From Hellea sp. (GTDB taxonomy: Bacteria > Pseudomonadota > Alphaproteobacteria > Caulobacterales > Maricaulaceae): DNA of 64,000 nucleotides. Positions within the stretch are counted from its first letter, which is position 1, and each line of letters starts with the position of its first letter. The position numbers and the translations under genes were made by a program. The stretch lies in assembly GCA_020629545.1 (NCBI GenBank), contig JAHDDC010000008.1:18592-82591 (forward strand). Direction: 5' to 3'. The notes below the pieces were generated by a model, which saw only the letters and a list, made by a program, of their open reading frames with translations, searched no databases and had not been told where the DNA came from. Below, one piece after another: positions 1-64,000 of this stretch.

Positions 1-2
1 GG

Positions 3-335
3 GAGATTCCTGAAGGTGGTTGTCCACTGGGAGAAGATTTACAGGATTGTGCACTCCGCGAACTTAAAGAGGAAACAGGAATTTCGGCCGGAACTCTTAT
101 CCCTCTATTCGAAAGCCATTTATCCAATTCGGTATCAGACGAGTGGGGAATTGTTTATCTGGCAACCGAATTATCGTTTGGTCAATCCAATCCAGAGGCC
201 ACTGAAGACATAACCATCAGAAAGGTTAGCCTCGAAACCTTTTTTGAAGAAGTCGAAGCGGGACAGATAACAGACTCTCTTAGCGTGACGGCATGCTATA
301 AACTCATGCTGATGAAATCACAGGGAACGCTTTAG
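3..335 (+). CDS. Nudix hydrolase, 3' part only
   Basis: The reading frame starting at base 3 is open from the window edge to a TAG, and it is absent from the ORF track because its start lies outside the window. Residues 5-27 form a complete Nudix box of the pattern GX5EX7REUXEEXGU (GGCPLGEDL... RELKEETGI), the Mg2+-binding catalytic motif of enzymes that hydrolyse nucleoside diphosphates linked to another group. About 110 residues are visible and the end is natural. The last four bases overlap the stop of the convergent phoU gene. The substrate cannot be told from this part; small alphaproteobacterial proteins of this kind are often RppH-like or ADP-ribose pyrophosphatase-like. Confidence 0.85.
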   Translation, partial: EIPEGGCPLGEDLQDCALRELKEETGISAGTLIPLFESHLSNSVSDEWGIVYLATELSFGQSNPEATEDITIRKVSLETFFEEVEAGQITDSLSVTACYKLMLMKSQGTL

Positions 336-1057
336 TCTTCTTCGTCTTCTTCTTCATGAAGATAAATTGTCGTACTTGTGCGGTCACTTTTGGGTCGTTT
401 TTCCCGAATTGATTCGGCGGTTACCACAAAATGTATGGCCGAAGCAATATTTGTTGCATGATCTCCAATTCGTTCAAGGTTTTTCGCAAAAAACGTCATT
501 TGAGTACAGGCATTGATTGAACTGTTATCGGCCATCATCCCGGTCAATACAGTCTCGAAAATTTCGTTGCAATACTCATCAATCGCAGCGTCACCTGCCC
601 AGATATCGAGCGCCAGCTCAGCATCGCGGTTGCGGTAAGCTTCCATGACAGTCGAAAGATTGGCGGCGACCTGCTTTCCCATTTTTAAAATCTTTTTTGT
701 CCCTTTGATCTTGTCGTCTTCAATGATGACACTGGTTCGCAGCGCGCAATTCTTGGCCAGATCTCCGACCCGTTCAAGCTCTCGGGCAATTTTAAGCGCG
801 GCGATCGTATCGCGCAGATCGACTGCGTAAGGGTGTCTGAGCGCCAGGATCGCCATAACACGCTCTTCGATATCATCGTTGATCGCGTCTACCTGTTTAT
901 CATTTTTCGTCACGCGTTCCGCCATTTGAGGATCACGAGCTTTGAGCGATTTCATGGCGGATTTGATCTGATCAACGACAAGTTCCCCCATTCGAGTTAA
1001 CTCAACTGACAGACCTTTCATCTCGTCGTCAAAGGATTTTACAATATGATCGCCCAT
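332..1057 (-). CDS. phoU: Phosphate transport system regulator PhoU
   Basis: This 241-residue protein has the usual PhoU length and two repeated three-helix PhoU domains (about residues 15-105 and 120-210), with the conserved ARELERVGDLAKN and KNLERIGDHATNIA metal-binding stretches. PhoU couples the Pst transporter to the PhoR/PhoB system and restrains phosphate uptake when phosphate is plentiful. It is the last gene of the porin-pstSCAB-phoU operon, 16 bases after pstB. The C-terminus is acidic (HEEEDEED). phoR and phoB are not in the window. Confidence 0.96.
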   Translation of the reverse strand: MGDHIVKSFDDEMKGLSVELTRMGELVVDQIKSAMKSLKARDPQMAERVTKNDKQVDAINDDIEERVMAILALRHPYAVDLRDTIAALKIARELERVGDLAKNCALRTSVIIEDDKIKGTKKILKMGKQVAANLSTVMEAYRNRDAELALDIWAGDAAIDEYCNEIFETVLTGMMADNSSINACTQMTFFAKNLERIGDHATNIASAIHFVVTAESIREKRPKSDRTSTTIYLHEEEDEED

Positions 1058-1073
1058 AGTCTGGTCCTGCTGT

Positions 1074-1856
1074 TTATCCGGTTCTGCCGGTAATATAATC
1101 CTGTGTTCGAGGGTCAGTCGGATTCGTGAATATATTAGAGGTTAAATCATATTCCACCAAATTCCCCATATGGAAAAAGGCCGTTCGTTGCGAAATGCGT
1201 GCGGCCTGGGCCATAGAATGGGTCACAATGACGATGCAGTATTTTTGTGATAACTCGTCAATCAATCCCTCTAGCTTTGCGGTTGCAATCGGATCAAGCG
1301 CAGAAGCCGGTTCATCCATCAAGATCACTTCTGGACTGACTGCAATGGCCCGCGCAATCACGAGCCTTTGTTGCTGCCCGCCTGACAGCCCTGTCCCAGA
1401 GTCCTTCAATCGGTCTTTAACTTCGTCCCAAAGCCCTGCTTTTTGAAGACTGCTTTCAACAATTTCGTCAAGCTCAGACCTATTAGCGGCAAGCCCATGG
1501 ATACGGGGCCCATAGGCGACATTGTCATAAATCGATTTCGGAAACGGATTTGGCTTTTGGAAAACCATACCGACCCGAGCCCGAAGCAGGACTGGATCAA
1601 GATTGGGGTCATAAATATCGGCGCCGTCCATTTTGACCTCACCCGATACTGTGCAGCCAGCAATAGTGTCATTCATACGGTTAAAAACCCGAAGAAATGA
1701 CGACTTGCCACACCCTGAGGGACCAATGAAAGCCGTAACCCCGCGGTCATCAATATCCATATTGATGCCATGCAGAGCTTCCTTTCCACTATAAGCAACC
1801 CGCACATCTCGGCAGGTAAACTTTATTTTGGAATGCGTCAGTTCAGTATCAGTCAT
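1074..1856 (-). CDS. pstB: Phosphate ABC transporter ATP-binding protein PstB
   Basis: PstB is the cytoplasmic ATPase that powers high-affinity phosphate import with PstA and PstC. The 260-residue protein has Walker [10 protein letters not shown] (residues 45-53), the ABC signature LSGGQQQR, Walker [13 protein letters not shown] and the switch histidine in VTHSM. The family usually reads EPTSALDP; here it is EPASALDP. I place the start at MTDTEL rather than at the longer ORF start because an AAGGG site precedes this ATG and the longer form would run into pstA; the gap to the pstA stop is 4 bases. Confidence 0.95.
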
Positions 1857-1860
1857 ACCC

Positions 1861-3156
1861 TTACCATCTCTTTTCAAGTCTGTTGCGCAGCCAAATTGCA
1901 AATGCATTGATCAAGACGAGAACAATCAAAAGCACAATAATCGCAGCAGATGTTTTTTCGGTCCAGGCTCTCTCCGCATTACCAGCCCACAAATATATCT
2001 GTACAGGTAGAACAGTCGCTGGCTCGGTCACGCCCTCTGGCAATTCAGTCAGGAAGGCCACCATTCCGATCATCAGAAGCGGCGCTGTTTCTCCCAAAGC
2101 TTGCGCCATTGCAATAATGGAGCCGGTCATAATGCCGGGTCCAGCATGGGGTAGCTTGTGATGGAAGACCGCTTGTACATGCGAAGCACCGATACTGAGC
2201 GCACCATCGCGAATAGATGGCGGTACCGCCATAAGAGAGGCGCGCGTTGCGATGATAACAGTTGGAAGGGCGCGAAGGCCAAGCACCAGACCACCTACAA
2301 TAGGCGCTGAACGCGGCATTCCAAAAAAATTGATAAATACGGCTAAACCTAAAACCCCAAAAATAATCGAGGGCACAGCAGCCAAATTGTTGATATTGAT
2401 CTCAATGAAATCGACAATCCTCGATTTTGGAGCAAATTCATCAAGCCAAATCGCTGCGCCGATTCCGATAGGAATCGCCAGCAGCGCCGTCATGAAAAGC
2501 GTCATCAAGGAGCCCATAAACGCACCGCCAATTCCAGCAAGTTCTGCATCGCGGCTGTCCGTATTAAAGAAAAAACTCTTGTTAAAACCAGCTTTGATTT
2601 CGCCATTTTCAACCAGATCGTCAACCCAGGCAATTTGCTGATCAGAAACCTTCCGGCGAGACTGATCCAAATTGCGGTCAATATTGCCCTTAAGCAGCTG
2701 ATCAACATCGTCAGAAGTTGGGACCTTTATTGTCAATGATTGCCCGACAAGAGACGGATTATTATAGACCATCTGGCGAATATGGTTGGGCGCGCCCGAT
2801 GATGAAATTACATCGAAAAGTTCGCGTTTGGCTTTGCGGTCCGAAACAGCCGGAAATCGCTTGTAAAGCGCGGTTTGAACTATTTTTCGATAATTCGCTT
2901 GGCGTAAGACATCCGGATCACGGAGGTTTTGCGGATCAAGAACCGACTCGGTCAGCTCAACGTCCAGCGTCATACTATGTTGATAAAATGCTTTATAGCC
3001 TGTTCCCGCGACGCTGATGAGCAACCAAAGCAATGAGATGACAGCCATCGTAATAGCAGCAATCCCTAAAGCTTTGAAACGGCGCTCTTTGGCATGGCGC
3101 TTTTTAAGACGCTTAAGAGCATATTCCGATGCGTGAATAGACGATTCAGAGCTCAT
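1861..3156 (-). CDS. pstA: Phosphate ABC transporter permease PstA (long form)
   Basis: PstA is one of two membrane permeases of the phosphate importer. At 431 residues it is much longer than the roughly 290-residue enteric form. The extra N-terminal half has a membrane helix (about residues 30-52) followed by a soluble periplasmic domain, the arrangement known as DUF3333 in alphaproteobacterial PstA. The C-terminal half (from about residue 205) is a binding-protein-dependent permease domain with the coupling motif around [11 protein letters not shown]. Its start codon overlaps the pstC stop, so translation is probably coupled. Confidence 0.94.
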
Positions 3157-4376
3157 CAGTCATACCTTGCGCGATAGCGTCTGACGATTATCAGAGCAAT
3201 GAAATTTAGAACCAAAGTGATAAAAAACAATACTAGGCCAAGCGCAAAGGCCGCCAGTGTTTTGGGGCTGTCAAATTCCTGATCACCTGTCAATAACGCA
3301 ACAATTTGAACAGTCACGGTTGTTACAGCTTCGAAAGGATTGGCGGTAAGATTAGCGGCGCGACCCGCAGCAAAAACCACAATCATCGTTTCACCGATAG
3401 CCCGGCTCACGGCGAGTAGCAAAGCGCCAATAATGCCAGGAAGCGCGCCTGCAAAAACAACCTTGGACATGGTCTCCGATTTCGTTGCACCGAGCGCATA
3501 CGAACCATCACGCATGGTCTGCGGGACCGCATTGATAACATCATCAGACAATGAGGATATGAACGGAATGATCATGATACCCATAACAAGACCTGCGGTT
3601 ATCGCACTCTGTGTGGGCACTGCAAATCCTAAACTTTCCGCCGTTGAACGAATAACGGGGCCTACCGTTAAAAGCGCGAAGAACCCATACACAACAGTCG
3701 GGACGCCAGCTAGAATTTCAATTACGGGCTTGACGAGTTTTCGCGTTCGCCGGCTGGCATATTCAGAAAGATAAATCGCAATCATAAGCCCAATAGGCGC
3801 GGCGACCGAAATCGCGATCGCCATAATCAGGAATGTACCTGTGAAAACCGGAATAGCGCCAAACGCGCCAGATTGGCCAACTTGATCTTCCCGCATGGCC
3901 GTTTGAGGCGACCATTGCAGGCCTCCTAGAAAATCTAAGATCGGTACATCTTTAAAAAAGCGAAAACTCTCAAATAGTAACGAGAGAATAATGCCGACTG
4001 TCGTAAAGACCGCGATAAATGAACATATGACTAGGATCGACTTGATAAAATATTCGACATAAGTTCGAGCTCTGAAATTTGAACTGATGCGTGAGACGGC
4101 TAAATAGCTTCCGATCAAGGTCACAACAACCATGATTATAGCCAGCATCCAGACATCTAAACCCGCATATAAGCCTACCGCCATAACGCAAAAAGCGGCG
4201 AGTCCAGAGACAATCGCCGCAAACCAACCGTGATAGCCGGGCTGGGAATGATATCCAAGTCCCGAACCTTTGCCATGGGCTAAGATTTGGGCGCCGGCCT
4301 TGCGCCGCGCGAAAACGAAAGAAGCCGCCGTTAAGGCAGCTAAAATCAGCGCTAAAACAAGGACTGTATTCACCAT
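3156..4376 (-). CDS. pstC: Phosphate ABC transporter permease PstC
   Basis: This is the partner permease of PstA, 406 residues. The N-terminal part has extra hydrophobic helices (residues 3-25, 50-70 and 75-95 or so) before the canonical six-helix permease domain, again the long alphaproteobacterial form. The loop MRDGSYALGATKSETM is the expected contact site for PstB. A 10-bp stem-loop lies between it and pstS, which probably lowers or uncouples permease expression relative to the binding protein. Confidence 0.93.
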   Translation of the reverse strand: MVNTVLVLALILAALTAASFVFARRKAGAQILAHGKGSGLGYHSQPGYHGWFAAIVSGLAAFCVMAVGLYAGLDVWMLAIIMVVVTLIGSYLAVSRISSNFRARTYVEYFIKSILVICSFIAVFTTVGIILSLLFESFRFFKDVPILDFLGGLQWSPQTAMREDQVGQSGAFGAIPVFTGTFLIMAIAISVAAPIGLMIAIYLSEYASRRTRKLVKPVIEILAGVPTVVYGFFALLTVGPVIRSTAESLGFAVPTQSAITAGLVMGIMIIPFISSLSDDVINAVPQTMRDGSYALGATKSETMSKVVFAGALPGIIGALLLAVSRAIGETMIVVFAAGRAANLTANPFEAVTTVTVQIVALLTGDQEFDSPKTLAAFALGLVLFFITLVLNFIALIIVRRYRARYD

Positions 4377-4390
4377 AAACCTATATAATA

Positions 4391-4415
4391 TTTAGGCGGC
4401 TTTTAGCCGCCTAAA
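4391..4415 (-). promoter_or_regulatory. Intercistronic stem-loop between pstS and pstC
   Basis: A perfect 10-bp inverted repeat (TTTAGGCGGC / GCCGCCTAAA) with a 5-nt loop sits in the 58-base gap between pstS and pstC. There is no U-run after it in the direction of transcription, so it is more likely an mRNA-stabilising or partial-termination element that raises PstS over PstCAB than a full terminator. The role is inferred. Confidence 0.6.
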
Positions 4416-4434
4416 GGAGCTTATTGCAATAGGG

Positions 4435-5532
4435 TTATTGCTTATAAGCCGTAAGGTTCTCCACAGCGGAGCGATATTTCGCTCGTTCTCCAGCTGGAAG
4501 TGGGACCAGTCCGATTTCTTCAAGGTATCCACCCGGCCCCCAGGCTTCATCAGAAGTGAACTCCAGCGCGAAATTTCTGACACCTGGTTTTGTCGCCACA
4601 TGTTCTTTTTTGATATAGAAAAACAGGGATCGGGAAATCGCATATTTACCTGAAGCGATATTCTCGAAAGTAGGCTCGATATTATCGATATTTGCGCCTT
4701 TAATCTTGTCAGAATTCTGATCCAGAAAAGAAAACCCAAAGATGCCGAGCGCTGTTGGCGTATTGACAAGCGTACCCACGATTGCATTGTCGTTTTCACC
4801 GGAATCGATCCACTTGCCATCCTCTCGAATAGTATGAGAGACAGCTTTGAACGCCTTTTTGTCCGCTTTTCTAAGATCCGCCAAACACGCAAACTTCTTT
4901 GCGCCGCCTTCCATGGCTACCTCAACGAAGGCATCTCGCGTGCCGGATGTAGGCGGAGGTCCATAGGCTTCGATGGTTGCGGCCGGTAAGCTAGGATCAA
5001 TATCAGACCATTTAGTGTAAGGATTATCCGTCAGCGAGCAGTCTGTGTCCGATGTCGGGACCTGTTTTGCAAAAGCCTGAAAGACCTGTTTGCTGGTCAG
5101 GTTTAACGGTTTAGCGTCAATCGCGTTGGACAGCACAATACCGTCAAATCCAATTTTAACTTCGATAACATCGTTGACTGAATTAGACACGCATTTATCA
5201 AACTCGGCCTTTTTCTGACGACGTGAAGAGTTTGTGATATCGGGTGTACCGGCGCCCTTTCCCTCACAAAAAAGCTTATGACCACCGCCAGAACCTGTCG
5301 CCTCAATCACGACGTTTTGCCCCGACTTATTTTTATACTCCTGAGCCACCTTGGTCGAAAAGGGGTAGACAGTCGATGATCCAACCACGCGGATTTCTGA
5401 TTTTTTGGCGCTAGACGCACTTGTTTTGACATTATCTGTTTTAGCCGTGTTTGCCCCGCTTGAGTTGTCTCCACCACAAGCCGTCAGTAATACAGCCATG
5501 CAAGTCAGGCTGCTCATCCATAATTTCTTCAT
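4435..5532 (-). CDS. pstS: Phosphate-binding lipoprotein PstS
   Basis: PstS captures inorganic phosphate in the periplasm and delivers it to PstCA. The 365-residue protein starts with a lipoprotein signal (lipobox LLTACGG, Cys19 or so), then a low-complexity Asn/Ser/Lys linker, then the PstS fold. Typical phosphate-contact segments are visible: VVGSSTVYPFST, ATGSGGG and TSGTRDAF. It is the second gene of the operon, 35 bases after the porin gene, so both share the upstream Pho-box promoter. Confidence 0.94.
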   Translation of the reverse strand: MKKLWMSSLTCMAVLLTACGGDNSSGANTAKTDNVKTSASSAKKSEIRVVGSSTVYPFSTKVAQEYKNKSGQNVVIEATGSGGGHKLFCEGKGAGTPDITNSSRRQKKAEFDKCVSNSVNDVIEVKIGFDGIVLSNAIDAKPLNLTSKQVFQAFAKQVPTSDTDCSLTDNPYTKWSDIDPSLPAATIEAYGPPPTSGTRDAFVEVAMEGGAKKFACLADLRKADKKAFKAVSHTIREDGKWIDSGENDNAIVGTLVNTPTALGIFGFSFLDQNSDKIKGANIDNIEPTFENIASGKYAISRSLFFYIKKEHVATKPGVRNFALEFTSDEAWGPGGYLEEIGLVPLPAGERAKYRSAVENLTAYKQ

Positions 5533-5567
5533 TTTAAAACCCTCAATAATCTATTGGTTATAACACC

Positions 5568-6758
5568 TTAAAAATCAAAGCCAAGGCGCGCATTAAACCC
5601 GCTAGCGCTCTCTGCATATCCATCTTCAGCATCGGCATTAAAGTAATTCAAACGCAAACGGGTATTTTTCGTCGGAAGCCAGTCAACGCCTAACACGATA
5701 GTATCAAGCTTTCCCAAATACCCGTTATCTTCTAAGTCTAGCGTATCATATCGGGCCACAAGAGAAATAGCGCCCATTCCGCCCTCACCGATCGGATTAT
5801 CCACTTTCATTCGGTTATAAGTTCCGCCTGACGCTTTATATGTGCGGCGTCCGCCAAACATTATGCCGGCTTCGATATACCCACCGCTAAAGTCTGCATC
5901 CGGATTATTATCTGACCCGTTTGCGCCAAGGACCGAATATTCAGCCGCAGCCCACATATTGTTTTGTAAAAGCAATCCTTCAATTGCGAACAAATTGTCG
6001 GACTTTGCAAATCGCTCCGAACGATCTCCTGGGAAACGACCCGCATTCACAATTCTTCCGCTTGGTAAAAAGCCTTCTGTATTCGTCCCGTCAAGTGAAT
6101 GGGCATAAGGACGTTGGCGATAGCGTAAATCGCTTTCTCCGGCATCTCTGTAGCGCCATGACGCGCCCAAGTGCAAAGTGGTCTCGTCGCTTTTGATCGG
6201 CGTGAATGTGGCTCTGGCAGCCGCAGCCTTTCCTTTAGCGGAATTGTCATTGATGCTTTCGCCATAAATTCCGGCATTGAGCGTATAATTATCTCCTGAC
6301 GTACCGACGGACAATCCGAGTCTACGGTCAAGTCCAAATGCATCTGTAAAGGCTCCCCGCTCAATCGTCGTGATAAAACGTGAGCTGGCTTCTTCTTCGA
6401 GAGAATTGTGCGTTTTAAAGTGCCCGACCTTCACGGCAAATTTCTTATCTTTTGGGACAAATTGCAAAAACCCGTCAGTAACCTCTATGTCACCGCCCGT
6501 CGTGTGATTAAATTCGAACTTGTACTTAACTGCGCTACCGAAATTACCTTTGGCAAACAAACGGGCCCGCCGAACCTCAGACGAGGTCACATCAATATCC
6601 GTGTTCGTTCCGTCAACGTTTTTGATATCTGTATAGGCTTGATCCAACATTAACCGGCCGCCTATTTGAACGGTAGCCTCTTGTGCGACAGCCAGATCGC
6701 TAAAAATTATACCGGCACCTGCAAATATAGCCGCCTTTAGATTTATTTTATTGCTCAT
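5568..6758 (-). CDS. OprO/OprP-type phosphate porin
   Basis: The 396-residue protein has a signal peptide (cleavage near VAQEA), an alternating beta-strand pattern throughout and a C-terminal aromatic residue (ARLGFDF), all typical of outer-membrane porins. The segments RRARLFAKGNFG and YKFEFNHTTGGDIEVTDGFLQF resemble the phosphate-selective porin O/P family. Its position as first gene of the pst operon behind a Pho-box array supports a role in bringing phosphate or polyphosphate across the outer membrane. Selectivity itself cannot be read from sequence by eye. Confidence 0.88.
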   Translation of the reverse strand: MSNKINLKAAIFAGAGIIFSDLAVAQEATVQIGGRLMLDQAYTDIKNVDGTNTDIDVTSSEVRRARLFAKGNFGSAVKYKFEFNHTTGGDIEVTDGFLQFVPKDKKFAVKVGHFKTHNSLEEEASSRFITTIERGAFTDAFGLDRRLGLSVGTSGDNYTLNAGIYGESINDNSAKGKAAAARATFTPIKSDETTLHLGASWRYRDAGESDLRYRQRPYAHSLDGTNTEGFLPSGRIVNAGRFPGDRSERFAKSDNLFAIEGLLLQNNMWAAAEYSVLGANGSDNNPDADFSGGYIEAGIMFGGRRTYKASGGTYNRMKVDNPIGEGGMGAISLVARYDTLDLEDNGYLGKLDTIVLGVDWLPTKNTRLRLNYFNADAEDGYAESASGFNARLGFDF

Positions 6759-6841
6759 CTCTAACCTCTAAAACTCACTTTTTTAAACAAGGTGATTCTT
6801 TTGACTGATGTCATGTCACACGCGCCCTATGAACAAATATT

Positions 6842-6881
6842 GCGACACATTTTTACAAGTTTTGTGACAGTTCTATGACAA
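6842..6881 (-). promoter_or_regulatory. Pho-box array (PhoB operator) before the porin-pst operon
   Basis: Read on the minus strand there are four 7-bp half sites spaced exactly 11 bp apart: TTGTCAT, CTGTCAC, CTTGTAA and GTGTCGC. The first two, separated by AGAA, match the PhoB consensus CTGTCAT-N4-CTGTCAT almost perfectly; the other two are weaker. The array lies 84-123 bases upstream of the porin start in the divergent region shared with the flavoprotein gene. PhoB binding under phosphate limitation is expected from the family; the extra half sites suggest cooperative binding by two dimers. Confidence 0.85.
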
Positions 6882-6953
6882 TTAGAGAGCGGTTAAATCG
6901 CTATGCAAAATTATTTGCTTGCGTCTCGACAATGTTTGCACCAACTCGTCCGA

Positions 6954-8129
6954 ATGCATTTTGATCTCATCATAATTGGAGCCGGAGCGGCTGGAATGAT
7001 GTGCGGCGCAGTGGCCGGACGGAAAGGACAAACAGTCCTTCTCATTGATCATGCAGATAAGCCCGGAGAAAAGATTCGAATCTCCGGTGGCGGCCGGTGC
7101 AATTTCACCAATTTATATTCAGGACCGCAAAACTTCATCTCGGAAAATCCGCATTTTTGCCGCTCAGCACTTGCGCGATATACACCTCAGGACTTTATAG
7201 ACTTGGTGGATAGCTACGGAATTCGTTGGCATGAAAAAACCTTAGGGCAGTTATTCTGCGACGGACGGTCCCAAGAGATCATCAACATGCTGGTCAGCGA
7301 ATGCGAAAAGTCTGGCAATAAAATCTGGCTCGGAACGTCGGTCATTAATGTCAAGAAAAGCGATTCCGGTTTTATTGTGACGACAGAACGACAATCATTG
7401 AGTTGCCAAAAGCTCGTGGTCGCTTGTGGCGGCGCCTCCATCCCAAAAATGGGCGCGACGCGATTGGGTTATAAAATCGCGGAGCAATTTGGCCTCGATG
7501 TCACGGAAACCAGGCCGGCACTCGTACCCCTCACATTTACAGATGAACTCAAAGCACCGCTGAAAGCATTGACCGGCGTTAGCGTTACTTCAAGGGTCTC
7601 CTTCAATGACATCTATTTTGACGAAGAGCTCTTATTCACCCACCGGGGTCTATCGGGCCCGGCCATATTGCAAATCTCGTCTTACTGGCGTGAAGGGGAA
7701 TCTTTAAATGTGAACCTAACCCCGCACGAAAACATAATAGGCGCGCTCAAGGCGGCGCGAACAGAAACGCCCCGTCAACACATAAAGACTCCTTTATCCA
7801 AAATCCTTCCTCAGAGACTCGTCGACTATATTTGCCGAGACGTCAAAAAGCAGCGTCTTGCGGATATGAGCGACAAAGAACTCATCAATATCGCGCTTCA
7901 AATCAATAATTGGTATGTTAAACCCGCAGGCACGGAAGGTTTTCGTACCGCCGAGGTTACGCTTGGCGGCGTAAACACCAATGAGTTGTCGTCAAAGACG
8001 ATGGAAAGCCGGAAAGTTCCGGGCCTATTTTTTATTGGCGAAGTTGTTGATGTAACAGGGCATTTAGGCGGGCATAACTTTCAGTGGGCCTGGGCCAGCG
8101 GACATGCGGCAGGCCTGTCCATGCATTAA
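6954..8129 (+). CDS. BaiN/HI0933-family FAD-dependent oxidoreductase
   Basis: The protein (391 residues from this start) opens with the dinucleotide-binding motif IIIGAGAAGMMCG, has the family-specific KIRISGGGRCNFTN stretch and ends with the second FAD contact around GEVVDVTGHLGGHNFQWAWASG. This is the YhiN/HI0933/BaiN family, flavoproteins with mostly unknown natural substrates. The ORF can start 51 bases earlier (6903), but family members begin almost directly at the FAD motif, so I prefer the later ATG; neither has a convincing ribosome binding site. It is divergent from the pst operon and 47 bases before pxpA. Confidence 0.88.
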   Translation: MHFDLIIIGAGAAGMMCGAVAGRKGQTVLLIDHADKPGEKIRISGGGRCNFTNLYSGPQNFISENPHFCRSALARYTPQDFIDLVDSYGIRWHEKTLGQLFCDGRSQEIINMLVSECEKSGNKIWLGTSVINVKKSDSGFIVTTERQSLSCQKLVVACGGASIPKMGATRLGYKIAEQFGLDVTETRPALVPLTFTDELKAPLKALTGVSVTSRVSFNDIYFDEELLFTHRGLSGPAILQISSYWREGESLNVNLTPHENIIGALKAARTETPRQHIKTPLSKILPQRLVDYICRDVKKQRLADMSDKELINIALQINNWYVKPAGTEGFRTAEVTLGGVNTNELSSKTMESRKVPGLFFIGEVVDVTGHLGGHNFQWAWASGHAAGLSMH

Positions 8130-8176
8130 CGCAAAAACTGTTTTCAATCAGCCCGATATACTCTAGTCAGACCAAC

Positions 8177-8956
8177 ATGAGACCGATTGATCTAAACGCG
8201 GATACGGGCGAAGCAGATACGCCGGAATGGCAAGCTATTGAAGCAGCTGTTTTGAAGCATGTCACATCTGCCAATATTGCCTGCGGCGGTCACGCCGGGG
8301 ATCACGACAGCATGTCCCGCACAGTGAAATTAGCAAAATCAAACGGCATTAATATCGGAGCCCATCCCGCTTACCCTGATAAAGCCAATTTCGGCCGGAA
8401 ATCTCTTTCGCTCGGAGATGACATTTCCTACAAGAACCTAGCACTGACCCTGACTGAACAAATCAAGACATTAGAAGAAATAGCCGCTGATAACGGCACT
8501 TCCATTTCTTATGTCAAAGCCCATGGCGCGCTTTATAATGACGCGGTTTTTAACCCGCAACTGGCGGGCTTAATCGCCGAAGTGGTAGCCGATCTAAATC
8601 CAAATTTGTGGCTTATGGGCGCGCCGTCGTCCTGTTTGACAAAAGCCGCACAGGATGCAGGTCTGAAATTCGTCGCCGAAGGCTTTATTGATAGGCGATA
8701 TACTGACGACGGACACCTGCAGAGCCGCAAAGAAGCCGGAGCAGTAATAGAAAGCAATTCGGATCGCGAAGCACAGGCTCTGGCGCTCTGGCAGGGGCAA
8801 AATATTACAACAAATACCGGTAAGGCGCTCAATCTGCAGGTCCAAACATTGTGTTTACACAGTGACAGTCCGGGGGCCGATATTACCGCCGCTAAGATCA
8901 AACATGCTCTATTAGACCAGGGCGCAAAAATAGAACCTTTTATCAATGCCGCGTGA
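8177..8956 (+). CDS. pxpA: 5-oxoprolinase subunit PxpA (LamB/YcsF family)
   Basis: PxpA works with PxpB and PxpC to open 5-oxoproline (pyroglutamate) to glutamate using ATP. The 259-residue protein shows the family's metal-site segments DLNADTGE near the N-terminus and SANIACGGHAGDH at about residues 33-45, plus VKAHGALYND and the conserved EGFIDRRYTDDG. Start chosen at MRPIDLNADTGE; the longer ORF start would lie inside the flavoprotein gene. Its end overlaps pxpB by 11 bases. Confidence 0.93.
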   Translation: MRPIDLNADTGEADTPEWQAIEAAVLKHVTSANIACGGHAGDHDSMSRTVKLAKSNGINIGAHPAYPDKANFGRKSLSLGDDISYKNLALTLTEQIKTLEEIAADNGTSISYVKAHGALYNDAVFNPQLAGLIAEVVADLNPNLWLMGAPSSCLTKAAQDAGLKFVAEGFIDRRYTDDGHLQSRKEAGAVIESNSDREAQALALWQGQNITTNTGKALNLQVQTLCLHSDSPGADITAAKIKHALLDQGAKIEPFINAA

Positions 8957-9632
8957 ATCTTATGAAATAATTCCATTCGGCGACTCGGCATTTTTGGTCA
9001 AATTTGCCTCGAAAGGTTACTCGGATTCCGTCATCGATCATATTCATTCTTTGATCACAACCCTGCAATCGCAGCCATTCTGGGTTGAAGTCGTTGCAGG
9101 TTATGACTCCTTATTAGCCTGCTTTAGGCCAGCCGAAGTCTCTCCTGTACGGGCGGAAGAGGTTCTCGAAAAAGCCCTGAAATCAGCTGTAACATCAGAG
9201 ATAGGCTCCGGAAAAGTTATTGAAATTCCAGTCTGTTATGGCGGGGAATATGGTCCGGATATTGACATTATCATTAAAAATAGCGGCCTGACGGAAACCG
9301 AAGTTATCAAGGTTCACAGCGACCCGACCTATAAAGTCTGTATGATGGGATTTGTACCGGGTTTTACATTTTTATCCGAAGCCCCGGAAATTTTGCATCA
9401 CAATCGACGCGCTACCCCTCGCGCTGTGGTTCCCTCAGGATCGGTAGGCATTGCAGGCTGGCAAACCGGTATCTATGGATTAGAAAGCCCCGGAGGCTGG
9501 CAACTCATCGGACGTACCCCATTGTCAATATTTGATAGCCAGCGGGAGAATCCTTTTTTTCTTAAGGCTGGGGACAGCGTAAAATTTGTACCGATATCCG
9601 CTAAAACATTCACAGAGACAGTCAATGATTGA
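8946..9632 (+). CDS. pxpB: 5-oxoprolinase subunit PxpB (KipI-like)
   Basis: This 228-residue protein is the allophanate-hydrolase-subunit-1/KipI-type subunit. Family marks include the start region IIPFGDSAFLVKF, the PVCYGGEYGPDI segment, GFVPGFTFL and the conserved RATPRAVVPSGSVGIAG with GGWQLIGRTP. Start and stop overlap the neighbouring pxpA and pxpC (11 and 8 bases), typical of a tightly coupled complex. Confidence 0.93.
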   Translation: MPRESYEIIPFGDSAFLVKFASKGYSDSVIDHIHSLITTLQSQPFWVEVVAGYDSLLACFRPAEVSPVRAEEVLEKALKSAVTSEIGSGKVIEIPVCYGGEYGPDIDIIIKNSGLTETEVIKVHSDPTYKVCMMGFVPGFTFLSEAPEILHHNRRATPRAVVPSGSVGIAGWQTGIYGLESPGGWQLIGRTPLSIFDSQRENPFFLKAGDSVKFVPISAKTFTETVND

Positions 9633-10557
9633 AGTCCGTCAATCAGGAACCCGTCTTACGATTCAAGATGCTGGACGGCCAGGCCATCGGCACCAAGGCA
9701 TTCCGACAAGCGGCGCTGCAGATCGCCTAAGCTTCGCTCTCGCTAATTTCATGGTTGGAAATCCATGGGACACACCTGCGCTTGAATGCGTTCTGGGAGG
9801 CCAGCATTTCAAATTTGAAAAAGACGTTATCATCGCCATAGCCGGAGCTGAAATGTGGGCGCAAGTTAACGGACAAAACGTGGAAAACTTCACATCATTC
9901 AAAGTGAACTCTGGTGACATTCTGACGTTTAGTTTTGCCCGAACCGGGTGCAGGTCCTATCTGGCCGTTCAGGGAGGATTTAAAGGTGACCCATTTTTAG
10001 GGAGTGTTTCAACCTACCTTCCGGCCAATCTGGGAGGATTTCAGGGACGCGCTTTACAGACACGGGACAAACTGGAGATCGGCTCACCATTCGGGTCATC
10101 GCAAACAATTCCTACAGGATATGTTCCAAGCTTTTCCAATCACATTGTTTTGCGGGCCCTCGAAGGCCCGGAATTTTCCGAACTAACCCTTGCAAGCCAA
10201 CGCCATCTTTTCGTAGATCCTTACCGAGCAACACAGCACACAAATCGAATGGGCGCTCGCCTCAAAGGCAATCAGGTTGTTCCTAAGGAACACACGCATA
10301 TGATAAGCTCCCCGCTTTTACCCGGAACCTTGCAGTGCCCGCCAGATGGACAGCCCATACTGGCCATGACCGACGGACATTGTACCGGAGGATATTTGCG
10401 AGCCTTACAAGTCATCAGGGGCGATCTTTGGTTAATGGGACAAATCAGACCCGGGTCGAAGATTAGTTTCAGGCGCGGAATAGGAAACGAAGCCCTTGAT
10501 GTACTCTCGCGGAGAAACGCATTTTATGGCGGTTTGATCGACGGATTTACCTTTTAG
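9625..10557 (+). CDS. pxpC: 5-oxoprolinase subunit PxpC (KipA-like)
   Basis: This is the allophanate-hydrolase-subunit-2/KipA-type subunit, 310 residues from MIEVRQSG. Conserved stretches are IQDAGRPGHRHQGIPTSGA near the N-terminus, the NPWDTPALECVLGG segment, NRMGARLKG and the C-terminal IGQ-like LMGQIRPG. The start overlaps the pxpB stop by 8 bases. With PxpA and PxpB it completes the operon, which lets the cell recycle pyroglutamate formed spontaneously from glutamine and glutamate. Confidence 0.92.
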   Translation: MIEVRQSGTRLTIQDAGRPGHRHQGIPTSGAADRLSFALANFMVGNPWDTPALECVLGGQHFKFEKDVIIAIAGAEMWAQVNGQNVENFTSFKVNSGDILTFSFARTGCRSYLAVQGGFKGDPFLGSVSTYLPANLGGFQGRALQTRDKLEIGSPFGSSQTIPTGYVPSFSNHIVLRALEGPEFSELTLASQRHLFVDPYRATQHTNRMGARLKGNQVVPKEHTHMISSPLLPGTLQCPPDGQPILAMTDGHCTGGYLRALQVIRGDLWLMGQIRPGSKISFRRGIGNEALDVLSRRNAFYGGLIDGFTF

Positions 10558-10563
10558 AATCCG

Positions 10564-12303
10564 ATGAGCCAAACCCCTTATATATTACTGGATGATCAAC
10601 TTGCAGGGAAAGCAAGATATTACGAAAGACCAATTGAAGTTGTCACCGTAACGGACCCATCAAAACTCTCTGCAGCATTTGAAAAGCTCCAGAAACATTT
10701 AGACAACGGCAAATATATAGCCGGCCATATTGGTTACGAGGCCGGCATGGTATTTGAGCCTAAACTTTCAAAATGCCTGAATCACCCGCCTAAAAACTAT
10801 CTCTTACAACTGGGCGTATTTGACGGCTTTGAACCGCGATATCCCGAGATACCCATAGAAACCATACCGCGCCTAGATCTCAAACCCGATTGGAGCGAGG
10901 CCGATTATCTGGCCCGCTTTGAAAAAGTCATCGCTTATATCAAAGCCGGCGATGTTTATCAGATAAATCTAACGTTTCCAATGCGATCACCCTATGATGG
11001 TTCGGCTCTATGTTTGTATGATACGTTGCGCGCCCGACAGCCTGTTCATTATGGGGGCGTTGTTGCATTGTCCGATACGCAAATCGTCACGTTTTCCCCA
11101 GAGCTATTTTTTGAAAAAGCGGGACATGATATTTCGATGCGCCCGATGAAAGGTACGATCAAGCGTCTGCCGGATCGGGAAGCTGATCTTGCCCAGCGCG
11201 AAGCGATGCGCGCAGACATAAAATCTCAGGCCGAAAACCTAATGATTGTTGACTTGCTCCGAAATGATCTTTCACGAATAGCTAAATCCGCTAGCGTAAA
11301 AGTACCTGAGCTGTTTTCACTTGAAACCTATCCCACTCTTCATCAAATGACGTCAAAAGTGACGGCGCAGCTATCTGATGATATTACAATCGCACAGCTA
11401 TTCAAAAGCCTATTCCCATGCGGGTCAGTAACCGGAGCCCCCAAAATCAGGGCTATGGAAATCATACACGAGTTGGAAGGATCAGAACGCGGGCCCTATT
11501 GTGGTTCTATCGGTTACATGGACCCGAACGGAGACGCCTGCTTCAATGTCGGAATTCGTACAGCGATCATAAATAACGGTACAATGCGATATCATGTCGG
11601 GAGCGGCGTTGTGCTCGATAGCGACGGGAAATCTGAATATGAAGAATGTTTGTTAAAGGCAAAAGTTCTGTCTGATATCCCAAGCCTGGTTGAAACTTTT
11701 CTCTGGGATCCGGACAAAGGTATAATTAATCGAAAACGTCATTTCGCGAGGCTGGCGTCCAGCGCGATGACCCTTGGTTATCCTTTTGATGAGATCGCCA
11801 TACAAACTGCGCTGCAAAAAATTTCGGCAAATGAACCCCAAAAATGCCGTTTGATCTTAAGTGAAAACGGGTCCCTTTCCATTGAGACCGACCCATATAT
11901 TCCGTTAAATTCGCCTGTGAAATTAGCCATATCCAAGCATGCATTATCTCTGGGTGTTCAAGAACATCGCCACAAAGTTCTCGCGCGGGACTTTTACGAC
12001 GGAGAACGAAACCGGGTAAAAGCATTAACCAGCGCAGATGAGGTCATTTTTCTCAATCAAGACAATGAAGTTTGCGAAGGCAGTTTCACATCAATCTTTG
12101 TCGAAAAAGACCAGCAATTATTTACACCTCCTCTTTCCAGCGGTCTACTGCCAGGCGTGCTTCGGGCTAAGCTCATTGAACTCGGTAAAGCCAAACGCAA
12201 AATATTGACGATTTCAGACCTGCAATCAGCGGATAAAATTTTTGTCGGAAATTCGATGCGTGGCCTAACGCCAGCAAGCTTTATCAACTTCGACCTGTAT
12301 TAA
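10564..12303 (+). CDS. pabB-pabC: Fused aminodeoxychorismate synthase component I / aminodeoxychorismate lyase
   Basis: The 579-residue protein joins PabB (residues about 1-375) to PabC (about 380-579). The PabB part has the chorismate-enzyme motif PMKGTIKRLPDR, then LLRNDLSR, PCGSVTGAPKIRAMEII and GPYCGSIGYM. The PabC part is a class-IV aminotransferase fold with RHFARLASSAMTLGYPF, a lysine in HKVLARDFYD that is the likely PLP site, and EVIFLNQDNEVCEGSFTSIF. Together they convert chorismate and ammonia to p-aminobenzoate for folate. A glutamine amidotransferase partner (PabA) is not in the window. It follows pxpC by 6 bases, so it may be cotranscribed. Confidence 0.93.
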   Translation: MSQTPYILLDDQLAGKARYYERPIEVVTVTDPSKLSAAFEKLQKHLDNGKYIAGHIGYEAGMVFEPKLSKCLNHPPKNYLLQLGVFDGFEPRYPEIPIETIPRLDLKPDWSEADYLARFEKVIAYIKAGDVYQINLTFPMRSPYDGSALCLYDTLRARQPVHYGGVVALSDTQIVTFSPELFFEKAGHDISMRPMKGTIKRLPDREADLAQREAMRADIKSQAENLMIVDLLRNDLSRIAKSASVKVPELFSLETYPTLHQMTSKVTAQLSDDITIAQLFKSLFPCGSVTGAPKIRAMEIIHELEGSERGPYCGSIGYMDPNGDACFNVGIRTAIINNGTMRYHVGSGVVLDSDGKSEYEECLLKAKVLSDIPSLVETFLWDPDKGIINRKRHFARLASSAMTLGYPFDEIAIQTALQKISANEPQKCRLILSENGSLSIETDPYIPLNSPVKLAISKHALSLGVQEHRHKVLARDFYDGERNRVKALTSADEVIFLNQDNEVCEGSFTSIFVEKDQQLFTPPLSSGLLPGVLRAKLIELGKAKRKILTISDLQSADKIFVGNSMRGLTPASFINFDLY

Positions 12304-12376
12304 ACTGGAAATTCATTTGCTCTGATCAGTCCGAATTCCTATATGGAGTTATCAGACACATCCAGGAGGACGATAC

Positions 12377-13552
12377 GTGGCCGGACAACTCAGTACTTTA
12401 CAATATCTGGACAAAGCCCTTGGGGGTCTAAGAGAGCTTGGCCTTCTCAAAGGACAGAGTGACCCCGTGCCAATCGTAACTCTACTGGATCAAATTTCGG
12501 ACCTTGACGAGACCAAGGTGACAGCCATCGCCAGAACACTCAATCAAGCATCTTATTTTAATGAGGTTGTTCGCGAACAGGTTTCAGGAATCAAAGTCGC
12601 CGACAGATATGAAGCGATTACGACAGCGTTTAATTCTATTCGCGATGACAGTAAGGCTCTTGTTGACCAATATGCTGACGGTAAAATCGGCACGATGGAA
12701 AAAGTCTCTAATGCTTGGATGAAAATGCGGCGCGGGACGATCGCCTCACGATTTGAAAAAATCAAAGATGTTTACAAAGATGTTACCGAAGAGACGTCCA
12801 ATCAAATCGAACGAGAGCAGCTTATTCTTGAAGCCTATATGGATTTTCGCGGTGCAATGAAGAACGCAGAAGTTTTATCATTTGACGTATTACAAAAGGC
12901 CGAAGCCGAATTGTCCAAAGCCAAAGATGCGGTTGGCGAAGCAGTCGCCGCTGTTGAAGCCTATACAGGCGACGACCAGACCGAGCGCGCAACGCTTGAG
13001 CTTGACAGAGATGAAAAGCTTCGGATGCTTCAGACAGGCGATAAACGCTATCAGGTCGCCAAGGATTTGTCCGATAACCTTACTGTTGGATATAACACAT
13101 CTGAAGTCGTGATGGCGCGACTAGTACAAACTAAAAATGCCAAGGAACGGGTCTACGCTCAGAGTATATCATTCTTTAGTACTAATGAGGTTGTCCTGAC
13201 GGCGCTGAGCGCCACACTCACGGGCATGCATGGCCTTCACGAAAGCACACAAACTTTGGAGGCCATGAAAAAAGGCGTCAATGATAGCCTGGAAGTCCTC
13301 GCAGAAGTTGGAGACAAAGTTCAGGAAGCCGCAGTTCGTTCAGGATATGGTCCGACCGTATCTGCAGCAGCCGTCAAAAAGTTACTCGACTCCGTAATTG
13401 CCTATCAGGAACGCAGCCATGAAATCATTGCTGAAATGCGGACCTTGGCGACCGAAAACTCTAAGGAAATTCGTGTCATTGTTGAAGATGGAAAGCGCCG
13501 TCTTGCAAGACTTGCGGAAACCGGCGCATCATCAACGCTGCTCCTTGACTAG
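12377..13552 (+). CDS. Helical protein of unknown function, first of a three-gene set
   Basis: I do not recognise this 391-residue protein with certainty. It uses a GTG start with a strong AGGAGG site. The sequence is almost entirely alpha-helical and charged, with heptad-like stretches at about residues 165-225 and 325-385, and no signal peptide or membrane helix. The C-terminal pattern (KKLLDSVIAYQERSHEII...) is faintly reminiscent of TelA/KlaA tellurite-resistance proteins, but too weakly to name it. It is followed by two more co-oriented genes, which suggests an operon. Confidence 0.8.
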   Translation: MAGQLSTLQYLDKALGGLRELGLLKGQSDPVPIVTLLDQISDLDETKVTAIARTLNQASYFNEVVREQVSGIKVADRYEAITTAFNSIRDDSKALVDQYADGKIGTMEKVSNAWMKMRRGTIASRFEKIKDVYKDVTEETSNQIEREQLILEAYMDFRGAMKNAEVLSFDVLQKAEAELSKAKDAVGEAVAAVEAYTGDDQTERATLELDRDEKLRMLQTGDKRYQVAKDLSDNLTVGYNTSEVVMARLVQTKNAKERVYAQSISFFSTNEVVLTALSATLTGMHGLHESTQTLEAMKKGVNDSLEVLAEVGDKVQEAAVRSGYGPTVSAAAVKKLLDSVIAYQERSHEIIAEMRTLATENSKEIRVIVEDGKRRLARLAETGASSTLLLD

Positions 13553-13571
13553 CTGCGGCTCCATTTAGACG

Positions 13572-14558
13572 ATGGTAAATACTGGCGATATTCACGAAGC
13601 TGATCAATCGGCGAAACGTGCCGCGGACGCGCTTAAGTCCGACGAGAAACTTGATGACGTCATGCTGGCAATGGATGTCGTTGATACTTTGCGTCATGAA
13701 AGGCTCATGGTTGAAAAAGAGCTTTCAAGCGAAGACCGCCGCGAAGCTCTTATTACCCGGTTAAAAGATATTTATCGGGCCCAAGGCATCGATGTACCGG
13801 ACGATGTTTTAATGGACGGCGTACTGGCCCTAGAAGAGCAGCGCTTTGTTTATGACCCGCCCCAAAAAGGCCTAGGTCGCTCGCTTGCGACTTTCTATGT
13901 GAACCGGCGCAAATGGCTCCCTTTATTTTATACTTTTGCATTTATTCTGGGCGGCGCATCGGCGATCAATTATTTTGGTTTTGAAAGACCTCAACGTCTT
14001 GAGGCTCAAAAAACAGAACGTCTTTTATCAAAGACTTTGCCCGATAAACTTTCAACAGCCCATCAAGACGCCATAAATATTGCAGCTACCGATGGCATCA
14101 AAGCGCGCGCTAATGATCTTTATAATCTCGCTGACGACGCGATCAAAAACAAAGATGCAAAACAAGCCGAAAAATATACTAATGATCTTATGGACCTGAC
14201 CAGCGATCTTTCTCAACGCTATACGCTGCGTGTTGTATCACGGCCAGGTGAATATAGCGGCGTATTTCGGATTAATGAGGACGGCGCAAATGCGGTGCGA
14301 AATTACTATCTAATCGTAGAAGGGATTACGCCCTCTGGCGAAAGAGCCAAGGTTTTGATCAATAGTGAAGAAGACCAGAAAACACGGCGAACCCAAATTT
14401 GGGGCGTACGTGTCCCCGAAGCCGTTTTTAATCGCGTTGCTGCGGACAAAAAAGACGATCAAATCATTCAAAACGCTATCATCGGTGAAAAACAGCGCGG
14501 CCATACTGAACCTGATTATGACATAGAGACGTCCGGCGGACTCATTCTGGATTGGTAA
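13572..14558 (+). CDS. Single-pass membrane protein of unknown function (possibly DUF6384-like)
   Basis: The 328-residue protein has a cytoplasmic N-terminal part with a conserved-looking IYRAQGIDVPDDVLMDGVLALEE segment (about residues 67-90), one membrane helix at about residues 114-136 (WLPLFYTFAFILGGASAINYF), a helical stalk, and a C-terminal soluble domain (about residues 210-328) rich in beta structure, probably periplasmic. I recall proteins of this layout being listed as DUF6384, but I am not sure. It lies 19 bases after the first gene of the set and 1 base before the third. Confidence 0.78.
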   Translation: MVNTGDIHEADQSAKRAADALKSDEKLDDVMLAMDVVDTLRHERLMVEKELSSEDRREALITRLKDIYRAQGIDVPDDVLMDGVLALEEQRFVYDPPQKGLGRSLATFYVNRRKWLPLFYTFAFILGGASAINYFGFERPQRLEAQKTERLLSKTLPDKLSTAHQDAINIAATDGIKARANDLYNLADDAIKNKDAKQAEKYTNDLMDLTSDLSQRYTLRVVSRPGEYSGVFRINEDGANAVRNYYLIVEGITPSGERAKVLINSEEDQKTRRTQIWGVRVPEAVFNRVAADKKDDQIIQNAIIGEKQRGHTEPDYDIETSGGLILDW

Positions 14559-14559
14559 A

Positions 14560-16041
14560 ATGAATAGCGGTCTTCATACATTACACAAAATTGATCAGGC
14601 AATTGTCAAAGCGAGACAATCTGTTTCTGAAGCTGCCAAGCTTCCGCGTGAGGCTGCCGAAGCTATGGTCGATATTCGCCGCCAGCAAACCTTAGCCTAT
14701 GACAAAATCGCCAAAGAACGGCTTGAGCTTATCGAGGACGGGGACGCCGGCGATCTGGGTTATGTCGACCGCAAGGCTGCGAAGCTATTGCAAGAGCATG
14801 AAAAAGCTGAAGCTAAAATTGTTTCTAAACTCAATAAAGCGGTCGTCAAAATAGAGAAACTTGAATCGGATCGCCGCTCAGCAGAGACAAAAGTGGCAAA
14901 AGCCGTCGATGCTTATGACAAAGCCGCAGCCGCCGCGGAAAAAGAAATCCTCAAGGACCCTGATTATATGACAGCACTCGACCGTGTTGAAAATGCAGAG
15001 AGCACAGTCATTCGCGCCAGCCAAAAACTTGAACTCGCCCGGGCAGACGAAGTCGAGAAAGGTGCGCCCTATCGGCAAGATCCTCTTTTCACTTATCTGC
15101 AGAAGCGAGAATATGGTACAAAAAATGCCAAAGGTTGGTTCCTAACCAAATGGCTGGATAGTTGGGTAGCCTCAATTATCAAATATCGTGATGTAGCCGT
15201 GGATTATCAACGCCTGCGTGCCATTCCTCAACGTCTCGAAAACCATGTGAAGGCATTGGAAAACCGCGTCGAAGAATCGCGGAACTCTCTTGAAAAGCTT
15301 GAAGACGATATATTGGAGCGCAAAGGCGTAACAGCCCTTCATAAAGCGTCATTATCTGAACAGAAAAAACTGGAATCAATAGACGAGAAAATCATAGCCG
15401 CCGAACGGCAACACGCAGAGCTGCGCGATGAACATCATAAAATGGCGTCAGGCGAAACCGGTCCTGTTCGAGATGCGATCAATATTTTGTCTGAGGCTCT
15501 AACCCGGTTTAAAATCAGTGATCTTAGACGGCTCGCCTCACAAACAACAAGCCGCTCGGATGATCATGCCATTGAGGAAATCATTGATCTATCGCGCGCT
15601 GTCGATGCGATGGAAGATGACCAAAAGGAAGCCAAAAATTTGATCCGTAAGTATGAGCGAACCTTGCGTGAGCTCGAAGAAATTCGCCGCCGCTTTAAGT
15701 CTCGGCGCTATGACGCACCCTCTTCTGTATTCGATGGCGACTTGGTTGGCGCCTTATTGCTGCGAGTACTGGCTGGCGCCATTGACGGCAATAGTTTGTG
15801 GCGACAAATCGAACGCGCTCAAAGAACAACCCGGCGATATTCGGATAATGATTTTGGCGGAATCGACTGGACAGAAGGGCTGCGATTACCCCGAAGTTCT
15901 GGCCGAACCCGTAGAAGCCCACGCGTTAGAACCTCTATTCCCCGTATGCCGCGTACAAGTCTACCACGTATGCCAAGGTCATCAGGGCGCCGCTCTTCTG
16001 GCGGGCGTTCAGGGGGTTTCAGAACCGGGGGCGGTTTTTAG
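14560..16041 (+). CDS. Long coiled-coil protein with Arg/Ser/Gly-rich tail, third of the set
   Basis: This 493-residue protein has extended heptad-like coiled coils (about residues 10-150 and 225-295), a helical region to residue 385 and then a basic low-complexity tail with a short repeat (RTSIPRMPRTSLPRMPRSSG) ending in GGRSGGFRTGGGF. No signal peptide or membrane helix is visible. Its place after a membrane-anchored and a soluble helical protein suggests the three form one assembly at the inner membrane; the function is unknown. It converges with tadD, overlapping it by 4 bases. Confidence 0.78.
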   Translation: MNSGLHTLHKIDQAIVKARQSVSEAAKLPREAAEAMVDIRRQQTLAYDKIAKERLELIEDGDAGDLGYVDRKAAKLLQEHEKAEAKIVSKLNKAVVKIEKLESDRRSAETKVAKAVDAYDKAAAAAEKEILKDPDYMTALDRVENAESTVIRASQKLELARADEVEKGAPYRQDPLFTYLQKREYGTKNAKGWFLTKWLDSWVASIIKYRDVAVDYQRLRAIPQRLENHVKALENRVEESRNSLEKLEDDILERKGVTALHKASLSEQKKLESIDEKIIAAERQHAELRDEHHKMASGETGPVRDAINILSEALTRFKISDLRRLASQTTSRSDDHAIEEIIDLSRAVDAMEDDQKEAKNLIRKYERTLRELEEIRRRFKSRRYDAPSSVFDGDLVGALLLRVLAGAIDGNSLWRQIERAQRTTRRYSDNDFGGIDWTEGLRLPRSSGRTRRSPRVRTSIPRMPRTSLPRMPRSSGRRSSGGRSGGFRTGGGF

Positions 16042-16919
16042 GGTAAATTCTCACGCAGTCTGTTGAGATTACTTTGAGCTTTGACGTGAAAAACCGGACT
16101 AATTTCAAGAGCTTTTGAAAACAGTCTCTCAGCCAATGAAAATTGACCTCGTTTCATGGCAACATATCCAGCATCATTGACGATATTGGCACCCTGCGCC
16201 TCGTCAATATTTTCGAGGGCTAACTCCAAATCTCCCAGTAACATATGACTCATACGGAGATTATTGTCGTATATTTTCGTCTTTGAACTAATGTCGGTCG
16301 CTTGAATAAATTTATCCCGTGCCTCTTTAAAACGGCCCTGCAACAAGAGAGACATTCCCATATTGTTAATTGTCCCGGATCGACTACTTCCCGTGTTTAA
16401 CGCGGTAACATAAGCACTAAGGGCCTCCATCCATTCTTCGCGACCATCGTGCCATTGGCCTTTCGCATTCCAAATGCGGCCGTCTTCCGGACTCAAAACA
16501 AGGCCTTCGTTCAGCGCCTTTTCAACATCTTCATATCGATTTGTATAAATACCAGATAAGGTGCGGCCAATTTCAATATCTTTGAGCTTAAGTTCATCGT
16601 CCCAACTTATTGTCTCGTCCCAAAAAATCGAAGCAGCCTGTGAATACTGTCCCAGGGCGAGATAACAATTAGCCGAACCTAGTTTAGCGAACTCGTCATT
16701 CGGATCGAACGCCGTTAGGCGACTATATTCTTTTAGAGCATCAGCAAATTGTTCGTCCTCAAAAAGTCCCTCAGCAAGCTCTAATACATCTTTGGGGACG
16801 AAAGGATCAGATTTAATCTGTGTTACGGGTTGAATTTCAACCGGTGTTACTTTCACCGCTGATGTCGATGCACAGGCGCTTAGAACCAGGCCACTTATCA
16901 GGAGCAACGCTAATCGCAT
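16038..16919 (-). CDS. tadD: Tad pilus TPR lipoprotein TadD
   Basis: The 293-residue protein begins with a lipoprotein signal (LVLSACAS) and contains about five tetratricopeptide repeats, for example LFEDEQFADALKEYSRLTAFDPND and the C-terminal GQFSLAERLFSKALEISP. TadD proteins are TPR lipoproteins thought to help the secretin assemble or localise. It is the last gene of the tad operon and its start overlaps the end of tadC by one base. Confidence 0.85.
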   Translation of the reverse strand: MRLALLLISGLVLSACASTSAVKVTPVEIQPVTQIKSDPFVPKDVLELAEGLFEDEQFADALKEYSRLTAFDPNDEFAKLGSANCYLALGQYSQAASIFWDETISWDDELKLKDIEIGRTLSGIYTNRYEDVEKALNEGLVLSPEDGRIWNAKGQWHDGREEWMEALSAYVTALNTGSSRSGTINNMGMSLLLQGRFKEARDKFIQATDISSKTKIYDNNLRMSHMLLGDLELALENIDEAQGANIVNDAGYVAMKRGQFSLAERLFSKALEISPVFHVKAQSNLNRLRENLP

Positions 16920-17845
16920 TACCCAAGGCCTTCTGCCAAACGAATACCAGCTGGTATCAGCAACATGGCCATGATTGATGGGAATATAAAAACAATCAAG
17001 GGAACCGTCAATTTTGCCGGCAGCGCCATCGCTTTCTCTTCTGCTCTCATCATCCGTTTATTACGCATTTCCTCTGCAAACGTCCGGAGTGATTTCCCGA
17101 GACTAGCTCCCATTTGCTCAGCCTGACGCAACATCACAGCAAGTGCTTTGGCTTCCTCCAGATTGACCCTGGTTGCAAAGTTTAACATGCCGGCGTGTCG
17201 TTCCCGTCCCGCTCTGAGCTCCATATTCAGTATATCCAGATTAATTTTGAGCGGAGGATTACGGGCCCCAATCTCCTCAGCCACACGCAATAACGCAGCG
17301 TCCATTCCCAGGCCTGCCTCGATGGAGGCCACAGTAAGATCAAGCATATCAGGAAAGCCGCGCCTGATCAAAGTTGTACGGCGATTTTCAAGAATTCTCA
17401 AAACCAGTTGCGGTAATAGGAGACCCGCTAAGATTAACGCACAACTGATCCCGATTAACGTATTTTGCTCCATATCATTGAAGAAAAACGACCAACCAAG
17501 CATAAAGACAAACAGCGGAACAACTAAACACAAAATTCGAACGGCATAAAAGTATTTTACTGTGCCCGTCCCATAAAAACCCGCTCTTGCGAGGCGCGCC
17601 CGAATTTTGGACACTTCTTCTTCATCGGGCAATGTCAGATGACTAGCAAAACTGTCAAAAGCCTGGTTATGTTTAAGAATGGAATCATTTCCATCTGCGT
17701 TCCAACGACCTTCAAGTCGGGATTTGATCAAACGGCTATCCGCAATGGCATCTCGGATCGCCAAAAAGATCAATACGATTGCAATCGCCACGAAGACAAT
17801 CGCAACAACAATCATTAAATTATTCGTCGAGAAAGGTAACGTCAT
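16919..17845 (-). CDS. tadC: Tad pilus inner-membrane platform protein TadC
   Basis: The 308-residue membrane protein has an N-terminal helix (residues 10-30), two helices near residues 105-150, a cytoplasmic GspF/T2SSF domain with the conserved FPDMLDLTVASIEAGLGMDAAL and LRQAEQMGASLGKSLRTFAEEMR, and a C-terminal helix. It pairs with TadB to form the platform on which the CpaF ATPase acts. The gap to tadB is 4 bases. Confidence 0.92.
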   Translation of the reverse strand: MTLPFSTNNLMIVVAIVFVAIAIVLIFLAIRDAIADSRLIKSRLEGRWNADGNDSILKHNQAFDSFASHLTLPDEEEVSKIRARLARAGFYGTGTVKYFYAVRILCLVVPLFVFMLGWSFFFNDMEQNTLIGISCALILAGLLLPQLVLRILENRRTTLIRRGFPDMLDLTVASIEAGLGMDAALLRVAEEIGARNPPLKINLDILNMELRAGRERHAGMLNFATRVNLEEAKALAVMLRQAEQMGASLGKSLRTFAEEMRNKRMMRAEEKAMALPAKLTVPLIVFIFPSIMAMLLIPAGIRLAEGLG

Positions 17846-17849
17846 CTGT

Positions 17850-18812
17850 CTATATCTTAAAATTAATCATGCGGTTCATGATCACATTTCCTATTACCAT
17901 CCATCCAATTATCCCCCAAAAAGCCTTAGTCATAATTGGACGGTCCGAAACGTCCCCATAAAAATCCGGCGCGACGAGTTGAATTACAAAGAACAGACAA
18001 ATCGGGGCAGCATTGAGAATGAGTGCGGACGCACGGCCCTCCGAAGAAGCCGCTTTAACCTTAAGGCGCATCCTTTGTCGTGAACGGATTGTATCGGCGT
18101 TGGACTCTAGAAGTTCAGCCAGATTACCACCTGTTTTTTCCTGTAGACGAATCATCGCAGCAAATAGGTCAAAATCATCTTGTCCGACACGGTCCGCCAT
18201 TCGTTGCACAGCCGTGCTTACCGTTCCGCCAAAACTGACTTCATCACTAGCCATAGCAAACTCTGACCCAATCGGATCAGCCATCTCTTTTCCGACTAAT
18301 GCTAATGCGACTGGTACCGGATGCCCGGCTTTTAAAGACCGAATGATGACATCCAGTGCGTCCGGTAATTGTCGTGTTGCTTTACTTCTTCTGCGGTTCC
18401 TTAGAATAACAACCACAAGAATGGGTAGTAGAACACCGACCACACAAAATAGGCTCGCATATAAGACAGAATTCTGTAGCAAATAGGCGATAATAGATAC
18501 GGCTAGGCCTGAAAGAGCCATTACGCCGTATATACCATAGGATCCAAGCGGTAGACCTGATTGTAAGACTATCTTTCCGATCTGATAGTTTATACTTTGC
18601 AGGCGACCATCGCGATTAAGTCCTCGATCATGGCGCATTAACGCCAGCAGAGATTCCGGCGTCTCCCCGGCTTTTTGTTTTTTATCATGCTTGTTGGCGT
18701 GGGCGTGACGTTTTCTATATTCCAGACCTGCGCCAAGCAGGGCTTGCAAAGCTAGGAAAGCCGAGCAAAAGATCAAAAAATAAAGAACTATGGATTGGGA
18801 CGCGCTCGACAT
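17850..18812 (-). CDS. tadB: Tad pilus inner-membrane platform protein TadB
   Basis: This 320-residue protein has the same layout as TadC: an N-terminal helix, two central helices (about residues 95-135), a T2SSF domain with LPDALDVIIRSLKAGHPVPVAL and EKTGGNLAELLESNADTIRSR, and a C-terminal helix. The order cpaF-tadB-tadC is the standard one for Tad systems. Confidence 0.92.
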   Translation of the reverse strand: MSSASQSIVLYFLIFCSAFLALQALLGAGLEYRKRHAHANKHDKKQKAGETPESLLALMRHDRGLNRDGRLQSINYQIGKIVLQSGLPLGSYGIYGVMALSGLAVSIIAYLLQNSVLYASLFCVVGVLLPILVVVILRNRRRSKATRQLPDALDVIIRSLKAGHPVPVALALVGKEMADPIGSEFAMASDEVSFGGTVSTAVQRMADRVGQDDFDLFAAMIRLQEKTGGNLAELLESNADTIRSRQRMRLKVKAASSEGRASALILNAAPICLFFVIQLVAPDFYGDVSDRPIMTKAFWGIIGWMVIGNVIMNRMINFKI

Positions 18813-18817
18813 GTCAT

Positions 18818-20314
18818 TTACACGCGCTCTTGAATAGATTGCTCATAAACTCGCCCAACAGGAAGAACCTTGGGTTCAAATAGACCATCCGGGAGATTGA
18901 TACTCTTCGTGATAATTTCACCCAAACATTTCGGCCGAATGCCCGTTGCGCGAAATTCACCGATAACCTCGTGTTCAGGTCCAGTTCCGGTTCGCGTATA
19001 ATTGAAGATTTCCTGCATTTGGATTATCGCACCCTCCATCCCGGTTATCTCGGAAACAGATGTTATCTTCCGCTGTCCATCCGAAAGACGCACAGCCTGA
19101 ACAATAAGACCAACAGCGCTGGCTATTTGTCCGGCAACAGCTTCGGGTGTGATTTTCATGTCGCCCATTGCGACCATCTGCTCAAGCCGCGTAATCGCGT
19201 CTCTTGGCGTATTGGCATGAAGTGTCGCCATTGACCCTTCGTGACCCGTATTCATGGCCTGGAGCATATCGAAAGCTTCTTCGCCGCGAACCTCACCTAA
19301 TATAACACGGTCCGGCCGCATACGAAGCGCATTCTTAACCAGTTCTCGCTGCCGGATTTCGCCCTTGCCTTCAATATTCGGCGGACGCGTTTCCATTCTC
19401 GCAACATGGGGTTGTTGCAGCTGAAGCTCAGCCGCATCTTCAATTGTGATCAAACGTTCTTTGTGACTAATCGATTGTGACAATGCATTGAGCAATGTAG
19501 TTTTTCCGGACCCGGTGCCGCCTGAAATTAGAATTGTAACTTTAGCTTTGCATGCAGCCCATAAAAACTGGGCAACAACATCAGGAACAGCCCCGAATTC
19601 GACCAGTTTATCAAGCGTAAAAGGTTTCTTAGAGAACTTTCGAATTGAGACCAATGGACCGTCAACAGCAATCGGTGCAACAGCAACATTCACACGACTA
19701 CCATCTAACAAACGGGCATCCGTCATGGGTTGACTTTCATCAACGCGTCTACCGACCGTGGCTACAATTCTATTGATTATCCGAAGAAGGTGTGGCTCAT
19801 CGGCAAACTTTACACCGCTGAGTTCGAGTTCTCCTCCGCGTTCAACATAAACTTGCTTGTGAGTATTGATTAAAATGTCGGAAACCGAGTCGTCTTTAAG
19901 TAACTCCTCGAGAGGCCCAAGACCGACCATTTCGTCGATAACTCCGTGAACGAGATCGTCAAATTGCTGTCTGTTCAGTTTGAGATCTTCTTTGCTGGCA
20001 AGATCACGAACAACGACGCTAACGCGTCTTGTCATTTCCCGTTCGTCAAGACCATCAAGTTGGGTAAGATCTATTTCGTCTAACAACTTCCCGTGAAGAT
20101 AGATCTTTGTTTCAAGCGCCTTGGCTTTTTCCTTTTCACTACGAGGCGTCTTCATTTTTCGCCGGTCAACTCTGGCAGGTTTCGTTTCAGTGCTGTCTAC
20201 AGCTTCGATCAAATCTTCTGGACCTTTTCCAACAGTCTTTTCTATCGGAATAGATTGTTGTTCAGACACATAGCGCGGTGTTTCAGACTTAATTATTTTA
20301 GAAAAGCGTCCCAT
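18818..20314 (-). CDS. cpaF: Tad pilus assembly ATPase CpaF/TadA
   Basis: This is the secretion ATPase that drives pilus polymerisation. The 498-residue protein has a basic variable N-terminus, the CpaF N-domain, Walker [17 protein letters not shown] (about residues 268-283), an Asp box, Walker B around [27 protein letters not shown] and the His box THAN-type segment [12 protein letters not shown] use the ATG at 20314; the ORF track starts two codons earlier at a TTG. An AGG lies about 9 bases upstream. Confidence 0.94.
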
Positions 20315-20372
20315 CCGCAAAGCCTATTATATTATTGTGTCAAACCGGTTGAAAAACAGGGTTAATATGAAT

Positions 20373-21236
20373 TTAAAAAGCGCTCGCTTCACGCTCTCGT
20401 CGAGCCAAAGCAACTGACGTCCACTCGGAGAAAAGTTCGTTCGCATCTCGCACAAATCGCGTTTCTTTGGAGGCAGCACCGATTGGCATACCCCTATTAA
20501 TTGCCTCACGTATGCTGTCCAAATTTGCCGGAAACGTCGGTAAATAAGATACGCCCAGAGCCCGCTCCGCATCGGAAAGTTTCAGGCTGTTTCGAAAGGA
20601 ACGTCTTTCGACTTTGTTGAGGATGAATTCTATGTCTGCTAACTCATCAATGGCCTTTAATAGCGCCTGACGTTTTTGACTGGCGAGATGAAGGCCAGGC
20701 ACAGTCAGCTCAGTTATCATTGCAACTTTGTCAGCTGCGCCTATTGCGGCATGCGTCCAAGGCATCCATATACGCGGTACATCCAAGACTATATTGTTAA
20801 AGTTCTGGCTGACTAAATCTAAAAACGTGAGAACAGTTTCCGGCCTCGCCGCGTCATTACCTCCAAGACAATTTGGCAATGACATGACATAAAATCCGAA
20901 AGCTGTTTCAGAAACGACCCGCTCCATAAACGCGTTATCGATAACCGAGGGATCTTGTTTAAATTCTTCCAGCGTTACCTTGGGCCGCGCATCCAAATAC
21001 TGAGAAATAGAACAGTTTTCAAAATCTAAAGACAATAATAAGGTCTTTTGTTTGGAAGCATGTTTTACATTAGCGAGAAAGTAAGCGAGCTGGATCGCCG
21101 TCGTCGTTACACCGACTCCGCCTGTCGCGCCGAGAATAGCATAGATCAGGGCATCGACGTTGAAATCGTCATACCCTGTTTGGGGTATGACAAGATCATC
21201 ATGCAACATATGGATGTTTTCAGCGATTTGACCCAT
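20373..21236 (-). CDS. cpaE: Short CpaE/TadZ-like ParA-family protein
   Basis: CpaE/TadZ proteins are MinD/ParA-like factors that place the Tad machinery at the cell pole. This one is only 287 residues, so it has the ATPase-like domain but lacks the N-terminal receiver-like domain found in Caulobacter CpaE. The P-loop reads GATGGVGVTTTA: the signature lysine (KGG) and the Walker lysine (GKT) are both absent, so ATP binding or hydrolysis may be altered, as is known for some TadZ. Position between the TadE genes and cpaF supports the assignment. Confidence 0.85.
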   Translation of the reverse strand: MGQIAENIHMLHDDLVIPQTGYDDFNVDALIYAILGATGGVGVTTTAIQLAYFLANVKHASKQKTLLLSLDFENCSISQYLDARPKVTLEEFKQDPSVIDNAFMERVVSETAFGFYVMSLPNCLGGNDAARPETVLTFLDLVSQNFNNIVLDVPRIWMPWTHAAIGAADKVAMITELTVPGLHLASQKRQALLKAIDELADIEFILNKVERRSFRNSLKLSDAERALGVSYLPTFPANLDSIREAINRGMPIGAASKETRFVRDANELFSEWTSVALARREREASAF

Positions 21237-21847
21237 TAGTTCATATCCTCCCCAATAGACGCGGCTCGGGCGCTCATCGTCTTCGATCCAAGTGCCGACG
21301 AGATCAAATCCAAAAACAGATAATCTTTTTCAATACCTTGAATTTCGACAGTCACTAAAGGCATGAGGTCAGGAGGTGACCCCGCACGACCCAACCCGGA
21401 ATTTTCATAAGTGACAGTCATGTTTTCAACTGTCACATTATCGAATATATCGCATAGTCCTCGACGCTCATCGCTTGTTGCGCCGCACGTCCCATCTTCG
21501 TCTCGGCCGTAAAATATTTTGTTAAACGCAGATTGATCAAAACCGCCTCGATTACATGACGACGTCTTCCCAGAACAAACAATTTTATAGTCTGACATGG
21601 GGTCCCCTGGATTGGCGCCGCCCTCCATTCCAGTCATGGTAGTTAGCTCTGTCGCAACAGGGGCGCTGGTGATAGCAATGCGGGCACCATGTTTAGCGGC
21701 ATGTTGCATCGTATTTGATTGCCAATAGCTAAAGGTAAGCTCAAGGCCGCCGCCCACCAGGATTATAAAAGTGCCAATCAATAAGCTCGCAGATACTGAT
21801 ACAGATCCTTTATTATCGCTTGTTAAGTTCTTAATCGCAGAAATCAT
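21236..21847 (-). CDS. TadE-like minor pseudopilin
   Basis: The 203-residue protein has a short basic N-terminus, a hydrophobic helix (about residues 18-42, VSVSASLLIGTFIILVGGGLEL) and a periplasmic part with four cysteines that may form disulfides. This is the layout of TadE/TadF minor pseudopilins. It overlaps the upstream TadE gene by 4 bases and cpaE by 1 base. It is less typical than its neighbour, with Val-Ser in place of the usual ...EFALV stretch before the helix. Confidence 0.82.
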   Translation of the reverse strand: MISAIKNLTSDNKGSVSVSASLLIGTFIILVGGGLELTFSYWQSNTMQHAAKHGARIAITSAPVATELTTMTGMEGGANPGDPMSDYKIVCSGKTSSCNRGGFDQSAFNKIFYGRDEDGTCGATSDERRGLCDIFDNVTVENMTVTYENSGLGRAGSPPDLMPLVTVEIQGIEKDYLFLDLISSALGSKTMSARAASIGEDMN

Positions 21848-22314
21848 AACCCGCCCCCCACAAGGCGGTCTTCACTTTTTGCAGAAATGGTCGCGCCTTC
21901 AGGAAAGATGGAGGATATAATACCAAAACCCTGGAGAGAAATTTCAGAGCTGACCTGAATGGTCGTCACAGCACTATCCCCGCGATACTCGCCGCTTTGG
22001 TTACTGGTTGTCATGTAATTTATACTGATATCAGCCGCAGTCCAATTAGGAAAAAGTGGTTCCCCTATACCGTCTAGATTTCCGGTCAATGCAAGGCGTT
22101 TCGCCTGTACTTCTTTACCTCTGGGATCGTCAGATTTGGATAAATATGTCGTTGCCATCACCAAGCGGCTTTCAAGCTTGTGATTCTGCAACAGCAGATT
22201 CGAAATATCGAGTCCACCCAAAACAAGTGTCACAAGAAAAGGTAGTATGAGCGCGGCCTCGACGACGAGACCCCCTTCTTTATTCTCAAAATATGCAATC
22301 GTCTTCTGCGTCAT
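21844..22314 (-). CDS. TadE-family pseudopilin
   Basis: This 156-residue protein matches the TadE pattern: NKEGGLVVEAALILPFLVTLVLGGLDI near the N-terminus, where the Gly and Glu before the helix correspond to the prepilin-peptidase-type processing site, followed by a small periplasmic domain. TadE-type pseudopilins are needed for pilus assembly. Its end overlaps the next gene by 4 bases. Confidence 0.87.
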   Translation of the reverse strand: MTQKTIAYFENKEGGLVVEAALILPFLVTLVLGGLDISNLLLQNHKLESRLVMATTYLSKSDDPRGKEVQAKRLALTGNLDGIGEPLFPNWTAADISINYMTTSNQSGEYRGDSAVTTIQVSSEISLQGFGIISSIFPEGATISAKSEDRLVGGGL

Positions 22315-23789
22315 TATCGCGTAACGCTCACTCGGTCGCGCGCAACAGAATCCTGCCCAGTGACGATAGGGCCAACGATTTCACCCCAAATGGTACTTTC
22401 ATTTGACTGGCCCATAGGCTCTGTAACAAATACTTTTGCAAACGTCTCAACAGGCAAACTTTTTTGAGCACCATTCATTCCGTACTCAGCTTCGAGTGCA
22501 TTACAATTTAAAACCGCTGCGTAGATTATTCTCCGATCAATGTCCGCTGAATTTGCCCCGCTAGCGTGACACTGAGGTGTACCTTCTTCTGGCGTTGAGC
22601 TTGTTCCATATGAAACCGCACCCGGAATCGATCCACTGTCAATTTCCCATCTATAGACTTGGTAACGAGATGGGGGCGAACCAGGTGAATGCGTCCGGGC
22701 TGTATAATTAATCGTATAGGTCGTTCCGGCAATGTTTACAGTTTGGGCCGCATTGTGATTGACCTCCATGTATGAAACAAAGTCCCAATCGCCATTACCT
22801 TGGCGTCCATTCATATAGGGGCAGTTGCCGGTTTCAAAACAAGCATCGCGCGGAAGGCCCATGGCATTTTCGTCCGGGGAAGCGCTACAAGCAGAACCGG
22901 AATAACCCTTGGTAACATTCGCGGCGGGCGCATAATTTGGATCAGTAGACACTTTCTTGAATTTTCCGTCAAACATATCGAAACGCGTATTCATGGCCTT
23001 ACTGAGTGAGGCGATATTCCCGGTCTCCAAATTCACACCGCCTTTGCCAAAGCAGATTGGGGGCTTGTTAAATGCAATCGCGTCTTCGATTTTAGATTTG
23101 TCACCGTTTCCGAAGGGATCAAGGAAACCGAAATTACCCGGACCGAATGGATCTTGCTGCCGACGCGGCGTTTTAAATTCAATTAGACGTCGCTGAAATT
23201 CCAATGTTTCCATCGCAGCGTAAATGCTGTTTGCGCTATCCTCATAGGGATTGCAAACAAATATAGGGGCGCCGCCGCAAATCCCGTTCTCCGTGCCCGC
23301 GATCGAACGCGCATCCAAAGTCACTTTGGTTATTGAGCTTGCGAGCGCGCGTGAAAATATAGCTTTTACTGTAACAGGAACCACTTCGACTTCAATATAT
23401 GCAGCCTTGTATGGATCCGTAGTCATATAATCGGGACCCGGGATTTCATAGTCATTATTGGGGAGATCATGCAAAAATCGAATATTCTGGGCGATGACTT
23501 CCGCTCCTCCATCCTCGCCGAATTTTTGTGAGTTTTCAACGAGATTTGCGACAGCCCGTTGTGCTCGCTCTATTGCGTCGCTACGTTGGTCAAGTTCCGC
23601 TGCGCCGGCGCGTGCAAAGGCGTCTGCTGCTATTTGTAACTCCTGTTCGAGATTATACATTCGAGAAACGTCAACTGACAACGCCAGACTGCCGACGAGA
23701 GCGGGTAATAGCAAAGCTACCCAGACCGCGATAGCGCCCTGGGTGTCGTGGCATATGCGCCGTAAATATAACGTAGCTCTATTGATCAT
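22314..23789 (-). CDS. TadG-like pilus assembly protein
   Basis: The 491-residue protein has the TadG N-terminus: a QGAIAVWVALLLPALVGSLALSVDVSRMY helix preceded by Gly, then QIAADAFARAGAAEL. The remaining 430 residues are an extracytoplasmic domain with several Cys pairs (CGGAPIFVC, CETGNC-like), probably disulfide-bonded. TadG is the large TadE-related protein thought to anchor or cap the machinery. It overlaps the small lipoprotein gene by 4 bases. Confidence 0.87.
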   Translation of the reverse strand: MINRATLYLRRICHDTQGAIAVWVALLLPALVGSLALSVDVSRMYNLEQELQIAADAFARAGAAELDQRSDAIERAQRAVANLVENSQKFGEDGGAEVIAQNIRFLHDLPNNDYEIPGPDYMTTDPYKAAYIEVEVVPVTVKAIFSRALASSITKVTLDARSIAGTENGICGGAPIFVCNPYEDSANSIYAAMETLEFQRRLIEFKTPRRQQDPFGPGNFGFLDPFGNGDKSKIEDAIAFNKPPICFGKGGVNLETGNIASLSKAMNTRFDMFDGKFKKVSTDPNYAPAANVTKGYSGSACSASPDENAMGLPRDACFETGNCPYMNGRQGNGDWDFVSYMEVNHNAAQTVNIAGTTYTINYTARTHSPGSPPSRYQVYRWEIDSGSIPGAVSYGTSSTPEEGTPQCHASGANSADIDRRIIYAAVLNCNALEAEYGMNGAQKSLPVETFAKVFVTEPMGQSNESTIWGEIVGPIVTGQDSVARDRVSVTR

Positions 23790-24046
23790 TTCTCTTCATT
23801 AGTCGTATTGAGATCACGGGGTTTTTCGACTTCATCAGCTCTATATCGAAGACGCGCCTTGGCCATTCGCTCTTGATTGGGTTTGATATAAGTATTTTGT
23901 TTTTGATCTGGACTTGGGGCAACGGTTTGGGCCGCAATATTTTGTTTAACCGACGATCCGAATGGCGCTGACGGCTTTTCCATTGTCGTACAGCTGGACG
24001 CCATAAACCCACACAAAATCAAAACTGAAGAATAATATTTTTTCAT
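23786..24046 (-). CDS. Very short CpaD-like pilus lipoprotein
   Basis: From the ATG at 24046 the product is 86 residues with a lipoprotein signal (CGFMASSCTT). Apart from the signal, only one family-like stretch remains: FGSSVKQNIAAQTVAP, which resembles the FGCAT-QNLAAQVANP signature near the end of CpaD, a roughly 200-residue outer-membrane lipoprotein of Caulobacter-type Tad systems. The location after cpaC is where cpaD is expected. I use the downstream ATG because the longer ORF start is inside cpaC. Confidence 0.7.
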   Translation of the reverse strand: MKKYYSSVLILCGFMASSCTTMEKPSAPFGSSVKQNIAAQTVAPSPDQKQNTYIKPNQERMAKARLRYRADEVEKPRDLNTTNEEK

Positions 24047-24053
24047 TGTGAAC

Positions 24054-25379
24054 CTATTGAATTGTGTGGCCGTATTTCCCCGCAAGGCCCTCAGATTGAG
24101 ATACTTTGTCGAGTTTTCCATTTAAAAACAGGTCAAGTTCTGTCGGAGCTCGGTGCGTATCCATGGGTGACGATAACTCCGAAATATCGGCGACAGGTTT
24201 GGCAAGGCGCGGCGTGACAATAATCACGAGCTCAGTCTCAAAATTTTTGTACCGGCTTGATCGGAAGAGACTTCCCAGCACGGGAACGTCTCCGAGCCAA
24301 GGCACCTGAACTTTGCTAGTTGTACTATCGTTCTGAAGAAGCCCCGCAATTGCGAAACTCTGTCCGTTACGGAGCTCAACCGTAGTGTCGGCCCGGCGAA
24401 CCCTCAAGGATGGAATCTCAATACCGGCTATTCGAACAGCATTCGCTGTATCGATTTGGCTGACTTCAGGCTTGACTTCGAGATTGATTATACCGTCCCC
24501 CAAAACCGTCGGCGTGAATGAAAGACCAACTCCGAACTGGCGAAACTCAATCCCAATCTGACCGTCATCTGCTGAGACTGGGATTGGAAACTCTCCTCCA
24601 GCCAGGAAACTGGCCGTATCACCTGACATGGAAACCAGATTGGGCTCAGCCAATGTTCGAATGACACCCTGTTCTTCTAGAGCCTGAATATTCGTATCAA
24701 GGGATACATTGCCGGTGCCGCCTAATAATGTCCCGGCAAGTGATGGAAGATTGCCAGAGATCAAACCGCCCCCGGCACGGAAACCAAAATCGCCGGCCCG
24801 CTGGGTCAGTAGCCCCATGCCAAGCTCTTTAACTGCATCCCGGCTGGCCTCTACAAAGCGGACTTCGAGCATAACTTGATGGGAATCATTGACACTTAGA
24901 GCATTTGTGACTTTTCCGGGTGCATAGGCTTCAGCAATTTTTTCAGCTTTCGATACAATGGACGGACTGGAGACTTCACCGGACAAATAGACACCGCCGC
25001 CCATGGGTCTGACCTCAACTTTTTCTCCAGGCAGGGTTTCAAACAAACTGCGTTTAAGTTCGGCTAAATCATATCCAACATTGACTGTTATAATATCAAT
25101 AAGCTGTTTGTTTGTATCATAGAGCATGACATTAGTTTTGCCGCCCTTCTTTCCCATGACGTGGAAGGATTGATCTGTCAGAACAACCACGTCAGCGATT
25201 TCGGCATTGGCAACTCTGACTTCTTTGAAAGCTTTGTCGGTTCTCATCACAATAAGGTCATCTATCTTCACCGACGTTGCAGTCCGGCTGCCTGTAAGAT
25301 CATCAATCCAGGACCTGGCACTGGCTGGGGTCGTCAAAATACCCAGAGCCAATGTTGTAAGGAGTAATTTGCGGATCAT
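24054..25379 (-). CDS. cpaC: Tad pilus outer-membrane secretin CpaC/RcpA
   Basis: The 441-residue protein has a signal peptide (cleavage after PASA), an N-terminal pilus/BON-like region (VMRTDKAFKEVRVANAEIADV, then GEVSSPSIVSKAEKIAEAY) and a C-terminal secretin domain with LAEPNLVSMSGDTASFLAGGEFPIPV and VELRNGQSFAIAGLL...VPWLGDVPVLGSLFRS, hallmarks of type II/Tad secretins. It forms the outer-membrane pore for the pilus. The start overlaps cpaB by 4 bases. Confidence 0.94.
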   Translation of the reverse strand: MIRKLLLTTLALGILTTPASARSWIDDLTGSRTATSVKIDDLIVMRTDKAFKEVRVANAEIADVVVLTDQSFHVMGKKGGKTNVMLYDTNKQLIDIITVNVGYDLAELKRSLFETLPGEKVEVRPMGGGVYLSGEVSSPSIVSKAEKIAEAYAPGKVTNALSVNDSHQVMLEVRFVEASRDAVKELGMGLLTQRAGDFGFRAGGGLISGNLPSLAGTLLGGTGNVSLDTNIQALEEQGVIRTLAEPNLVSMSGDTASFLAGGEFPIPVSADDGQIGIEFRQFGVGLSFTPTVLGDGIINLEVKPEVSQIDTANAVRIAGIEIPSLRVRRADTTVELRNGQSFAIAGLLQNDSTTSKVQVPWLGDVPVLGSLFRSSRYKNFETELVIIVTPRLAKPVADISELSSPMDTHRAPTELDLFLNGKLDKVSQSEGLAGKYGHTIQ

Positions 25380-26317
25380 AGCGTGCCTCCGGCAAGTGTC
25401 TCTGAAGCCCGTTTCGCACTATCTTCTTTAAGAACTTGGACCTGATCTTTGTCGTCTCCCCGGATAATCGTGACATTGGCCAGGTTCGAGTCCTTAGCTT
25501 TCACTGGATTTTTCCGAACATAACGAGGTTTCACGGTGACAAATTTTTGTTGAGATTTTAAAATAGACTTTTGAGCGATTGTTTTGTTTTGCTCGATGAT
25601 TGCATCGCCAGCTCGGCGCAAAGTCAGTGATAACTTGCCGGCATCCTGTGCCAGATGGAGTTTTTGAGCGTCCGTGTTCGTCACCTCAAGCGTTACGGTT
25701 TTTACAACGTTTGGCGTGTTCGTTTGATCATTTAGGTCCTGATCTATCCCTAAGACTTTTATGTTTTGAAGCAGAATGTCCGACTTCAGATCATTACCGT
25801 TTCGGCGGCTTTGATCGTCCCGAGTGTAGATGACATCGACAAAATCGCCCGGCATGACGAACCCGGCAACCCCGGCAACCTCATTTACCCGAACAGAAAC
25901 AGCCCGCATACCCTCATTGATTAGCGCCGATAATGAACCTCGCGCTCCGGGCCCACTGATTTTGTAGGTTAAAACGGCTTCATTTCGGGCCATTCGCCTC
26001 AACACAATCGTCGCTTGGGATGGATCAACAAAAATACTGTTGATTGTCTCATAGGTTCCTTCTGGAACGGCGTCGATGGGGAATTCTGCAACTCTTAAAA
26101 CATCCGGTGATAATACATCACCAAAATTTAAATCGGAATTCAGTACAACAACCGGTACGACATCCGCCGGTGCGTTTACCATCAATGCGTCTTGCTGGGA
26201 ATTTCGTTTTGAGTACTCGTCTCGAATAGCATCATTGATCCATCCACGAGCCAAGACCACGGCAAAAATTCCAAATGCGACTGACGCACCTAAAGTTATG
26301 ATCGTCGATTGTCTCAC
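25376..26317 (-). CDS. cpaB: Tad pilus periplasmic protein CpaB/RcpC
   Basis: The 313-residue protein has an N-terminal membrane anchor (about residues 7-28), an SAF domain (VVPVVVLNSDLNFGDVLSPDVLRVAEFP) and the RcpC domain with MRAVSVRVNEVAGVAGFVMPGDFVDVIYTR. It links inner-membrane parts to the secretin. It is the first gene of the tad operon in this window; the 183 bases upstream, shared with the divergent mscS gene, contain no small pilin gene and presumably hold both promoters. Confidence 0.92.
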   Translation of the reverse strand: MRQSTIITLGASVAFGIFAVVLARGWINDAIRDEYSKRNSQQDALMVNAPADVVPVVVLNSDLNFGDVLSPDVLRVAEFPIDAVPEGTYETINSIFVDPSQATIVLRRMARNEAVLTYKISGPGARGSLSALINEGMRAVSVRVNEVAGVAGFVMPGDFVDVIYTRDDQSRRNGNDLKSDILLQNIKVLGIDQDLNDQTNTPNVVKTVTLEVTNTDAQKLHLAQDAGKLSLTLRRAGDAIIEQNKTIAQKSILKSQQKFVTVKPRYVRKNPVKAKDSNLANVTIIRGDDKDQVQVLKEDSAKRASETLAGGTL

Positions 26318-26500
26318 GCTATCCCCGTTAGTTGATCACCCATATATCGAGTGTTGGAAAAGAATTAGAAGAAGACCTGAAATCTTTCGTGAAAAGACAA
26401 AGTTTAAATTTTTGAAATTTTGTCAGTTAATGATATGTAAATAGGTATTGAAAATTGGGTGAATCAATTGCAGTAAACCCTCATCTACTAGGGGGTATTC

Positions 26501-27364
26501 ATGAATTTCGACGTTTCGCAGCTTGGGCCGCTAGCTATCCAGTATGGGTTACCTTTACTCGGAGCTTTAGTGGTATTCTGGATCGGACGGATCATTGCTG
26601 GTAAAGTATACAAAGGTTCAGAACGCATGTTTAATCGGGGTGCAAACTCTGATCCTACGCTCTCAAGGTTTTTTGCCAGCATTCTAAAATATCTTATTTT
26701 GGTTGCCGCAATTTTGGCTGCACTCACAGTCTTAGGCGTCGATACCTCATCTTTTGCAGCTATTGTCTTGGGCCTTGGCGCCGCTATGGCATTTGTCCTT
26801 CAAGGGTCGCTCTCAAATATTGCGGCCGGTGTAATGCTGATGATTTTTCGACCTTTCAAAATTGGAGACGAAATTAAGGCAGCCGACGCATCAGGTAAAG
26901 TTAAAGAAATCGGTTTGACTGCCACGCGTTTAACGACAGTCGACAATAAGGAAGTGATTATTTCTAACGGTAAAATTTGGGGCGGGACTATAGAAAACAA
27001 TTCTTCACTCGGTGATCGGCGGCTGGATATGGTATTCGGCATCGATTATAGCGCCGATATTGATACGGCAATCAAGGCGATTACAGACGCCGCAAGCGCG
27101 CATCCGCTCGTTGTCACCGAACCAGCACCTTGGGCAAAGGTGGTCAATCTGAACGACAGTTCGATAGATTTGGAACTCAGAGCCTGGTGCAAATCCAGTG
27201 ATTACAAGGGCCTTAAGGTTAGCATCTCCCAACCCGTAAAAGTCGCACTAGACAAAGCCGGGATTGGAATTCCTTATCCCCATGAAACAAAAATCAAACA
27301 ATCCGTTAAAAAATCAAAGGCGCGCGATAGGCTCGCTCGTCTACAATCCCTTCGCAACAGTTAA
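26501..27364 (+). CDS. MscS-family mechanosensitive channel
   Basis: This 287-residue protein is a small MscS-type channel that releases solutes on hypo-osmotic shock. It has three membrane helices; the pore helix TM3 is LGLGAAMAFVLQGSLSNIAAGVMLMIFRPFKIGDEI, followed by the beta domain with TVDNKEVIISNGKIWG and the alpha-beta domain. The C-terminal tail is basic. A strong AGGGGG site precedes the ATG. A second, similar gene follows 17 bases later. Confidence 0.92.
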   Translation: MNFDVSQLGPLAIQYGLPLLGALVVFWIGRIIAGKVYKGSERMFNRGANSDPTLSRFFASILKYLILVAAILAALTVLGVDTSSFAAIVLGLGAAMAFVLQGSLSNIAAGVMLMIFRPFKIGDEIKAADASGKVKEIGLTATRLTTVDNKEVIISNGKIWGGTIENNSSLGDRRLDMVFGIDYSADIDTAIKAITDAASAHPLVVTEPAPWAKVVNLNDSSIDLELRAWCKSSDYKGLKVSISQPVKVALDKAGIGIPYPHETKIKQSVKKSKARDRLARLQSLRNS

Positions 27365-27381
27365 AGTATCAGGAGTTTATT

Positions 27382-28263
27382 ATGCAAGACGCACAAGTTG
27401 TAGAGGCCGCTGAGGCCGCAGGCGAAGCCGCAACCGGCAGCGGGTTTTCGATCCAGAATTTCACTGACGTTAATTGGCTCGTTGAAAATATCGGGCCATT
27501 GGCCATGAAACTTATCATAGCGCTCGCAATCCTTTGGATCGGGCTAAAAATCGCCCGTTGGGCCGGTAATTTTGTCAAGAAATTATCCATGCGTTCTCCT
27601 GCTGTAGACGAGACTCTTGGAAACTTCTTGGGATCAATTGTTCGTTATGCGGCAACGGCCATGGTTTTTGTAACAGCCATTACACAGCTCGGTGTCGAAA
27701 CTGCATCATTAGTCGCCATGCTGGGTGCCGCAACTTTGGCGATTGGCCTCGCGCTCCAAGGAACTCTCGGAAATGTCGCCGCAGGCGTGATGCTTATGCT
27801 TTTCCGCCCTTACAAACTCGGAGACTATGTCAGTGTCGCTGGACAGGAAGGCGTAGTTAGAGACATGAACATTTTCACCACAAACCTTGCGACAGTCGAT
27901 AATAAAGAAATCATTATAGCCAATGGCGAAGCCTGGGGTTCAACCATTTCAAACTTCACATCACTGGGTAAACGCCGCGTGGACGTTGATTACGGAATTC
28001 ACTATGATGACGATATCGATAAGGCGATTAAGATTATCAATGATACGGCCGCGAAACATCCGCATGTGATTTCAGATCCAGAAGCGCCATGGGCAAAAGT
28101 GGTAACACTCAACGAAAGTTCAGTCGATATCCAAAGCCGTGTCTGGTGTAAATCGGAGCACTATTGGGACGTGATGTTTGATCTCAAGAAATCCATTAAG
28201 GAAGCTTTTGACAAAAACGGTATAACTATACCTTACCCAACATCGATCGAACTTGACGGCTAG
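27382..28263 (+). CDS. MscS-family mechanosensitive channel (tandem paralogue)
   Basis: The 293-residue protein is similar to the previous gene throughout: ALQGTLGNVAAGVMLMLFRPYKLGDYV in TM3 and TVDNKEIIIANGEAWGSTI in the beta domain. It differs by an Ala/Glu-rich N-terminal extension of about 20 residues and lacks the basic C-terminal tail. Tandem placement with one terminator after the second gene suggests a two-gene operon and a possible mixed channel, though that is inference. Confidence 0.92.
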   Translation: MQDAQVVEAAEAAGEAATGSGFSIQNFTDVNWLVENIGPLAMKLIIALAILWIGLKIARWAGNFVKKLSMRSPAVDETLGNFLGSIVRYAATAMVFVTAITQLGVETASLVAMLGAATLAIGLALQGTLGNVAAGVMLMLFRPYKLGDYVSVAGQEGVVRDMNIFTTNLATVDNKEIIIANGEAWGSTISNFTSLGKRRVDVDYGIHYDDDIDKAIKIINDTAAKHPHVISDPEAPWAKVVTLNESSVDIQSRVWCKSEHYWDVMFDLKKSIKEAFDKNGITIPYPTSIELDG

Positions 28264-28283
28264 ATCTAAAAACATTTTAATTG

Positions 28284-28306
28284 AAGGCCCCGACAGGGGC
28301 CTTTTT
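28284..28306 (+). terminator. Rho-independent terminator after the mscS pair
   Basis: A perfect 8-bp stem (AAGGCCCC / GGGGCCTT) with a GACA loop is followed by a T-run. It ends the mscS operon and shows that the next gene must start after it. Confidence 0.85.
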
Positions 28307-28324
28307 ATGGGCGGGGAGCGCCGA

Positions 28325-28708
28325 GTGAAGTTGAAAGATTTTTGTTATTACCTGGCCATTGGCTTGATCGCGTTTTGGATGCTTGCAGGGGCCTGGGTTC
28401 ATTTTTTTCAACCCGAATTATTCTATAAAATCGTTCCCGATTTTCTACCCAAGAAAGAAGTGGTCATTCTATCGGGGATACCAGAGCTCTTGATCGGAAT
28501 AGGTGTATTGATACCCAAAACCCGGTCTTTGGCCGGGCTTGCATTTGCAATGTTATGCTTGGCTTTTTTACCGCTGCATCTCTGGGATCTTGTCCGCGAT
28601 GATCCAGCCATAACACCCCAAAGCGCTGCTATTATTCGCGTGTTTGTTCAATTCGTTTTGATGTGGACAGGATGGCAGGTTTGGAGACGCTGGCGTAAAA
28701 GCGCATAG
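28325..28708 (+). CDS. Small DoxX-like four-helix membrane protein
   Basis: From the GTG at 28325 (GGGGAG site 6 bases upstream) the product has 127 residues with four membrane helices, the layout of DoxX/DUF4267-like proteins; ILSGIPELLIGIGVLIPKTRSLAG is the most family-like stretch. An ATG at 28307 is an alternative, but it overlaps the terminator's T-run; the ORF-track start at 28253 lies before the terminator and is unlikely. Function unknown, often associated with respiratory or redox membranes. Confidence 0.75.
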   Translation: MKLKDFCYYLAIGLIAFWMLAGAWVHFFQPELFYKIVPDFLPKKEVVILSGIPELLIGIGVLIPKTRSLAGLAFAMLCLAFLPLHLWDLVRDDPAITPQSAAIIRVFVQFVLMWTGWQVWRRWRKSA

Positions 28709-28717
28709 AAATTTCCT

Positions 28718-29248
28718 TTAGAAATATTCCTTCAAAACCCGGTCCAGACGGCGCTGAACAAGCGCTGTGAGTTTTTGCAATCCGTAAAGAGACAAGATTG
28801 ACCGAGCTATTTCTTCGCGGCCCATAAATTCGTCGGCGCAGCGAAGCTCAAGAACAAGTGCGGCAAGTTCAGAAAGCGGAATCTCTGCAAAGCTTCTGGT
28901 GCCTAGCGCGCGCATGTTGACTTTCTCCTGATCCGCAAGCCGAACGATCCAACAGCGCGGATCGCTGTCATCTTCGACCTCGGTATCATTTTCTCGCTCG
29001 ATGATAACGGTATTTTTCTTGGCTGCGTCCAATATAACCCGCTCAAACCGCGATCTTACAGAAGCTGTAATTTTCATAAGACCTCCGGCCTTGGCATAGG
29101 TCTGAAACAGATGCAGGGCCTGCATTGGACCCTGAGCCGCTAAAATTTCACTCATTCCGTCCATAAACTGTACCGGACTAGCTCTTCGCGGATCTGCTAC
29201 GGGACGGGTTTGCCATTCTTGATATGGATTGAGTTTTATGTCCAACAT
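28718..29248 (-). CDS. Hypothetical helical protein
   Basis: I do not recognise this 176-residue protein. It is soluble, mostly helical, with an acidic patch at about residues 88-96 and a C-terminal helix pair (EIARSILSLYGLQKLTALVQRRLDRVL). I start it at the ATG at 29248 (MLDIKLNP), with AGGTG 8 bases upstream, rather than at the TTG 39 bases before. It converges with the DoxX-like gene, and the 277 bases upstream separate it from the leader peptide gene on the other strand. Confidence 0.7.
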   Translation of the reverse strand: MLDIKLNPYQEWQTRPVADPRRASPVQFMDGMSEILAAQGPMQALHLFQTYAKAGGLMKITASVRSRFERVILDAAKKNTVIIERENDTEVEDDSDPRCWIVRLADQEKVNMRALGTRSFAEIPLSELAALVLELRCADEFMGREEIARSILSLYGLQKLTALVQRRLDRVLKEYF

Positions 29249-29457
29249 CGCCTCATTCACCTGGGTAGAGTCTCTTTTTGGGAACAAATAGCGTTAATAT
29301 ATTATGATTTGGTGAAACCGACTCAAGATAAACGTGGAAATTCCGCTGAAATCAACCCAATCGCTCGCCTTAAACGATAGAAAATTCAATAAATTTCGCT
29401 TAAAATACGCATAAATATCAATAACATAAGCTTCTGTTCATCACCCGTTAATACATG

Positions 29458-29486
29458 TTGACTTCGAAAAGTGATTCATACATTAT
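29458..29486 (+). promoter_or_regulatory. Candidate sigma-70-type promoter for the leader peptide gene
   Basis: TTGACT and CATTAT lie 17 bases apart about 40 bases before the peptide ATG, in an AT-rich gap. A second possibility is the extended -10-like TGCTATAAAT at 29505-29514, but it would place the start of transcription at the ribosome binding site. Only sequence likeness supports either. Confidence 0.3.
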
Positions 29487-29525
29487 TAACCCAGTAGCAA
29501 ATCTGCTATAAATTTGGGGTGTTCA

Positions 29526-29591
29526 ATGCGAGAACTAACCACAGAAGAAATCGAAGTCGTCGTAGGCGGCTCTTTAAAAGTCGAAGTTTAA
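29526..29591 (+). CDS. Tiny double-glycine leader peptide (possible exported signal peptide)
   Basis: This 21-codon ORF is too short for the ORF track. It encodes MRELTTEEIEVVVGG followed by only six residues, SLKVEV. The first 15 residues match the class II bacteriocin/RiPP leader pattern (M-[RK]-E-L-T-x-x-E-[IL]-x-x-V-x-GG), which is cut after GG by C39-peptidase ABC exporters. GGGGTG lies 5-6 bases before the ATG and a strong terminator follows 29 bases after the stop, so it is a stand-alone transcript. No exporter is in the window. A six-residue product is too small for a normal bacteriocin, so a secreted signal is my inference; a sensor kinase gene follows directly. Confidence 0.65.
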   Translation: MRELTTEEIEVVVGGSLKVEV

Positions 29592-29620
29592 TATATCGTC
29601 GATTTTATAAATTGAACATT

Positions 29621-29645
29621 AGGCCCTTCACGGGCCTTTTTTTTT
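29621..29645 (+). terminator. Rho-independent terminator after the leader peptide gene
   Basis: A 6-bp GC-rich stem (AGGCCC / GGGCCT) with a 5-nt loop runs into nine T residues. It isolates the peptide transcript from the kinase gene, or lets only part of transcription read through. Confidence 0.88.
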
Positions 29646-29683
29646 GGCAAAAATCATTAATGTTTTCGATCTAAACTCTATTT

Positions 29684-31813
29684 ATGTTTAGAGCCATAAT
29701 ATATGTTTTTATTCTTCTCGGAGCGTTAATCGCGATTTCCCAAGATGCGAAAGCGGCTAATGAAAAAATAGTAGCTATAGCAAATGGTCTAATAGATTCG
29801 AAAGCCCGACTTGAAGAGAAAAGCAATTCAGATTTAAACGCCCTAAATGAAGCAATTCTCGATGACAAATTTATAAAAGCATCGTCGATATTGAAAGAAA
29901 CTGATGCACCCATAGACTTACTGGAGACCTATCATTTCGTCATAGAGCTGAGTATCGATGATGTAAACTCGGCGGAGGAGATATCCTGGCTAGAAAATTG
30001 CGTTGCGACAAAACCTCCGATTCTAGCCCACAACTGTGCTACTGGGCTCGCGAAGCCTCACATTATTAACAACGAGCGATCGGCAAGCATGCAATGGGCG
30101 ATAAGGTCCGCTGAAGTCTTAAGTGAGATGGAATATGGTACCAAGGAATATTGGCTCGCATCCTATAAAACATCCTACTTACTCTACATGTCTTATCTTC
30201 TTGATCGAAATTTGGAAAAAACTCTAAACGCTGTCACCGAATTCGTGGAAGCTAAAAACCAGGTTGGTATATCCACAGCCATATATCCGATTATAAATAA
30301 CATTGTCCTTCTAGAAAACAAAATTGAAGGCCCAGAAAAAGCTTGGGAAACACTTCAAGGTATTAACATCAACTTGGATGGCCTAGACAAGGCTGACAAA
30401 GAGATCATTCTGTATACCCTCGGAAAAGTTGGGACAGAGGCAAATCAATATGAAAAATCAATTGGGTACTTGAATGAACTTAACCGAACCGTAGAACACC
30501 CGGGCTTGAAAAAGGCCCATTACGGTTATTTTGCTCTCTCACTAGCGAAAACGGGAAAAACCAAACGTGCAGAAGACGTTATTTTAGAGAGTAGGCAATA
30601 TTACAAAGACGGCTTCACAGGGCAGTCTGGCGCTCGAATACTTCAAGCTCAGAAGGAACTATCCTTGAGCAGTAAAGATTTCAAACAAGCCTACGAACTG
30701 GAAAAAAAGATTTCCGAAATCAATGAAGCTGTGTGGGTCAAAACATTATCTGATGATCAAAGACGGCTGGCATCTGAGTTGGAAGCATCAAATGAGAAAC
30801 TTGCAAGTGAGCAGCAGCGCCTCAAGTTGGAATTAACGATAACTGAAGAAAAAGAAAAAACAGCCAAACTCGTGATCGCGAGTCTTATCGCATTCGGACT
30901 TTTATTGTTGACTCTGGTTATCTTTTTAAGACGATCTCGCGATACAGCACTCGCGCTCAACAACAAGCTCGAAATCCAAAACGCGCAAATTGTGAAATCC
31001 CAAGAAGAACTTATTATCGCTAACGACCTCGCAAATGCCGGACTTCGGGCAAAAGAAAAATTCATTGGCGTCGTCGGCCATGAACTGCGGACGCCTTTAA
31101 ATCCCATCATTAACATGGCGCGGATTTTAGCCGACAAGGCCGACAATCCATCAGACAAGGAATCCCTTGAGGCCATTTATGATGGCGGACAGAGATTACA
31201 CATGACAATCGAAAATATGATAGCCGTCAGTAATGAGACCTACTTAGTTTACCGGGAGAAAACCGACCTTGTTCTGATGGTCTGCAATATTATGGAAGAT
31301 CGGAAAAAACAGCTTATCGACAAGAAGGCAGCCGCGCAAAAATCAGGATCCGACTTCACATTCAAAGTATCAAAGTCCAAAGACTTCCCCGATACATTCT
31401 CGACCGGGAAAATCATGCTGGACCGCGTGCTTATCAACATTATCGATAATGCCATCAAGTTTACCAGCACAGGCCATATTCATATCAATTTATTGCTCGA
31501 CGCGGATCAACGCGCTCGCATCGAAATTCTCGATACAGGTTCCGGAATTTCCAAACAGGCTATTCGGGAGATCTTTGAACCTTTCAGCCAGGAAAATGAA
31601 GGCCTGTCCAGATCCCATGAAGGGTCCGGCCTGGGTCTGACCGTCGCGCAAAAATATCTTAAGGCGTTAAATGGACGAATTGAGATAGAGAGTGAACTTG
31701 GCGCGGGAACCTTGGTGGCGGTTGTTATCCCCGAAACATTCAATGAAAATAAAGTTAAACTCGCCAAAGATGACGACGCCCAAGGCGATATCAATTTCCG
31801 AAAATCAGCCTAA
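29684..31813 (+). CDS. Orphan sensor histidine kinase with periplasmic TPR-like domain
   Basis: The 709-residue protein starts with a signal peptide or anchor (residues 1-24), then a roughly 360-residue helical, TPR-like periplasmic region, a membrane helix (about 395-414), a coiled coil, a HisKA domain with phospho-acceptor His466 in VGHELRTPLNP, and a HATPase domain with N box LINIIDNAIKFT, G1 DTGSGIS and G2 GSGLGL. There is no attached receiver and no response regulator gene nearby. The ATG has no clear ribosome binding site. The short distance to the leader peptide gene suggests, but does not prove, that the periplasmic domain senses that peptide. Confidence 0.92.
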   Translation: MFRAIIYVFILLGALIAISQDAKAANEKIVAIANGLIDSKARLEEKSNSDLNALNEAILDDKFIKASSILKETDAPIDLLETYHFVIELSIDDVNSAEEISWLENCVATKPPILAHNCATGLAKPHIINNERSASMQWAIRSAEVLSEMEYGTKEYWLASYKTSYLLYMSYLLDRNLEKTLNAVTEFVEAKNQVGISTAIYPIINNIVLLENKIEGPEKAWETLQGININLDGLDKADKEIILYTLGKVGTEANQYEKSIGYLNELNRTVEHPGLKKAHYGYFALSLAKTGKTKRAEDVILESRQYYKDGFTGQSGARILQAQKELSLSSKDFKQAYELEKKISEINEAVWVKTLSDDQRRLASELEASNEKLASEQQRLKLELTITEEKEKTAKLVIASLIAFGLLLLTLVIFLRRSRDTALALNNKLEIQNAQIVKSQEELIIANDLANAGLRAKEKFIGVVGHELRTPLNPIINMARILADKADNPSDKESLEAIYDGGQRLHMTIENMIAVSNETYLVYREKTDLVLMVCNIMEDRKKQLIDKKAAAQKSGSDFTFKVSKSKDFPDTFSTGKIMLDRVLINIIDNAIKFTSTGHIHINLLLDADQRARIEILDTGSGISKQAIREIFEPFSQENEGLSRSHEGSGLGLTVAQKYLKALNGRIEIESELGAGTLVAVVIPETFNENKVKLAKDDDAQGDINFRKSA

Positions 31814-31867
31814 TTTTTCAGCGCGATGACTTAGCGGCTCAAACCGCATCCTTGTTTATATTTTGAT

Positions 31868-31954
31868 TGGTGCCCTGGAGAAGACTCGAACTTCCACTTC
31901 CATACAGAAACTAGCACCTGAAGCTAGCGCGTCTACCAATTCCGCCACCAGGGC
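31868..31954 (-). tRNA. tRNA-Leu, anticodon CAG
   Basis: On the minus strand an 87-nt cloverleaf can be drawn: acceptor GCCCTGG / CCAGGGC, discriminator A, encoded CCA, D-loop with GGTAGACGC, anticodon stem CTAGC / GCTAG with loop TTCAGGT (anticodon CAG), a long variable arm as in class II tRNAs, and T-arm with GTTCGAGTC. It reads CUG codons. The 5' flank toward ccmF holds an 8-bp inverted repeat (TGTATCAG / CTGATACA at 32003-32023) of unknown role. Confidence 0.96.
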
Positions 31955-32091
31955 ATGATGACCAGCCCCATAAGAGCAAGACCCGCCATATATGGGATCG
32001 TCTGTATCAGGTCAACTGATACAACTCGCCTTTTGTTTACATGCGACGCCTTTGGACCTTGCGCGGGAATATACACAGCGTATGAACAATT

Positions 32092-34008
32092 ATGGTCGCT
32101 GAACTTGGGCATATCCTTTTAATCACAGCATTTGTGATTGCACTCGCTCAGACCTGCGTGCCGCTTTGGGGCGCAAAAACCAATAATGTCCAAATGATGA
32201 GCTTTGGGGATCAGGCGGCACGTTTGCAATGTTTAGTCTTGATCGGTGCATTTGCGTTGTTGACTACGTCTTTCATTAGATCAGATTTTTCAGTAAAACT
32301 CGTCGCGGATCACTCGCACAGCGCGAAACCGCTTTTGTACAAAATCAGTGGCGTTTGGGGCAATCATGAAGGTTCCATGCTGCTATGGGTTCTTATCTTG
32401 GCGATTTATGGCGCCATGGTTCCAATCTTTGGAAAGTCCCTCCCCGCGAGCCTGAAAGCGCGCGCCATTGGCATTCAAGGGCTGCTCGGCGTCGGCTTTT
32501 TGGGATTTCTTTTGTTTACGTCAAACCCGTTTTGGCGATTAAGCCCGTCGCCTGCTGATGGCGCAGGTCTAAACCCGCTTTTACAGGACCCTGGACTCGC
32601 CCTTCATCCTCCATTTCTATACCTCGGATATGTTGGGTTCTCTCTAAGTTTCTCATTTGCCTGTGCGGCGCTCATTGAAGGCAAAGTCGACGCCATCTGG
32701 GCAAGATGGCTTCGGCCCTGGGTTTTGTTAGCCTGGAGCTTTCTGACAATCGGTATTACGCTGGGAAGCCTTTGGGCCTATTATGAACTTGGCTGGGGTG
32801 GTTGGTGGATGTGGGATCCCGTTGAAAATGTGTCTTTCATGCCGTGGCTTGCTGGAACAGCGCTTTTACACTCTATCTTGGTTCTTGGCACTCGCCACGC
32901 CCTGCCAAGCTGGACTGTACTTCTGGCTATTGCCACATTTTCTCTCAGTTTAATCGGAACATTTGTGGTTCGTTCTGGCGTATTGATTTCCGTTCACACC
33001 TTTGCCGTAGATCCCCAGCGCGGCATTTATATTCTTTCCTTACTGGCTTTGTATACGGGCGCTGCTTTATCGCTCTACGCTTGGAGATCCCGAATACTTC
33101 AGACACACAACAGTTTCGAGCCTGCGTCCAAAAGCGGGGCATTGGTTTTGAATAATCTTCTTTTAATCATAGCAACATCGACAGTTTTCCTCGGCACATT
33201 TTATCCTCTTTTGATAGAAGCCATTTCAGATAATAAGCTGACTGTTGGCGCGCCCTATTTCGATAAAACCTTCACCCCCATCATGATTATCCTAATATTG
33301 GTTATGGGTGTGGGACCGCTTTTGAAATGGAATAATGAAACGTCGACAAAAGCCATGAAGATTTTTTCCAAGCTATTTGGCTTTTTTGTCGTTGCCTTTT
33401 TACTGACCATAGCACTGGGCGGATCTGTGGGCGGCGGAATAGGTATAGGGCTTGCGCTTTATCTTCTCGCCGGTGTCTGTTTCGTCATAATTAAGCGGCG
33501 CCATAAATTGCGCCAACAGTCTGCAGCATTTTATGGGTTCATTGCAGGGCATTTGGGCATGGCGGTATTAACCCTAGCGATTACAGCGATGACGGTTTGG
33601 GGCGGCGATAATGCAGCTCGTTTAAAAATTGGGGATAGCCTCACAATTGGCCAACACAGCTTCACGCTGACTGATATGGAAAATGGACGCCAGAATAATT
33701 ACGAATATCTTCGCGGAACTTTTAAAGTGGAAAAATCTGGACGTGAGCTCAAAAGCTTATCAGCGGAACAACGATATTATCCTGTTCGCGATATGGTGAC
33801 AACGGAAGCAGGCTTTAACCTGGGTCTTATTGATACTGTTTTTGCGGCACTTTCGGAAGGTGATCGAGACAAAGGCTGGGTCGTGCGTGTTTATTACCAA
33901 CCTCTTGTTGTTTGGATATGGATTGGTGGGTTTTTGATTGCTTTAGGTGGATTTATTTCCCTCGCTGATCGGCGCCTGAGATTTCGTCCGGCTCAAGAGG
34001 AGGCGTAA
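32092..34008 (+). CDS. ccmF: Cytochrome c haem lyase subunit CcmF
   Basis: CcmF accepts haem from CcmE and attaches it to apocytochrome c. The 638-residue protein has many membrane helices, the haem-handling WWD motif GWGGWWMWDPVENVSFMPW at about residues 232-250, and conserved GSMLLW and HPPFLYLGYVG segments. The length is usual. ccmE, which normally precedes it, is absent here; instead a tRNA lies upstream on the other strand, so ccmF begins its own transcript. Confidence 0.96.
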   Translation: MVAELGHILLITAFVIALAQTCVPLWGAKTNNVQMMSFGDQAARLQCLVLIGAFALLTTSFIRSDFSVKLVADHSHSAKPLLYKISGVWGNHEGSMLLWVLILAIYGAMVPIFGKSLPASLKARAIGIQGLLGVGFLGFLLFTSNPFWRLSPSPADGAGLNPLLQDPGLALHPPFLYLGYVGFSLSFSFACAALIEGKVDAIWARWLRPWVLLAWSFLTIGITLGSLWAYYELGWGGWWMWDPVENVSFMPWLAGTALLHSILVLGTRHALPSWTVLLAIATFSLSLIGTFVVRSGVLISVHTFAVDPQRGIYILSLLALYTGAALSLYAWRSRILQTHNSFEPASKSGALVLNNLLLIIATSTVFLGTFYPLLIEAISDNKLTVGAPYFDKTFTPIMIILILVMGVGPLLKWNNETSTKAMKIFSKLFGFFVVAFLLTIALGGSVGGGIGIGLALYLLAGVCFVIIKRRHKLRQQSAAFYGFIAGHLGMAVLTLAITAMTVWGGDNAARLKIGDSLTIGQHSFTLTDMENGRQNNYEYLRGTFKVEKSGRELKSLSAEQRYYPVRDMVTTEAGFNLGLIDTVFAALSEGDRDKGWVVRVYYQPLVVWIWIGGFLIALGGFISLADRRLRFRPAQEEA

Positions 34009-34548
34009 ATGCAGTCAATACGGTCATTCCTGCCCCTGATTATATTTTCGGTCATTCTGTTGGGATTTGGACTATCCTTGTTTCGCGGAGACCCGAGCAA
34101 GCTTGAATCAAACTTAATTGATCAACCTTTCCCTGAATTTTCCCTGACAACTCTGGACAGTCCCGAAGTCATCTTAACAGAAACAAACATCAAAGGCGAA
34201 ATCAGCCTCATCAATGTTTTCGGATCTTGGTGTATCGCCTGCGTGCAGGAACATCCTAACCTAATGAAAATTGCCGAGTCAGACCGGGTAAGAATAATTG
34301 GCATGAATTGGCGTGATACGCGAGAAAAAGGGCGAAACTGGTTAAATCGATTTGGGGACCCATATGACCTCATCCTGTTTGATGCCGATAGCGAGCTGGC
34401 GATTTCACTAGGAGTAACGGGTGCTCCAGAAACCTATTTGGTCGACAAAGACGGGAATATTAGACATAAACATGTCGGGATTATTACCCATGAAGTTTGG
34501 AAAACCGATATTTTACCACGCATATTGAAATTGGAAAAAGGAGCATGA
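34009..34548 (+). CDS. ccmG: Thiol:disulfide interchange protein CcmG/DsbE
   Basis: The 179-residue protein is a membrane-anchored periplasmic thioredoxin that reduces the haem-binding cysteines of apocytochrome c. It has an N-terminal anchor (residues 6-24), the active site WCIAC in NVFGSWCIACVQEHPNL and the conserved GVTGAPETYLVDKDG cis-Pro region. It starts directly after the ccmF stop and overlaps ccmH by 4 bases. Confidence 0.95.
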   Translation: MQSIRSFLPLIIFSVILLGFGLSLFRGDPSKLESNLIDQPFPEFSLTTLDSPEVILTETNIKGEISLINVFGSWCIACVQEHPNLMKIAESDRVRIIGMNWRDTREKGRNWLNRFGDPYDLILFDADSELAISLGVTGAPETYLVDKDGNIRHKHVGIITHEVWKTDILPRILKLEKGA

Positions 34549-34949
34549 AACATAGTGTCTGGATCATTATCTTTGTTCTTGTTGCTGGAATAGGCCTATC
34601 GTCATCTGTTGCAGCACAGGAAAATCGTCCCATTTCAGAACAGGTAATAGACTCTCGCGCTAAGGAAGTTGGCAGATCACTACGCTGTGTTGTTTGTCAA
34701 AATCAATCGATCGAGGAATCGGATGCAAGTCTTGCCCAAGATATGCGCAAACTTGTTCGGGCCCGAATTGAAAAAGGTGATAGTAACGCCGAAGTTATCG
34801 AGTATATGCGAAGCAGTTATGGTGACTTTGTCCTTTTAGAACCACCCGTGCAGGGCAATACTTATGTGCTCTGGGCCCTTCCATTTATTCTATTGGCATT
34901 GGCCATGGCTTGGTTCATGCGCCAAACTCAGCGTCGTAATGAGACATAA
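34545..34949 (+). CDS. ccmH: Cytochrome c maturation protein CcmH (CcmL/NrfF type)
   Basis: From the ATG at 34545, which overlaps the ccmG stop and has AAAAGGAG before it, the protein is 134 residues: signal peptide, the redox motif LRCVVCQNQSIEESDA (usual LRCxxCQ), then a single C-terminal membrane helix. It lacks the C-terminal TPR (CcmI) part of enteric CcmH, as is normal in alphaproteobacteria; no ccmI follows here. Confidence 0.94.
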   Translation: MKHSVWIIIFVLVAGIGLSSSVAAQENRPISEQVIDSRAKEVGRSLRCVVCQNQSIEESDASLAQDMRKLVRARIEKGDSNAEVIEYMRSSYGDFVLLEPPVQGNTYVLWALPFILLALAMAWFMRQTQRRNET

Positions 34950-34974
34950 AAAAACCGCGCCCGAATGAGCGCGG
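34948..34974 (-). terminator. Terminator for the repeat lipoprotein gene (bidirectional region)
   Basis: A 6-bp stem (CCGCGC / GCGCGG) with an 8-nt loop is followed, on the minus strand, by seven T residues. It ends the minus-strand lipoprotein gene and may also act on the converging ccm transcript. Confidence 0.75.
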
Positions 34975-34997
34975 CAATTTCTGAATTTTTGTTTTGT

Positions 34998-35978
34998 TTA
35001 CTTCCGGATAGGCAAGTAATCATTGGCTGTATAACCGCCAGATGACGTATACCCGCCATAGCTATTGCTAGATCCGTAGGAACTGGATGAGCCAGACTGC
35101 ATACAGGTTCCATCTGACTGCATTGTTGTTCCGGATGGGCAAACAACCGCGCTACCTGATGTCGAACCTGAACTATAGCTGCTTGAACCTGATGAATAGC
35201 TAGAACCTGAGCCGTAGCTTGAAGAGCCTGTATAGCTTGAACCACTGGACTGCATACACGTACCATCTGACTGTTTACTTGTACCAGCGGGACAATCAGC
35301 TGTTTCGCCGCTTGAGTAACTTGAACCCGAATATGACGACCCGGAATATGAACTACCGGAGGAATATGTCGATCCGCTGCTATAAGACGAACCTGATGAC
35401 TGCATGCATGTTCCGTCTGACTGCAAAGATGTTCCGGCTGGACAATCGGCTGTTCCGCCGGACGTTGTGCCTGAAGAATAGCTAGATGTCGAATAAGATG
35501 TGCTAGGTGCGGAGTAAGTCTGCGCAGGAGCCGAGTATGACTGGCTCTGGCTCATTGTTGGCGGAATGACAACACTTTGCTGAACACTCTGTTGAGAGTA
35601 AGTCGGCTGAGAGTATGTCTGAGACGTAGAATAACTCGGAGCTGAATGCCCGCATGTTCCGATTTGAGAACAATCTGCGTAAACTACGCCGGTTACAGGC
35701 GCTGACATTGGCGCAGCCAATGGGGCGAGTTGAGGAGCTGGCTGTGCAACGACTGCACCGCATGATCCATAACGTCCGCCGTCACAGCTTCCGCCTCCAC
35801 TTTCATACTGATAAACACTTCCATATCGATCGGAACCACTGCTTGTGGCATACCCATCATACTGACCACCATATCGATCATTGCTATGCGATGTATGACT
35901 TGCGCAAGCGGATAATGATAGTCCTACAACTCCGATAGCGGCTACCAAGCCGTTGCGGATTAATCCTGACGTGACCAT
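34998..35978 (-). CDS. Ser/Tyr/Gly-rich repeat lipoprotein
   Basis: From the ATG at 35978, which has GGGAGG 6 bases upstream, the product is 326 residues. It has a lipoprotein signal (LSLSACAS), a Gln/Pro/Ser middle region, then three repeats of about 50 residues, each with a CP[AS]GT-x-x-QSDGTCMQS unit (two Cys, 12 residues apart) separated by Ser/Gly/Tyr linkers such as SGSSYSSGSS. It ends in NDYLPIRK. The composition suggests an extended surface protein with small disulfide-closed knots. I do not recognise the family; the two secreted low-complexity proteins nearby are similar in style. Confidence 0.82.
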   Translation of the reverse strand: MVTSGLIRNGLVAAIGVVGLSLSACASHTSHSNDRYGGQYDGYATSSGSDRYGSVYQYESGGGSCDGGRYGSCGAVVAQPAPQLAPLAAPMSAPVTGVVYADCSQIGTCGHSAPSYSTSQTYSQPTYSQQSVQQSVVIPPTMSQSQSYSAPAQTYSAPSTSYSTSSYSSGTTSGGTADCPAGTSLQSDGTCMQSSGSSYSSGSTYSSGSSYSGSSYSGSSYSSGETADCPAGTSKQSDGTCMQSSGSSYTGSSSYGSGSSYSSGSSSYSSGSTSGSAVVCPSGTTMQSDGTCMQSGSSSSYGSSNSYGGYTSSGGYTANDYLPIRK

Positions 35979-36051
35979 GTTTGGCCTCCCATTTTGAAAC
36001 ATTTGCTGCATTTTCTGCAATTATTAGACCAAACAAAGGTGAAATTTCGGT

Positions 36052-37353
36052 TTACATCTGTTCAATCTTTTGCCTGAGCCGGGCGATAAAAAACCCGTCC
36101 AGACCACCATTTTCCCTAAATTGGTGAGGCAATAGCCGTAAATGCCCGCTTAATGTCCCAAAATCATGCCATTTTTCGTCGGAAACACGAATCACGTCAA
36201 AATCAGTATTCTTTTGCAAGAATCGATCAATCTGTTCTTCACCTTCCTCCACCTGTAGGGAGCACGTACAATACACCAACTGCCCACCAGGACGCAATTT
36301 TCGAGCTGCAGAAATTAGCAATTTTCGCTGCAATTTCTGTAACTGCTCCATTTGTTTTTTGGTTTTGGCATAAAGAACGTCGGGATGGCGACGAAACGTC
36401 CCCGTCGCGCTGCACGGCGCATCAAGCAGAACGATATCATATTGAGAGTCGTTTTCCGGCCAATTTGTTGCATCCGCCGCGATGATGTCTGCCGATAGGC
36501 CGGTTCTCCCTAGGTTTTCTTTTAGAAGGTCTAATCTTTCAGCTGAGCGATCCATCGCCGTCACAATCGCCCCCTGTGAGGCCAGTTGGAGGGTTTTCCC
36601 GCCCGGCGCCGCGCACATATCGAGAACTTTAAGTCCCGAAACATCCCCCAAGAGCTGAACAGGAAGTGTTGAGGATAGATCTTGCACCCACCAATCACCT
36701 TCATCAAAGCCGTCAAGTTCTTTGATTTGCCCCGCCTTGGGCAGTCTGACACAGTTTCCATACATAACTTGACCGTCAAATCTCTCTGCCCAGAGTTCCG
36801 GATCGCGTTTCACGCAAATATCCAGAGGCGGAATTTGTTGATATTGCAGCGCAAGCTGTCTGGCGGCAGATCGCCCATAAGCTCTTTCCCAAGATCTATA
36901 TATCCAGGTTGGAATATTTTCTCGCGGCGGAATATTTCCCATAATCGAGCGACCTTCCCGGGCGATTTTCCGTAAAACCGCATTGGCAAGGCCTGAAAAT
37001 TTGTAATACTTTTTATGACTCTTCAGAAGACCGACTGTTTCGCCAACGGCGGCATGGTCGGCCGTGCCTAAAATTAAGAGCTGTACTGCACCGATACGCA
37101 AAGCGTTCAACACAAAATCCGGCGGCATTCGACTAAGAAAGCCGTTCAGAACTCCATCTATTTGCCCTTTTTGCCGAAAATACGAACTTACGAGTAGGCG
37201 GACAAAACCACGATCTCGGGTTTCCAGCTCTCGATAATGTTTATCCGTCGATAACGTGGCCTCTAATTGCTCCCCAGAGGTTAGTATTCGGCCCAAGGCT
37301 CGAACGGTTATTGTGCGGCTATCAATTTTTTTATCCGTATTTTTGGGGCTCAT
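36052..37353 (-). CDS. rsmB: 16S rRNA m5C967 methyltransferase RsmB
   Basis: The 433-residue protein has an N-terminal NusB-like RNA-binding domain (about residues 10-140) and a C-terminal SAM-dependent methyltransferase domain with motif I DMCAAPGGKTLQLA, the motif IV cysteine in LLDAPCSATGTFRRHPDVL and the catalytic cysteine in VYCTCSLQVEEGE. This two-cysteine arrangement is that of RNA m5C methyltransferases; the NusB-like part points to RsmB. Confidence 0.94.
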   Translation of the reverse strand: MSPKNTDKKIDSRTITVRALGRILTSGEQLEATLSTDKHYRELETRDRGFVRLLVSSYFRQKGQIDGVLNGFLSRMPPDFVLNALRIGAVQLLILGTADHAAVGETVGLLKSHKKYYKFSGLANAVLRKIAREGRSIMGNIPPRENIPTWIYRSWERAYGRSAARQLALQYQQIPPLDICVKRDPELWAERFDGQVMYGNCVRLPKAGQIKELDGFDEGDWWVQDLSSTLPVQLLGDVSGLKVLDMCAAPGGKTLQLASQGAIVTAMDRSAERLDLLKENLGRTGLSADIIAADATNWPENDSQYDIVLLDAPCSATGTFRRHPDVLYAKTKKQMEQLQKLQRKLLISAARKLRPGGQLVYCTCSLQVEEGEEQIDRFLQKNTDFDVIRVSDEKWHDFGTLSGHLRLLPHQFRENGGLDGFFIARLRQKIEQM

Positions 37354-37497
37354 ATACCCCTCTATCAGTGCAATTATACTTAATAAACCGTCAACGTGAG
37401 CTTAATCAATTTTTATGGCTCTTCCTGTACCAGTTCGGGTCACTGGTATGACAATTTTCGAGTTGACGTTCCTGATGAACTAAGATTAGTGGAGGCT

Positions 37498-37701
37498 ATG
37501 TCTGATCAGACTCCAGCCCCCGCCGCGAAAGGCAAGATCCTTAGTCCTGCAGCCCGCAGAGCTTTGGAAGAAGCTGCTGCAAGGCGTAAGGCCCAAAAAT
37601 CCAGTTCCTCAGAGCGCCCAAAAGAAAAAGGTGGACCAGAGGGGGCTGAACCAACTCGCTTCGGTGATTGGGAACGCGGCGGAATAGCTTACGACTTTTA
37701 G
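37498..37701 (+). CDS. SDHAF4-like DUF1674 protein (succinate dehydrogenase assembly)
   Basis: From the ATG at 37498 the product has 67 residues and ends in the DUF1674 signature RFGDWERGGIAYDF, known from SDHAF4, which protects the flavinylated SdhA subunit during assembly of succinate dehydrogenase. The middle is basic and disordered. GGAGG lies only 2 bases before this ATG, which is tight; the ORF track's GTG at 37396 would add 34 residues that do not resemble the family. Confidence 0.8.
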   Translation: MSDQTPAPAAKGKILSPAARRALEEAAARRKAQKSSSSERPKEKGGPEGAEPTRFGDWERGGIAYDF

Positions 37702-37770
37702 TCTCCCCGAATTAAAGTTTCGCCTTCGGGCATTTGATATGGCTTCGGGCCGAGAATGGAGAGTACGCAA

Positions 37771-38859
37771 ATGCGTCAGTTTTTAAAAACGACAGCTATT
37801 ATTAGTGGTTTAACTTTGTCTTTGGGTTCTACGGCGGCTTGGGCAGGCAATTGTGGTTTTGGCGCATCGGGTCCAAATTGCACACCAAACGTTGTTGTTC
37901 ATCCGAGCGGGGGATCTCAAGTCGATCCTATGCATGTCTATGCTTCTCGTCCCATGGGGCATTTACGGTCAATTCAATATCTCGGAACACCCAGCGTCAA
38001 CATTACGCGCATCCACGGTCAAAATAATATCGCTTCAGTCTCAGACGCTCCAAGTGGCTTCACCGGGGGATGCACTCCAGAATCAACACAATATTGCCGG
38101 CAAGGCGGATCGGTAAGTTCTGCCATTCCTGTGCCAATGACCGCAGGTTTACCAGCACCCATGCCCGTCCCTGTGACAGCAGGCCTTCCCGCTCCTATGC
38201 CAGTTCCCATGACAGCTGGACTTCATTCGCCGTTTCCACTTGAAACACCAGTTATCGCACCTCCTGCTCCTGTTATCGCAGCGCCGGCACCCGCAGCAGA
38301 GCGCGTCATTCATGTTGGCGGCGGATATGACCCAAGCAAATTTGTACCGAGAACTTATGGAACCAACGAACTTACGCCCGGGATCGCTCATATACCGACA
38401 TCTCATATTGATCGCTCTTTTGAGAATGCTCAAGCCGTTCTCAATAGCGGCATGACGCAAGCGCAGCCTATTGTTTCAGGCGGCACCGTCCCGCATCCAA
38501 CGATGTCAAACTCCGCAATGGCCGCGATTTCCTATGGATCAGTACCGTCTTTTACCGGTTCAGCTATGGGAACGGGATATATGGGCGCTGTAAATCAGAC
38601 AGTTACAATGGCCCCGGAAACCAATGTTTACCCAGGCTCAATGTCAAATGATGGAACTTATTGGGAAAACGTTTCAGGTCCAACCACTATGAATGGACTG
38701 TCCGCTACTCAGGTGATTTGTAAGCGTGAAGCTCCCAAGATGAATGTTCAAAGACCTGTCATTGGCGTACCAACACCGGTGCCAACAGCCGTGACTCCGA
38801 GTTGCGTCAATGCTGCAACGGGCGCGCCGGTAAAATATTCTGGCCGCTACGGATATTAA
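37771..38859 (+). CDS. Secreted Pro/Met/Ala-rich protein of unknown function
   Basis: From the ATG at 37771 (GGAGAG before it) the product has 362 residues with a clear signal peptide (cleavage after AAWA). The mature part has three short repeats of the type TAGLPAPMPVP at about residues 120-160, an Ala/Pro stretch, and a Thr/Met/Ser-rich C-terminal half with single Cys residues. No domain is recognised. It is followed by its own terminator and another secreted low-complexity gene. Confidence 0.82.
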   Translation: MRQFLKTTAIISGLTLSLGSTAAWAGNCGFGASGPNCTPNVVVHPSGGSQVDPMHVYASRPMGHLRSIQYLGTPSVNITRIHGQNNIASVSDAPSGFTGGCTPESTQYCRQGGSVSSAIPVPMTAGLPAPMPVPVTAGLPAPMPVPMTAGLHSPFPLETPVIAPPAPVIAAPAPAAERVIHVGGGYDPSKFVPRTYGTNELTPGIAHIPTSHIDRSFENAQAVLNSGMTQAQPIVSGGTVPHPTMSNSAMAAISYGSVPSFTGSAMGTGYMGAVNQTVTMAPETNVYPGSMSNDGTYWENVSGPTTMNGLSATQVICKREAPKMNVQRPVIGVPTPVPTAVTPSCVNAATGAPVKYSGRYGY

Positions 38860-38867
38860 GAATTGTT

Positions 38868-38900
38868 ACTCGCTTAAATGGCGAGTTTATCTTTTTTTTG
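38868..38900 (+). terminator. Terminator after the Pro/Met-rich secreted protein gene
   Basis: A 6-bp stem (ACTCGC / GCGAGT) with a 7-nt loop is followed by a T-rich tract ending in eight T residues. Confidence 0.75.
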
Positions 38901-38978
38901 GAATTATAGACTAAACTTGCACGATAATTGCAGGCCAACTGCGAAAGTTTAAGTGATTAAGTGAAAAGGGGTGACCCC

Positions 38979-39542
38979 ATGAAAAAATTAATACTCGTCA
39001 AATCAGTAATGGCTTTGGCGTTAACCGCAGGCTTTTCTTCGGCCGCGAACGCCTCTTGTAGCGCGGGTAGCGTTTATTGCGGGTCATCATCGCTGCAGCC
39101 ACTGTCAAGCTATTCCTCTTCTTCGTCATTAGGAACGTCTTACACAGGTGGCTCTTACTCAAGTTCTTACGGAACTTCTAGCGCGCCGACTCTTGTCCCG
39201 TTTTCGTCTTCTGCCGCAACAACGGGTCCTATTAGAATGAGCGGTCTTGGCGCAAGTGAATATCTTCAGCCAACATCCTGCCCGGTCAATGTAAATGGCT
39301 TGCAATCCGGTCAGTCAGTTCTGGGCTGCTATTCTGTCATGAAGCAGTCTCAAAGCTCATCTATTCATTATGGTGCGCCACAAACCGTTCGTGTGGTACG
39401 GCCAATTATCTATGTTCGTTATCCGGTTCCGACGCCCGTATTTAATGTACCGGTTCCTGTACCTGTGCCAGTATTCGGCCCTCGACCAATGTGCGGGGCC
39501 CCCATGATGCCTCGGCCCATGATGCGCGGATGCGGTTGGTAG
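38979..39542 (+). CDS. Secreted Ser-rich protein with Pro/Val tail
   Basis: From the ATG at 38979 the product has 187 residues: a signal peptide (cleavage near NAS), a Ser/Tyr-rich first half, then a segment GLGASEYLQPTSCPVNV, and a tail with PVPTPVFNVPVPVPVPVFGP and a Met/Pro-rich end. Six or more cysteines are spread over the mature part. The ribosome binding site AAGGGG lies inside a small GGGG-TGA-CCCC hairpin that may limit translation. No family recognised; likely cell-surface. Confidence 0.8.
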   Translation: MKKLILVKSVMALALTAGFSSAANASCSAGSVYCGSSSLQPLSSYSSSSSLGTSYTGGSYSSSYGTSSAPTLVPFSSSAATTGPIRMSGLGASEYLQPTSCPVNVNGLQSGQSVLGCYSVMKQSQSSSIHYGAPQTVRVVRPIIYVRYPVPTPVFNVPVPVPVPVFGPRPMCGAPMMPRPMMRGCGW

Positions 39543-39547
39543 ACGTT

Positions 39548-39574
39548 TAAAGCCCCGGAAGGGGCTTTTATTTT
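39548..39574 (+). terminator. Terminator between the secreted protein gene and pyrF
   Basis: A perfect 8-bp stem (AAAGCCCC / GGGGCTTT) with a GGAA loop is followed by TATTTT. It overlaps the last codons of the converging pyrF gene and could also work in the other direction. Confidence 0.82.
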
Positions 39575-40263
39575 GCCATATCCTGTATGATTTTTCGAGC
39601 AGCTTCAGTAGGATCATTCGCCTGCGTAATAGGTCGTCCCACGACGATCTGAGATGCTCCGTCTTGAAGAGCCTTGGATGGTGTCGCAATTCGTTTTTGA
39701 TCTCCCGTGTCATGACCGGCCATTCTAACGCCCGGAGTTACGACCAAAAACTCTTTAGGGACTATGGAGCGAATTTTTGCCGCTTCAAGCGGACTTGAGA
39801 CCACCCCATCAATTCCGGCCTCCAAGGCTTGCCTGACGCGATGCAATACAAGCTCCTCGGCATTGTGGTGATAACCAATATCAATCAGAGCCTGCTCATC
39901 TAATGATGTCAGTACTGTTACACCCAGGACTTTTAGTTTAGGCCCTTTGCCCTTGGCTGCAGCGCGCATGACATCAGGGCGCGCATGAACTGTCATAAGG
40001 TCCGCCCCAATTTTTGCGATTGACCGCGTCGCTTTTTCAACCGTTGCGTCAATGTCATGGAGTTTAAAGTCCAGGAAAACATTTTTTCCCATCGCGGCCA
40101 ATTCCCGTCCAAATTCGGCACCGCCAAGAGGTAAAAGCTGTAGGCCAATCTTATAAGACTTAACGGTGTCGCCCAAACGCAAAACCATGTCCCGCGCCAA
40201 ATCAATGGACGGTAGATCTAACGCAACATAAAGTCTGGGGTCAGATTGAAAATTGTTTTGCAT
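39568..40263 (-). CDS. pyrF: Orotidine 5'-phosphate decarboxylase PyrF
   Basis: PyrF makes UMP in the last step of pyrimidine synthesis. The 231-residue protein has the catalytic Lys-Asp array in NVFLDFKLHDIDATV, preceded by the substrate Asp in YVALDLPS, and the C-terminal phosphate site VTPGVR...GASQIVVGRPI. I start it at MQNNF (40263), with AAAGGG before it; the ORF-track start lies inside the SDR gene. The gap to the SDR stop is one base, so translation is likely coupled. Confidence 0.95.
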   Translation of the reverse strand: MQNNFQSDPRLYVALDLPSIDLARDMVLRLGDTVKSYKIGLQLLPLGGAEFGRELAAMGKNVFLDFKLHDIDATVEKATRSIAKIGADLMTVHARPDVMRAAAKGKGPKLKVLGVTVLTSLDEQALIDIGYHHNAEELVLHRVRQALEAGIDGVVSSPLEAAKIRSIVPKEFLVVTPGVRMAGHDTGDQKRIATPSKALQDGASQIVVGRPITQANDPTEAARKIIQDMAK

Positions 40264-40264
40264 G

Positions 40265-41086
40265 TTACCCTTTTCTAAACTTTTCAGCATTCCTCGCCAT
40301 TAATCCCATAGCGATACGCTCGGGCAAAAGACGTGCTGTTAAAGCCAATGACTTGTTAACCCGGCCTGGAATAAAGACAGGGCGATTTAGTTCACAAGCT
40401 TCGACACCCTGAGCTGCACATTCATCAGCTTCCATCCACATAAAGTCCGGCATTTTAGAGACGGCATTGCGGGTTCCGTTAACGTCATGAAACTCACTGT
40501 AAGTAAAACCTGGACACAGCGCTGATACGTTGACTCCATAGGGTTTCATTTCAAGGTTCAAACTTTGGGAAAACTTGACCAGAAAACTTTTCACAGCCGC
40601 ATATAATGTATGTCCTCGTGACCCCGGCATATGTCCTGCAAGGGAAGCGACATTGATAATTCGGCCGTAACCCTCAGCTTTCATTGAGGGCAAAACGGCA
40701 TGGGCCAGTTCACAGGGCGCACGCAACATGAGTTGCAAAAAATTTGCATGATCGTCCCACGGACTTTCCATATAGCTTCCCGGGTGACCATAACCTGCAT
40801 TATTAACCAAACCGTCAATCCGAAGTTTCTTCTTGGCTATTCGCGCCATTAAATCCTGCGTGCCGGCAGGGTCAAACAAGTCCAGGGCAAAAATGTGGCT
40901 GGTCGCACCAAAATCACGTTTAAGCTCCACAGCTAATTCGACCATAGGCTCTTCGCGCCGAGCTGTTAGAGCCAAGTCCCAACCTCGAGCCGCATATTCC
41001 CGGGCAATGGCCGCACCAATCCCGGCAGAAGCTCCAGTTATCAAGCAGGTTCGTGTCTTGGTTGGATTTGACGTGGATCTTGTCAT
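40265..41086 (-). CDS. Short-chain dehydrogenase/reductase
   Basis: This 273-residue classical SDR (start at MTRSTSN) has the NAD(P) motif TGASAGIGAAIA, NNAGYG, the catalytic Ser in INVASLAGH and the YxxxK pair in YAAVK. The arginine-containing segment ALTARREEP after strand 2 suggests NADP(H). The substrate is unknown; similarity in layout to DltE/YqjQ-type SDRs is only general. It is the first gene of a two-gene unit with pyrF. Confidence 0.9.
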   Translation of the reverse strand: MTRSTSNPTKTRTCLITGASAGIGAAIAREYAARGWDLALTARREEPMVELAVELKRDFGATSHIFALDLFDPAGTQDLMARIAKKKLRIDGLVNNAGYGHPGSYMESPWDDHANFLQLMLRAPCELAHAVLPSMKAEGYGRIINVASLAGHMPGSRGHTLYAAVKSFLVKFSQSLNLEMKPYGVNVSALCPGFTYSEFHDVNGTRNAVSKMPDFMWMEADECAAQGVEACELNRPVFIPGRVNKSLALTARLLPERIAMGLMARNAEKFRKG

Positions 41087-41181
41087 GGAATCAGTCTCGC
41101 TTTTGGGAAGCCTTAGCCTATGGCCCTGATCAAGACAATATTCTGCTTGGCCTTGGTCGCTGGAATGGATACACAAATTCT

Positions 41182-42003
41182 ATGGATGTAACGGATACCA
41201 TCGAATTATGGCTACGTGGTGGCCTGTTCTTATCCTTATTGGTTTTATTTATTTTGGCCGAAAGCCTATCCCCTAAACGGCGCCGAGTATTTGGACGCTT
41301 AAAGCGATGGCGGACTAATTTTGGCATTACAATCGTAAACACAATAACAATAAAACTTCTGGGACCCGTCACGGCAATTGCTACCGCAGGATACGCATCT
41401 CACTATCAACTCGGATTTTTCAACCATATCGACTTATCGATCGGCATTGAGTTTTTCCTAACACTCATAGTGCTGGATTTTGCAATATATATTCAACATG
41501 TCGCGACCCATAAAATTCCGGTTCTTTGGCGACTTCACAAAGTTCATCATTCTGATCGCGATATCGATACATCAACGGCTCTGCGGTTTCATCCCATAGA
41601 GATTGTTCTCTCTATGGTGTACAAATGCGCCGTGGTATTGGCTTTGGGACCAGCCGCCTTTGCCGTGTTGACGTTTGAAGCGATTTTAAATGGCTGTGCG
41701 ATGTTCAACCATTCAAATTTACATATACCGGCTTGGTTTGACAAATATTTGCGGCTTTTCATCGTCACACCAGACATGCACCGGGTCCACCATTCCGTCC
41801 GCCCGGAAGAAACAAATAGTAATTATGGTTTCTCGCTATCATTATGGGACCGGGTTTTTCGTACCTATAAAGATCAACCTATGGACGGCCATGACCAAAT
41901 GACAATTGGACTGCTGGAACATCAAACCCATGATCCGGAAAACATAATATGGTCGCTACGACTACCGTTCGACGCCAACAGTGCTTATATAAGACGTGAG
42001 TGA
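41182..42003 (+). CDS. Sterol desaturase / fatty acid hydroxylase family membrane protein
   Basis: The 273-residue membrane protein contains the di-iron histidine clusters of this superfamily: HVATHK, LHKVHHSD and HRVHHS, plus a further NHSNLH. Four helices precede or surround them. Such enzymes oxidise or desaturate lipid chains in the membrane; the substrate here is unknown. The start at 41182 is chosen because the longer ORF runs across the divergent SDR promoter. It ends 8 bases before lemA. Confidence 0.9.
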   Translation: MDVTDTIELWLRGGLFLSLLVLFILAESLSPKRRRVFGRLKRWRTNFGITIVNTITIKLLGPVTAIATAGYASHYQLGFFNHIDLSIGIEFFLTLIVLDFAIYIQHVATHKIPVLWRLHKVHHSDRDIDTSTALRFHPIEIVLSMVYKCAVVLALGPAAFAVLTFEAILNGCAMFNHSNLHIPAWFDKYLRLFIVTPDMHRVHHSVRPEETNSNYGFSLSLWDRVFRTYKDQPMDGHDQMTIGLLEHQTHDPENIIWSLRLPFDANSAYIRRE

Positions 42004-42011
42004 GGGTTGTT

Positions 42012-42557
42012 ATGAGTATTATTCTAATTGTCTTTATCGTTTTTATTGCGATCGTTATACTCATCTACAACCGCCTTGTTGCGGCCCAACAGCTAGTCAA
42101 TAATGGATGGTCCGATATAGAAGTGCAATTGAAACGTCGCGCGGACCTTATCCCTAAAATCGTCGATACAGTTAAAGCTTATGCCAAGCACGAACGAAAC
42201 CTGTTTGAGGACTTAACAGAGAAGCGAAACCAGGCACTGGTCGCTGAAACACTTTCCGACAGAGCTAATGCAGAAGAAGCCATCAAAGCTCCGCTATCAA
42301 AGCTAATGGCTGTAGCCGAAGATTACCCTGACCTAAAAGCCAATGAAAATTTTCTGGATCTACAGAACGAGCTATCTGATACGGAAAACAAAATCGAATA
42401 TGCCCGCCGATTTTACAATGGCGCTGTGCGAAAAATGAATACGATGATTCAGAGCTTCCCCATAAATTTGCTGGCAGGAATATTCGGATTTGATCTGAAA
42501 GATTATTTTGAAATGAGCGAGGCAATCATTCTCCCAGACACCCAATTCGGAGATTAG
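42012..42557 (+). CDS. lemA: LemA family protein
   Basis: The 181-residue protein has one N-terminal membrane helix (residues 2-22), then a four-helix cytoplasmic or periplasmic domain with the family stretches NGWSDIEVQLKRRADLIPKIVDTVKAYAKHE and YARRFYNGAVRKMNTMIQSFPINL. LemA function is not settled. GAGGG lies before the ATG at 42012; the ORF-track GTG is 4 codons earlier. It is paired with a DUF2207 gene, as in many bacteria. Confidence 0.93.
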   Translation: MSIILIVFIVFIAIVILIYNRLVAAQQLVNNGWSDIEVQLKRRADLIPKIVDTVKAYAKHERNLFEDLTEKRNQALVAETLSDRANAEEAIKAPLSKLMAVAEDYPDLKANENFLDLQNELSDTENKIEYARRFYNGAVRKMNTMIQSFPINLLAGIFGFDLKDYFEMSEAIILPDTQFGD

Positions 42558-42558
42558 A

Positions 42559-44424
42559 TTGAAAAATCTGTTTAAATCCTTCGCGATCATTCTGGTACTA
42601 TTATGCTCTCAGGCCATGGCCATGGCCGAAGAGGTCATCAAACTATTTTCTTCCGATATAAATGTTCAGCTTGATGGTGATTTCATTGTCACAGAGTCGA
42701 TTACTGTCAACGTCGAAGGCCAGCAAATAAGGCGGGGTATTTTTCGAGACCTCCCGCGTTATAAAAACTATCTTGGGCACGATATTCCGGTGCGTTACAA
42801 CATTTTATCCGTTAAACGAAATGGCAATCAGGAACCCTATGAAATTGAACGCGATGGGAATGCTTACCGTCTTCTCATCGGCAATCCTGATCGCCTGTTG
42901 AATCATGCCGACCATACCTATGAGATCAAGTTCGAAATTAAGGACGAAATCAGACGCGACAATAGTTTTGATGAAGTCTATTGGAACGTTACGGGAAATT
43001 ACTGGCGCTTCCCCATCGAACGCGCTCATGCCCGCATAACCATGCCCGAAGGGGCTACCCTGCAATCCTACCAAGCGTGGACCGGGCGGATGGGTTCAAC
43101 GGCAAATGATGCGGCTTTTACGCAGCGCGGAAACGCCAATGAATTTACGACCCGGCAAGCGCTCTCATCGGGCGAAGGCATGACCATATCTTTGAAGTTT
43201 GACAAAGGAATTATGTTGCCGGAACCAGAATCGACGCGGCGTTATATTTGGTGGCTCAAAAATGGGGCTCTAATTTTGCTATCGCTATCGTTTCTAGCTA
43301 TTGCAGGATATTACTATCTGACCTGGAACAGAGTCGGCAGAGATCCAATCAAAGGTGCTGTGTTTCCGATCTATGACCCCCCCAAAGACTATTCACCGGC
43401 CGCTGCAAGTTACATATGGCACAGGGGCATTAGCGGCCACAAAGCCCTGACAGCGACACTTGTGAGCCTATCAAACAAAAAATGGCTCAAAATCGAAACG
43501 GATAAAAAGAAAACGATTTTGACGCCGACTGACCGGGACATTATCGACGAGGAAGACGAAAATATTTTTGAACTCACGCGAGAAACATTTGCCGGTCTTC
43601 TCAGAGGGGACAAAAAAACCTTAAAGGAATTGGGCCTGGATGATCCTGATGATGAGAATTTGGAATTTGACGTAATGGCTCCAGAAGAGTCGGAACGACA
43701 AAACCTAAATCGTGACGAAGGTCATCTTTTTCATAGCCTGTTCCCGCCATCTAGGCGACAATCCATTACGCTGAAAAAAAAGGTGAATACACATTTCAAT
43801 CTGAAATATTCTGCATTTCAGAGACGATTGGCCAAAGATTATGGCAGGCCATATCACCGCTTTAACGTTGGTTATATGGTCGGAGGCGTTCTTCTGTCGA
43901 TCCTTGCAACCGTCATAACCATGTCGCAACTTTCGAAACTGTCGCCATCATGGATTTGGGGCCTATTGGCTGCACTAGCCGCCCTTAATATTCTGTTCTT
44001 TTTTCTAATGCCCGCACCAACCCGCAAAGGGCAAAATGTCCGGACTGAACTTGAAGGCTTTAGGCTCTATATGAAAACGGCTGAAAAACATCGGCTCGAC
44101 TCAGTCGAAATCGGGAGGGATGAATTACCGCCCATGAGCGTTAAGCGATACGAACAACTTCTTCCCTATGCCATTGCCCTGGATGTAGAGAAACCCTGGA
44201 GCCGTTATTTTGAAAAAGTAATGCCAGTTGAAGCCAAACAATATGACCCAAGCTGGAGCGTCGGTACCCATCACGGAAGTATCAGTCATATGACAAAAAG
44301 TCTTACGTCGAATATCAGTTCCGGCGTCAGCTCTGCAGCGCCGCAAAGCTCAGGCTCATCCAGCAGCGGGGGCGGAGGGTTTTCTGGGGGCGGCGGCGGA
44401 GGCGGAGGCGGCGGCGGTTGGTAA
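42559..44424 (+). CDS. DUF2207 membrane protein with poly-Gly tail
   Basis: The 621-residue protein has a TTG start one base after the lemA stop. It has a signal peptide (cleavage near AMA), an extracytoplasmic DUF2207 domain (about residues 25-220, with RRGIFRDLPRY and EVYWNVTGNYWRFPIERA), a membrane helix (about 232-252), a cytoplasmic part, two more helices (about 430-480) and a tail SSSGGGGFSGGG... ending in Trp. This Gly-rich end is common in this family. The role, with LemA, is unknown; a membrane quality-control link has been suggested for related pairs. Confidence 0.92.
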   Translation: MKNLFKSFAIILVLLCSQAMAMAEEVIKLFSSDINVQLDGDFIVTESITVNVEGQQIRRGIFRDLPRYKNYLGHDIPVRYNILSVKRNGNQEPYEIERDGNAYRLLIGNPDRLLNHADHTYEIKFEIKDEIRRDNSFDEVYWNVTGNYWRFPIERAHARITMPEGATLQSYQAWTGRMGSTANDAAFTQRGNANEFTTRQALSSGEGMTISLKFDKGIMLPEPESTRRYIWWLKNGALILLSLSFLAIAGYYYLTWNRVGRDPIKGAVFPIYDPPKDYSPAAASYIWHRGISGHKALTATLVSLSNKKWLKIETDKKKTILTPTDRDIIDEEDENIFELTRETFAGLLRGDKKTLKELGLDDPDDENLEFDVMAPEESERQNLNRDEGHLFHSLFPPSRRQSITLKKKVNTHFNLKYSAFQRRLAKDYGRPYHRFNVGYMVGGVLLSILATVITMSQLSKLSPSWIWGLLAALAALNILFFFLMPAPTRKGQNVRTELEGFRLYMKTAEKHRLDSVEIGRDELPPMSVKRYEQLLPYAIALDVEKPWSRYFEKVMPVEAKQYDPSWSVGTHHGSISHMTKSLTSNISSGVSSAAPQSSGSSSSGGGGFSGGGGGGGGGGGW

Positions 44425-44427
44425 CCT

Positions 44428-46083
44428 CTAAGGCTCCAAATTCAGAACTTCACGTCGCGGAATTGGCATGATGATGCCGTGCTTTTTAAGCGTTCGCCAA
44501 ACGATATAGTTCAGATCCGAAGTAAACTTGTTTTCGCCGTCATCAATACCTGACACCCAAAACTCGATGGCGAAGTGAATGCCATATTCTCCGAATTCTC
44601 TTAATTCCAAATCTGGCTCCTCAGGTTCCATTAGAACTTTTGGGTAAGCCGCAATCGCTGGGATTAAAATATCTTCGAGTGTATCGATATCCGTATCATA
44701 GGGAACCTTGAAATAGACTTCATAGCGCTGGGCCGGGTCCTTATGAGTCCAGTTTTCATAGGTGTTTTCAATAAACGTCGTATTCGGAACCATAACATCT
44801 TTACCGTCAGTCGTTTCAACTGTGGTTGACCGCATATTAATGGCTTCGACATAACCTTCCTGCCCGTCGGGAAGTACGACAAAATCTCCTTTACGAACCG
44901 ACCGGTCAAACAGAATGATAATACCGGAAACAAAATTCGCAGCGACGGGCTGTAATCCAAGACCAATCCCAAGACCAATCGCACTAATAATCATCACGAG
45001 ACCGGACAACGGGATACCTGCAAAGCTCATCACCAGGACAACGACGATTGTAAACAATAGCATCTGGAAAATTTTGCCGACGACTTCACGGGTCGCGACA
45101 TCAAGACCTTCTTGCGAATGAATAGCCGCTTGGCCTTTGCTATTTGAAAGATTGCCGAGCCAGAAAAATAATCCACCGAAAAACGCCAGTCTGACCAGAG
45201 TCATAGCCGTCACAGGCGGATCCATCGGGATAACGGATGTATTTTCAAGAAAATTCAAAAATTCGTCCAGATAGCCAAATACCGCAAGTAAAGCGATTGG
45301 AATGATCGTCCAGGTCGCCGCTTTCCTTAACAGGTCATTTGTGACGAACTGATTTATCGCTTTATAGGCAAGATAAACGACAGAGATACCCATCACAATT
45401 TTGACAAGCCAATCTTCGCCAAGATTGGGGATGGCTTTTAAGACAACCCCCGCCAATGCGAGCAAACCAACGTATGCGATTAGTCGCAAAAACTCACGAG
45501 ACTTGTAGATGTAATTGCGCGCGACGAGAAGTTTGGCGTCATCCGAAGGCGGGTCGCGGAAGAAGAACAGACGTCGGCGTAACTGACTGGCAATTATAGG
45601 CGCCAAGAAATAGGCTAAAATAATTGCACCAATTTGAGCTAAAAAAGCTGGGCTTTTGAGCCATTCAATCAGCTTATCCAAGAAACCCATCGCCTTGTCT
45701 TTAACCGAATCAATGTCTAGTTTCGGCGCAGATGTTTCAGGTGTTTCAGCAATGTCTGCAGCCTTTTCCCGTTGTTCCAAAAGCGCCTGTCCAAGCGCCC
45801 GCTCTGCCTCCTCGCTGGCGGCTTTGGCTTCCTCCAAAGCTTGCATAGCTTTTTTGATTGCCGGGTCATCAAGATCGATATCTGATACATTTGTCGGATC
45901 AGGAAGCGTTAAAACGGGTTCAGCCGGATTCTGGGTTGACGTTTCTGTAACTTCTTGAGCTGTCTGCGCAGCTGCGTTTTCTGAATCTTCCACAGGGGTT
46001 TGCGCGCAAGAATTTTGCGAAAAAAACAACGAAGCGCAGAAAAATACTACGCCAACAACAAGACTGCGTGTCCAATGGGCCAT
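44428..46083 (-). CDS. Large MscS-family mechanosensitive channel
   Basis: This 551-residue channel has a signal peptide (cleavage after SCAQ), a Glu/Ala-rich coiled coil (about residues 70-112), about six membrane helices, then the MscS pore helix (SAIGLGIGLGLQPVAANFVSGIIILFDRSVRKGDFV) and beta domain (STTVETTDGKDVMVPNTTFIENTYENWTH). It resembles the KefA/YnaI-like larger channels rather than the two short ones at 26-28 kb. It converges with the DUF2207 gene. Confidence 0.92.
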   Translation of the reverse strand: MAHWTRSLVVGVVFFCASLFFSQNSCAQTPVEDSENAAAQTAQEVTETSTQNPAEPVLTLPDPTNVSDIDLDDPAIKKAMQALEEAKAASEEAERALGQALLEQREKAADIAETPETSAPKLDIDSVKDKAMGFLDKLIEWLKSPAFLAQIGAIILAYFLAPIIASQLRRRLFFFRDPPSDDAKLLVARNYIYKSREFLRLIAYVGLLALAGVVLKAIPNLGEDWLVKIVMGISVVYLAYKAINQFVTNDLLRKAATWTIIPIALLAVFGYLDEFLNFLENTSVIPMDPPVTAMTLVRLAFFGGLFFWLGNLSNSKGQAAIHSQEGLDVATREVVGKIFQMLLFTIVVVLVMSFAGIPLSGLVMIISAIGLGIGLGLQPVAANFVSGIIILFDRSVRKGDFVVLPDGQEGYVEAINMRSTTVETTDGKDVMVPNTTFIENTYENWTHKDPAQRYEVYFKVPYDTDIDTLEDILIPAIAAYPKVLMEPEEPDLELREFGEYGIHFAIEFWVSGIDDGENKFTSDLNYIVWRTLKKHGIIMPIPRREVLNLEP

Positions 46084-46179
46084 TTTACCCCCCGATTTAT
46101 GGCCTCGATATAGATTCTAGACTATCATTTGTAAATCATTTTGGAGTAGAGAATTCGCTTCTTAAGCGTGGAGATAGAC

Positions 46180-47403
46180 ATGAGTACGCCCAAAAAAGTT
46201 GTCCTGGCTTATTCTGGTGGCTTGGATACATCCATTATCCTGAAATGGCTCCAAGAAGAACGCGGCTGCGAAGTGGTCACTTTCACGGCGGATTTGGGTC
46301 AAGGCGAGGAGCTTGAGCCAGCGCGGCGCAAAGCCGAAGCTGCCGGCGTAAAAGAAATATTTATCGATGATTTGCGCGAAGAGTTTGTAAGAGATTTTGT
46401 TTTTCCAATGTTCAGAGCCAATGCACTGTATGAGGGCCTATATTTACTCGGAACTTCAATAGCTCGGCCGTTAATCGCCAAACGCCAAATTGAAATTGCT
46501 AATATGGTCGGAGCCGACGCCGTCTGTCACGGCGCGACAGGTAAAGGCAATGATCAAGTCCGCTTTGAATTAGGGTATTACGCCCTTGACCCTAATATCA
46601 AAGTCATCGCGCCTTGGCGAGAATGGGATTTGAACTCGCGGACGAAGTTGATCGAATATGCCGAGAAGCACGGCATTGAAATTGCCATGGACAAACGCGG
46701 CGAAGCTCCTTTCTCTGTTGACGCAAACCTGTTGCATACGTCCTCCGAAGGCAAAGCATTGGAAGACCCAGCAGAGGAAGCCCCGGAATTTGTGTATCAA
46801 CGGACTGTCTCGCCAGAGGACGCCCCAGATAAACCGACCTATGTCGAGATCGGGTTTGAACGCGGGGACGCTGTATCAATCGATGGAACGGAAATGAGCC
46901 CAGCAACGATTTTGACAAAGCTCAATGAGCTTGGCGGCGCCAATGGGATTGGCCGCCTGGATTTGCTGGAGAACCGTTATGTCGGCATGAAATCGCGCGG
47001 GATTTATGAGACACCCGGCGGCACTGTATTATTGATGGCCCATCGCGGCATCGAACAAATCACAATGGATAAAGGGGCAATGCACCTCAAAGACGAGCTT
47101 ATGCCGAAATATGCTGAGCTTTTATATAATGGATATTGGTTCTCGCCGGAGCGCGAAATGCTTCAGGCCGCGATCGACAAATCGCAAGAATTGGTAACCG
47201 GAAGCGTTCGCCTCAAACTCTATAAAGGCAATGTTGACGTTGTTGGACGAACATCACCATATTCGCTCTATTCTCAAGAGCATGTCACTTTTGAGGAAGA
47301 CGATGTGTATGATCAAGCCGACGCAGGCGGATTTATCAAGATCAATGCGCTTAGATTACGCCTTCTAAAAGCCCGCAATCAAAAAGCTGGTCGTAACGAT
47401 TAA
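46180..47403 (+). CDS. argG: Argininosuccinate synthase
   Basis: ArgG joins citrulline and aspartate with ATP, releasing AMP and pyrophosphate, in arginine synthesis. The 407-residue protein has the N-type ATP pyrophosphatase loop [13 protein letters not shown] (residues 8-20), [14 protein letters not shown] and the [19 protein letters not shown]-type C-terminal region. The start at MSTPKK is chosen over the GTG four codons earlier because GGAG lies 6 bases upstream of this ATG. Confidence 0.97.
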
Positions 47404-47449
47404 TAGAGTCTGGCTTTACCTCAGAGGGCTCATTTATCTTGGGCTCTCC

Positions 47450-47635
47450 TTGGCTTTTGGAATAATATATTTCAAGCGCTATTGGATTTGGCGAGACTGT
47501 TTCAACGAACTTGGACGATGTTTTGATCCGGTTACCCAAGAGGTTTACCTTGAACAAGCTTTCGTCTGGTCTGCTCCCTGCATCTTGTTTTTTGCTCTTT
47601 TCCTGATGACATTTAGAAAAATCAGGCGCACATAG
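47450..47635 (+). CDS. Small two-helix membrane protein, start uncertain
   Basis: The frame encodes about 61 residues from a TTG: a helix, a short loop RDCFNELGRCFDPVTQEVYLEQ with two Cys 8 apart, and a second helix with a basic end. The frame stays open back to a stop at 47366 and adds hydrophobic residues (WLYLRGLIYLGLS) that complete the first helix, but contains no ATG, GTG or TTG there, so a rare start (ATT or CTG) is possible. The protein-like pattern and the 6-base gap to the LysE gene favour a real gene; I recall similar small proteins but cannot name a family. Confidence 0.45.
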   Translation: MAFGIIYFKRYWIWRDCFNELGRCFDPVTQEVYLEQAFVWSAPCILFFALFLMTFRKIRRT

Positions 47636-47641
47636 CGCTTC

Positions 47642-48262
47642 ATGTCGTTTGATGTCTGGCTGGCTTTAGTTGCTCTATTTGGGATTGGCGGATTAACACC
47701 AGGTCCCGCGGTCATGCTTGTCATGGCTTCATCGTTTAGATACGGGTTTTCACCTGCAATGCTCGCAGCGCTTGGGATTGCCAGCGCCAATGTGATCTGG
47801 CTGTTATTGGCGGCCAGCGGCGCCGCGGCACTCGCAACGCAATTTCCGTCAACATTTCTGGCCCTTAAAATCCTAGGTGTCTTGGTCATAATTTACTTGG
47901 CTGTGACAACAATGACAGGGCCCGCACCCAATTTAGACAACACCAATGACGCACCGCCGCGCGCTGCCCTTTATTCGAAAGGTATCGCTTTACAGATTTC
48001 CAGCCCCCTGCCTCTCGTCTATTTTGGACTTTTACTGCCAACCTATTTTGATCCCGCCTTGCCCGTTACGACGCAGTTTTGGATCATGCTGGCCACTGTA
48101 ACCGTTACTGAGCTACTGGGTCTCGCAATCTATGCTTATGGCGCGCAAAACATTCGGCGCTGGCTTCGGGAACCTGTTCAAGCTCGAATCTTCAATATAT
48201 TTATCGGCGTGGTCATGATCGGTTCGGGAATATGGGCGATTGGATCGACGGCAGGGCTTTAA
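47642..48262 (+). CDS. LysE/RhtB family amino-acid exporter
   Basis: The 206-residue protein has six predicted membrane helices and the family start FGIGGLTPGPAVMLVMASSFRYGF, close to the LysE/RhtB consensus TPGP. These transporters export amino acids or related metabolites. The substrate is unknown; closeness to argG could hint at arginine or lysine but this is weak. Confidence 0.9.
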   Translation: MSFDVWLALVALFGIGGLTPGPAVMLVMASSFRYGFSPAMLAALGIASANVIWLLLAASGAAALATQFPSTFLALKILGVLVIIYLAVTTMTGPAPNLDNTNDAPPRAALYSKGIALQISSPLPLVYFGLLLPTYFDPALPVTTQFWIMLATVTVTELLGLAIYAYGAQNIRRWLREPVQARIFNIFIGVVMIGSGIWAIGSTAGL

Positions 48263-48366
48263 CGGTTATAAAATTGAGCCATTTTGTCCGCCGCTGCACA
48301 TTAGGGTTGCTTTCATTTATTTTGACTATAAGACGCCAGCGCTAACCCTGAACCTGAGGCCCAGCC

Positions 48367-48900
48367 ATGGATATGTCAAAAATTCCTGCCGGTAAAAACC
48401 CGCCGAAAGACATCAATGTTATCATTGAAGTTCCGCTGGGTGGTGAACCTATCAAATATGAATTGGACAAAGCCTCCGGGGCCATGTTTGTTGATCGCTT
48501 TTTATATACGGCGATGCGCTATCCCTGTAATTACGGCTTTATTCCGCACACGCTTTCCAATGATGGCGACCCAACCGACGTTATGGTCTATGGCAATCGA
48601 GCACTCATGCCAGGCGCTGTTGTACGGGCACGTCCGATCGGCGTTCTCATGATGGAAGATGAAGCCGGGGTGGATGAAAAAATTCTCGCCGTGCCTCACC
48701 AAAAGTTATCACAATTCTACAATAAGGTCGAATCCTATAAAGATATGCCGGAGATCCTGTTAGAACGGATTTCTCATTTCTTTGATCATTACAAAGACCT
48801 TGAGGCAAATAAATGGGTTAAAGTTCTGGGATGGGAAGACCGGGAAAAAGCCGAAGCGCTTATTCTTGAAGGCATTAAGGCCGCCCAAAACCAAGGCTAA
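48367..48900 (+). CDS. ppa: Inorganic pyrophosphatase (soluble, family I)
   Basis: The 177-residue cytoplasmic enzyme hydrolyses pyrophosphate. It has the metal-binding motif DGDPTDVMVYG (Asp residues at about 67, 69 and 72), the preceding YPCNYGFIPHTLSNDG, and DEKILAVP. GAGG lies before the first ATG; a second ATG follows two codons later. The gene for a proton-pumping pyrophosphatase lies downstream on the same strand with a 232-base leader between them. Confidence 0.96.
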   Translation: MDMSKIPAGKNPPKDINVIIEVPLGGEPIKYELDKASGAMFVDRFLYTAMRYPCNYGFIPHTLSNDGDPTDVMVYGNRALMPGAVVRARPIGVLMMEDEAGVDEKILAVPHQKLSQFYNKVESYKDMPEILLERISHFFDHYKDLEANKWVKVLGWEDREKAEALILEGIKAAQNQG

Positions 48901-48998
48901 TACGAAAGTTCTTTTAGCCGCCAAAAATCATTCACTTTTCTGATTGATTAGATTCACCCTTGATTCCCGCGTCAATGGCGCTAATTTGCCTGCCATAA

Positions 48999-49088
48999 CG
49001 CGAGGGGAAGCGTATTTGGGGAAATACGGCCAATCTCACTGATCGCGAGGGGAAGCGTGTGATCAGCACGGCCAACTTCACTACATTC
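48999..49088 (+). repeat. Tandem 45-nt structured repeat in the hppA leader (candidate cis-RNA)
   Basis: Two units start at 48999 and 49044 with the identical 12-mer CGCGAGGGGAAG. Each is followed by a hairpin of different sequence that still pairs: CGTATTT-GGGG-AAATACG in unit 1, and CGTGT-GATCA-GCACG in unit 2 (with one G-U pair). Each hairpin is then followed by GCCAA and a TCACT-containing stretch (CTCACT / TTCACT). Conserved flanks around a stem that changes on both sides together point to a structured RNA, perhaps a tandem regulatory element acting on hppA. I do not match it to a named riboswitch. Confidence 0.6.
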
Positions 49089-49092
49089 AACT

Positions 49093-49111
49093 GACACGAC
49101 GTCATCGTGTC
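49093..49111 (+). promoter_or_regulatory. Hairpin just before the hppA ribosome binding site
   Basis: A perfect 7-bp stem (GACACGA / TCGTGTC) with a 5-nt loop ends 9 bases before the AGGAGAG site of hppA, followed by TTTCT. It may be the expression platform of the upstream repeat or a weak attenuator; the T-run is short. Confidence 0.5.
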
Positions 49112-49132
49112 TTTCTATTGAGGAGAGAATTA

Positions 49133-51220
49133 GTGGCTCTTTATCTAATTATACTAGCCGGTGTACTGGCAGTCATTTACGGGTTTGTGACCCGAGCGAA
49201 GCTTATGAAAGCATCGACCGGAAATGAGCGCATGAATGAAATCGCCGGCGCCATTCAAGAAGGGGCGAAAGCCTATCTCAACAAACAATATAGAACCATC
49301 GCGATTGTCGGTGTGTTCGTAACTATCCTGCTATTCGTTCTATTCAGAAACGCGATTGCACCTGTTGGTTTCGTCATCGGTGCGGTCCTGTCAGGACTTG
49401 CCGGCTATATCGGCATGCTGGTCTCTGTGCAGGCGAATGTGCGTACGACCGAAGCCTCTCGCAAAAGCCTCGGCGACGGCCTAAAAATCGCATTTGATGC
49501 CGGCGCTATTACGGGAATGTTGGTTGCAGGACTCGCATTATTGGGCCTATCAGTTTATTACATGCTTCTCACCGGCCCGATGGGCGCGGATGAGCGCGGC
49601 GTCATTGACGGATTAGTATCCTTATCTCTTGGCGCATCCCTAATCTCAGTATTTGCCCGTCTTGGCGGCGGTATCTTTACCAAAGGCGCTGACGTCGGTG
49701 GTGACCTCGTTGGTAAAGTCGAGGCCGGTATCCCGGAAGATGATCCAAGAAATCCGGCGACAATTGCCGATAATGTCGGTGATAATGTCGGTGATTGTGC
49801 CGGTATGGCCGCTGACCTTTTCGAAACCTATGTTGTGACAATTGCTGCGACCATGGTTTTGGGGTCTATCCTTTACGGCACTGTCGGTTCGCTAGCGCTT
49901 TATCCTATGGCGATTGCCGCAGTTTGTATCGTGACCTCAATTATTGGAACGTTTTTCGTTCGCCTGGGCAAAGGCTCAACCAATGTTATGGGCGCTCTTT
50001 ATAAAGGCCTTATTGCGACTGGCGTATTTTCGGCCCTCGCGATTTTCGTCGTCACACGTCAAATGCTTGGCTTTGGTGAAATCGGCGGAACCGAATTTTC
50101 GGGTATGGACTTATTTATCTGCTCATTGATTGGTCTTATCATTACAGGCGCAATCGTTGTTATCACTGAATATTATACAGGCGTAAAATTCCGCCCGGTT
50201 AAATCCGTCGCAGCCGCGTCTGAATCCGGTCACGGAACAAACGTTATTCAAGGCCTTGCAGTTTCGATGGAAGCAACAGCTGTTCCAGTCCTGATCATCG
50301 TATTTGGTATTATCTCTACTTACTCGATGGCCGGACTTTACGGAATTGCGATCGCAGTTACAGCCATGCTTGGCGTTGCCGGGATGATTGTCGCTCTTGA
50401 TGCATTTGGTCCCGTAACGGATAACGCCGGCGGTATTGCCGAAATGTCAGAACTCGATCCGGAAGTTCGCAATACAACTGATGCCCTTGACGCCGTCGGT
50501 AACACGACAAAAGCCGTTACCAAAGGTTACGCGATTGGCTCAGCCGGACTAGGTGCTCTCGTTCTGTTTGCCGCTTACTATAAGGACATTGAGTACTTCT
50601 CGGCCAAGGATGGCAATGCCTTGTCAGGCATGGTTGCTGATTTCTCATTGACTAATCCCTATGTGATCGTCGGTCTATTTGTCGGTGGTTTATTGCCTTA
50701 CCTGTTCGGCGCATGGGCCATGCAATCTGTTGGACGTGCCGCAGGGTCAATCGTTGAAGAAGTTCGCCGTCAGTTTAAAGCTGATCCGGGGATTATGAAA
50801 GGCACATCACGTCCTGACTATGCCAAAGCGGTCGATCTTTTGACCGGCGCGGCGATCAAGGAAATGATCAAGCCATCACTTCTGCCAATTCTGGCTCCTA
50901 TCGCGCTGTTCTTTGCTGTACGCGCAATGGCCGGCATGGAAAATGCTCTCGCGGCCCTCGGTGCGATGTTGATGGGCGTGATCGTAACCGGTTTGTTCGT
51001 AGCTCTTTCTATGACTGCGGGCGGCGGCGCTTGGGACAATGCCAAGAAATATATCGAAGATGGCAACCATGGCGGCAAGGGCTCAGAAGCCCATAAAGCG
51101 TCGGTTACCGGCGATACTGTCGGAGATCCCTACAAGGACACAGCCGGCCCAGCTGTTAACCCGATGATTAAAATTACAAATATCATCGCGCTTCTCATGC
51201 TGGCAATCCTGGCCCACTAA
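49133..51220 (+). CDS. hppA: Membrane proton-pumping pyrophosphatase HppA
   Basis: This 695-residue integral membrane enzyme couples pyrophosphate hydrolysis to proton export. It shows the catalytic [54 protein letters not shown] block (quoted in part: [19 protein letters not shown]) and the C-terminal [20 protein letters not shown]. The segment [16 protein letters not shown] has Lys where K+-dependent enzymes have Ala, the mark of the K+-independent class. I start at the GTG at 49133, with AGGAGAG 5 bases upstream; the ORF-track TTG at 49118 covers that site. Confidence 0.96.
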
Positions 51221-51245
51221 GCCGCCAGGTCACAAACTGAATTAG

Positions 51246-51268
51246 CCCGCCTTATGGCGGGTTTTTTA
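51246..51268 (+). terminator. Terminator after hppA
   Basis: A perfect 6-bp stem (CCCGCC / GGCGGG) with a TTAT loop is followed by TTTTTTATT. Confidence 0.88.
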
Positions 51269-51359
51269 TTGGCTGACGATCAGACTTCATATCGACATTT
51301 ATCCAGTTCTTCCTAAAAAATAACATGCATTAGACGCTATTCTACTCTATCTGATCCCC

Positions 51360-52745
51360 ATGAATTTCGCTTCGGTAACATTCCTGTTTTATTTTCTGCC
51401 GATATTCATTGGTCTGTATTTTTGCTTTCCAGGTCGCCGGACCAAAAATCTATTTTTATTGATCGCCAGTCTGTTTTTCTATGCTTGGGGCGAAGGCTAT
51501 TATCTGGCGATTTTGATCGCCTCTGTTGCTGTTAATCACATCATAGCCCAAAAAATCAGTCAGGGTGCCGGGCGCAAAACATGGCTTACCGTAGGCATAA
51601 TGGCCAATCTTCTGCTATTGATCTGTTTGAAATATGGTGGATTTATAACGCAGCAGCTGGGTGTTTTGGGCATTCCTGAACTTGTAACACATTTGCCCAT
51701 GGGAATTTCGTTTTTCACCTTTCAGGCTATGAGCTTACTGGTCGATGTTTACCGTGGTCAAAAGCCGATGAAATCCATTGTTAACACCGGCGTCTATATC
51801 ACCATGTTCCCGCAATTAATGGCAGGGCCGATTGTTCGCTTTAATGAAATCAAAGACCAAATATTAGCCCGAACTGAATCTGTCGATCGATTTGCCGATG
51901 GCGTACGCATTTTTATTCTTGGCCTTGCCCAAAAAGTTCTGATCGCCGATGTTTTGTCAGGCCCGGTTGTTATCGCTTTTGGCGGAGATCCGGAAACACT
52001 GAGCACCTCGGCCGCCTGGATCGGGATCATTTGTTTTAGCTTTCAAATCTATTACGATTTTGCCGGCTATTCCAATATGGCGATTGGTCTCGGGCGGATG
52101 CTCGGGTTTGAACTGCCCCAAAACTTCAACTACCCATATTGTGCCAGATCCTTTCAAGAGTTTTGGCGCCGCTGGCATATGACCCTATCCCGGTGGTTCC
52201 GGGATTATCTCTATATTCCGCTAGGCGGCTCGCGCGCCGGGTCTCGTAAAACCTTTCGGAATTTGTTGATCGTATTTATTCTTTGCGGTTTCTGGCACGG
52301 CGCGGCCTGGACCTTTCTTCTCTGGGGACTCTGGCACGGAGCATTTTTAATTTTTGAAAGGCTTTTGCCCCAGAAATTCTCAACCGTTTTACATGGCCCT
52401 ATCTTAGGCACGATTTATACTTTTTTCGGCGTCGTTTTTGGATGGGTCCTGTTTCGAGCCGAAAGCTTTGGACATGCTACGGCTTACTGGAAAGCCATGA
52501 TCGGTTTAAATGTCGAAAGTTCGGTCAATCTGGCCCAGCTTGGTTTCCTCCCCCTGGTTCAATATACGCTCATCGGCGCATTTTTGCTATCCTGGCAGGG
52601 CTGGGAAATTCGGATTGCGCGCCTCCCGACAGAGCGCATTAGCCTGCAAATGCTGAAATGGGCCTTGCTGGGCCTGTTGCTTTTGCTGTCTATGCTATAC
52701 ATTGCCGGAAACACGCATCAACCCTTCATCTATTTCCGGTTTTAG
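51360..52745 (+). CDS. MBOAT-family O-acyltransferase (AlgI-like)
   Basis: The 461-residue membrane protein has about ten helices and the MBOAT core FWRRWHMTLSRWFRDYLYIPLGGSR, with the catalytic His in FILCGFWHGAAWTFLLWGLWHG. AlgI-type proteins pass acetyl groups across the inner membrane to decorate an exported polysaccharide. The AlgX/AlgJ-like gene next to it is the usual partner. The polymer is not known; no alginate synthesis genes are present. Confidence 0.93.
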   Translation: MNFASVTFLFYFLPIFIGLYFCFPGRRTKNLFLLIASLFFYAWGEGYYLAILIASVAVNHIIAQKISQGAGRKTWLTVGIMANLLLLICLKYGGFITQQLGVLGIPELVTHLPMGISFFTFQAMSLLVDVYRGQKPMKSIVNTGVYITMFPQLMAGPIVRFNEIKDQILARTESVDRFADGVRIFILGLAQKVLIADVLSGPVVIAFGGDPETLSTSAAWIGIICFSFQIYYDFAGYSNMAIGLGRMLGFELPQNFNYPYCARSFQEFWRRWHMTLSRWFRDYLYIPLGGSRAGSRKTFRNLLIVFILCGFWHGAAWTFLLWGLWHGAFLIFERLLPQKFSTVLHGPILGTIYTFFGVVFGWVLFRAESFGHATAYWKAMIGLNVESSVNLAQLGFLPLVQYTLIGAFLLSWQGWEIRIARLPTERISLQMLKWALLGLLLLLSMLYIAGNTHQPFIYFRF

Positions 52746-52746
52746 C

Positions 52747-53832
52747 ATGCAGCAACAATTGAAATTTCTGGGAATAGCCGGTTTCTTTTTATGCCTCTGC
52801 GCGCCGCTAGCCCTTCATTTTCTCGGCGCTGTCACAGGCAAAAACGGGAATGCTCAGGAAAACCGGTCTCTGGCGCAGATCCCGAAACCGGATTTGCTTT
52901 TCAAAGACCCCTCCAAATATACCAGCGGATTATCGGCATATTTCGAAGATCACTTCGGCGGGCGCGCTCAACTCATAAAGGCCCGCAAACGCATGGAAAT
53001 CGGAATAAACCGCCAAACCACCCGTGTTATTAAAGGTAGCGAACATCCGTGGCTTTATCTGACCAGCTTTGAAACCAAAGCTCAATTCTCAGGCGCGCCC
53101 TATCTGACGCCGCTCCAAATATCCAATTGGAATGATCGTTACGCGGAGATGAAAGCAATTTACGCAAAACATGGGATAAAATTTCTCAGCGCAAAAATTC
53201 CCGTCAAGGCCCGCATATATCCTGAATATACGGAAAATGCCTTTGGCACATATAATGCGGCATTGCCCGATCAACGGCTGGAATTTGACCTGGATCTGGA
53301 ACCCGCGCTGAACACAGCAAAAGCCAACGGACCCGTGTTCTTCAAGACGGACACTCATTGGACCCGCTATGGCGCCTATATGGCCTATTTGGATATTATG
53401 GAAACCATTCAGCCCGGACATAATCAACAGACTGATTTTAAACTTGATTATTTCGACATGAAGACATTCTCGGGCGATCTGGTTCCGCTCGCAGGCATGG
53501 ACAAGGTCGACTATAACGAAGCGTTGAAAGACATTCGCTATCCCAAATTTGACGACGTTGAGCGCAAAAACCTAGTCAAAGATGACCCCCGTTTTAAAAC
53601 ATTCATTTCAAAACGCACCAACACACCCGGCAAGACTCTCGTCATCATCGGCGATTCTTTTGCGCATCCAATAGCACCTTTTTTCCTTTCCGATTTTAGC
53701 AAGGTTATACGGGTTCATCATGAGATCGGCGCATTTGATATCGAATCTCCGCTTCAATATAATCCTGATGTTGTTCTGTTTATGCCGGCCGGACGGTATA
53801 GTTTTAAATCGCTCCAAGGATTTGATAAATGA
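52747..53832 (+). CDS. AlgX/AlgJ-like periplasmic O-acetyltransferase (SGNH-type)
   Basis: The 361-residue protein (start MQQQLKF, one base after the MBOAT stop) has an N-terminal anchor (residues 7-25), then an SGNH-hydrolase-like fold: ENRSLAQIPKPD near the start, the catalytic DTHWT in VFFKTDTHWTRYGAYMAY and the Ser site GDSFAHP. Family members finish acetyl transfer to polysaccharide in the periplasm. It ends with a 4-base overlap with the sulfotransferase fragment. Confidence 0.9.
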   Translation: MQQQLKFLGIAGFFLCLCAPLALHFLGAVTGKNGNAQENRSLAQIPKPDLLFKDPSKYTSGLSAYFEDHFGGRAQLIKARKRMEIGINRQTTRVIKGSEHPWLYLTSFETKAQFSGAPYLTPLQISNWNDRYAEMKAIYAKHGIKFLSAKIPVKARIYPEYTENAFGTYNAALPDQRLEFDLDLEPALNTAKANGPVFFKTDTHWTRYGAYMAYLDIMETIQPGHNQQTDFKLDYFDMKTFSGDLVPLAGMDKVDYNEALKDIRYPKFDDVERKNLVKDDPRFKTFISKRTNTPGKTLVIIGDSFAHPIAPFFLSDFSKVIRVHHEIGAFDIESPLQYNPDVVLFMPAGRYSFKSLQGFDK

Positions 53833-54161
53833 TTTCGAGCGCCTACAAATTCATCTTTGTGCACGTCCCAAAAACGGGCGGCAATAGTGTGCAAGACGCC
53901 TTGCGTAATTATGCGGATGACAAGCTTGTCGCGCTCAATAGCGTACAAGACGGCATAGAGCGGTTTTCAATCCAGAACGAAAAATTCAAGTCTTTACATA
54001 AACACTCGGCGCTACGGGATTACCAGAATGCTCTGGGGCAGGATATTGAACAACCCGCCTCCAAAAAGGCGGGTCAATATTCAGGTTTTAGAGAAGCACA
54101 CTTATGCGTCTTCACCCTCTACGGCTTCCATCCGCGCGCGATCGGCTGCGCCTTTAGCTGA
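53829..54161 (+). pseudogene. 3'-truncated sulfotransferase-family gene
   Basis: The first 70 or so residues look like a genuine sulfotransferase N-terminus, with the PAPS 5'-phosphosulfate loop in KFIFVHVPKTGGNSVQDAL. Family members have over 200 residues, but here the frame runs into the hairpin after rplQ and then antisense through the rplQ 3' end before stopping at 110 residues. The 3'-phosphate-binding region is missing, so the product is probably inactive. The ATG overlaps the AlgX-like stop (ATGA), so the intact ancestor was likely the third gene of that operon. The break is near 54050. Confidence 0.7.
54053..54074 (-). terminator. Likely terminator hairpin of the rpsM-rplQ (alpha) operon
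   Basis: A perfect 8-bp stem (ACCCGCCT / AGGCGGGT) with a 6-nt loop lies 28 bases after the rplQ stop. The tract after it on the minus strand (TGTTCAATA) is only weakly T-rich, so termination may be partial. Confidence 0.55.
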
Positions 54162-54521
54162 TTCATCGCGATCGACGAATTCAATGACTGCCATCGGCGC
54201 ATTGTCGCCATAACGAAAGCCAGCTTTCATGATCCGGATATATCCACCCGGACGGTCCTTGTAGCGCGGACCGAGGACATCGAATAATTTCTTGGACATC
54301 TCTTTATTGCGCGTGCGGGCAATAGCGATCCGGCGGGAATTCAAATCGCCTTTCTTGGCGAGAGTCACCAGTTTTTCCACGAAAGGGCGTAGCTCTTTGG
54401 CCTTAGGCAGAGTCGTAACGATCTGCTCATGCTCAATCAGGCTTGATGACATATTGGCAAACATCGCTTTGCGGTGCGATTGTGTGCGATTTAATTTACG
54501 ATGGGCAATGCGGTGGCGCAT
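54102..54521 (-). CDS. rplQ: 50S ribosomal protein L17
   Basis: The 139-residue protein starts with the standard [24 protein letters not shown] and continues with [16 protein letters not shown] and [28 protein letters not shown]. The acidic C-terminal extension is usual for alphaproteobacteria. It is the last gene of the ribosomal cluster, after rpoA. Confidence 0.97.
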
Positions 54522-54553
54522 GGCTTTATCCTCTTATTAGTTTTGTTTTCGAC

Positions 54554-55570
54554 CTAGATGCGGTCGTCATATTTCTTGGCTAGCTCTTCGATGTTTTCCG
54601 GTGGCCAGTTTGGCGCATCCATACCTAGGTGCAGACCCATAGCCGCGAGAACCTCTTTGATCTCGTTTAAGGACTTACGACCAAAGTTTGGCGTGCGTAG
54701 CATTTCTGACTCTGACTTCTGAATCAGATCACCAATGTAAACAATATTGTCGTTCTTCAAGCAGTTAGCGGAACGAACAGAGAGCTCTAGCTCTTCAACC
54801 TTGCGCAGAAGCGCCGGGTTAAAGTCAAGTTCTGGCTTATCGGCTTCGCGGACACTGTCTTCAGGGTCATCAAAGTTGACGAAGACCTGGAACTGATCCT
54901 GCAGAATACGCGCCGCAACAGCGGTCGCGTCTTCTGGCGTTACGGCACCATTGGTTTCGATGTCGATGATCAGCTTATCGTAATCAAGGACCTGACCTTC
55001 GCGTGTATCCTCGACGCGGTAAGCTACACGCTTAACCGGAGAATAAAGCGCATCAATCGAAATAAGACCAATCGGCGCGTCTTCTGGGCGGCTGGCGGCT
55101 GCCGGAACATACCCTTTACCCGTTGTAACGGTCAGCTCCATGCGAAGCTCAGTTGCCTCATCCATGGTACAAATAACATGATCAGGGTTGAGGATTTCAA
55201 CATCAGCAGTTTCTTCGATGTCAGCACCTGTCACAGGACCGGCCCCTGTCTTTTTCAGCAAGAGGCGCTTTGGGCCTTCAGCATGCATACGGACGGCGAG
55301 GTCTTTAAGGTTCAAGACAATATTCGTAACATCTTCGCGAACACCTTGAATAGATGTAAACTCGTGAACAACGCCGTCAATCTGCACCGCACTAACCGCG
55401 GCGCCTTGCAGCGACGACAATAATACGCGACGAAGCGCATTTCCTAATGTCATGCCAAATCCACGCTCGAGCGGTTCCGCTGTTACGGTTGCGAAACGTT
55501 CTGGGTCACGACCCGGAATAATTTCCGGATTGATTGGGCGGATAAGTTCTTGCCAGTTTTTCTCAATCAC
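54554..55570 (-). CDS. rpoA: RNA polymerase subunit alpha
   Basis: The 338-residue protein has the dimerising N-terminal domain with [33 protein letters not shown] and the C-terminal DNA-binding domain with [30 protein letters not shown] and [23 protein letters not shown]. The alpha C-terminal domain also contacts activators such as PhoB-type regulators. Length and order (rpsK-rpoA-rplQ) are standard. Confidence 0.98.
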
Positions 55571-55665
55571 AATCTTGCCTCTTTAAGGTCAAAGGGCGGA
55601 CTTGTTAAAGCCCGCGCAAATTCAGTTTTTCGGGAGCTAAGCCCCCGGCAAAAACGCGCTTGGCG

Positions 55666-56055
55666 TTATACCCGACGTCTTTTGGGTGGACGGCAACCAT
55701 TGTGCGGGATCGGAGTTACATCACGAATAGTTGTGATCGTAAACCCAGCGGCCTGCAGAGCGCGAACGGCGCTTTCACGGCCAGAACCCGGACCATTTAC
55801 ATTGACTTCGAGTGTATTCATGCCGTGCTCAGCAGCTTTGCGAGCCGCTTCTTCGGCTGCGACCTGAGCCGCATAAGGTGTCGACTTGCGGGAGCCTTTA
55901 AAGCCCATCATTCCGGCACTACACCATGCTACCGCGTTACCTTGTGCATCGGTGATCGTGATCATTGTATTGTTGAATGTCGAATTCACATGGGCGACAC
56001 CCGATGTGATATTCTTACGGTCAGCGCGACGTACGCGGCCTGGATCTTTAGCCAT
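55666..56055 (-). CDS. rpsK: 30S ribosomal protein S11
   Basis: The 129-residue protein has the expected [30 protein letters not shown] and C-terminal [19 protein letters not shown]11 sits on the 30S platform near the mRNA exit. It follows rpsM by 10 bases. Confidence 0.98.
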
Positions 56056-56065
56056 TATCTAGCCC

Positions 56066-56434
56066 CTACTTCTTCTTGCCAGCAATTGGCTTGGCTGGAC
56101 CTTTGCGGGTCCGCGCATTTGTATGTGTACGCTGTCCGCGAACAGGCAGGCCACGACGGTGACGCAGGCCCCGGTAATTACCCATATCCATCAAACGCTT
56201 GATGTTCTGGTTACGCTCACGGCGAAGGTCACCTTCGACTAAAAGATCGGCGTCAATTGTTTCACGAATTTTGAGCACTTCTGCATCTGTCAATTCGTTA
56301 ACGCGGCGCTCGGCTGTGATTCCAACCTTCTCGCAAATAGACTTCGATATCGCCGGGCCAATGCCGTAGATATATGTCAACGCGATAATTACGCGTTTAT
56401 TTGTGGGAATGTTTACACCCGCAATACGTGCCAC
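56066..56434 (-). CDS. rpsM: 30S ribosomal protein S13
   Basis: The 122-residue protein begins [15 protein letters not shown] and ends with the basic tail [24 protein letters not shown] that reaches the P-site tRNA. GGAGG precedes it. The 150 bases between adk and rpsM carry no gene, and may hold a promoter for the rpsM-rplQ group; I see no clear element. Confidence 0.98.
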
Positions 56435-56584
56435 ACTGGCCTCCTTAAAATTCCGCTTTCATCTGGATGTAGAAGAGAGGGCGCTTTATGCCACGGCAAA
56501 GTGGCGGCCTGTCTCCAACATCCGCTTGAAAGCGGGTTCCTTACTGCCTGTATCTGCCTCCTGTCAAGGCAGATTCAGATTCTT

Positions 56585-57205
56585 TTAACCCCCAAACAAA
56601 CGCGCCCAAAAAGACTTTGGCTTTTCGGCTTTCCCGTTCCCGTGGGTGTCAAGCACGCGAGCCACAGCTCCCGCGACTGTTTCAATGTCTGCCATGCCGT
56701 TGACCTCAGTCAATTTCCCCTGCGCTGAGTAGTAGGGCAGGAGCGGCGCTGTATTTTTATGATAGGCGTCGAGACGCTTTTTAAAGGTCGCAGGATTGTC
56801 ATCTGTACGGCCCTGTTCTTCAAATCTTTTTGTGATCCGCGTCATGATAGATTCGTCTTCGACACACAGGCGCACGACGCAGTCGACCTTTTGCCCGCGA
56901 GCTTTTAGGGAAGCATCTAAAGCTTCGGCCTGTGCGACTGTTCTGGGAAAACCGTCAAATATAAATCCGGCGGCATTTGGATTATTCTCGAGCTGTTCTT
57001 CGATAAGCGCGATAACAATTTCATCAGAGACCAATTGGCCCGTATCCATAATCTCGGCTACTTGCTGGCCCAGTTCAGTGCCTGCCGCACGCGCGGCCCG
57101 GAGCATATCGCCCGTTGATAGTTGGATAAGTCCGCGCTCTTCCACAAGACGCTTAGCCTGTGTGCCTTTACCGGCGGCGGGGGGTCCGAAGAGTACGAGA
57201 TTCAC
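56585..57205 (-). CDS. adk: Adenylate kinase
   Basis: The enzyme interconverts AMP, ADP and ATP. The 206-residue protein has the P-loop GPPAAGKGTQAKRL, the AMP site (LSTGDMLRAA, DGFPRTVAQAEAL) and the short lid form without the zinc or insert domain, since RFEEQGRTDDNPATFKKRL follows directly. The C-terminus has an extra 20-residue tail (EKPKSFWARLFGG). It is in the usual place after secY. Confidence 0.97.
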   Translation of the reverse strand: MNLVLFGPPAAGKGTQAKRLVEERGLIQLSTGDMLRAARAAGTELGQQVAEIMDTGQLVSDEIVIALIEEQLENNPNAAGFIFDGFPRTVAQAEALDASLKARGQKVDCVVRLCVEDESIMTRITKRFEEQGRTDDNPATFKKRLDAYHKNTAPLLPYYSAQGKLTEVNGMADIETVAGAVARVLDTHGNGKAEKPKSFWARLFGG

Positions 57206-57214
57206 AATGCTCTC

Positions 57215-58591
57215 CTACTTATTCTTTTTATTGCCGCGGCGGCGCATGCGGGACTTTTTGATCAAACCCTCATATTGGTGCGCGATCAAATGCGACTGTA
57301 TCTGAGAAACCGTATCCAGAGTCACCGATACGATAATCAAAAGACTCATACCGCCGATTAGCATGGCAACGGAAGGCGGGATCGAACTATTTTGTGCAAT
57401 CACAATTTCTGGAAGCACACAAACAAAGGCCACATACAGCGCGCCAATAAATGTCAGACGTGACAGAACATAGCTAAGACGTTTTTCAGTTGCCTCGCCC
57501 GGACGCACACCTGGCAGGAAGCCACCGTTTTTACGCAGATTATCGGCGACATCTTCGGGCTTAAAAACATAAGGCACATAGAAGAAACAGAAGAAGATAA
57601 TCAAGAGACCATAAAGCGTCAGGTAATAAGGTGACCCGTAACCCAAGAAAGCTAGGATTGTTGTCAGGAAAGTATTAGATTCGCCTTGCGCCGAATTTGA
57701 CAAAGCGATCTGACCAGCCGTTGTCGGCAAGAGCAAAAGTGAGCTAGCGAAAATCGGAGGGATAACACCAGGTGTATTGAGCTTTAGCGGCATGAAAGAG
57801 CTTTCCCCGCCAAAAGTTTTACCCCCAGCCATTTGGCGCTTGGGGTATTGAACCAGAAGCCGTCGCTGCGCGCGCTCGATAAAGACAATCAAAAGAGAAA
57901 GGGCAACAAATAAGGCTATCAGGAATAAGAGCAATCCCCCGCTAATCGCTGTGGAAGCCCGGTTAATTTCAAGAATTTGCCCGATTGCTCGCGGAAGTTC
58001 TGCGACGATACCGGCGAAGATAATCAAAGATACACCGTTACCGACGCCGCGCGCCGTAACTTGTTCACCCATCCACATCAGGAACATTGTACCGCCGACA
58101 AGCGTGACAACCGTGCTCGCTTCAAAGAAGAAGCCAGGATTGATCGCCGCGCCTTGAGAGCTTAGGAGACGCGCGATCCCATAGGCCTGAAACGCGGCCA
58201 AAAATACAGTGAGATATCGCGTATATTGATTGATTTGCTTACGGCCTTGCTGGCCTTCTTTATCCAATTCCTTGAGTGACGGGATTGATCCCTTCATCAA
58301 GGTCATAATAATCGACGCCGAAATATATGGCATCACGTTCAGGGCAAAGATCGCCATCCGGTCAACAGCACCGCCTGAGAAAAAGTTTAGTCTGGAAACG
58401 AGGTCACCGCCACCGGCGCCCATGACTTGGCGAAATTGCTCCAGATCGACCCCTGGGATCGGAATATAAGTCCCAATCCGGTAGACAACCAGAATCATTA
58501 GCGTGAACAACAGCCGTTGTTGGAGCTCCTTAGCCTTTGCAAAGGTTCCCCAATTTATATTTCTGGCGAGCTGTTCAGAGGCTGAAGCCAT
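57215..58591 (-). CDS. secY: Preprotein translocase subunit SecY
   Basis: SecY is the channel of the Sec translocon. The 458-residue protein has ten membrane helices, the plug-region stretch DLVSRLNFFSGGAVDRMAIFALNVMPYISASII, the TM5 motif MWMGEQVTARGVGNGVSLIIF and the C5/C6 cytoplasmic regions. Order rplO-secY-adk is standard. Confidence 0.98.
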   Translation of the reverse strand: MASASEQLARNINWGTFAKAKELQQRLLFTLMILVVYRIGTYIPIPGVDLEQFRQVMGAGGGDLVSRLNFFSGGAVDRMAIFALNVMPYISASIIMTLMKGSIPSLKELDKEGQQGRKQINQYTRYLTVFLAAFQAYGIARLLSSQGAAINPGFFFEASTVVTLVGGTMFLMWMGEQVTARGVGNGVSLIIFAGIVAELPRAIGQILEINRASTAISGGLLLFLIALFVALSLLIVFIERAQRRLLVQYPKRQMAGGKTFGGESSFMPLKLNTPGVIPPIFASSLLLLPTTAGQIALSNSAQGESNTFLTTILAFLGYGSPYYLTLYGLLIIFFCFFYVPYVFKPEDVADNLRKNGGFLPGVRPGEATEKRLSYVLSRLTFIGALYVAFVCVLPEIVIAQNSSIPPSVAMLIGGMSLLIIVSVTLDTVSQIQSHLIAHQYEGLIKKSRMRRRGNKKNK

Positions 58592-58645
58592 AATTGTTTC
58601 CCGTTTTGAAGATTAGGCCCCAATATAGGGGCCCATCATCAAGAT

Positions 58646-59608
58646 TTAAAGATCGCCGAGTTTACCTTCGTTTTTGGCCAGCAGATAATAGAACGTAACA
58701 CGATCTTTCATCCGTTGTTTCGCGGCTTTCATTTCGTCACATACGGCCATGACTTTGGCATCAAGCACGTCATTCTCGTCCTTAAGGCCCAGCTTCTTCT
58801 TCAAGAAGGCATCCCGAACGGTTTGGCGCTCGGTTTCATCAGTACATGAGACATATTTAGCATCGCGATTATTCAGCGAAGCACCCAAATATTTTGTAAT
58901 GGTCATGACGACAGCTTCGTCAGCCTTAGCATCGTATTTCTCGGTGATATTTTTGAAATACGGAATGTGCTTATCGTAATCTCCGGAGGCTTTCGCATCA
59001 GCTTTTTTGGCTTCGGCCTTTGGAGCTGCGTCGGTCTTTGCCGCAGGCTTCTTGGCCGCAGCTTTAGGAGCTTCAGCTTTCGCTGCAGGCTTAGGCGCCG
59101 TCTTCTTCTTAGGCTTGGCATCAGCGTCTTTTTTGGCGCGTACCGGCTTGGCATCCGTAACCGTCACGGACCCTTTGGCGCCTTCAACAATTTTCGTTGC
59201 ACCGGGCGTTGCACCGGATACTACGAGCTTGACAGCCTTGGAGATAGTTCCGCCACCAATCAAACGAACGCCGTCGCGAGCTCGGCGTACGACACCGGCT
59301 TTGACGAGCGCCTCAGCGTCGACATCTTTTGATAGGTCCAATTTACCGGCCTGAATAGCACGCTCAAGGTTCGCAATACTAAGTTCGGTCCAGCGCTTAC
59401 GGTTTGGCTTATTAAAACCACGCTTTGGCAGGCGCATATGGATCGGCATCTGACCGCCTTCAAAGCCTTTAATAGCCACACCTGAGCGGGACTTCTGGCC
59501 TTTAACACCGCGAGCGGCCGTTTTACCTTTACCGGAACCTACACCGCGGCCTACGCGCATGCGGGGTTTAGTTGCTCCCGGATTATCACTTAATTCGTTC
59601 AAACGCAT
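58646..59608 (-). CDS. rplO: 50S ribosomal protein L15 fused to a DUF2853 domain
   Basis: Residues 1-152 are a normal L15 ([22 protein letters not shown] start; [45 protein letters not shown] end). Family length is about 145-160, yet this product has 320 residues. Residues 153-208 are a low-complexity Ala/Lys/Pro/Asp linker. Residues 209-317 form a compact domain ([57 protein letters not shown]) that resembles DUF2853, a small helical family usually encoded as a free protein. The frame is uninterrupted and lies in the standard rpmD-rplO-secY order. The effect on the ribosome is unknown. Confidence 0.93.
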
Positions 59609-59643
59609 TGTCGTTCTCCAAAAGGCCGTAAGGCCCTTAAATC

Positions 59644-59832
59644 TTATTCTTCGACGATTTCTACCATGTGCTGGATCTTGTTGATCATACCGCGCACAGA
59701 CGGTGTATCTTCAAGCTCGCGCACGCGGCCAATTTTACCCAGTCCAAGACCCACAAGAGTCTGGTGCTGGTCTTTTGGGCGCCGGATCGAACTTCCGGTC
59801 TGACGCACTTTCAATGTTTTCTTAGCAGCCAT
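59644..59832 (-). CDS. rpmD: 50S ribosomal protein L30
   Basis: The 62-residue protein has [44 protein letters not shown], the usual L30 core, between rpsE and rplO. Confidence 0.97.
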
Positions 59833-59851
59833 TGCTTATCTTCCTTCTGGC

Positions 59852-60418
59852 TTAACCTGTTGCGTCGAGCGCTTCAGGTGCGCTGGCACCGTCATTACGA
59901 CGCGTCACAAGATCACCAACTTTTTTACCACGCTTGGATGCAATCATCCGCGGGCTTTCCGCGCGCTTTAGAGCGTCAAACGTAGCGCGTACCATATTGT
60001 ATGGGTTTGATGTCCCGACCGATTTGGCAACGACATCCTGAACGCCCAGACATTCCAAAACCGCACGCATTGGACCACCGGCGATAACACCTGTACCTGG
60101 AGGGGCAGCGCGCATCATGATTTTACCGGCACCGTGACGACCCTTTAGGTCATGGTGCAAAGTGCGGCCTTCACGCAACGGTACGCGGATCATTGTCTTC
60201 TTAGCTTCATCAGTCGCTTTACGGATAGCTTCAGGAACCTCACGGGCCTTACCTTTACCAAAACCAACACGGCCTTTTTCGTCTCCGACTACAACCAAAG
60301 CGGCAAAGCTCATATTGCGGCCACCTTTTACGGTTTTTGCAACACGGTTGATGTGAACGAGACGATCGACAAATTCATTATCTTCTTCGCGATCACGTCT
60401 TTTGTTTTCTCGTGCCAT
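59852..60418 (-). CDS. rpsE: 30S ribosomal protein S5
   Basis: The 188-residue protein has the dsRBD-like N-domain ([34 protein letters not shown]) and the C-domain ([40 protein letters not shown]). The N-terminal [12 protein letters not shown] is charged, as in other alphaproteobacteria. S5 helps translation fidelity. Confidence 0.98.
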
Positions 60419-60426
60419 GATAACTC

Positions 60427-60777
60427 CTAAAACTTCAGACCGGCTTCGCGAGCCGCATCAGCCAGGGCTTTGACCCGGCCATGATAAAGGTAACCACCAC
60501 GATCAAAGATAACTTCTTCGACCTTGGCTTTCTTGGCACGCTCAGCGATCAATGTACCGATCCGGGTTGCGGCCTCGACATTGGAGCCCTTGGCTTTTTT
60601 ATCTTCAAGCGTTGACGCGGCGGCCAGAGTTGTCCCTGTTGCATCATCAATGATTTGAACAGAAATATTCTTGCTGCTGCGATGAACCGACAAGCGTGGA
60701 CGCCCATTGGCGTTCTTCTTGAGACGGCGACGAACGCGTTTGGCGCGACGTCTGGTATTTTCGAGTGCAGTTTTCAT
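60427..60777 (-). CDS. rplR: 50S ribosomal protein L18
   Basis: The 116-residue 5S-rRNA-binding protein has [27 protein letters not shown] and the C-terminal [26 protein letters not shown]. Three bases separate it from rplF. Confidence 0.98.
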
Positions 60778-60779
60778 GA

Positions 60780-61316
60780 CTACTTCTTCTTACCTTCTTT
60801 ACTGCGGACATATTCGCCGACATAGCGAACACCTTTGCCCTTATAGGGCTCTGGTTTCCGGTAGGAGCGGATTTCCGCCGCAACCTGTCCAACCTTTTGC
60901 TTGTCAATGCCGCTAACAATAATGTCTGTCGGCTTTGGCGCTTCAATCGTAATGCCTTCTGGGGCTTCGTAAATCACATCGTGAGAGAAACCGAGCTGTA
61001 AGGTGAGCTTGTTACCCTGAGCCTGAGCTCTGTAACCAACACCCTTGAGCTGAAGCTCTTTCTTAAAACCTTCTGTCACGCCAGTAATCATATTGACGAT
61101 CATTGTGCGGGACATACCCCACATGGCTTTTCCGACGCGGTCACCCTCATTCACAGGCTTGACCGAAAACATATTGTCTTCTGTTGATCCGGCAATTGAA
61201 TCTGGAAGTGTAAAGCTCAGTTCGCCTTTGCTGCCCTTGGCGGTAACGACTTGACCATTTTGGGTCAGCGTAACACCTGCTGGGATCTCAATAGGTTGTT
61301 TTCCAATACGAGACAT
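60780..61316 (-). CDS. rplF: 50S ribosomal protein L6
   Basis: From [15 protein letters not shown] (61316) the protein has 178 residues and ends with the L6 signature [21 protein letters not shown]...KEGKKK. The longer ORF start would lie inside rpsH; AGGAGA precedes the chosen ATG. Confidence 0.98.
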
Positions 61317-61335
61317 AATCTTCTCCTTAACCCCT

Positions 61336-61731
61336 CTAGGATACCTGGCAGAGGATTTCGCCGCCCACATTGGCTTCGCGGGCTGCGTGGTCACTCATCA
61401 CGCCTTTTGGGGTGGACAGAATAGCGATGCCTAGACCATTGCGGATTTGCGGCAAACTCTTCACAGAAGAATAGACGCGACGCCCTGGCTTCGATACGCG
61501 CTGAATTTCGCGAATAACGGCTTCACCTTCATAATATTTAAGTTCGATTTCAAACGTCTTGAAACCGTCGGTTTCTGTTTCTGAATAACCGCGAATAAAG
61601 CCTTCTTCAGCCAGCACGTCCAGAACGCGGCCTCTAAGCTTTGATGCAGGGGTAGAAACGTTCGCGCGGCCACGCATAATCGCATTGCGAATACGTGTCA
61701 GCATATCTCCAAGAGGATCACTAAAAGACAT
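61336..61731 (-). CDS. rpsH: 30S ribosomal protein S8
   Basis: The 131-residue protein has [29 protein letters not shown] and the C-terminal RNA-binding [25 protein letters not shown]8 binds the central 16S domain and, in enterobacteria, represses its own operon; a spc-mRNA mimic site was not identified here. Confidence 0.98.
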
Positions 61732-61740
61732 TAACCCCTC

Positions 61741-62046
61741 CTACCAGCTTGACTTGACCAGACCTGGGATCAGGCCTTGCGATCCGAGTTCGCGAAGCGC
61801 GATCCGGGACATTTTCATTTTACGGTAATAGCCGCGGGGACGACCCGTAACCTGGCACCGATTGCGGACGCGGTTAGCCGCGGAATTACGGGGCAAAGCT
61901 GCCAGTTTTAGCTGGGCGGCAAAGCGCTCCTCAACCGGTAACTCTTTATTGCGCGCTGTATCTTTGAGCAAAGCTCGCTTACCCGCATATTTTGCGACCA
62001 GGCGTTGACGCTTTGCATTGCGTTCGACTGCACTTACTTTAGCCAT
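61741..62046 (-). CDS. rpsN: 30S ribosomal protein S14 (zinc-free type)
   Basis: The 101-residue protein is the long S14 without the CxxC zinc pairs. It has [51 protein letters not shown] (partly quoted: [16 protein letters not shown]). It lies between rplE and rpsH. Confidence 0.98.
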
Positions 62047-62104
62047 TCATTTTTCTCCTTTTGCGAAGTCGGCCTTGATGACCGAGCTTGCTTGACCTGC
62101 TGCG

Positions 62105-62659
62105 TTAGTTACGGAATGGGAATCCGAACTCAGCCAGCAGTGCCTTGGCTTCTTCATCAGTTTTGGCGCTGGTTTGCACCACGATATCCATACCCAAAAC
62201 GGAATCGACGGAATCATAGTCGATTTCAGGGAATACGATATGTTCCTTCAGGCCCATGGCGTAATTGCCATTGCCATCGAAACTCTTGCCATTAAGACCG
62301 CGGAAGTCACGAACGCGCGGCAGCGCGATGTTGACCAAACGATCAGCAAATTCAAACATGCGGTCGCGGCGCAAAGTAACTTTGGCGCCAATTACCATCC
62401 CGTCACGAAGCTTAAAGCCCGCAATAGACTTTTTGGCCTTAGTTGGAACAGCTTTCTGACCCGCAATTAATTCCAGATCAGCAATAGCGCTCTGGACTTT
62501 TTTCTTGTCGCCTACACCTTCGCCCAGACCCATATTCAGAACGATCTTTTCGATCTTCGGAATTTGCATCTCGCTTGTGTAACCAAACTTTTCTTTCATC
62601 TTGGCGCGGATTTCATCACGATAAATCGTCGCCAGACGGGGTTCATAAGGCTTAGTCAT
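62105..62659 (-). CDS. rplE: 50S ribosomal protein L5
   Basis: From [17 protein letters not shown] (62659) the protein has 184 residues, with [40 protein letters not shown] and the C-terminal [20 protein letters not shown]. The start overlaps the rplX stop by 8 bases, so the two are probably translationally coupled; the longer ORF start runs deeper into rplX. Confidence 0.98.
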
Positions 62660-62972
62660 CGATAACCTCACCGGATCTCTTGGCCACACGGACCTTTTTG
62701 CCATCTTTTAAAACTTTAAAACCAACCCGAGTCGGCTTTCCGTCCTTGGGGTCGATATGCGCAACATTTGAAACATCGATTGGAGCTTCAAATGTACGGA
62801 TACCCCCTTCAGGATCCCACTGTGTCGGGCGAACATGGCGCTTGACCATACGAACACCTGAAACCACGATCCGGCCTTCTTTAGGGAATACCTTCGTCAC
62901 TTCACCCTTCTGGCCTTTATCTTTACCAGTTAGGACGATGACATGATCGCCTTTTTTAATCTTTGCGGCCAT
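62652..62972 (-). CDS. rplX: 50S ribosomal protein L24
   Basis: The 106-residue protein has the KOW motif at [37 protein letters not shown] (quoted in part: [17 protein letters not shown]) and the later [13 protein letters not shown]24 starts 50S assembly. Two bases separate its start from the rplN stop. Confidence 0.98.
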
Positions 62973-62973
62973 T

Positions 62974-63357
62974 TTACAGAACCTCCGGAGCCAATGAAAC
63001 GATCTTCATCAAATTTTTGGTCGAGTCGGATTTAGCGCGAAGTTCACGCGGCACTGGACCAAAAATACGCGTACCGATCGGCTCGCCATTATTGTTGATG
63101 ATGACAGCGGCATTACTGTCAAACCGGATGACAGAACCGTCAGGACGTTGAATGTCCTTGGCAACGCGGACAACAACGGCCCGGCGTACGTCACCTTTTT
63201 TTACCTTACCGCGCGGTGCGGCTTCTTTGATGGATACGACAATAATATCGCCCACAGACGCATAACGTCTTTTAGATCCGCCCAGCACTTTAATGCACTG
63301 AACGCGGCGGGCGCCGGAATTATCGGCTACATCTAGATTTGTCTGCATTTGAATCAT
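62974..63357 (-). CDS. rplN: 50S ribosomal protein L14 with a short insertion
   Basis: The protein begins [19 protein letters not shown] and ends [11 protein letters not shown] like other L14. It has 127 residues instead of the usual 122-123: after the conserved [11 protein letters not shown] there are extra residues (SDSTKNL where most have about two) before MKI. The insertion lies in the loop before the last strand. Confidence 0.97.
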
Positions 63358-63397
63358 GCGACGTCTCCCTTGAGCTTAAGCCCGATAGTCAGCTTGC

Positions 63398-63628
63398 CTA
63401 GCCGGCAACAACTTCCCACCGCTTGAGTTTACTTTTAGGCGGACATTCGACGATGCGAACATTGTCACCCACTTTGTGCGCATTATTTTCATCATGCGCG
63501 TGATATTTTTTGGTCCGACGGATCGTCTTTTTGAAAAGCGGATGCAGATATGCACGCTCAACTTTGACAACAATCGTCTTGTCGCCTTTATCGGATACGA
63601 CAGTTCCTTGCAGGATACGTTTTGGCAT
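63398..63628 (-). CDS. rpsQ: 30S ribosomal protein S17
   Basis: The 76-residue protein has [21 protein letters not shown] and the [29 protein letters not shown] segment (quoted in part: [10 protein letters not shown]). It is a primary 16S-binding protein, between rpmC and rplN. Confidence 0.98.
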
Positions 63629-63634
63629 CTCGAC

Positions 63635-63838
63635 CTACCCGTTTGCTTCAGCTGATTTTTTCTCAGCCATAATGGTTTTAATCCGTGCAATATCGCGCCG
63701 CACTTCACGCACGCGGGAGCTTTTATCAAGCTGGCCCGTTGCCGATTGGAAGCGCAGATTGAACTGCTCTTTTTTCAGCTTCAAAAGCTCGTCGCCGAGC
63801 TGGTCTGCTGTCATTGCTCTGACATCAACTGCTTTCAT
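63635..63838 (-). CDS. rpmC: 50S ribosomal protein L29
   Basis: The 67-residue two-helix protein has [20 protein letters not shown] and [17 protein letters not shown], the L29 core at the peptide exit. It follows rplP by 9 bases. Confidence 0.98.
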
Positions 63839-63847
63839 TGACTTATC

Positions 63848-64000
63848 CTATTCGCCGTGGCGGGTAACAATTTTACATTTGACCGGAAGTTTAGCCGCGC
63901 CAAGGCGCAGAGCTTCGCGGGCGACTGCATCTGTCACACCATCAATTTCAAACATGATACGGCCGGGCTTGACTTTACAGGCCCAAAATTCGACCGAACC
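63848..64000 (-). CDS. rplP: 50S ribosomal protein L16, C-terminal part
   Basis: The minus-strand frame from the window edge gives [19 protein letters not shown] and then ...[21 protein letters not shown], ending THGE-like (RHGE) at a TAG. This is the C-terminal 50 residues of L16. The start lies beyond the window; the ORF track does not list it. Confidence 0.95.

Follow-up and report, generated by a model that had tools for sequence, protein, structure and literature searches.

What does a gene of only 21 codons do directly ahead of a sensor histidine kinase? The pair lies in a 64,000-nucleotide stretch of a Hellea sp. genome (the window), on contig C141 of a draft assembly (G000; 3.59 Mb, 92% complete, 7% estimated contamination). 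An earlier note on this DNA had described a 21-codon open reading frame (ORF) with a double-glycine (GG) leader, a six-residue core and its own ribosome binding site, then a terminator and, 38 bases further on, a sensor kinase with a large extracytoplasmic helical domain. All of these features were confirmed (Table 1). The ORF reads MRELTTEEIEVVVGG up to the predicted GG cleavage point and SLKVEV thereafter, without the Pro-Ile core motif that is common in the family, and its match to ComC is weak and below cut-off (E=0.008). The terminator stem (29621-29637) is followed by eight T's, an arrangement found once against 0.2 expected in shuffles, and 38 nt separate the T-run from the start of the kinase gene. 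The promoter call is a weak one, because two such matches were seen against 1.4 expected. Upstream of the peptide ORF, on the opposite strand, is a 189-aa ORF (28718-29287, minus strand) with no Pfam match and a weak resemblance to the C-terminal 150 residues of an NCBIfam model, ‘anti-phage protein ProA’, the match (E=3.5e-7) falling far short of the model's cut-off. PADLOC returned generic ATPase similarities only.

Table 1. Features of the peptide and kinase genes, numbered along the window
Feature	Position	Strand	Basis
Possible sigma-70-type promoter, TTGACT-17-CATTAT	29458-29486	+	Motif scan
Ribosome binding site GGGG, 6 nt 5′ of ATG	29516-29519	+	Sequence
Predicted pheromone precursor ORF, 21 codons	29526-29591	+	Sequence; counterparts in 41 family genomes
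Double-glycine leader MRELTTEEIEVVVGG	29526-29570	+	Near-invariant across 38 aligned precursors
Core SLKVEV, predicted mature signal	29571-29588	+	Analogy with tandem-repeat precursors
Intrinsic terminator between peptide and kinase genes	29621-29645	+	Sequence; also in 31/38 relatives
Sensor histidine kinase, 709 aa, predicted receptor	29684-31813	+	ORF, domain matches, alignments
N-terminal signal peptide of kinase, residues 1-24	29684-29755	+	Sequence by inspection
Extracytoplasmic TPR solenoid, residues 25-395	29756-30868	+	AlphaFold2, Foldseek, profile match, invariant residues
Asn206, invariant, in TPR solenoid	30299-30301	+	Sensor alignments
Transmembrane helix, about residues 396-418	30869-30937	+	Sequence by inspection
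HisKA domain, phospho-acceptor His466	31049-31231	+	E=1e-11; H466 invariant
HATPase_c domain	31415-31735	+	E=1e-23

NCBI taxonomy places Hellea in the Robiginitomaculaceae, order Maricaulales, and the conservation in relatives that the earlier note had called for was found within this family. A counterpart of the peptide ORF is present in 41 of 137 species genomes, several of which are drafts; 38 of these precursors came from the leader pattern and C39 loci, and the other three (G010, G135, G076) from sensor-profile and pattern searches. A pattern built on the leader alone hit one site apiece in 17 of the 137 genomes, and its reversed control hit none. The ORFs found in this way have 20-26 codons, apart from one of 50, and downstream of each, on the same strand, lies a long kinase-family ORF, laid out as in the window. 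Overall, a sensor of the same family lies downstream in 40 of the 41 genomes (37/38 and 3/3), paired one to one, and the sole unpaired case (G120) sits at a contig end. The GG motif, whose disruption would have counted against the earlier note, is intact in 40 of the 41 precursors and is Gly-Ala in the remaining one. The three nearest homologues of the window's kinase, all from genomes of the same genus, have a tiny GG ORF at the same position: two precursors consist of MRELTMDEVEVVTGG followed by MPPITE or GTVVVL, and the third has MRELTMDETKVVVGG ahead of five RGVVL copies separated by two-residue spacers.

The pair appears to be confined to this family. The leader pattern matched 50 stretches among 84,980 species genomes, and every ORF followed by a kinase belonged to the Robiginitomaculaceae; the remainder were mostly larger bacteriocin-like ORFs without a kinase. 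Leader patterns run over 398 genomes of the order found no cassette outside the family, where their matches were bacteriocin-like or other ORFs unaccompanied by a kinase. Sensor matches better than E=1e-45 were, within the order, likewise limited to the Robiginitomaculaceae (30 genomes, 29 with a GG ORF and one leaderless), and no GG peptide accompanied the weaker sensor homologues of other families. Named records in the family belong to Hellea, Robiginitomaculum, Litorimonas and Algimonas, and four of the carriers are marine species in culture: Hellea balneolensis (DSM 19091, predicted core MPIIIDF), Litorimonas cladophorae (NPIVIDF), Algimonas arctica and Robiginitomaculum antarcticum (FPIDIEV). 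Distant sensor homologues in two other families of the order (f4 and f5; loci L217-L229) are fused to kinases and have no GG peptide, and many of them share a single conserved locus in which the same gene precedes them.

A GG leader implies an exporter with a C39 peptidase, and such a domain (PF03412) occurs in 69 of the 137 genomes. It exceeded the cut-off in all 17 of the genomes found with the leader pattern compared with 52 of the 120 others (p=5e-6), and in 12 of the 17 the exporter gene lies directly upstream of the peptide. In the wider set, 33 of 38 cassettes have a C39 exporter gene 135-280 bp upstream of the peptide. The catalytic Cys, His and Asp are present in 68/68 exporters. The cassette exporters form a single clade, and its sister clade includes the exporters of genomes in which the pair is detached from the exporter (G000, G002, G004, G009, G010). 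The C39-type exporter sought by the earlier note does exist in the window's genome, where the only one found (C54:10854-12935) is on a different contig from the peptide, together with an HlyD gene. The coordinates given in the earlier note span peptide and kinase and do not include it. That it serves SLKVEV is a guess, given its separate location, its place in the sister clade and its full-length HlyD partner. No GG precursor was found beside it. The single-contig genome G010 is divided in the same way: it has one C39 exporter and, apart from it, a three-copy precursor. The kinase that the earlier note called an ‘orphan’ belongs, in most relatives, to an exporter-peptide-receptor cassette.

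The cassettes have a further gene in common. In all 33 that bear an exporter, a stub of HlyD lies directly upstream of the C39 gene (e.g. L088, L095, L126, L146; 32 were detected by profile and the 33rd, L126, was read by eye), giving the gene order stub-exporter-peptide-receptor. The stub is roughly 65-90 residues long and comprises a tail, a transmembrane segment and a short C-terminal tail. It matches HlyD residues 1-51, the cytoplasmic tail and transmembrane segment (E=4e-16 against the HlyD of G000), and in many HlyDs there is a second match, of its C-terminal end to residues near 390-405. The entire periplasmic adaptor between these two regions is missing. Among the detached-type exporters, those of G000, G002, G004 and G010 have a full-length HlyD partner (406-412 aa) and that of G009 a 167-aa form. 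Because the stub has no periplasmic adaptor, release into the periplasm is probable for the cassette exporters; the simplest reading is that they would be freed from the TolC route and deliver to the compartment in which the receptor domain sits. Larger GG substrates also occur in the family: at L140 (G010:C1:1896000-1912000), and at position 10333 of L080, several microcin-type GG-leader ORFs lie beside an HlyD-C39 exporter. The window's genome itself has a second GG ORF of 33 aa (MRELSEDEIKAVVGG followed by PQNKSKNPEFPLLQNQAD) at C150:54089-54150, minus strand (L208, C150:50000-60000), beside which no exporter or kinase was recognised.

Sequence comparison separates the precursor into two parts under different constraint. 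Across 38 precursors the leader is near-invariant, with R2, L4, E8 and G14 present in 38/38, whilst the core is variable, commonly x-P-[IV]-[IV]-[IV]-x-x, with xPI[IV][IV]xF as a typical form, and 5-7 residues long, with position 1 the most diverse. Values of pN/pS are 0.19/0.55 for the leader and 0.49/0.74 for the core. The earlier note had read the six residues of SLKVEV as an unusually small core; the length is correct, but the family comparison makes it normal there. Eight precursors carry 2-5 tandem cores: RGVVL x5, LPADIEW x4, FPIIIG x3, TPIDIEL x3, FPIDIEV x2, IPVIDF x4, RSIKT x4 and GPVIIET x3. Between neighbouring repeat units of these eight we counted 55 synonymous and 0 nonsynonymous changes, compared with 6 synonymous and 16 nonsynonymous in comparable spacers (Fisher, p=5e-12), and the short peptide itself is therefore under selection. 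The first unit starts right after the GG in every case except GPVIIET (one extra Ser), and the last ends at the stop codon in every case except RGVVL (followed by KD). Since the units span the interval from GG to stop, the unit can be taken as the functional product and, by analogy, SLKVEV would be the functional product of the window's precursor.

One genome retains the core in a different form. In G072, where no C39 domain was found, the kinase is kept and is preceded by the ORF M-R-GPIIIL-stop and a terminator-like repeat; this remnant (L214, G072:C29), whose ATG-CGT runs straight into the core-like GPIIIL, precedes the sensor match by about 230 nt. Read from the sequence, it is a case in which the core is retained and exactly the leader is lost, in a genome without C39 exporters found. 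Divergence of cores and sensors is also visible over short distances: three relatives with kinase domains 91-95% identical have sensors only 64-75% identical and the cores LPIVIEN, FPIVITD and FPILINN. A partial Mantel test gave no signal of covariation between core and sensor beyond the divergence of the kinases (r=-0.02, p=0.62).

The ectodomain of the putative receptor is predicted to be a TPR solenoid. Some 370 helical residues between the signal peptide and the transmembrane helix have no Pfam match. An AlphaFold2 model of the window's sensor domain, built on a 30-sequence alignment (mean pLDDT 88.8), is an all-helical solenoid with a long terminal helix, and a profile search of the window's sensor matched consensus TPR proteins (E=2e-12). 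In Foldseek, the closest solved structures to this model were the Rap protein of phage phi3T with its pheromone, LGN, and Rap with CSF, after which ranked NprR and AimR; for the sensor of L147 (Litorimonas-type) the best match was RapH, with several Rap structures interspersed with other TPR proteins among the top matches. The TM-scores against Rap and other solved structures were mostly 0.4-0.6, and therefore indicate similarity of fold and are not proof of homology. The pheromones of Rap, NprR and AimR have 5-8 residues. In known TPR-peptide complexes, Asn residues hold the backbone of the ligand; the equivalent of Asn206 is invariant across every sensor aligned, which makes it a candidate ligand contact. 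The window's kinase has a signal peptide and a transmembrane segment, and the N-termini of the relatives resemble its own. A receiver domain is present in 23 of 28 family kinases scanned; the window's kinase has none, and no LytTR response regulator (ComE/BlpR) was recognised adjacent to it within the window.

The upstream regions point to a regulator of the signal gene. The CtrA half-site TTAACCAT (PMC3692519) occurs upstream of 17 of 38 predicted pheromone ORFs (e.g. L098, L099, L100, L120), compared with 4 of 155 background regions (the other upstream intergenic sequences of these loci; p=1e-10), and TTAA-N7-TTAA in 10 of 38 compared with 5 of 155 (p=4e-5). Neither box is exact in the window's own upstream region. 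These data suggest that CtrA controls signal production in many family members.

Taken together, the window ORF is very probably a peptide-pheromone precursor, with the neighbouring kinase as its receptor. We infer the following scheme for cleavage, secretion, receptor binding and output to a regulon. The precursor, with its own ribosome binding site and terminator, would be made from its own short transcription unit. A C39 peptidase-ABC exporter would read the leader, cut after Gly-Gly and move the core out of the cytoplasm, as expected from the established biochemistry of the exporter class and from the gene neighbourhood; in the window's genome the exporter on C54 would act in trans, whilst in most relatives its gene is just upstream. 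Multi-copy precursors would be cut again in their spacers by a further protease. Exporters with an HlyD stub probably release the peptide to the periplasm, from which 5-7 residues may cross the outer membrane via porins. Binding of the peptide in the groove of the TPR solenoid, which faces outward, would alter kinase activity; phosphate would pass to the receiver domain that most of these kinases carry or, in the window's case, to a separate partner. The divergence of cores and sensors among relatives with near-identical kinases resembles that of known pherotypes and may reflect specificity.

Among other readings is an autocrine periplasmic signal, which would report the state of export or of the envelope to the cell that made it and would not be shared with other cells. 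The HlyD stub without its adaptor fits this view, since delivery would probably be to the periplasm, the compartment in which the receptor domain lies. We nevertheless consider it unlikely, as diversification of cores and sensors at the species level is typical of signals shared between cells, and periplasmic retention would be incomplete because a length of 5-7 residues is close to what porins admit. A very small bacteriocin or microcin, controlled or sensed by the kinase, is much less probable still: class II microcins have the same leader type and exporter, and larger microcin-type GG ORFs exist in the same family (G004, G010), but the kinase-paired form is restricted to one family whilst bacteriocin-like matches elsewhere have no kinase, and the one-to-one pairing and the tandem copies of an invariant unit also argue against a toxin. 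A class II microcin was rejected on the 5-7-residue core and on the absence of any immunity gene seen between peptide and kinase.

The order of short ORF, terminator and gene, with the terminator kept in 31 of 38 relatives, is that of an attenuator, in which movement of the ribosome on a leader peptide decides termination upstream of the kinase gene. This is highly improbable and largely refuted, as the amino acids of the leader are conserved whilst its codons vary, the repeat units change synonymously only, and no regulatory codon run is present; nor would attenuation account for a GG leader with an adjacent C39 exporter in 33 of 38 cassettes. A lone 21-codon ORF would be weak evidence, but a chance ORF with a GG-like N-terminus beside an unrelated kinase is refuted by conservation and has a negligible probability, given the result of the reversed-pattern control and the same pairing in 40 of 41 genomes.

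How does the predicted pheromone system compare with known ones? In the streptococcal ComABCDE and BlpC systems a GG pheromone precursor, a C39 peptidase-ABC exporter and a receptor histidine kinase are likewise encoded together. Those pheromones are longer; their receptor has a membrane sensor of several helices and is paired with a response regulator of the LytTR type. The family described here has instead a core of 5-7 residues and a Gram-negative host, its kinase is HisKA-type, often with its own receiver, and multi-copy precursors occur; in place of a multi-helix ComD/HPK10-type sensor the window's kinase has a signal peptide, a TPR ectodomain, one transmembrane helix and HisKA/HATPase_c domains. 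The receptor fold recalls the RRNPP family (Rap-Phr, NprR-NprX, AimR), in which a TPR solenoid reads a short linear peptide of 5-8 residues encoded next door. However, RRNPP receptors are intracellular (PMC10075063). The peptides that they read are re-imported and come from precursors that are not GG/C39 substrates, whereas the TPR domain here follows a signal peptide, is joined to a transmembrane helix and forms part of a histidine kinase. Because a defining feature of each fails, the receptor type for ComABCDE and the receptor location for RRNPP, we file the system under neither. Our best reading is peptide-pheromone two-component signalling in which export is ComABCDE-like and the receptor fold is RRNPP-like but outward-facing. 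Class II microcins and GG bacteriocins of the colicin V type share the leader type and exporter class, but have large cores, full-length HlyD and no paired kinase. Yeast alpha-factor-like precursors also hold several identical signal units with spacers; this is an analogy only, as sequence, export and receptor are unrelated.

Gram-negative C39 exporters or GG substrates have been tied to regulation, not killing, for HetC of Nostoc and for the biofilm GG proteins of Synechococcus (PMC10986499, PMC4997328); we found no paired receptor kinase described for either, and HetC has no known substrate. A 2024 paper considers that the C39 exporters of Gram-negative bacteria probably have roles beyond the export of toxins, ‘despite the absence of evidence’ (PMC10986499). 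In the open-access full-text literature we found no description of such a peptide-kinase-exporter system. The present family groups a predicted substrate, its exporter and the predicted receptor in one cassette, and the repeat units show what the mature signal would be; the old idea of Gram-negative peptide pheromones becomes testable with synthetic hexa- and heptapeptides; it also provides some 40 natural predicted ligand-receptor pairs for studying the recognition of short peptides by a TPR domain and its relay across a membrane. Signals of the Pseudomonadota are said to be typically small molecules made by enzymes, oligopeptides being the rule in Firmicutes (PMC10075063). If our reading is true, bacteria thought to communicate mainly via such molecules also have a peptide language. 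The wider proposal seems to us somewhat better than an even prospect: a self-contained alphaproteobacterial language of species-specific linear pheromones of 5-7 residues from single- and multi-copy precursors, with C39/HlyD-stub delivery to the periplasm, an outward RRNPP-like TPR-histidine kinase, CtrA-controlled production, and joint loss of leader and exporter in one genome to leave a leaderless signal gene.

Finally, the detached pairs differ in their surroundings. In three genomes of the same genus (L098, L099 and L100, from G009, G004 and G002) the pair follows a mutL-like frame, whilst in the window it is sited elsewhere, adjoining a tRNA-Leu, both neighbours being named from their sequence. 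Peptide and kinase thus seem to move as a unit.
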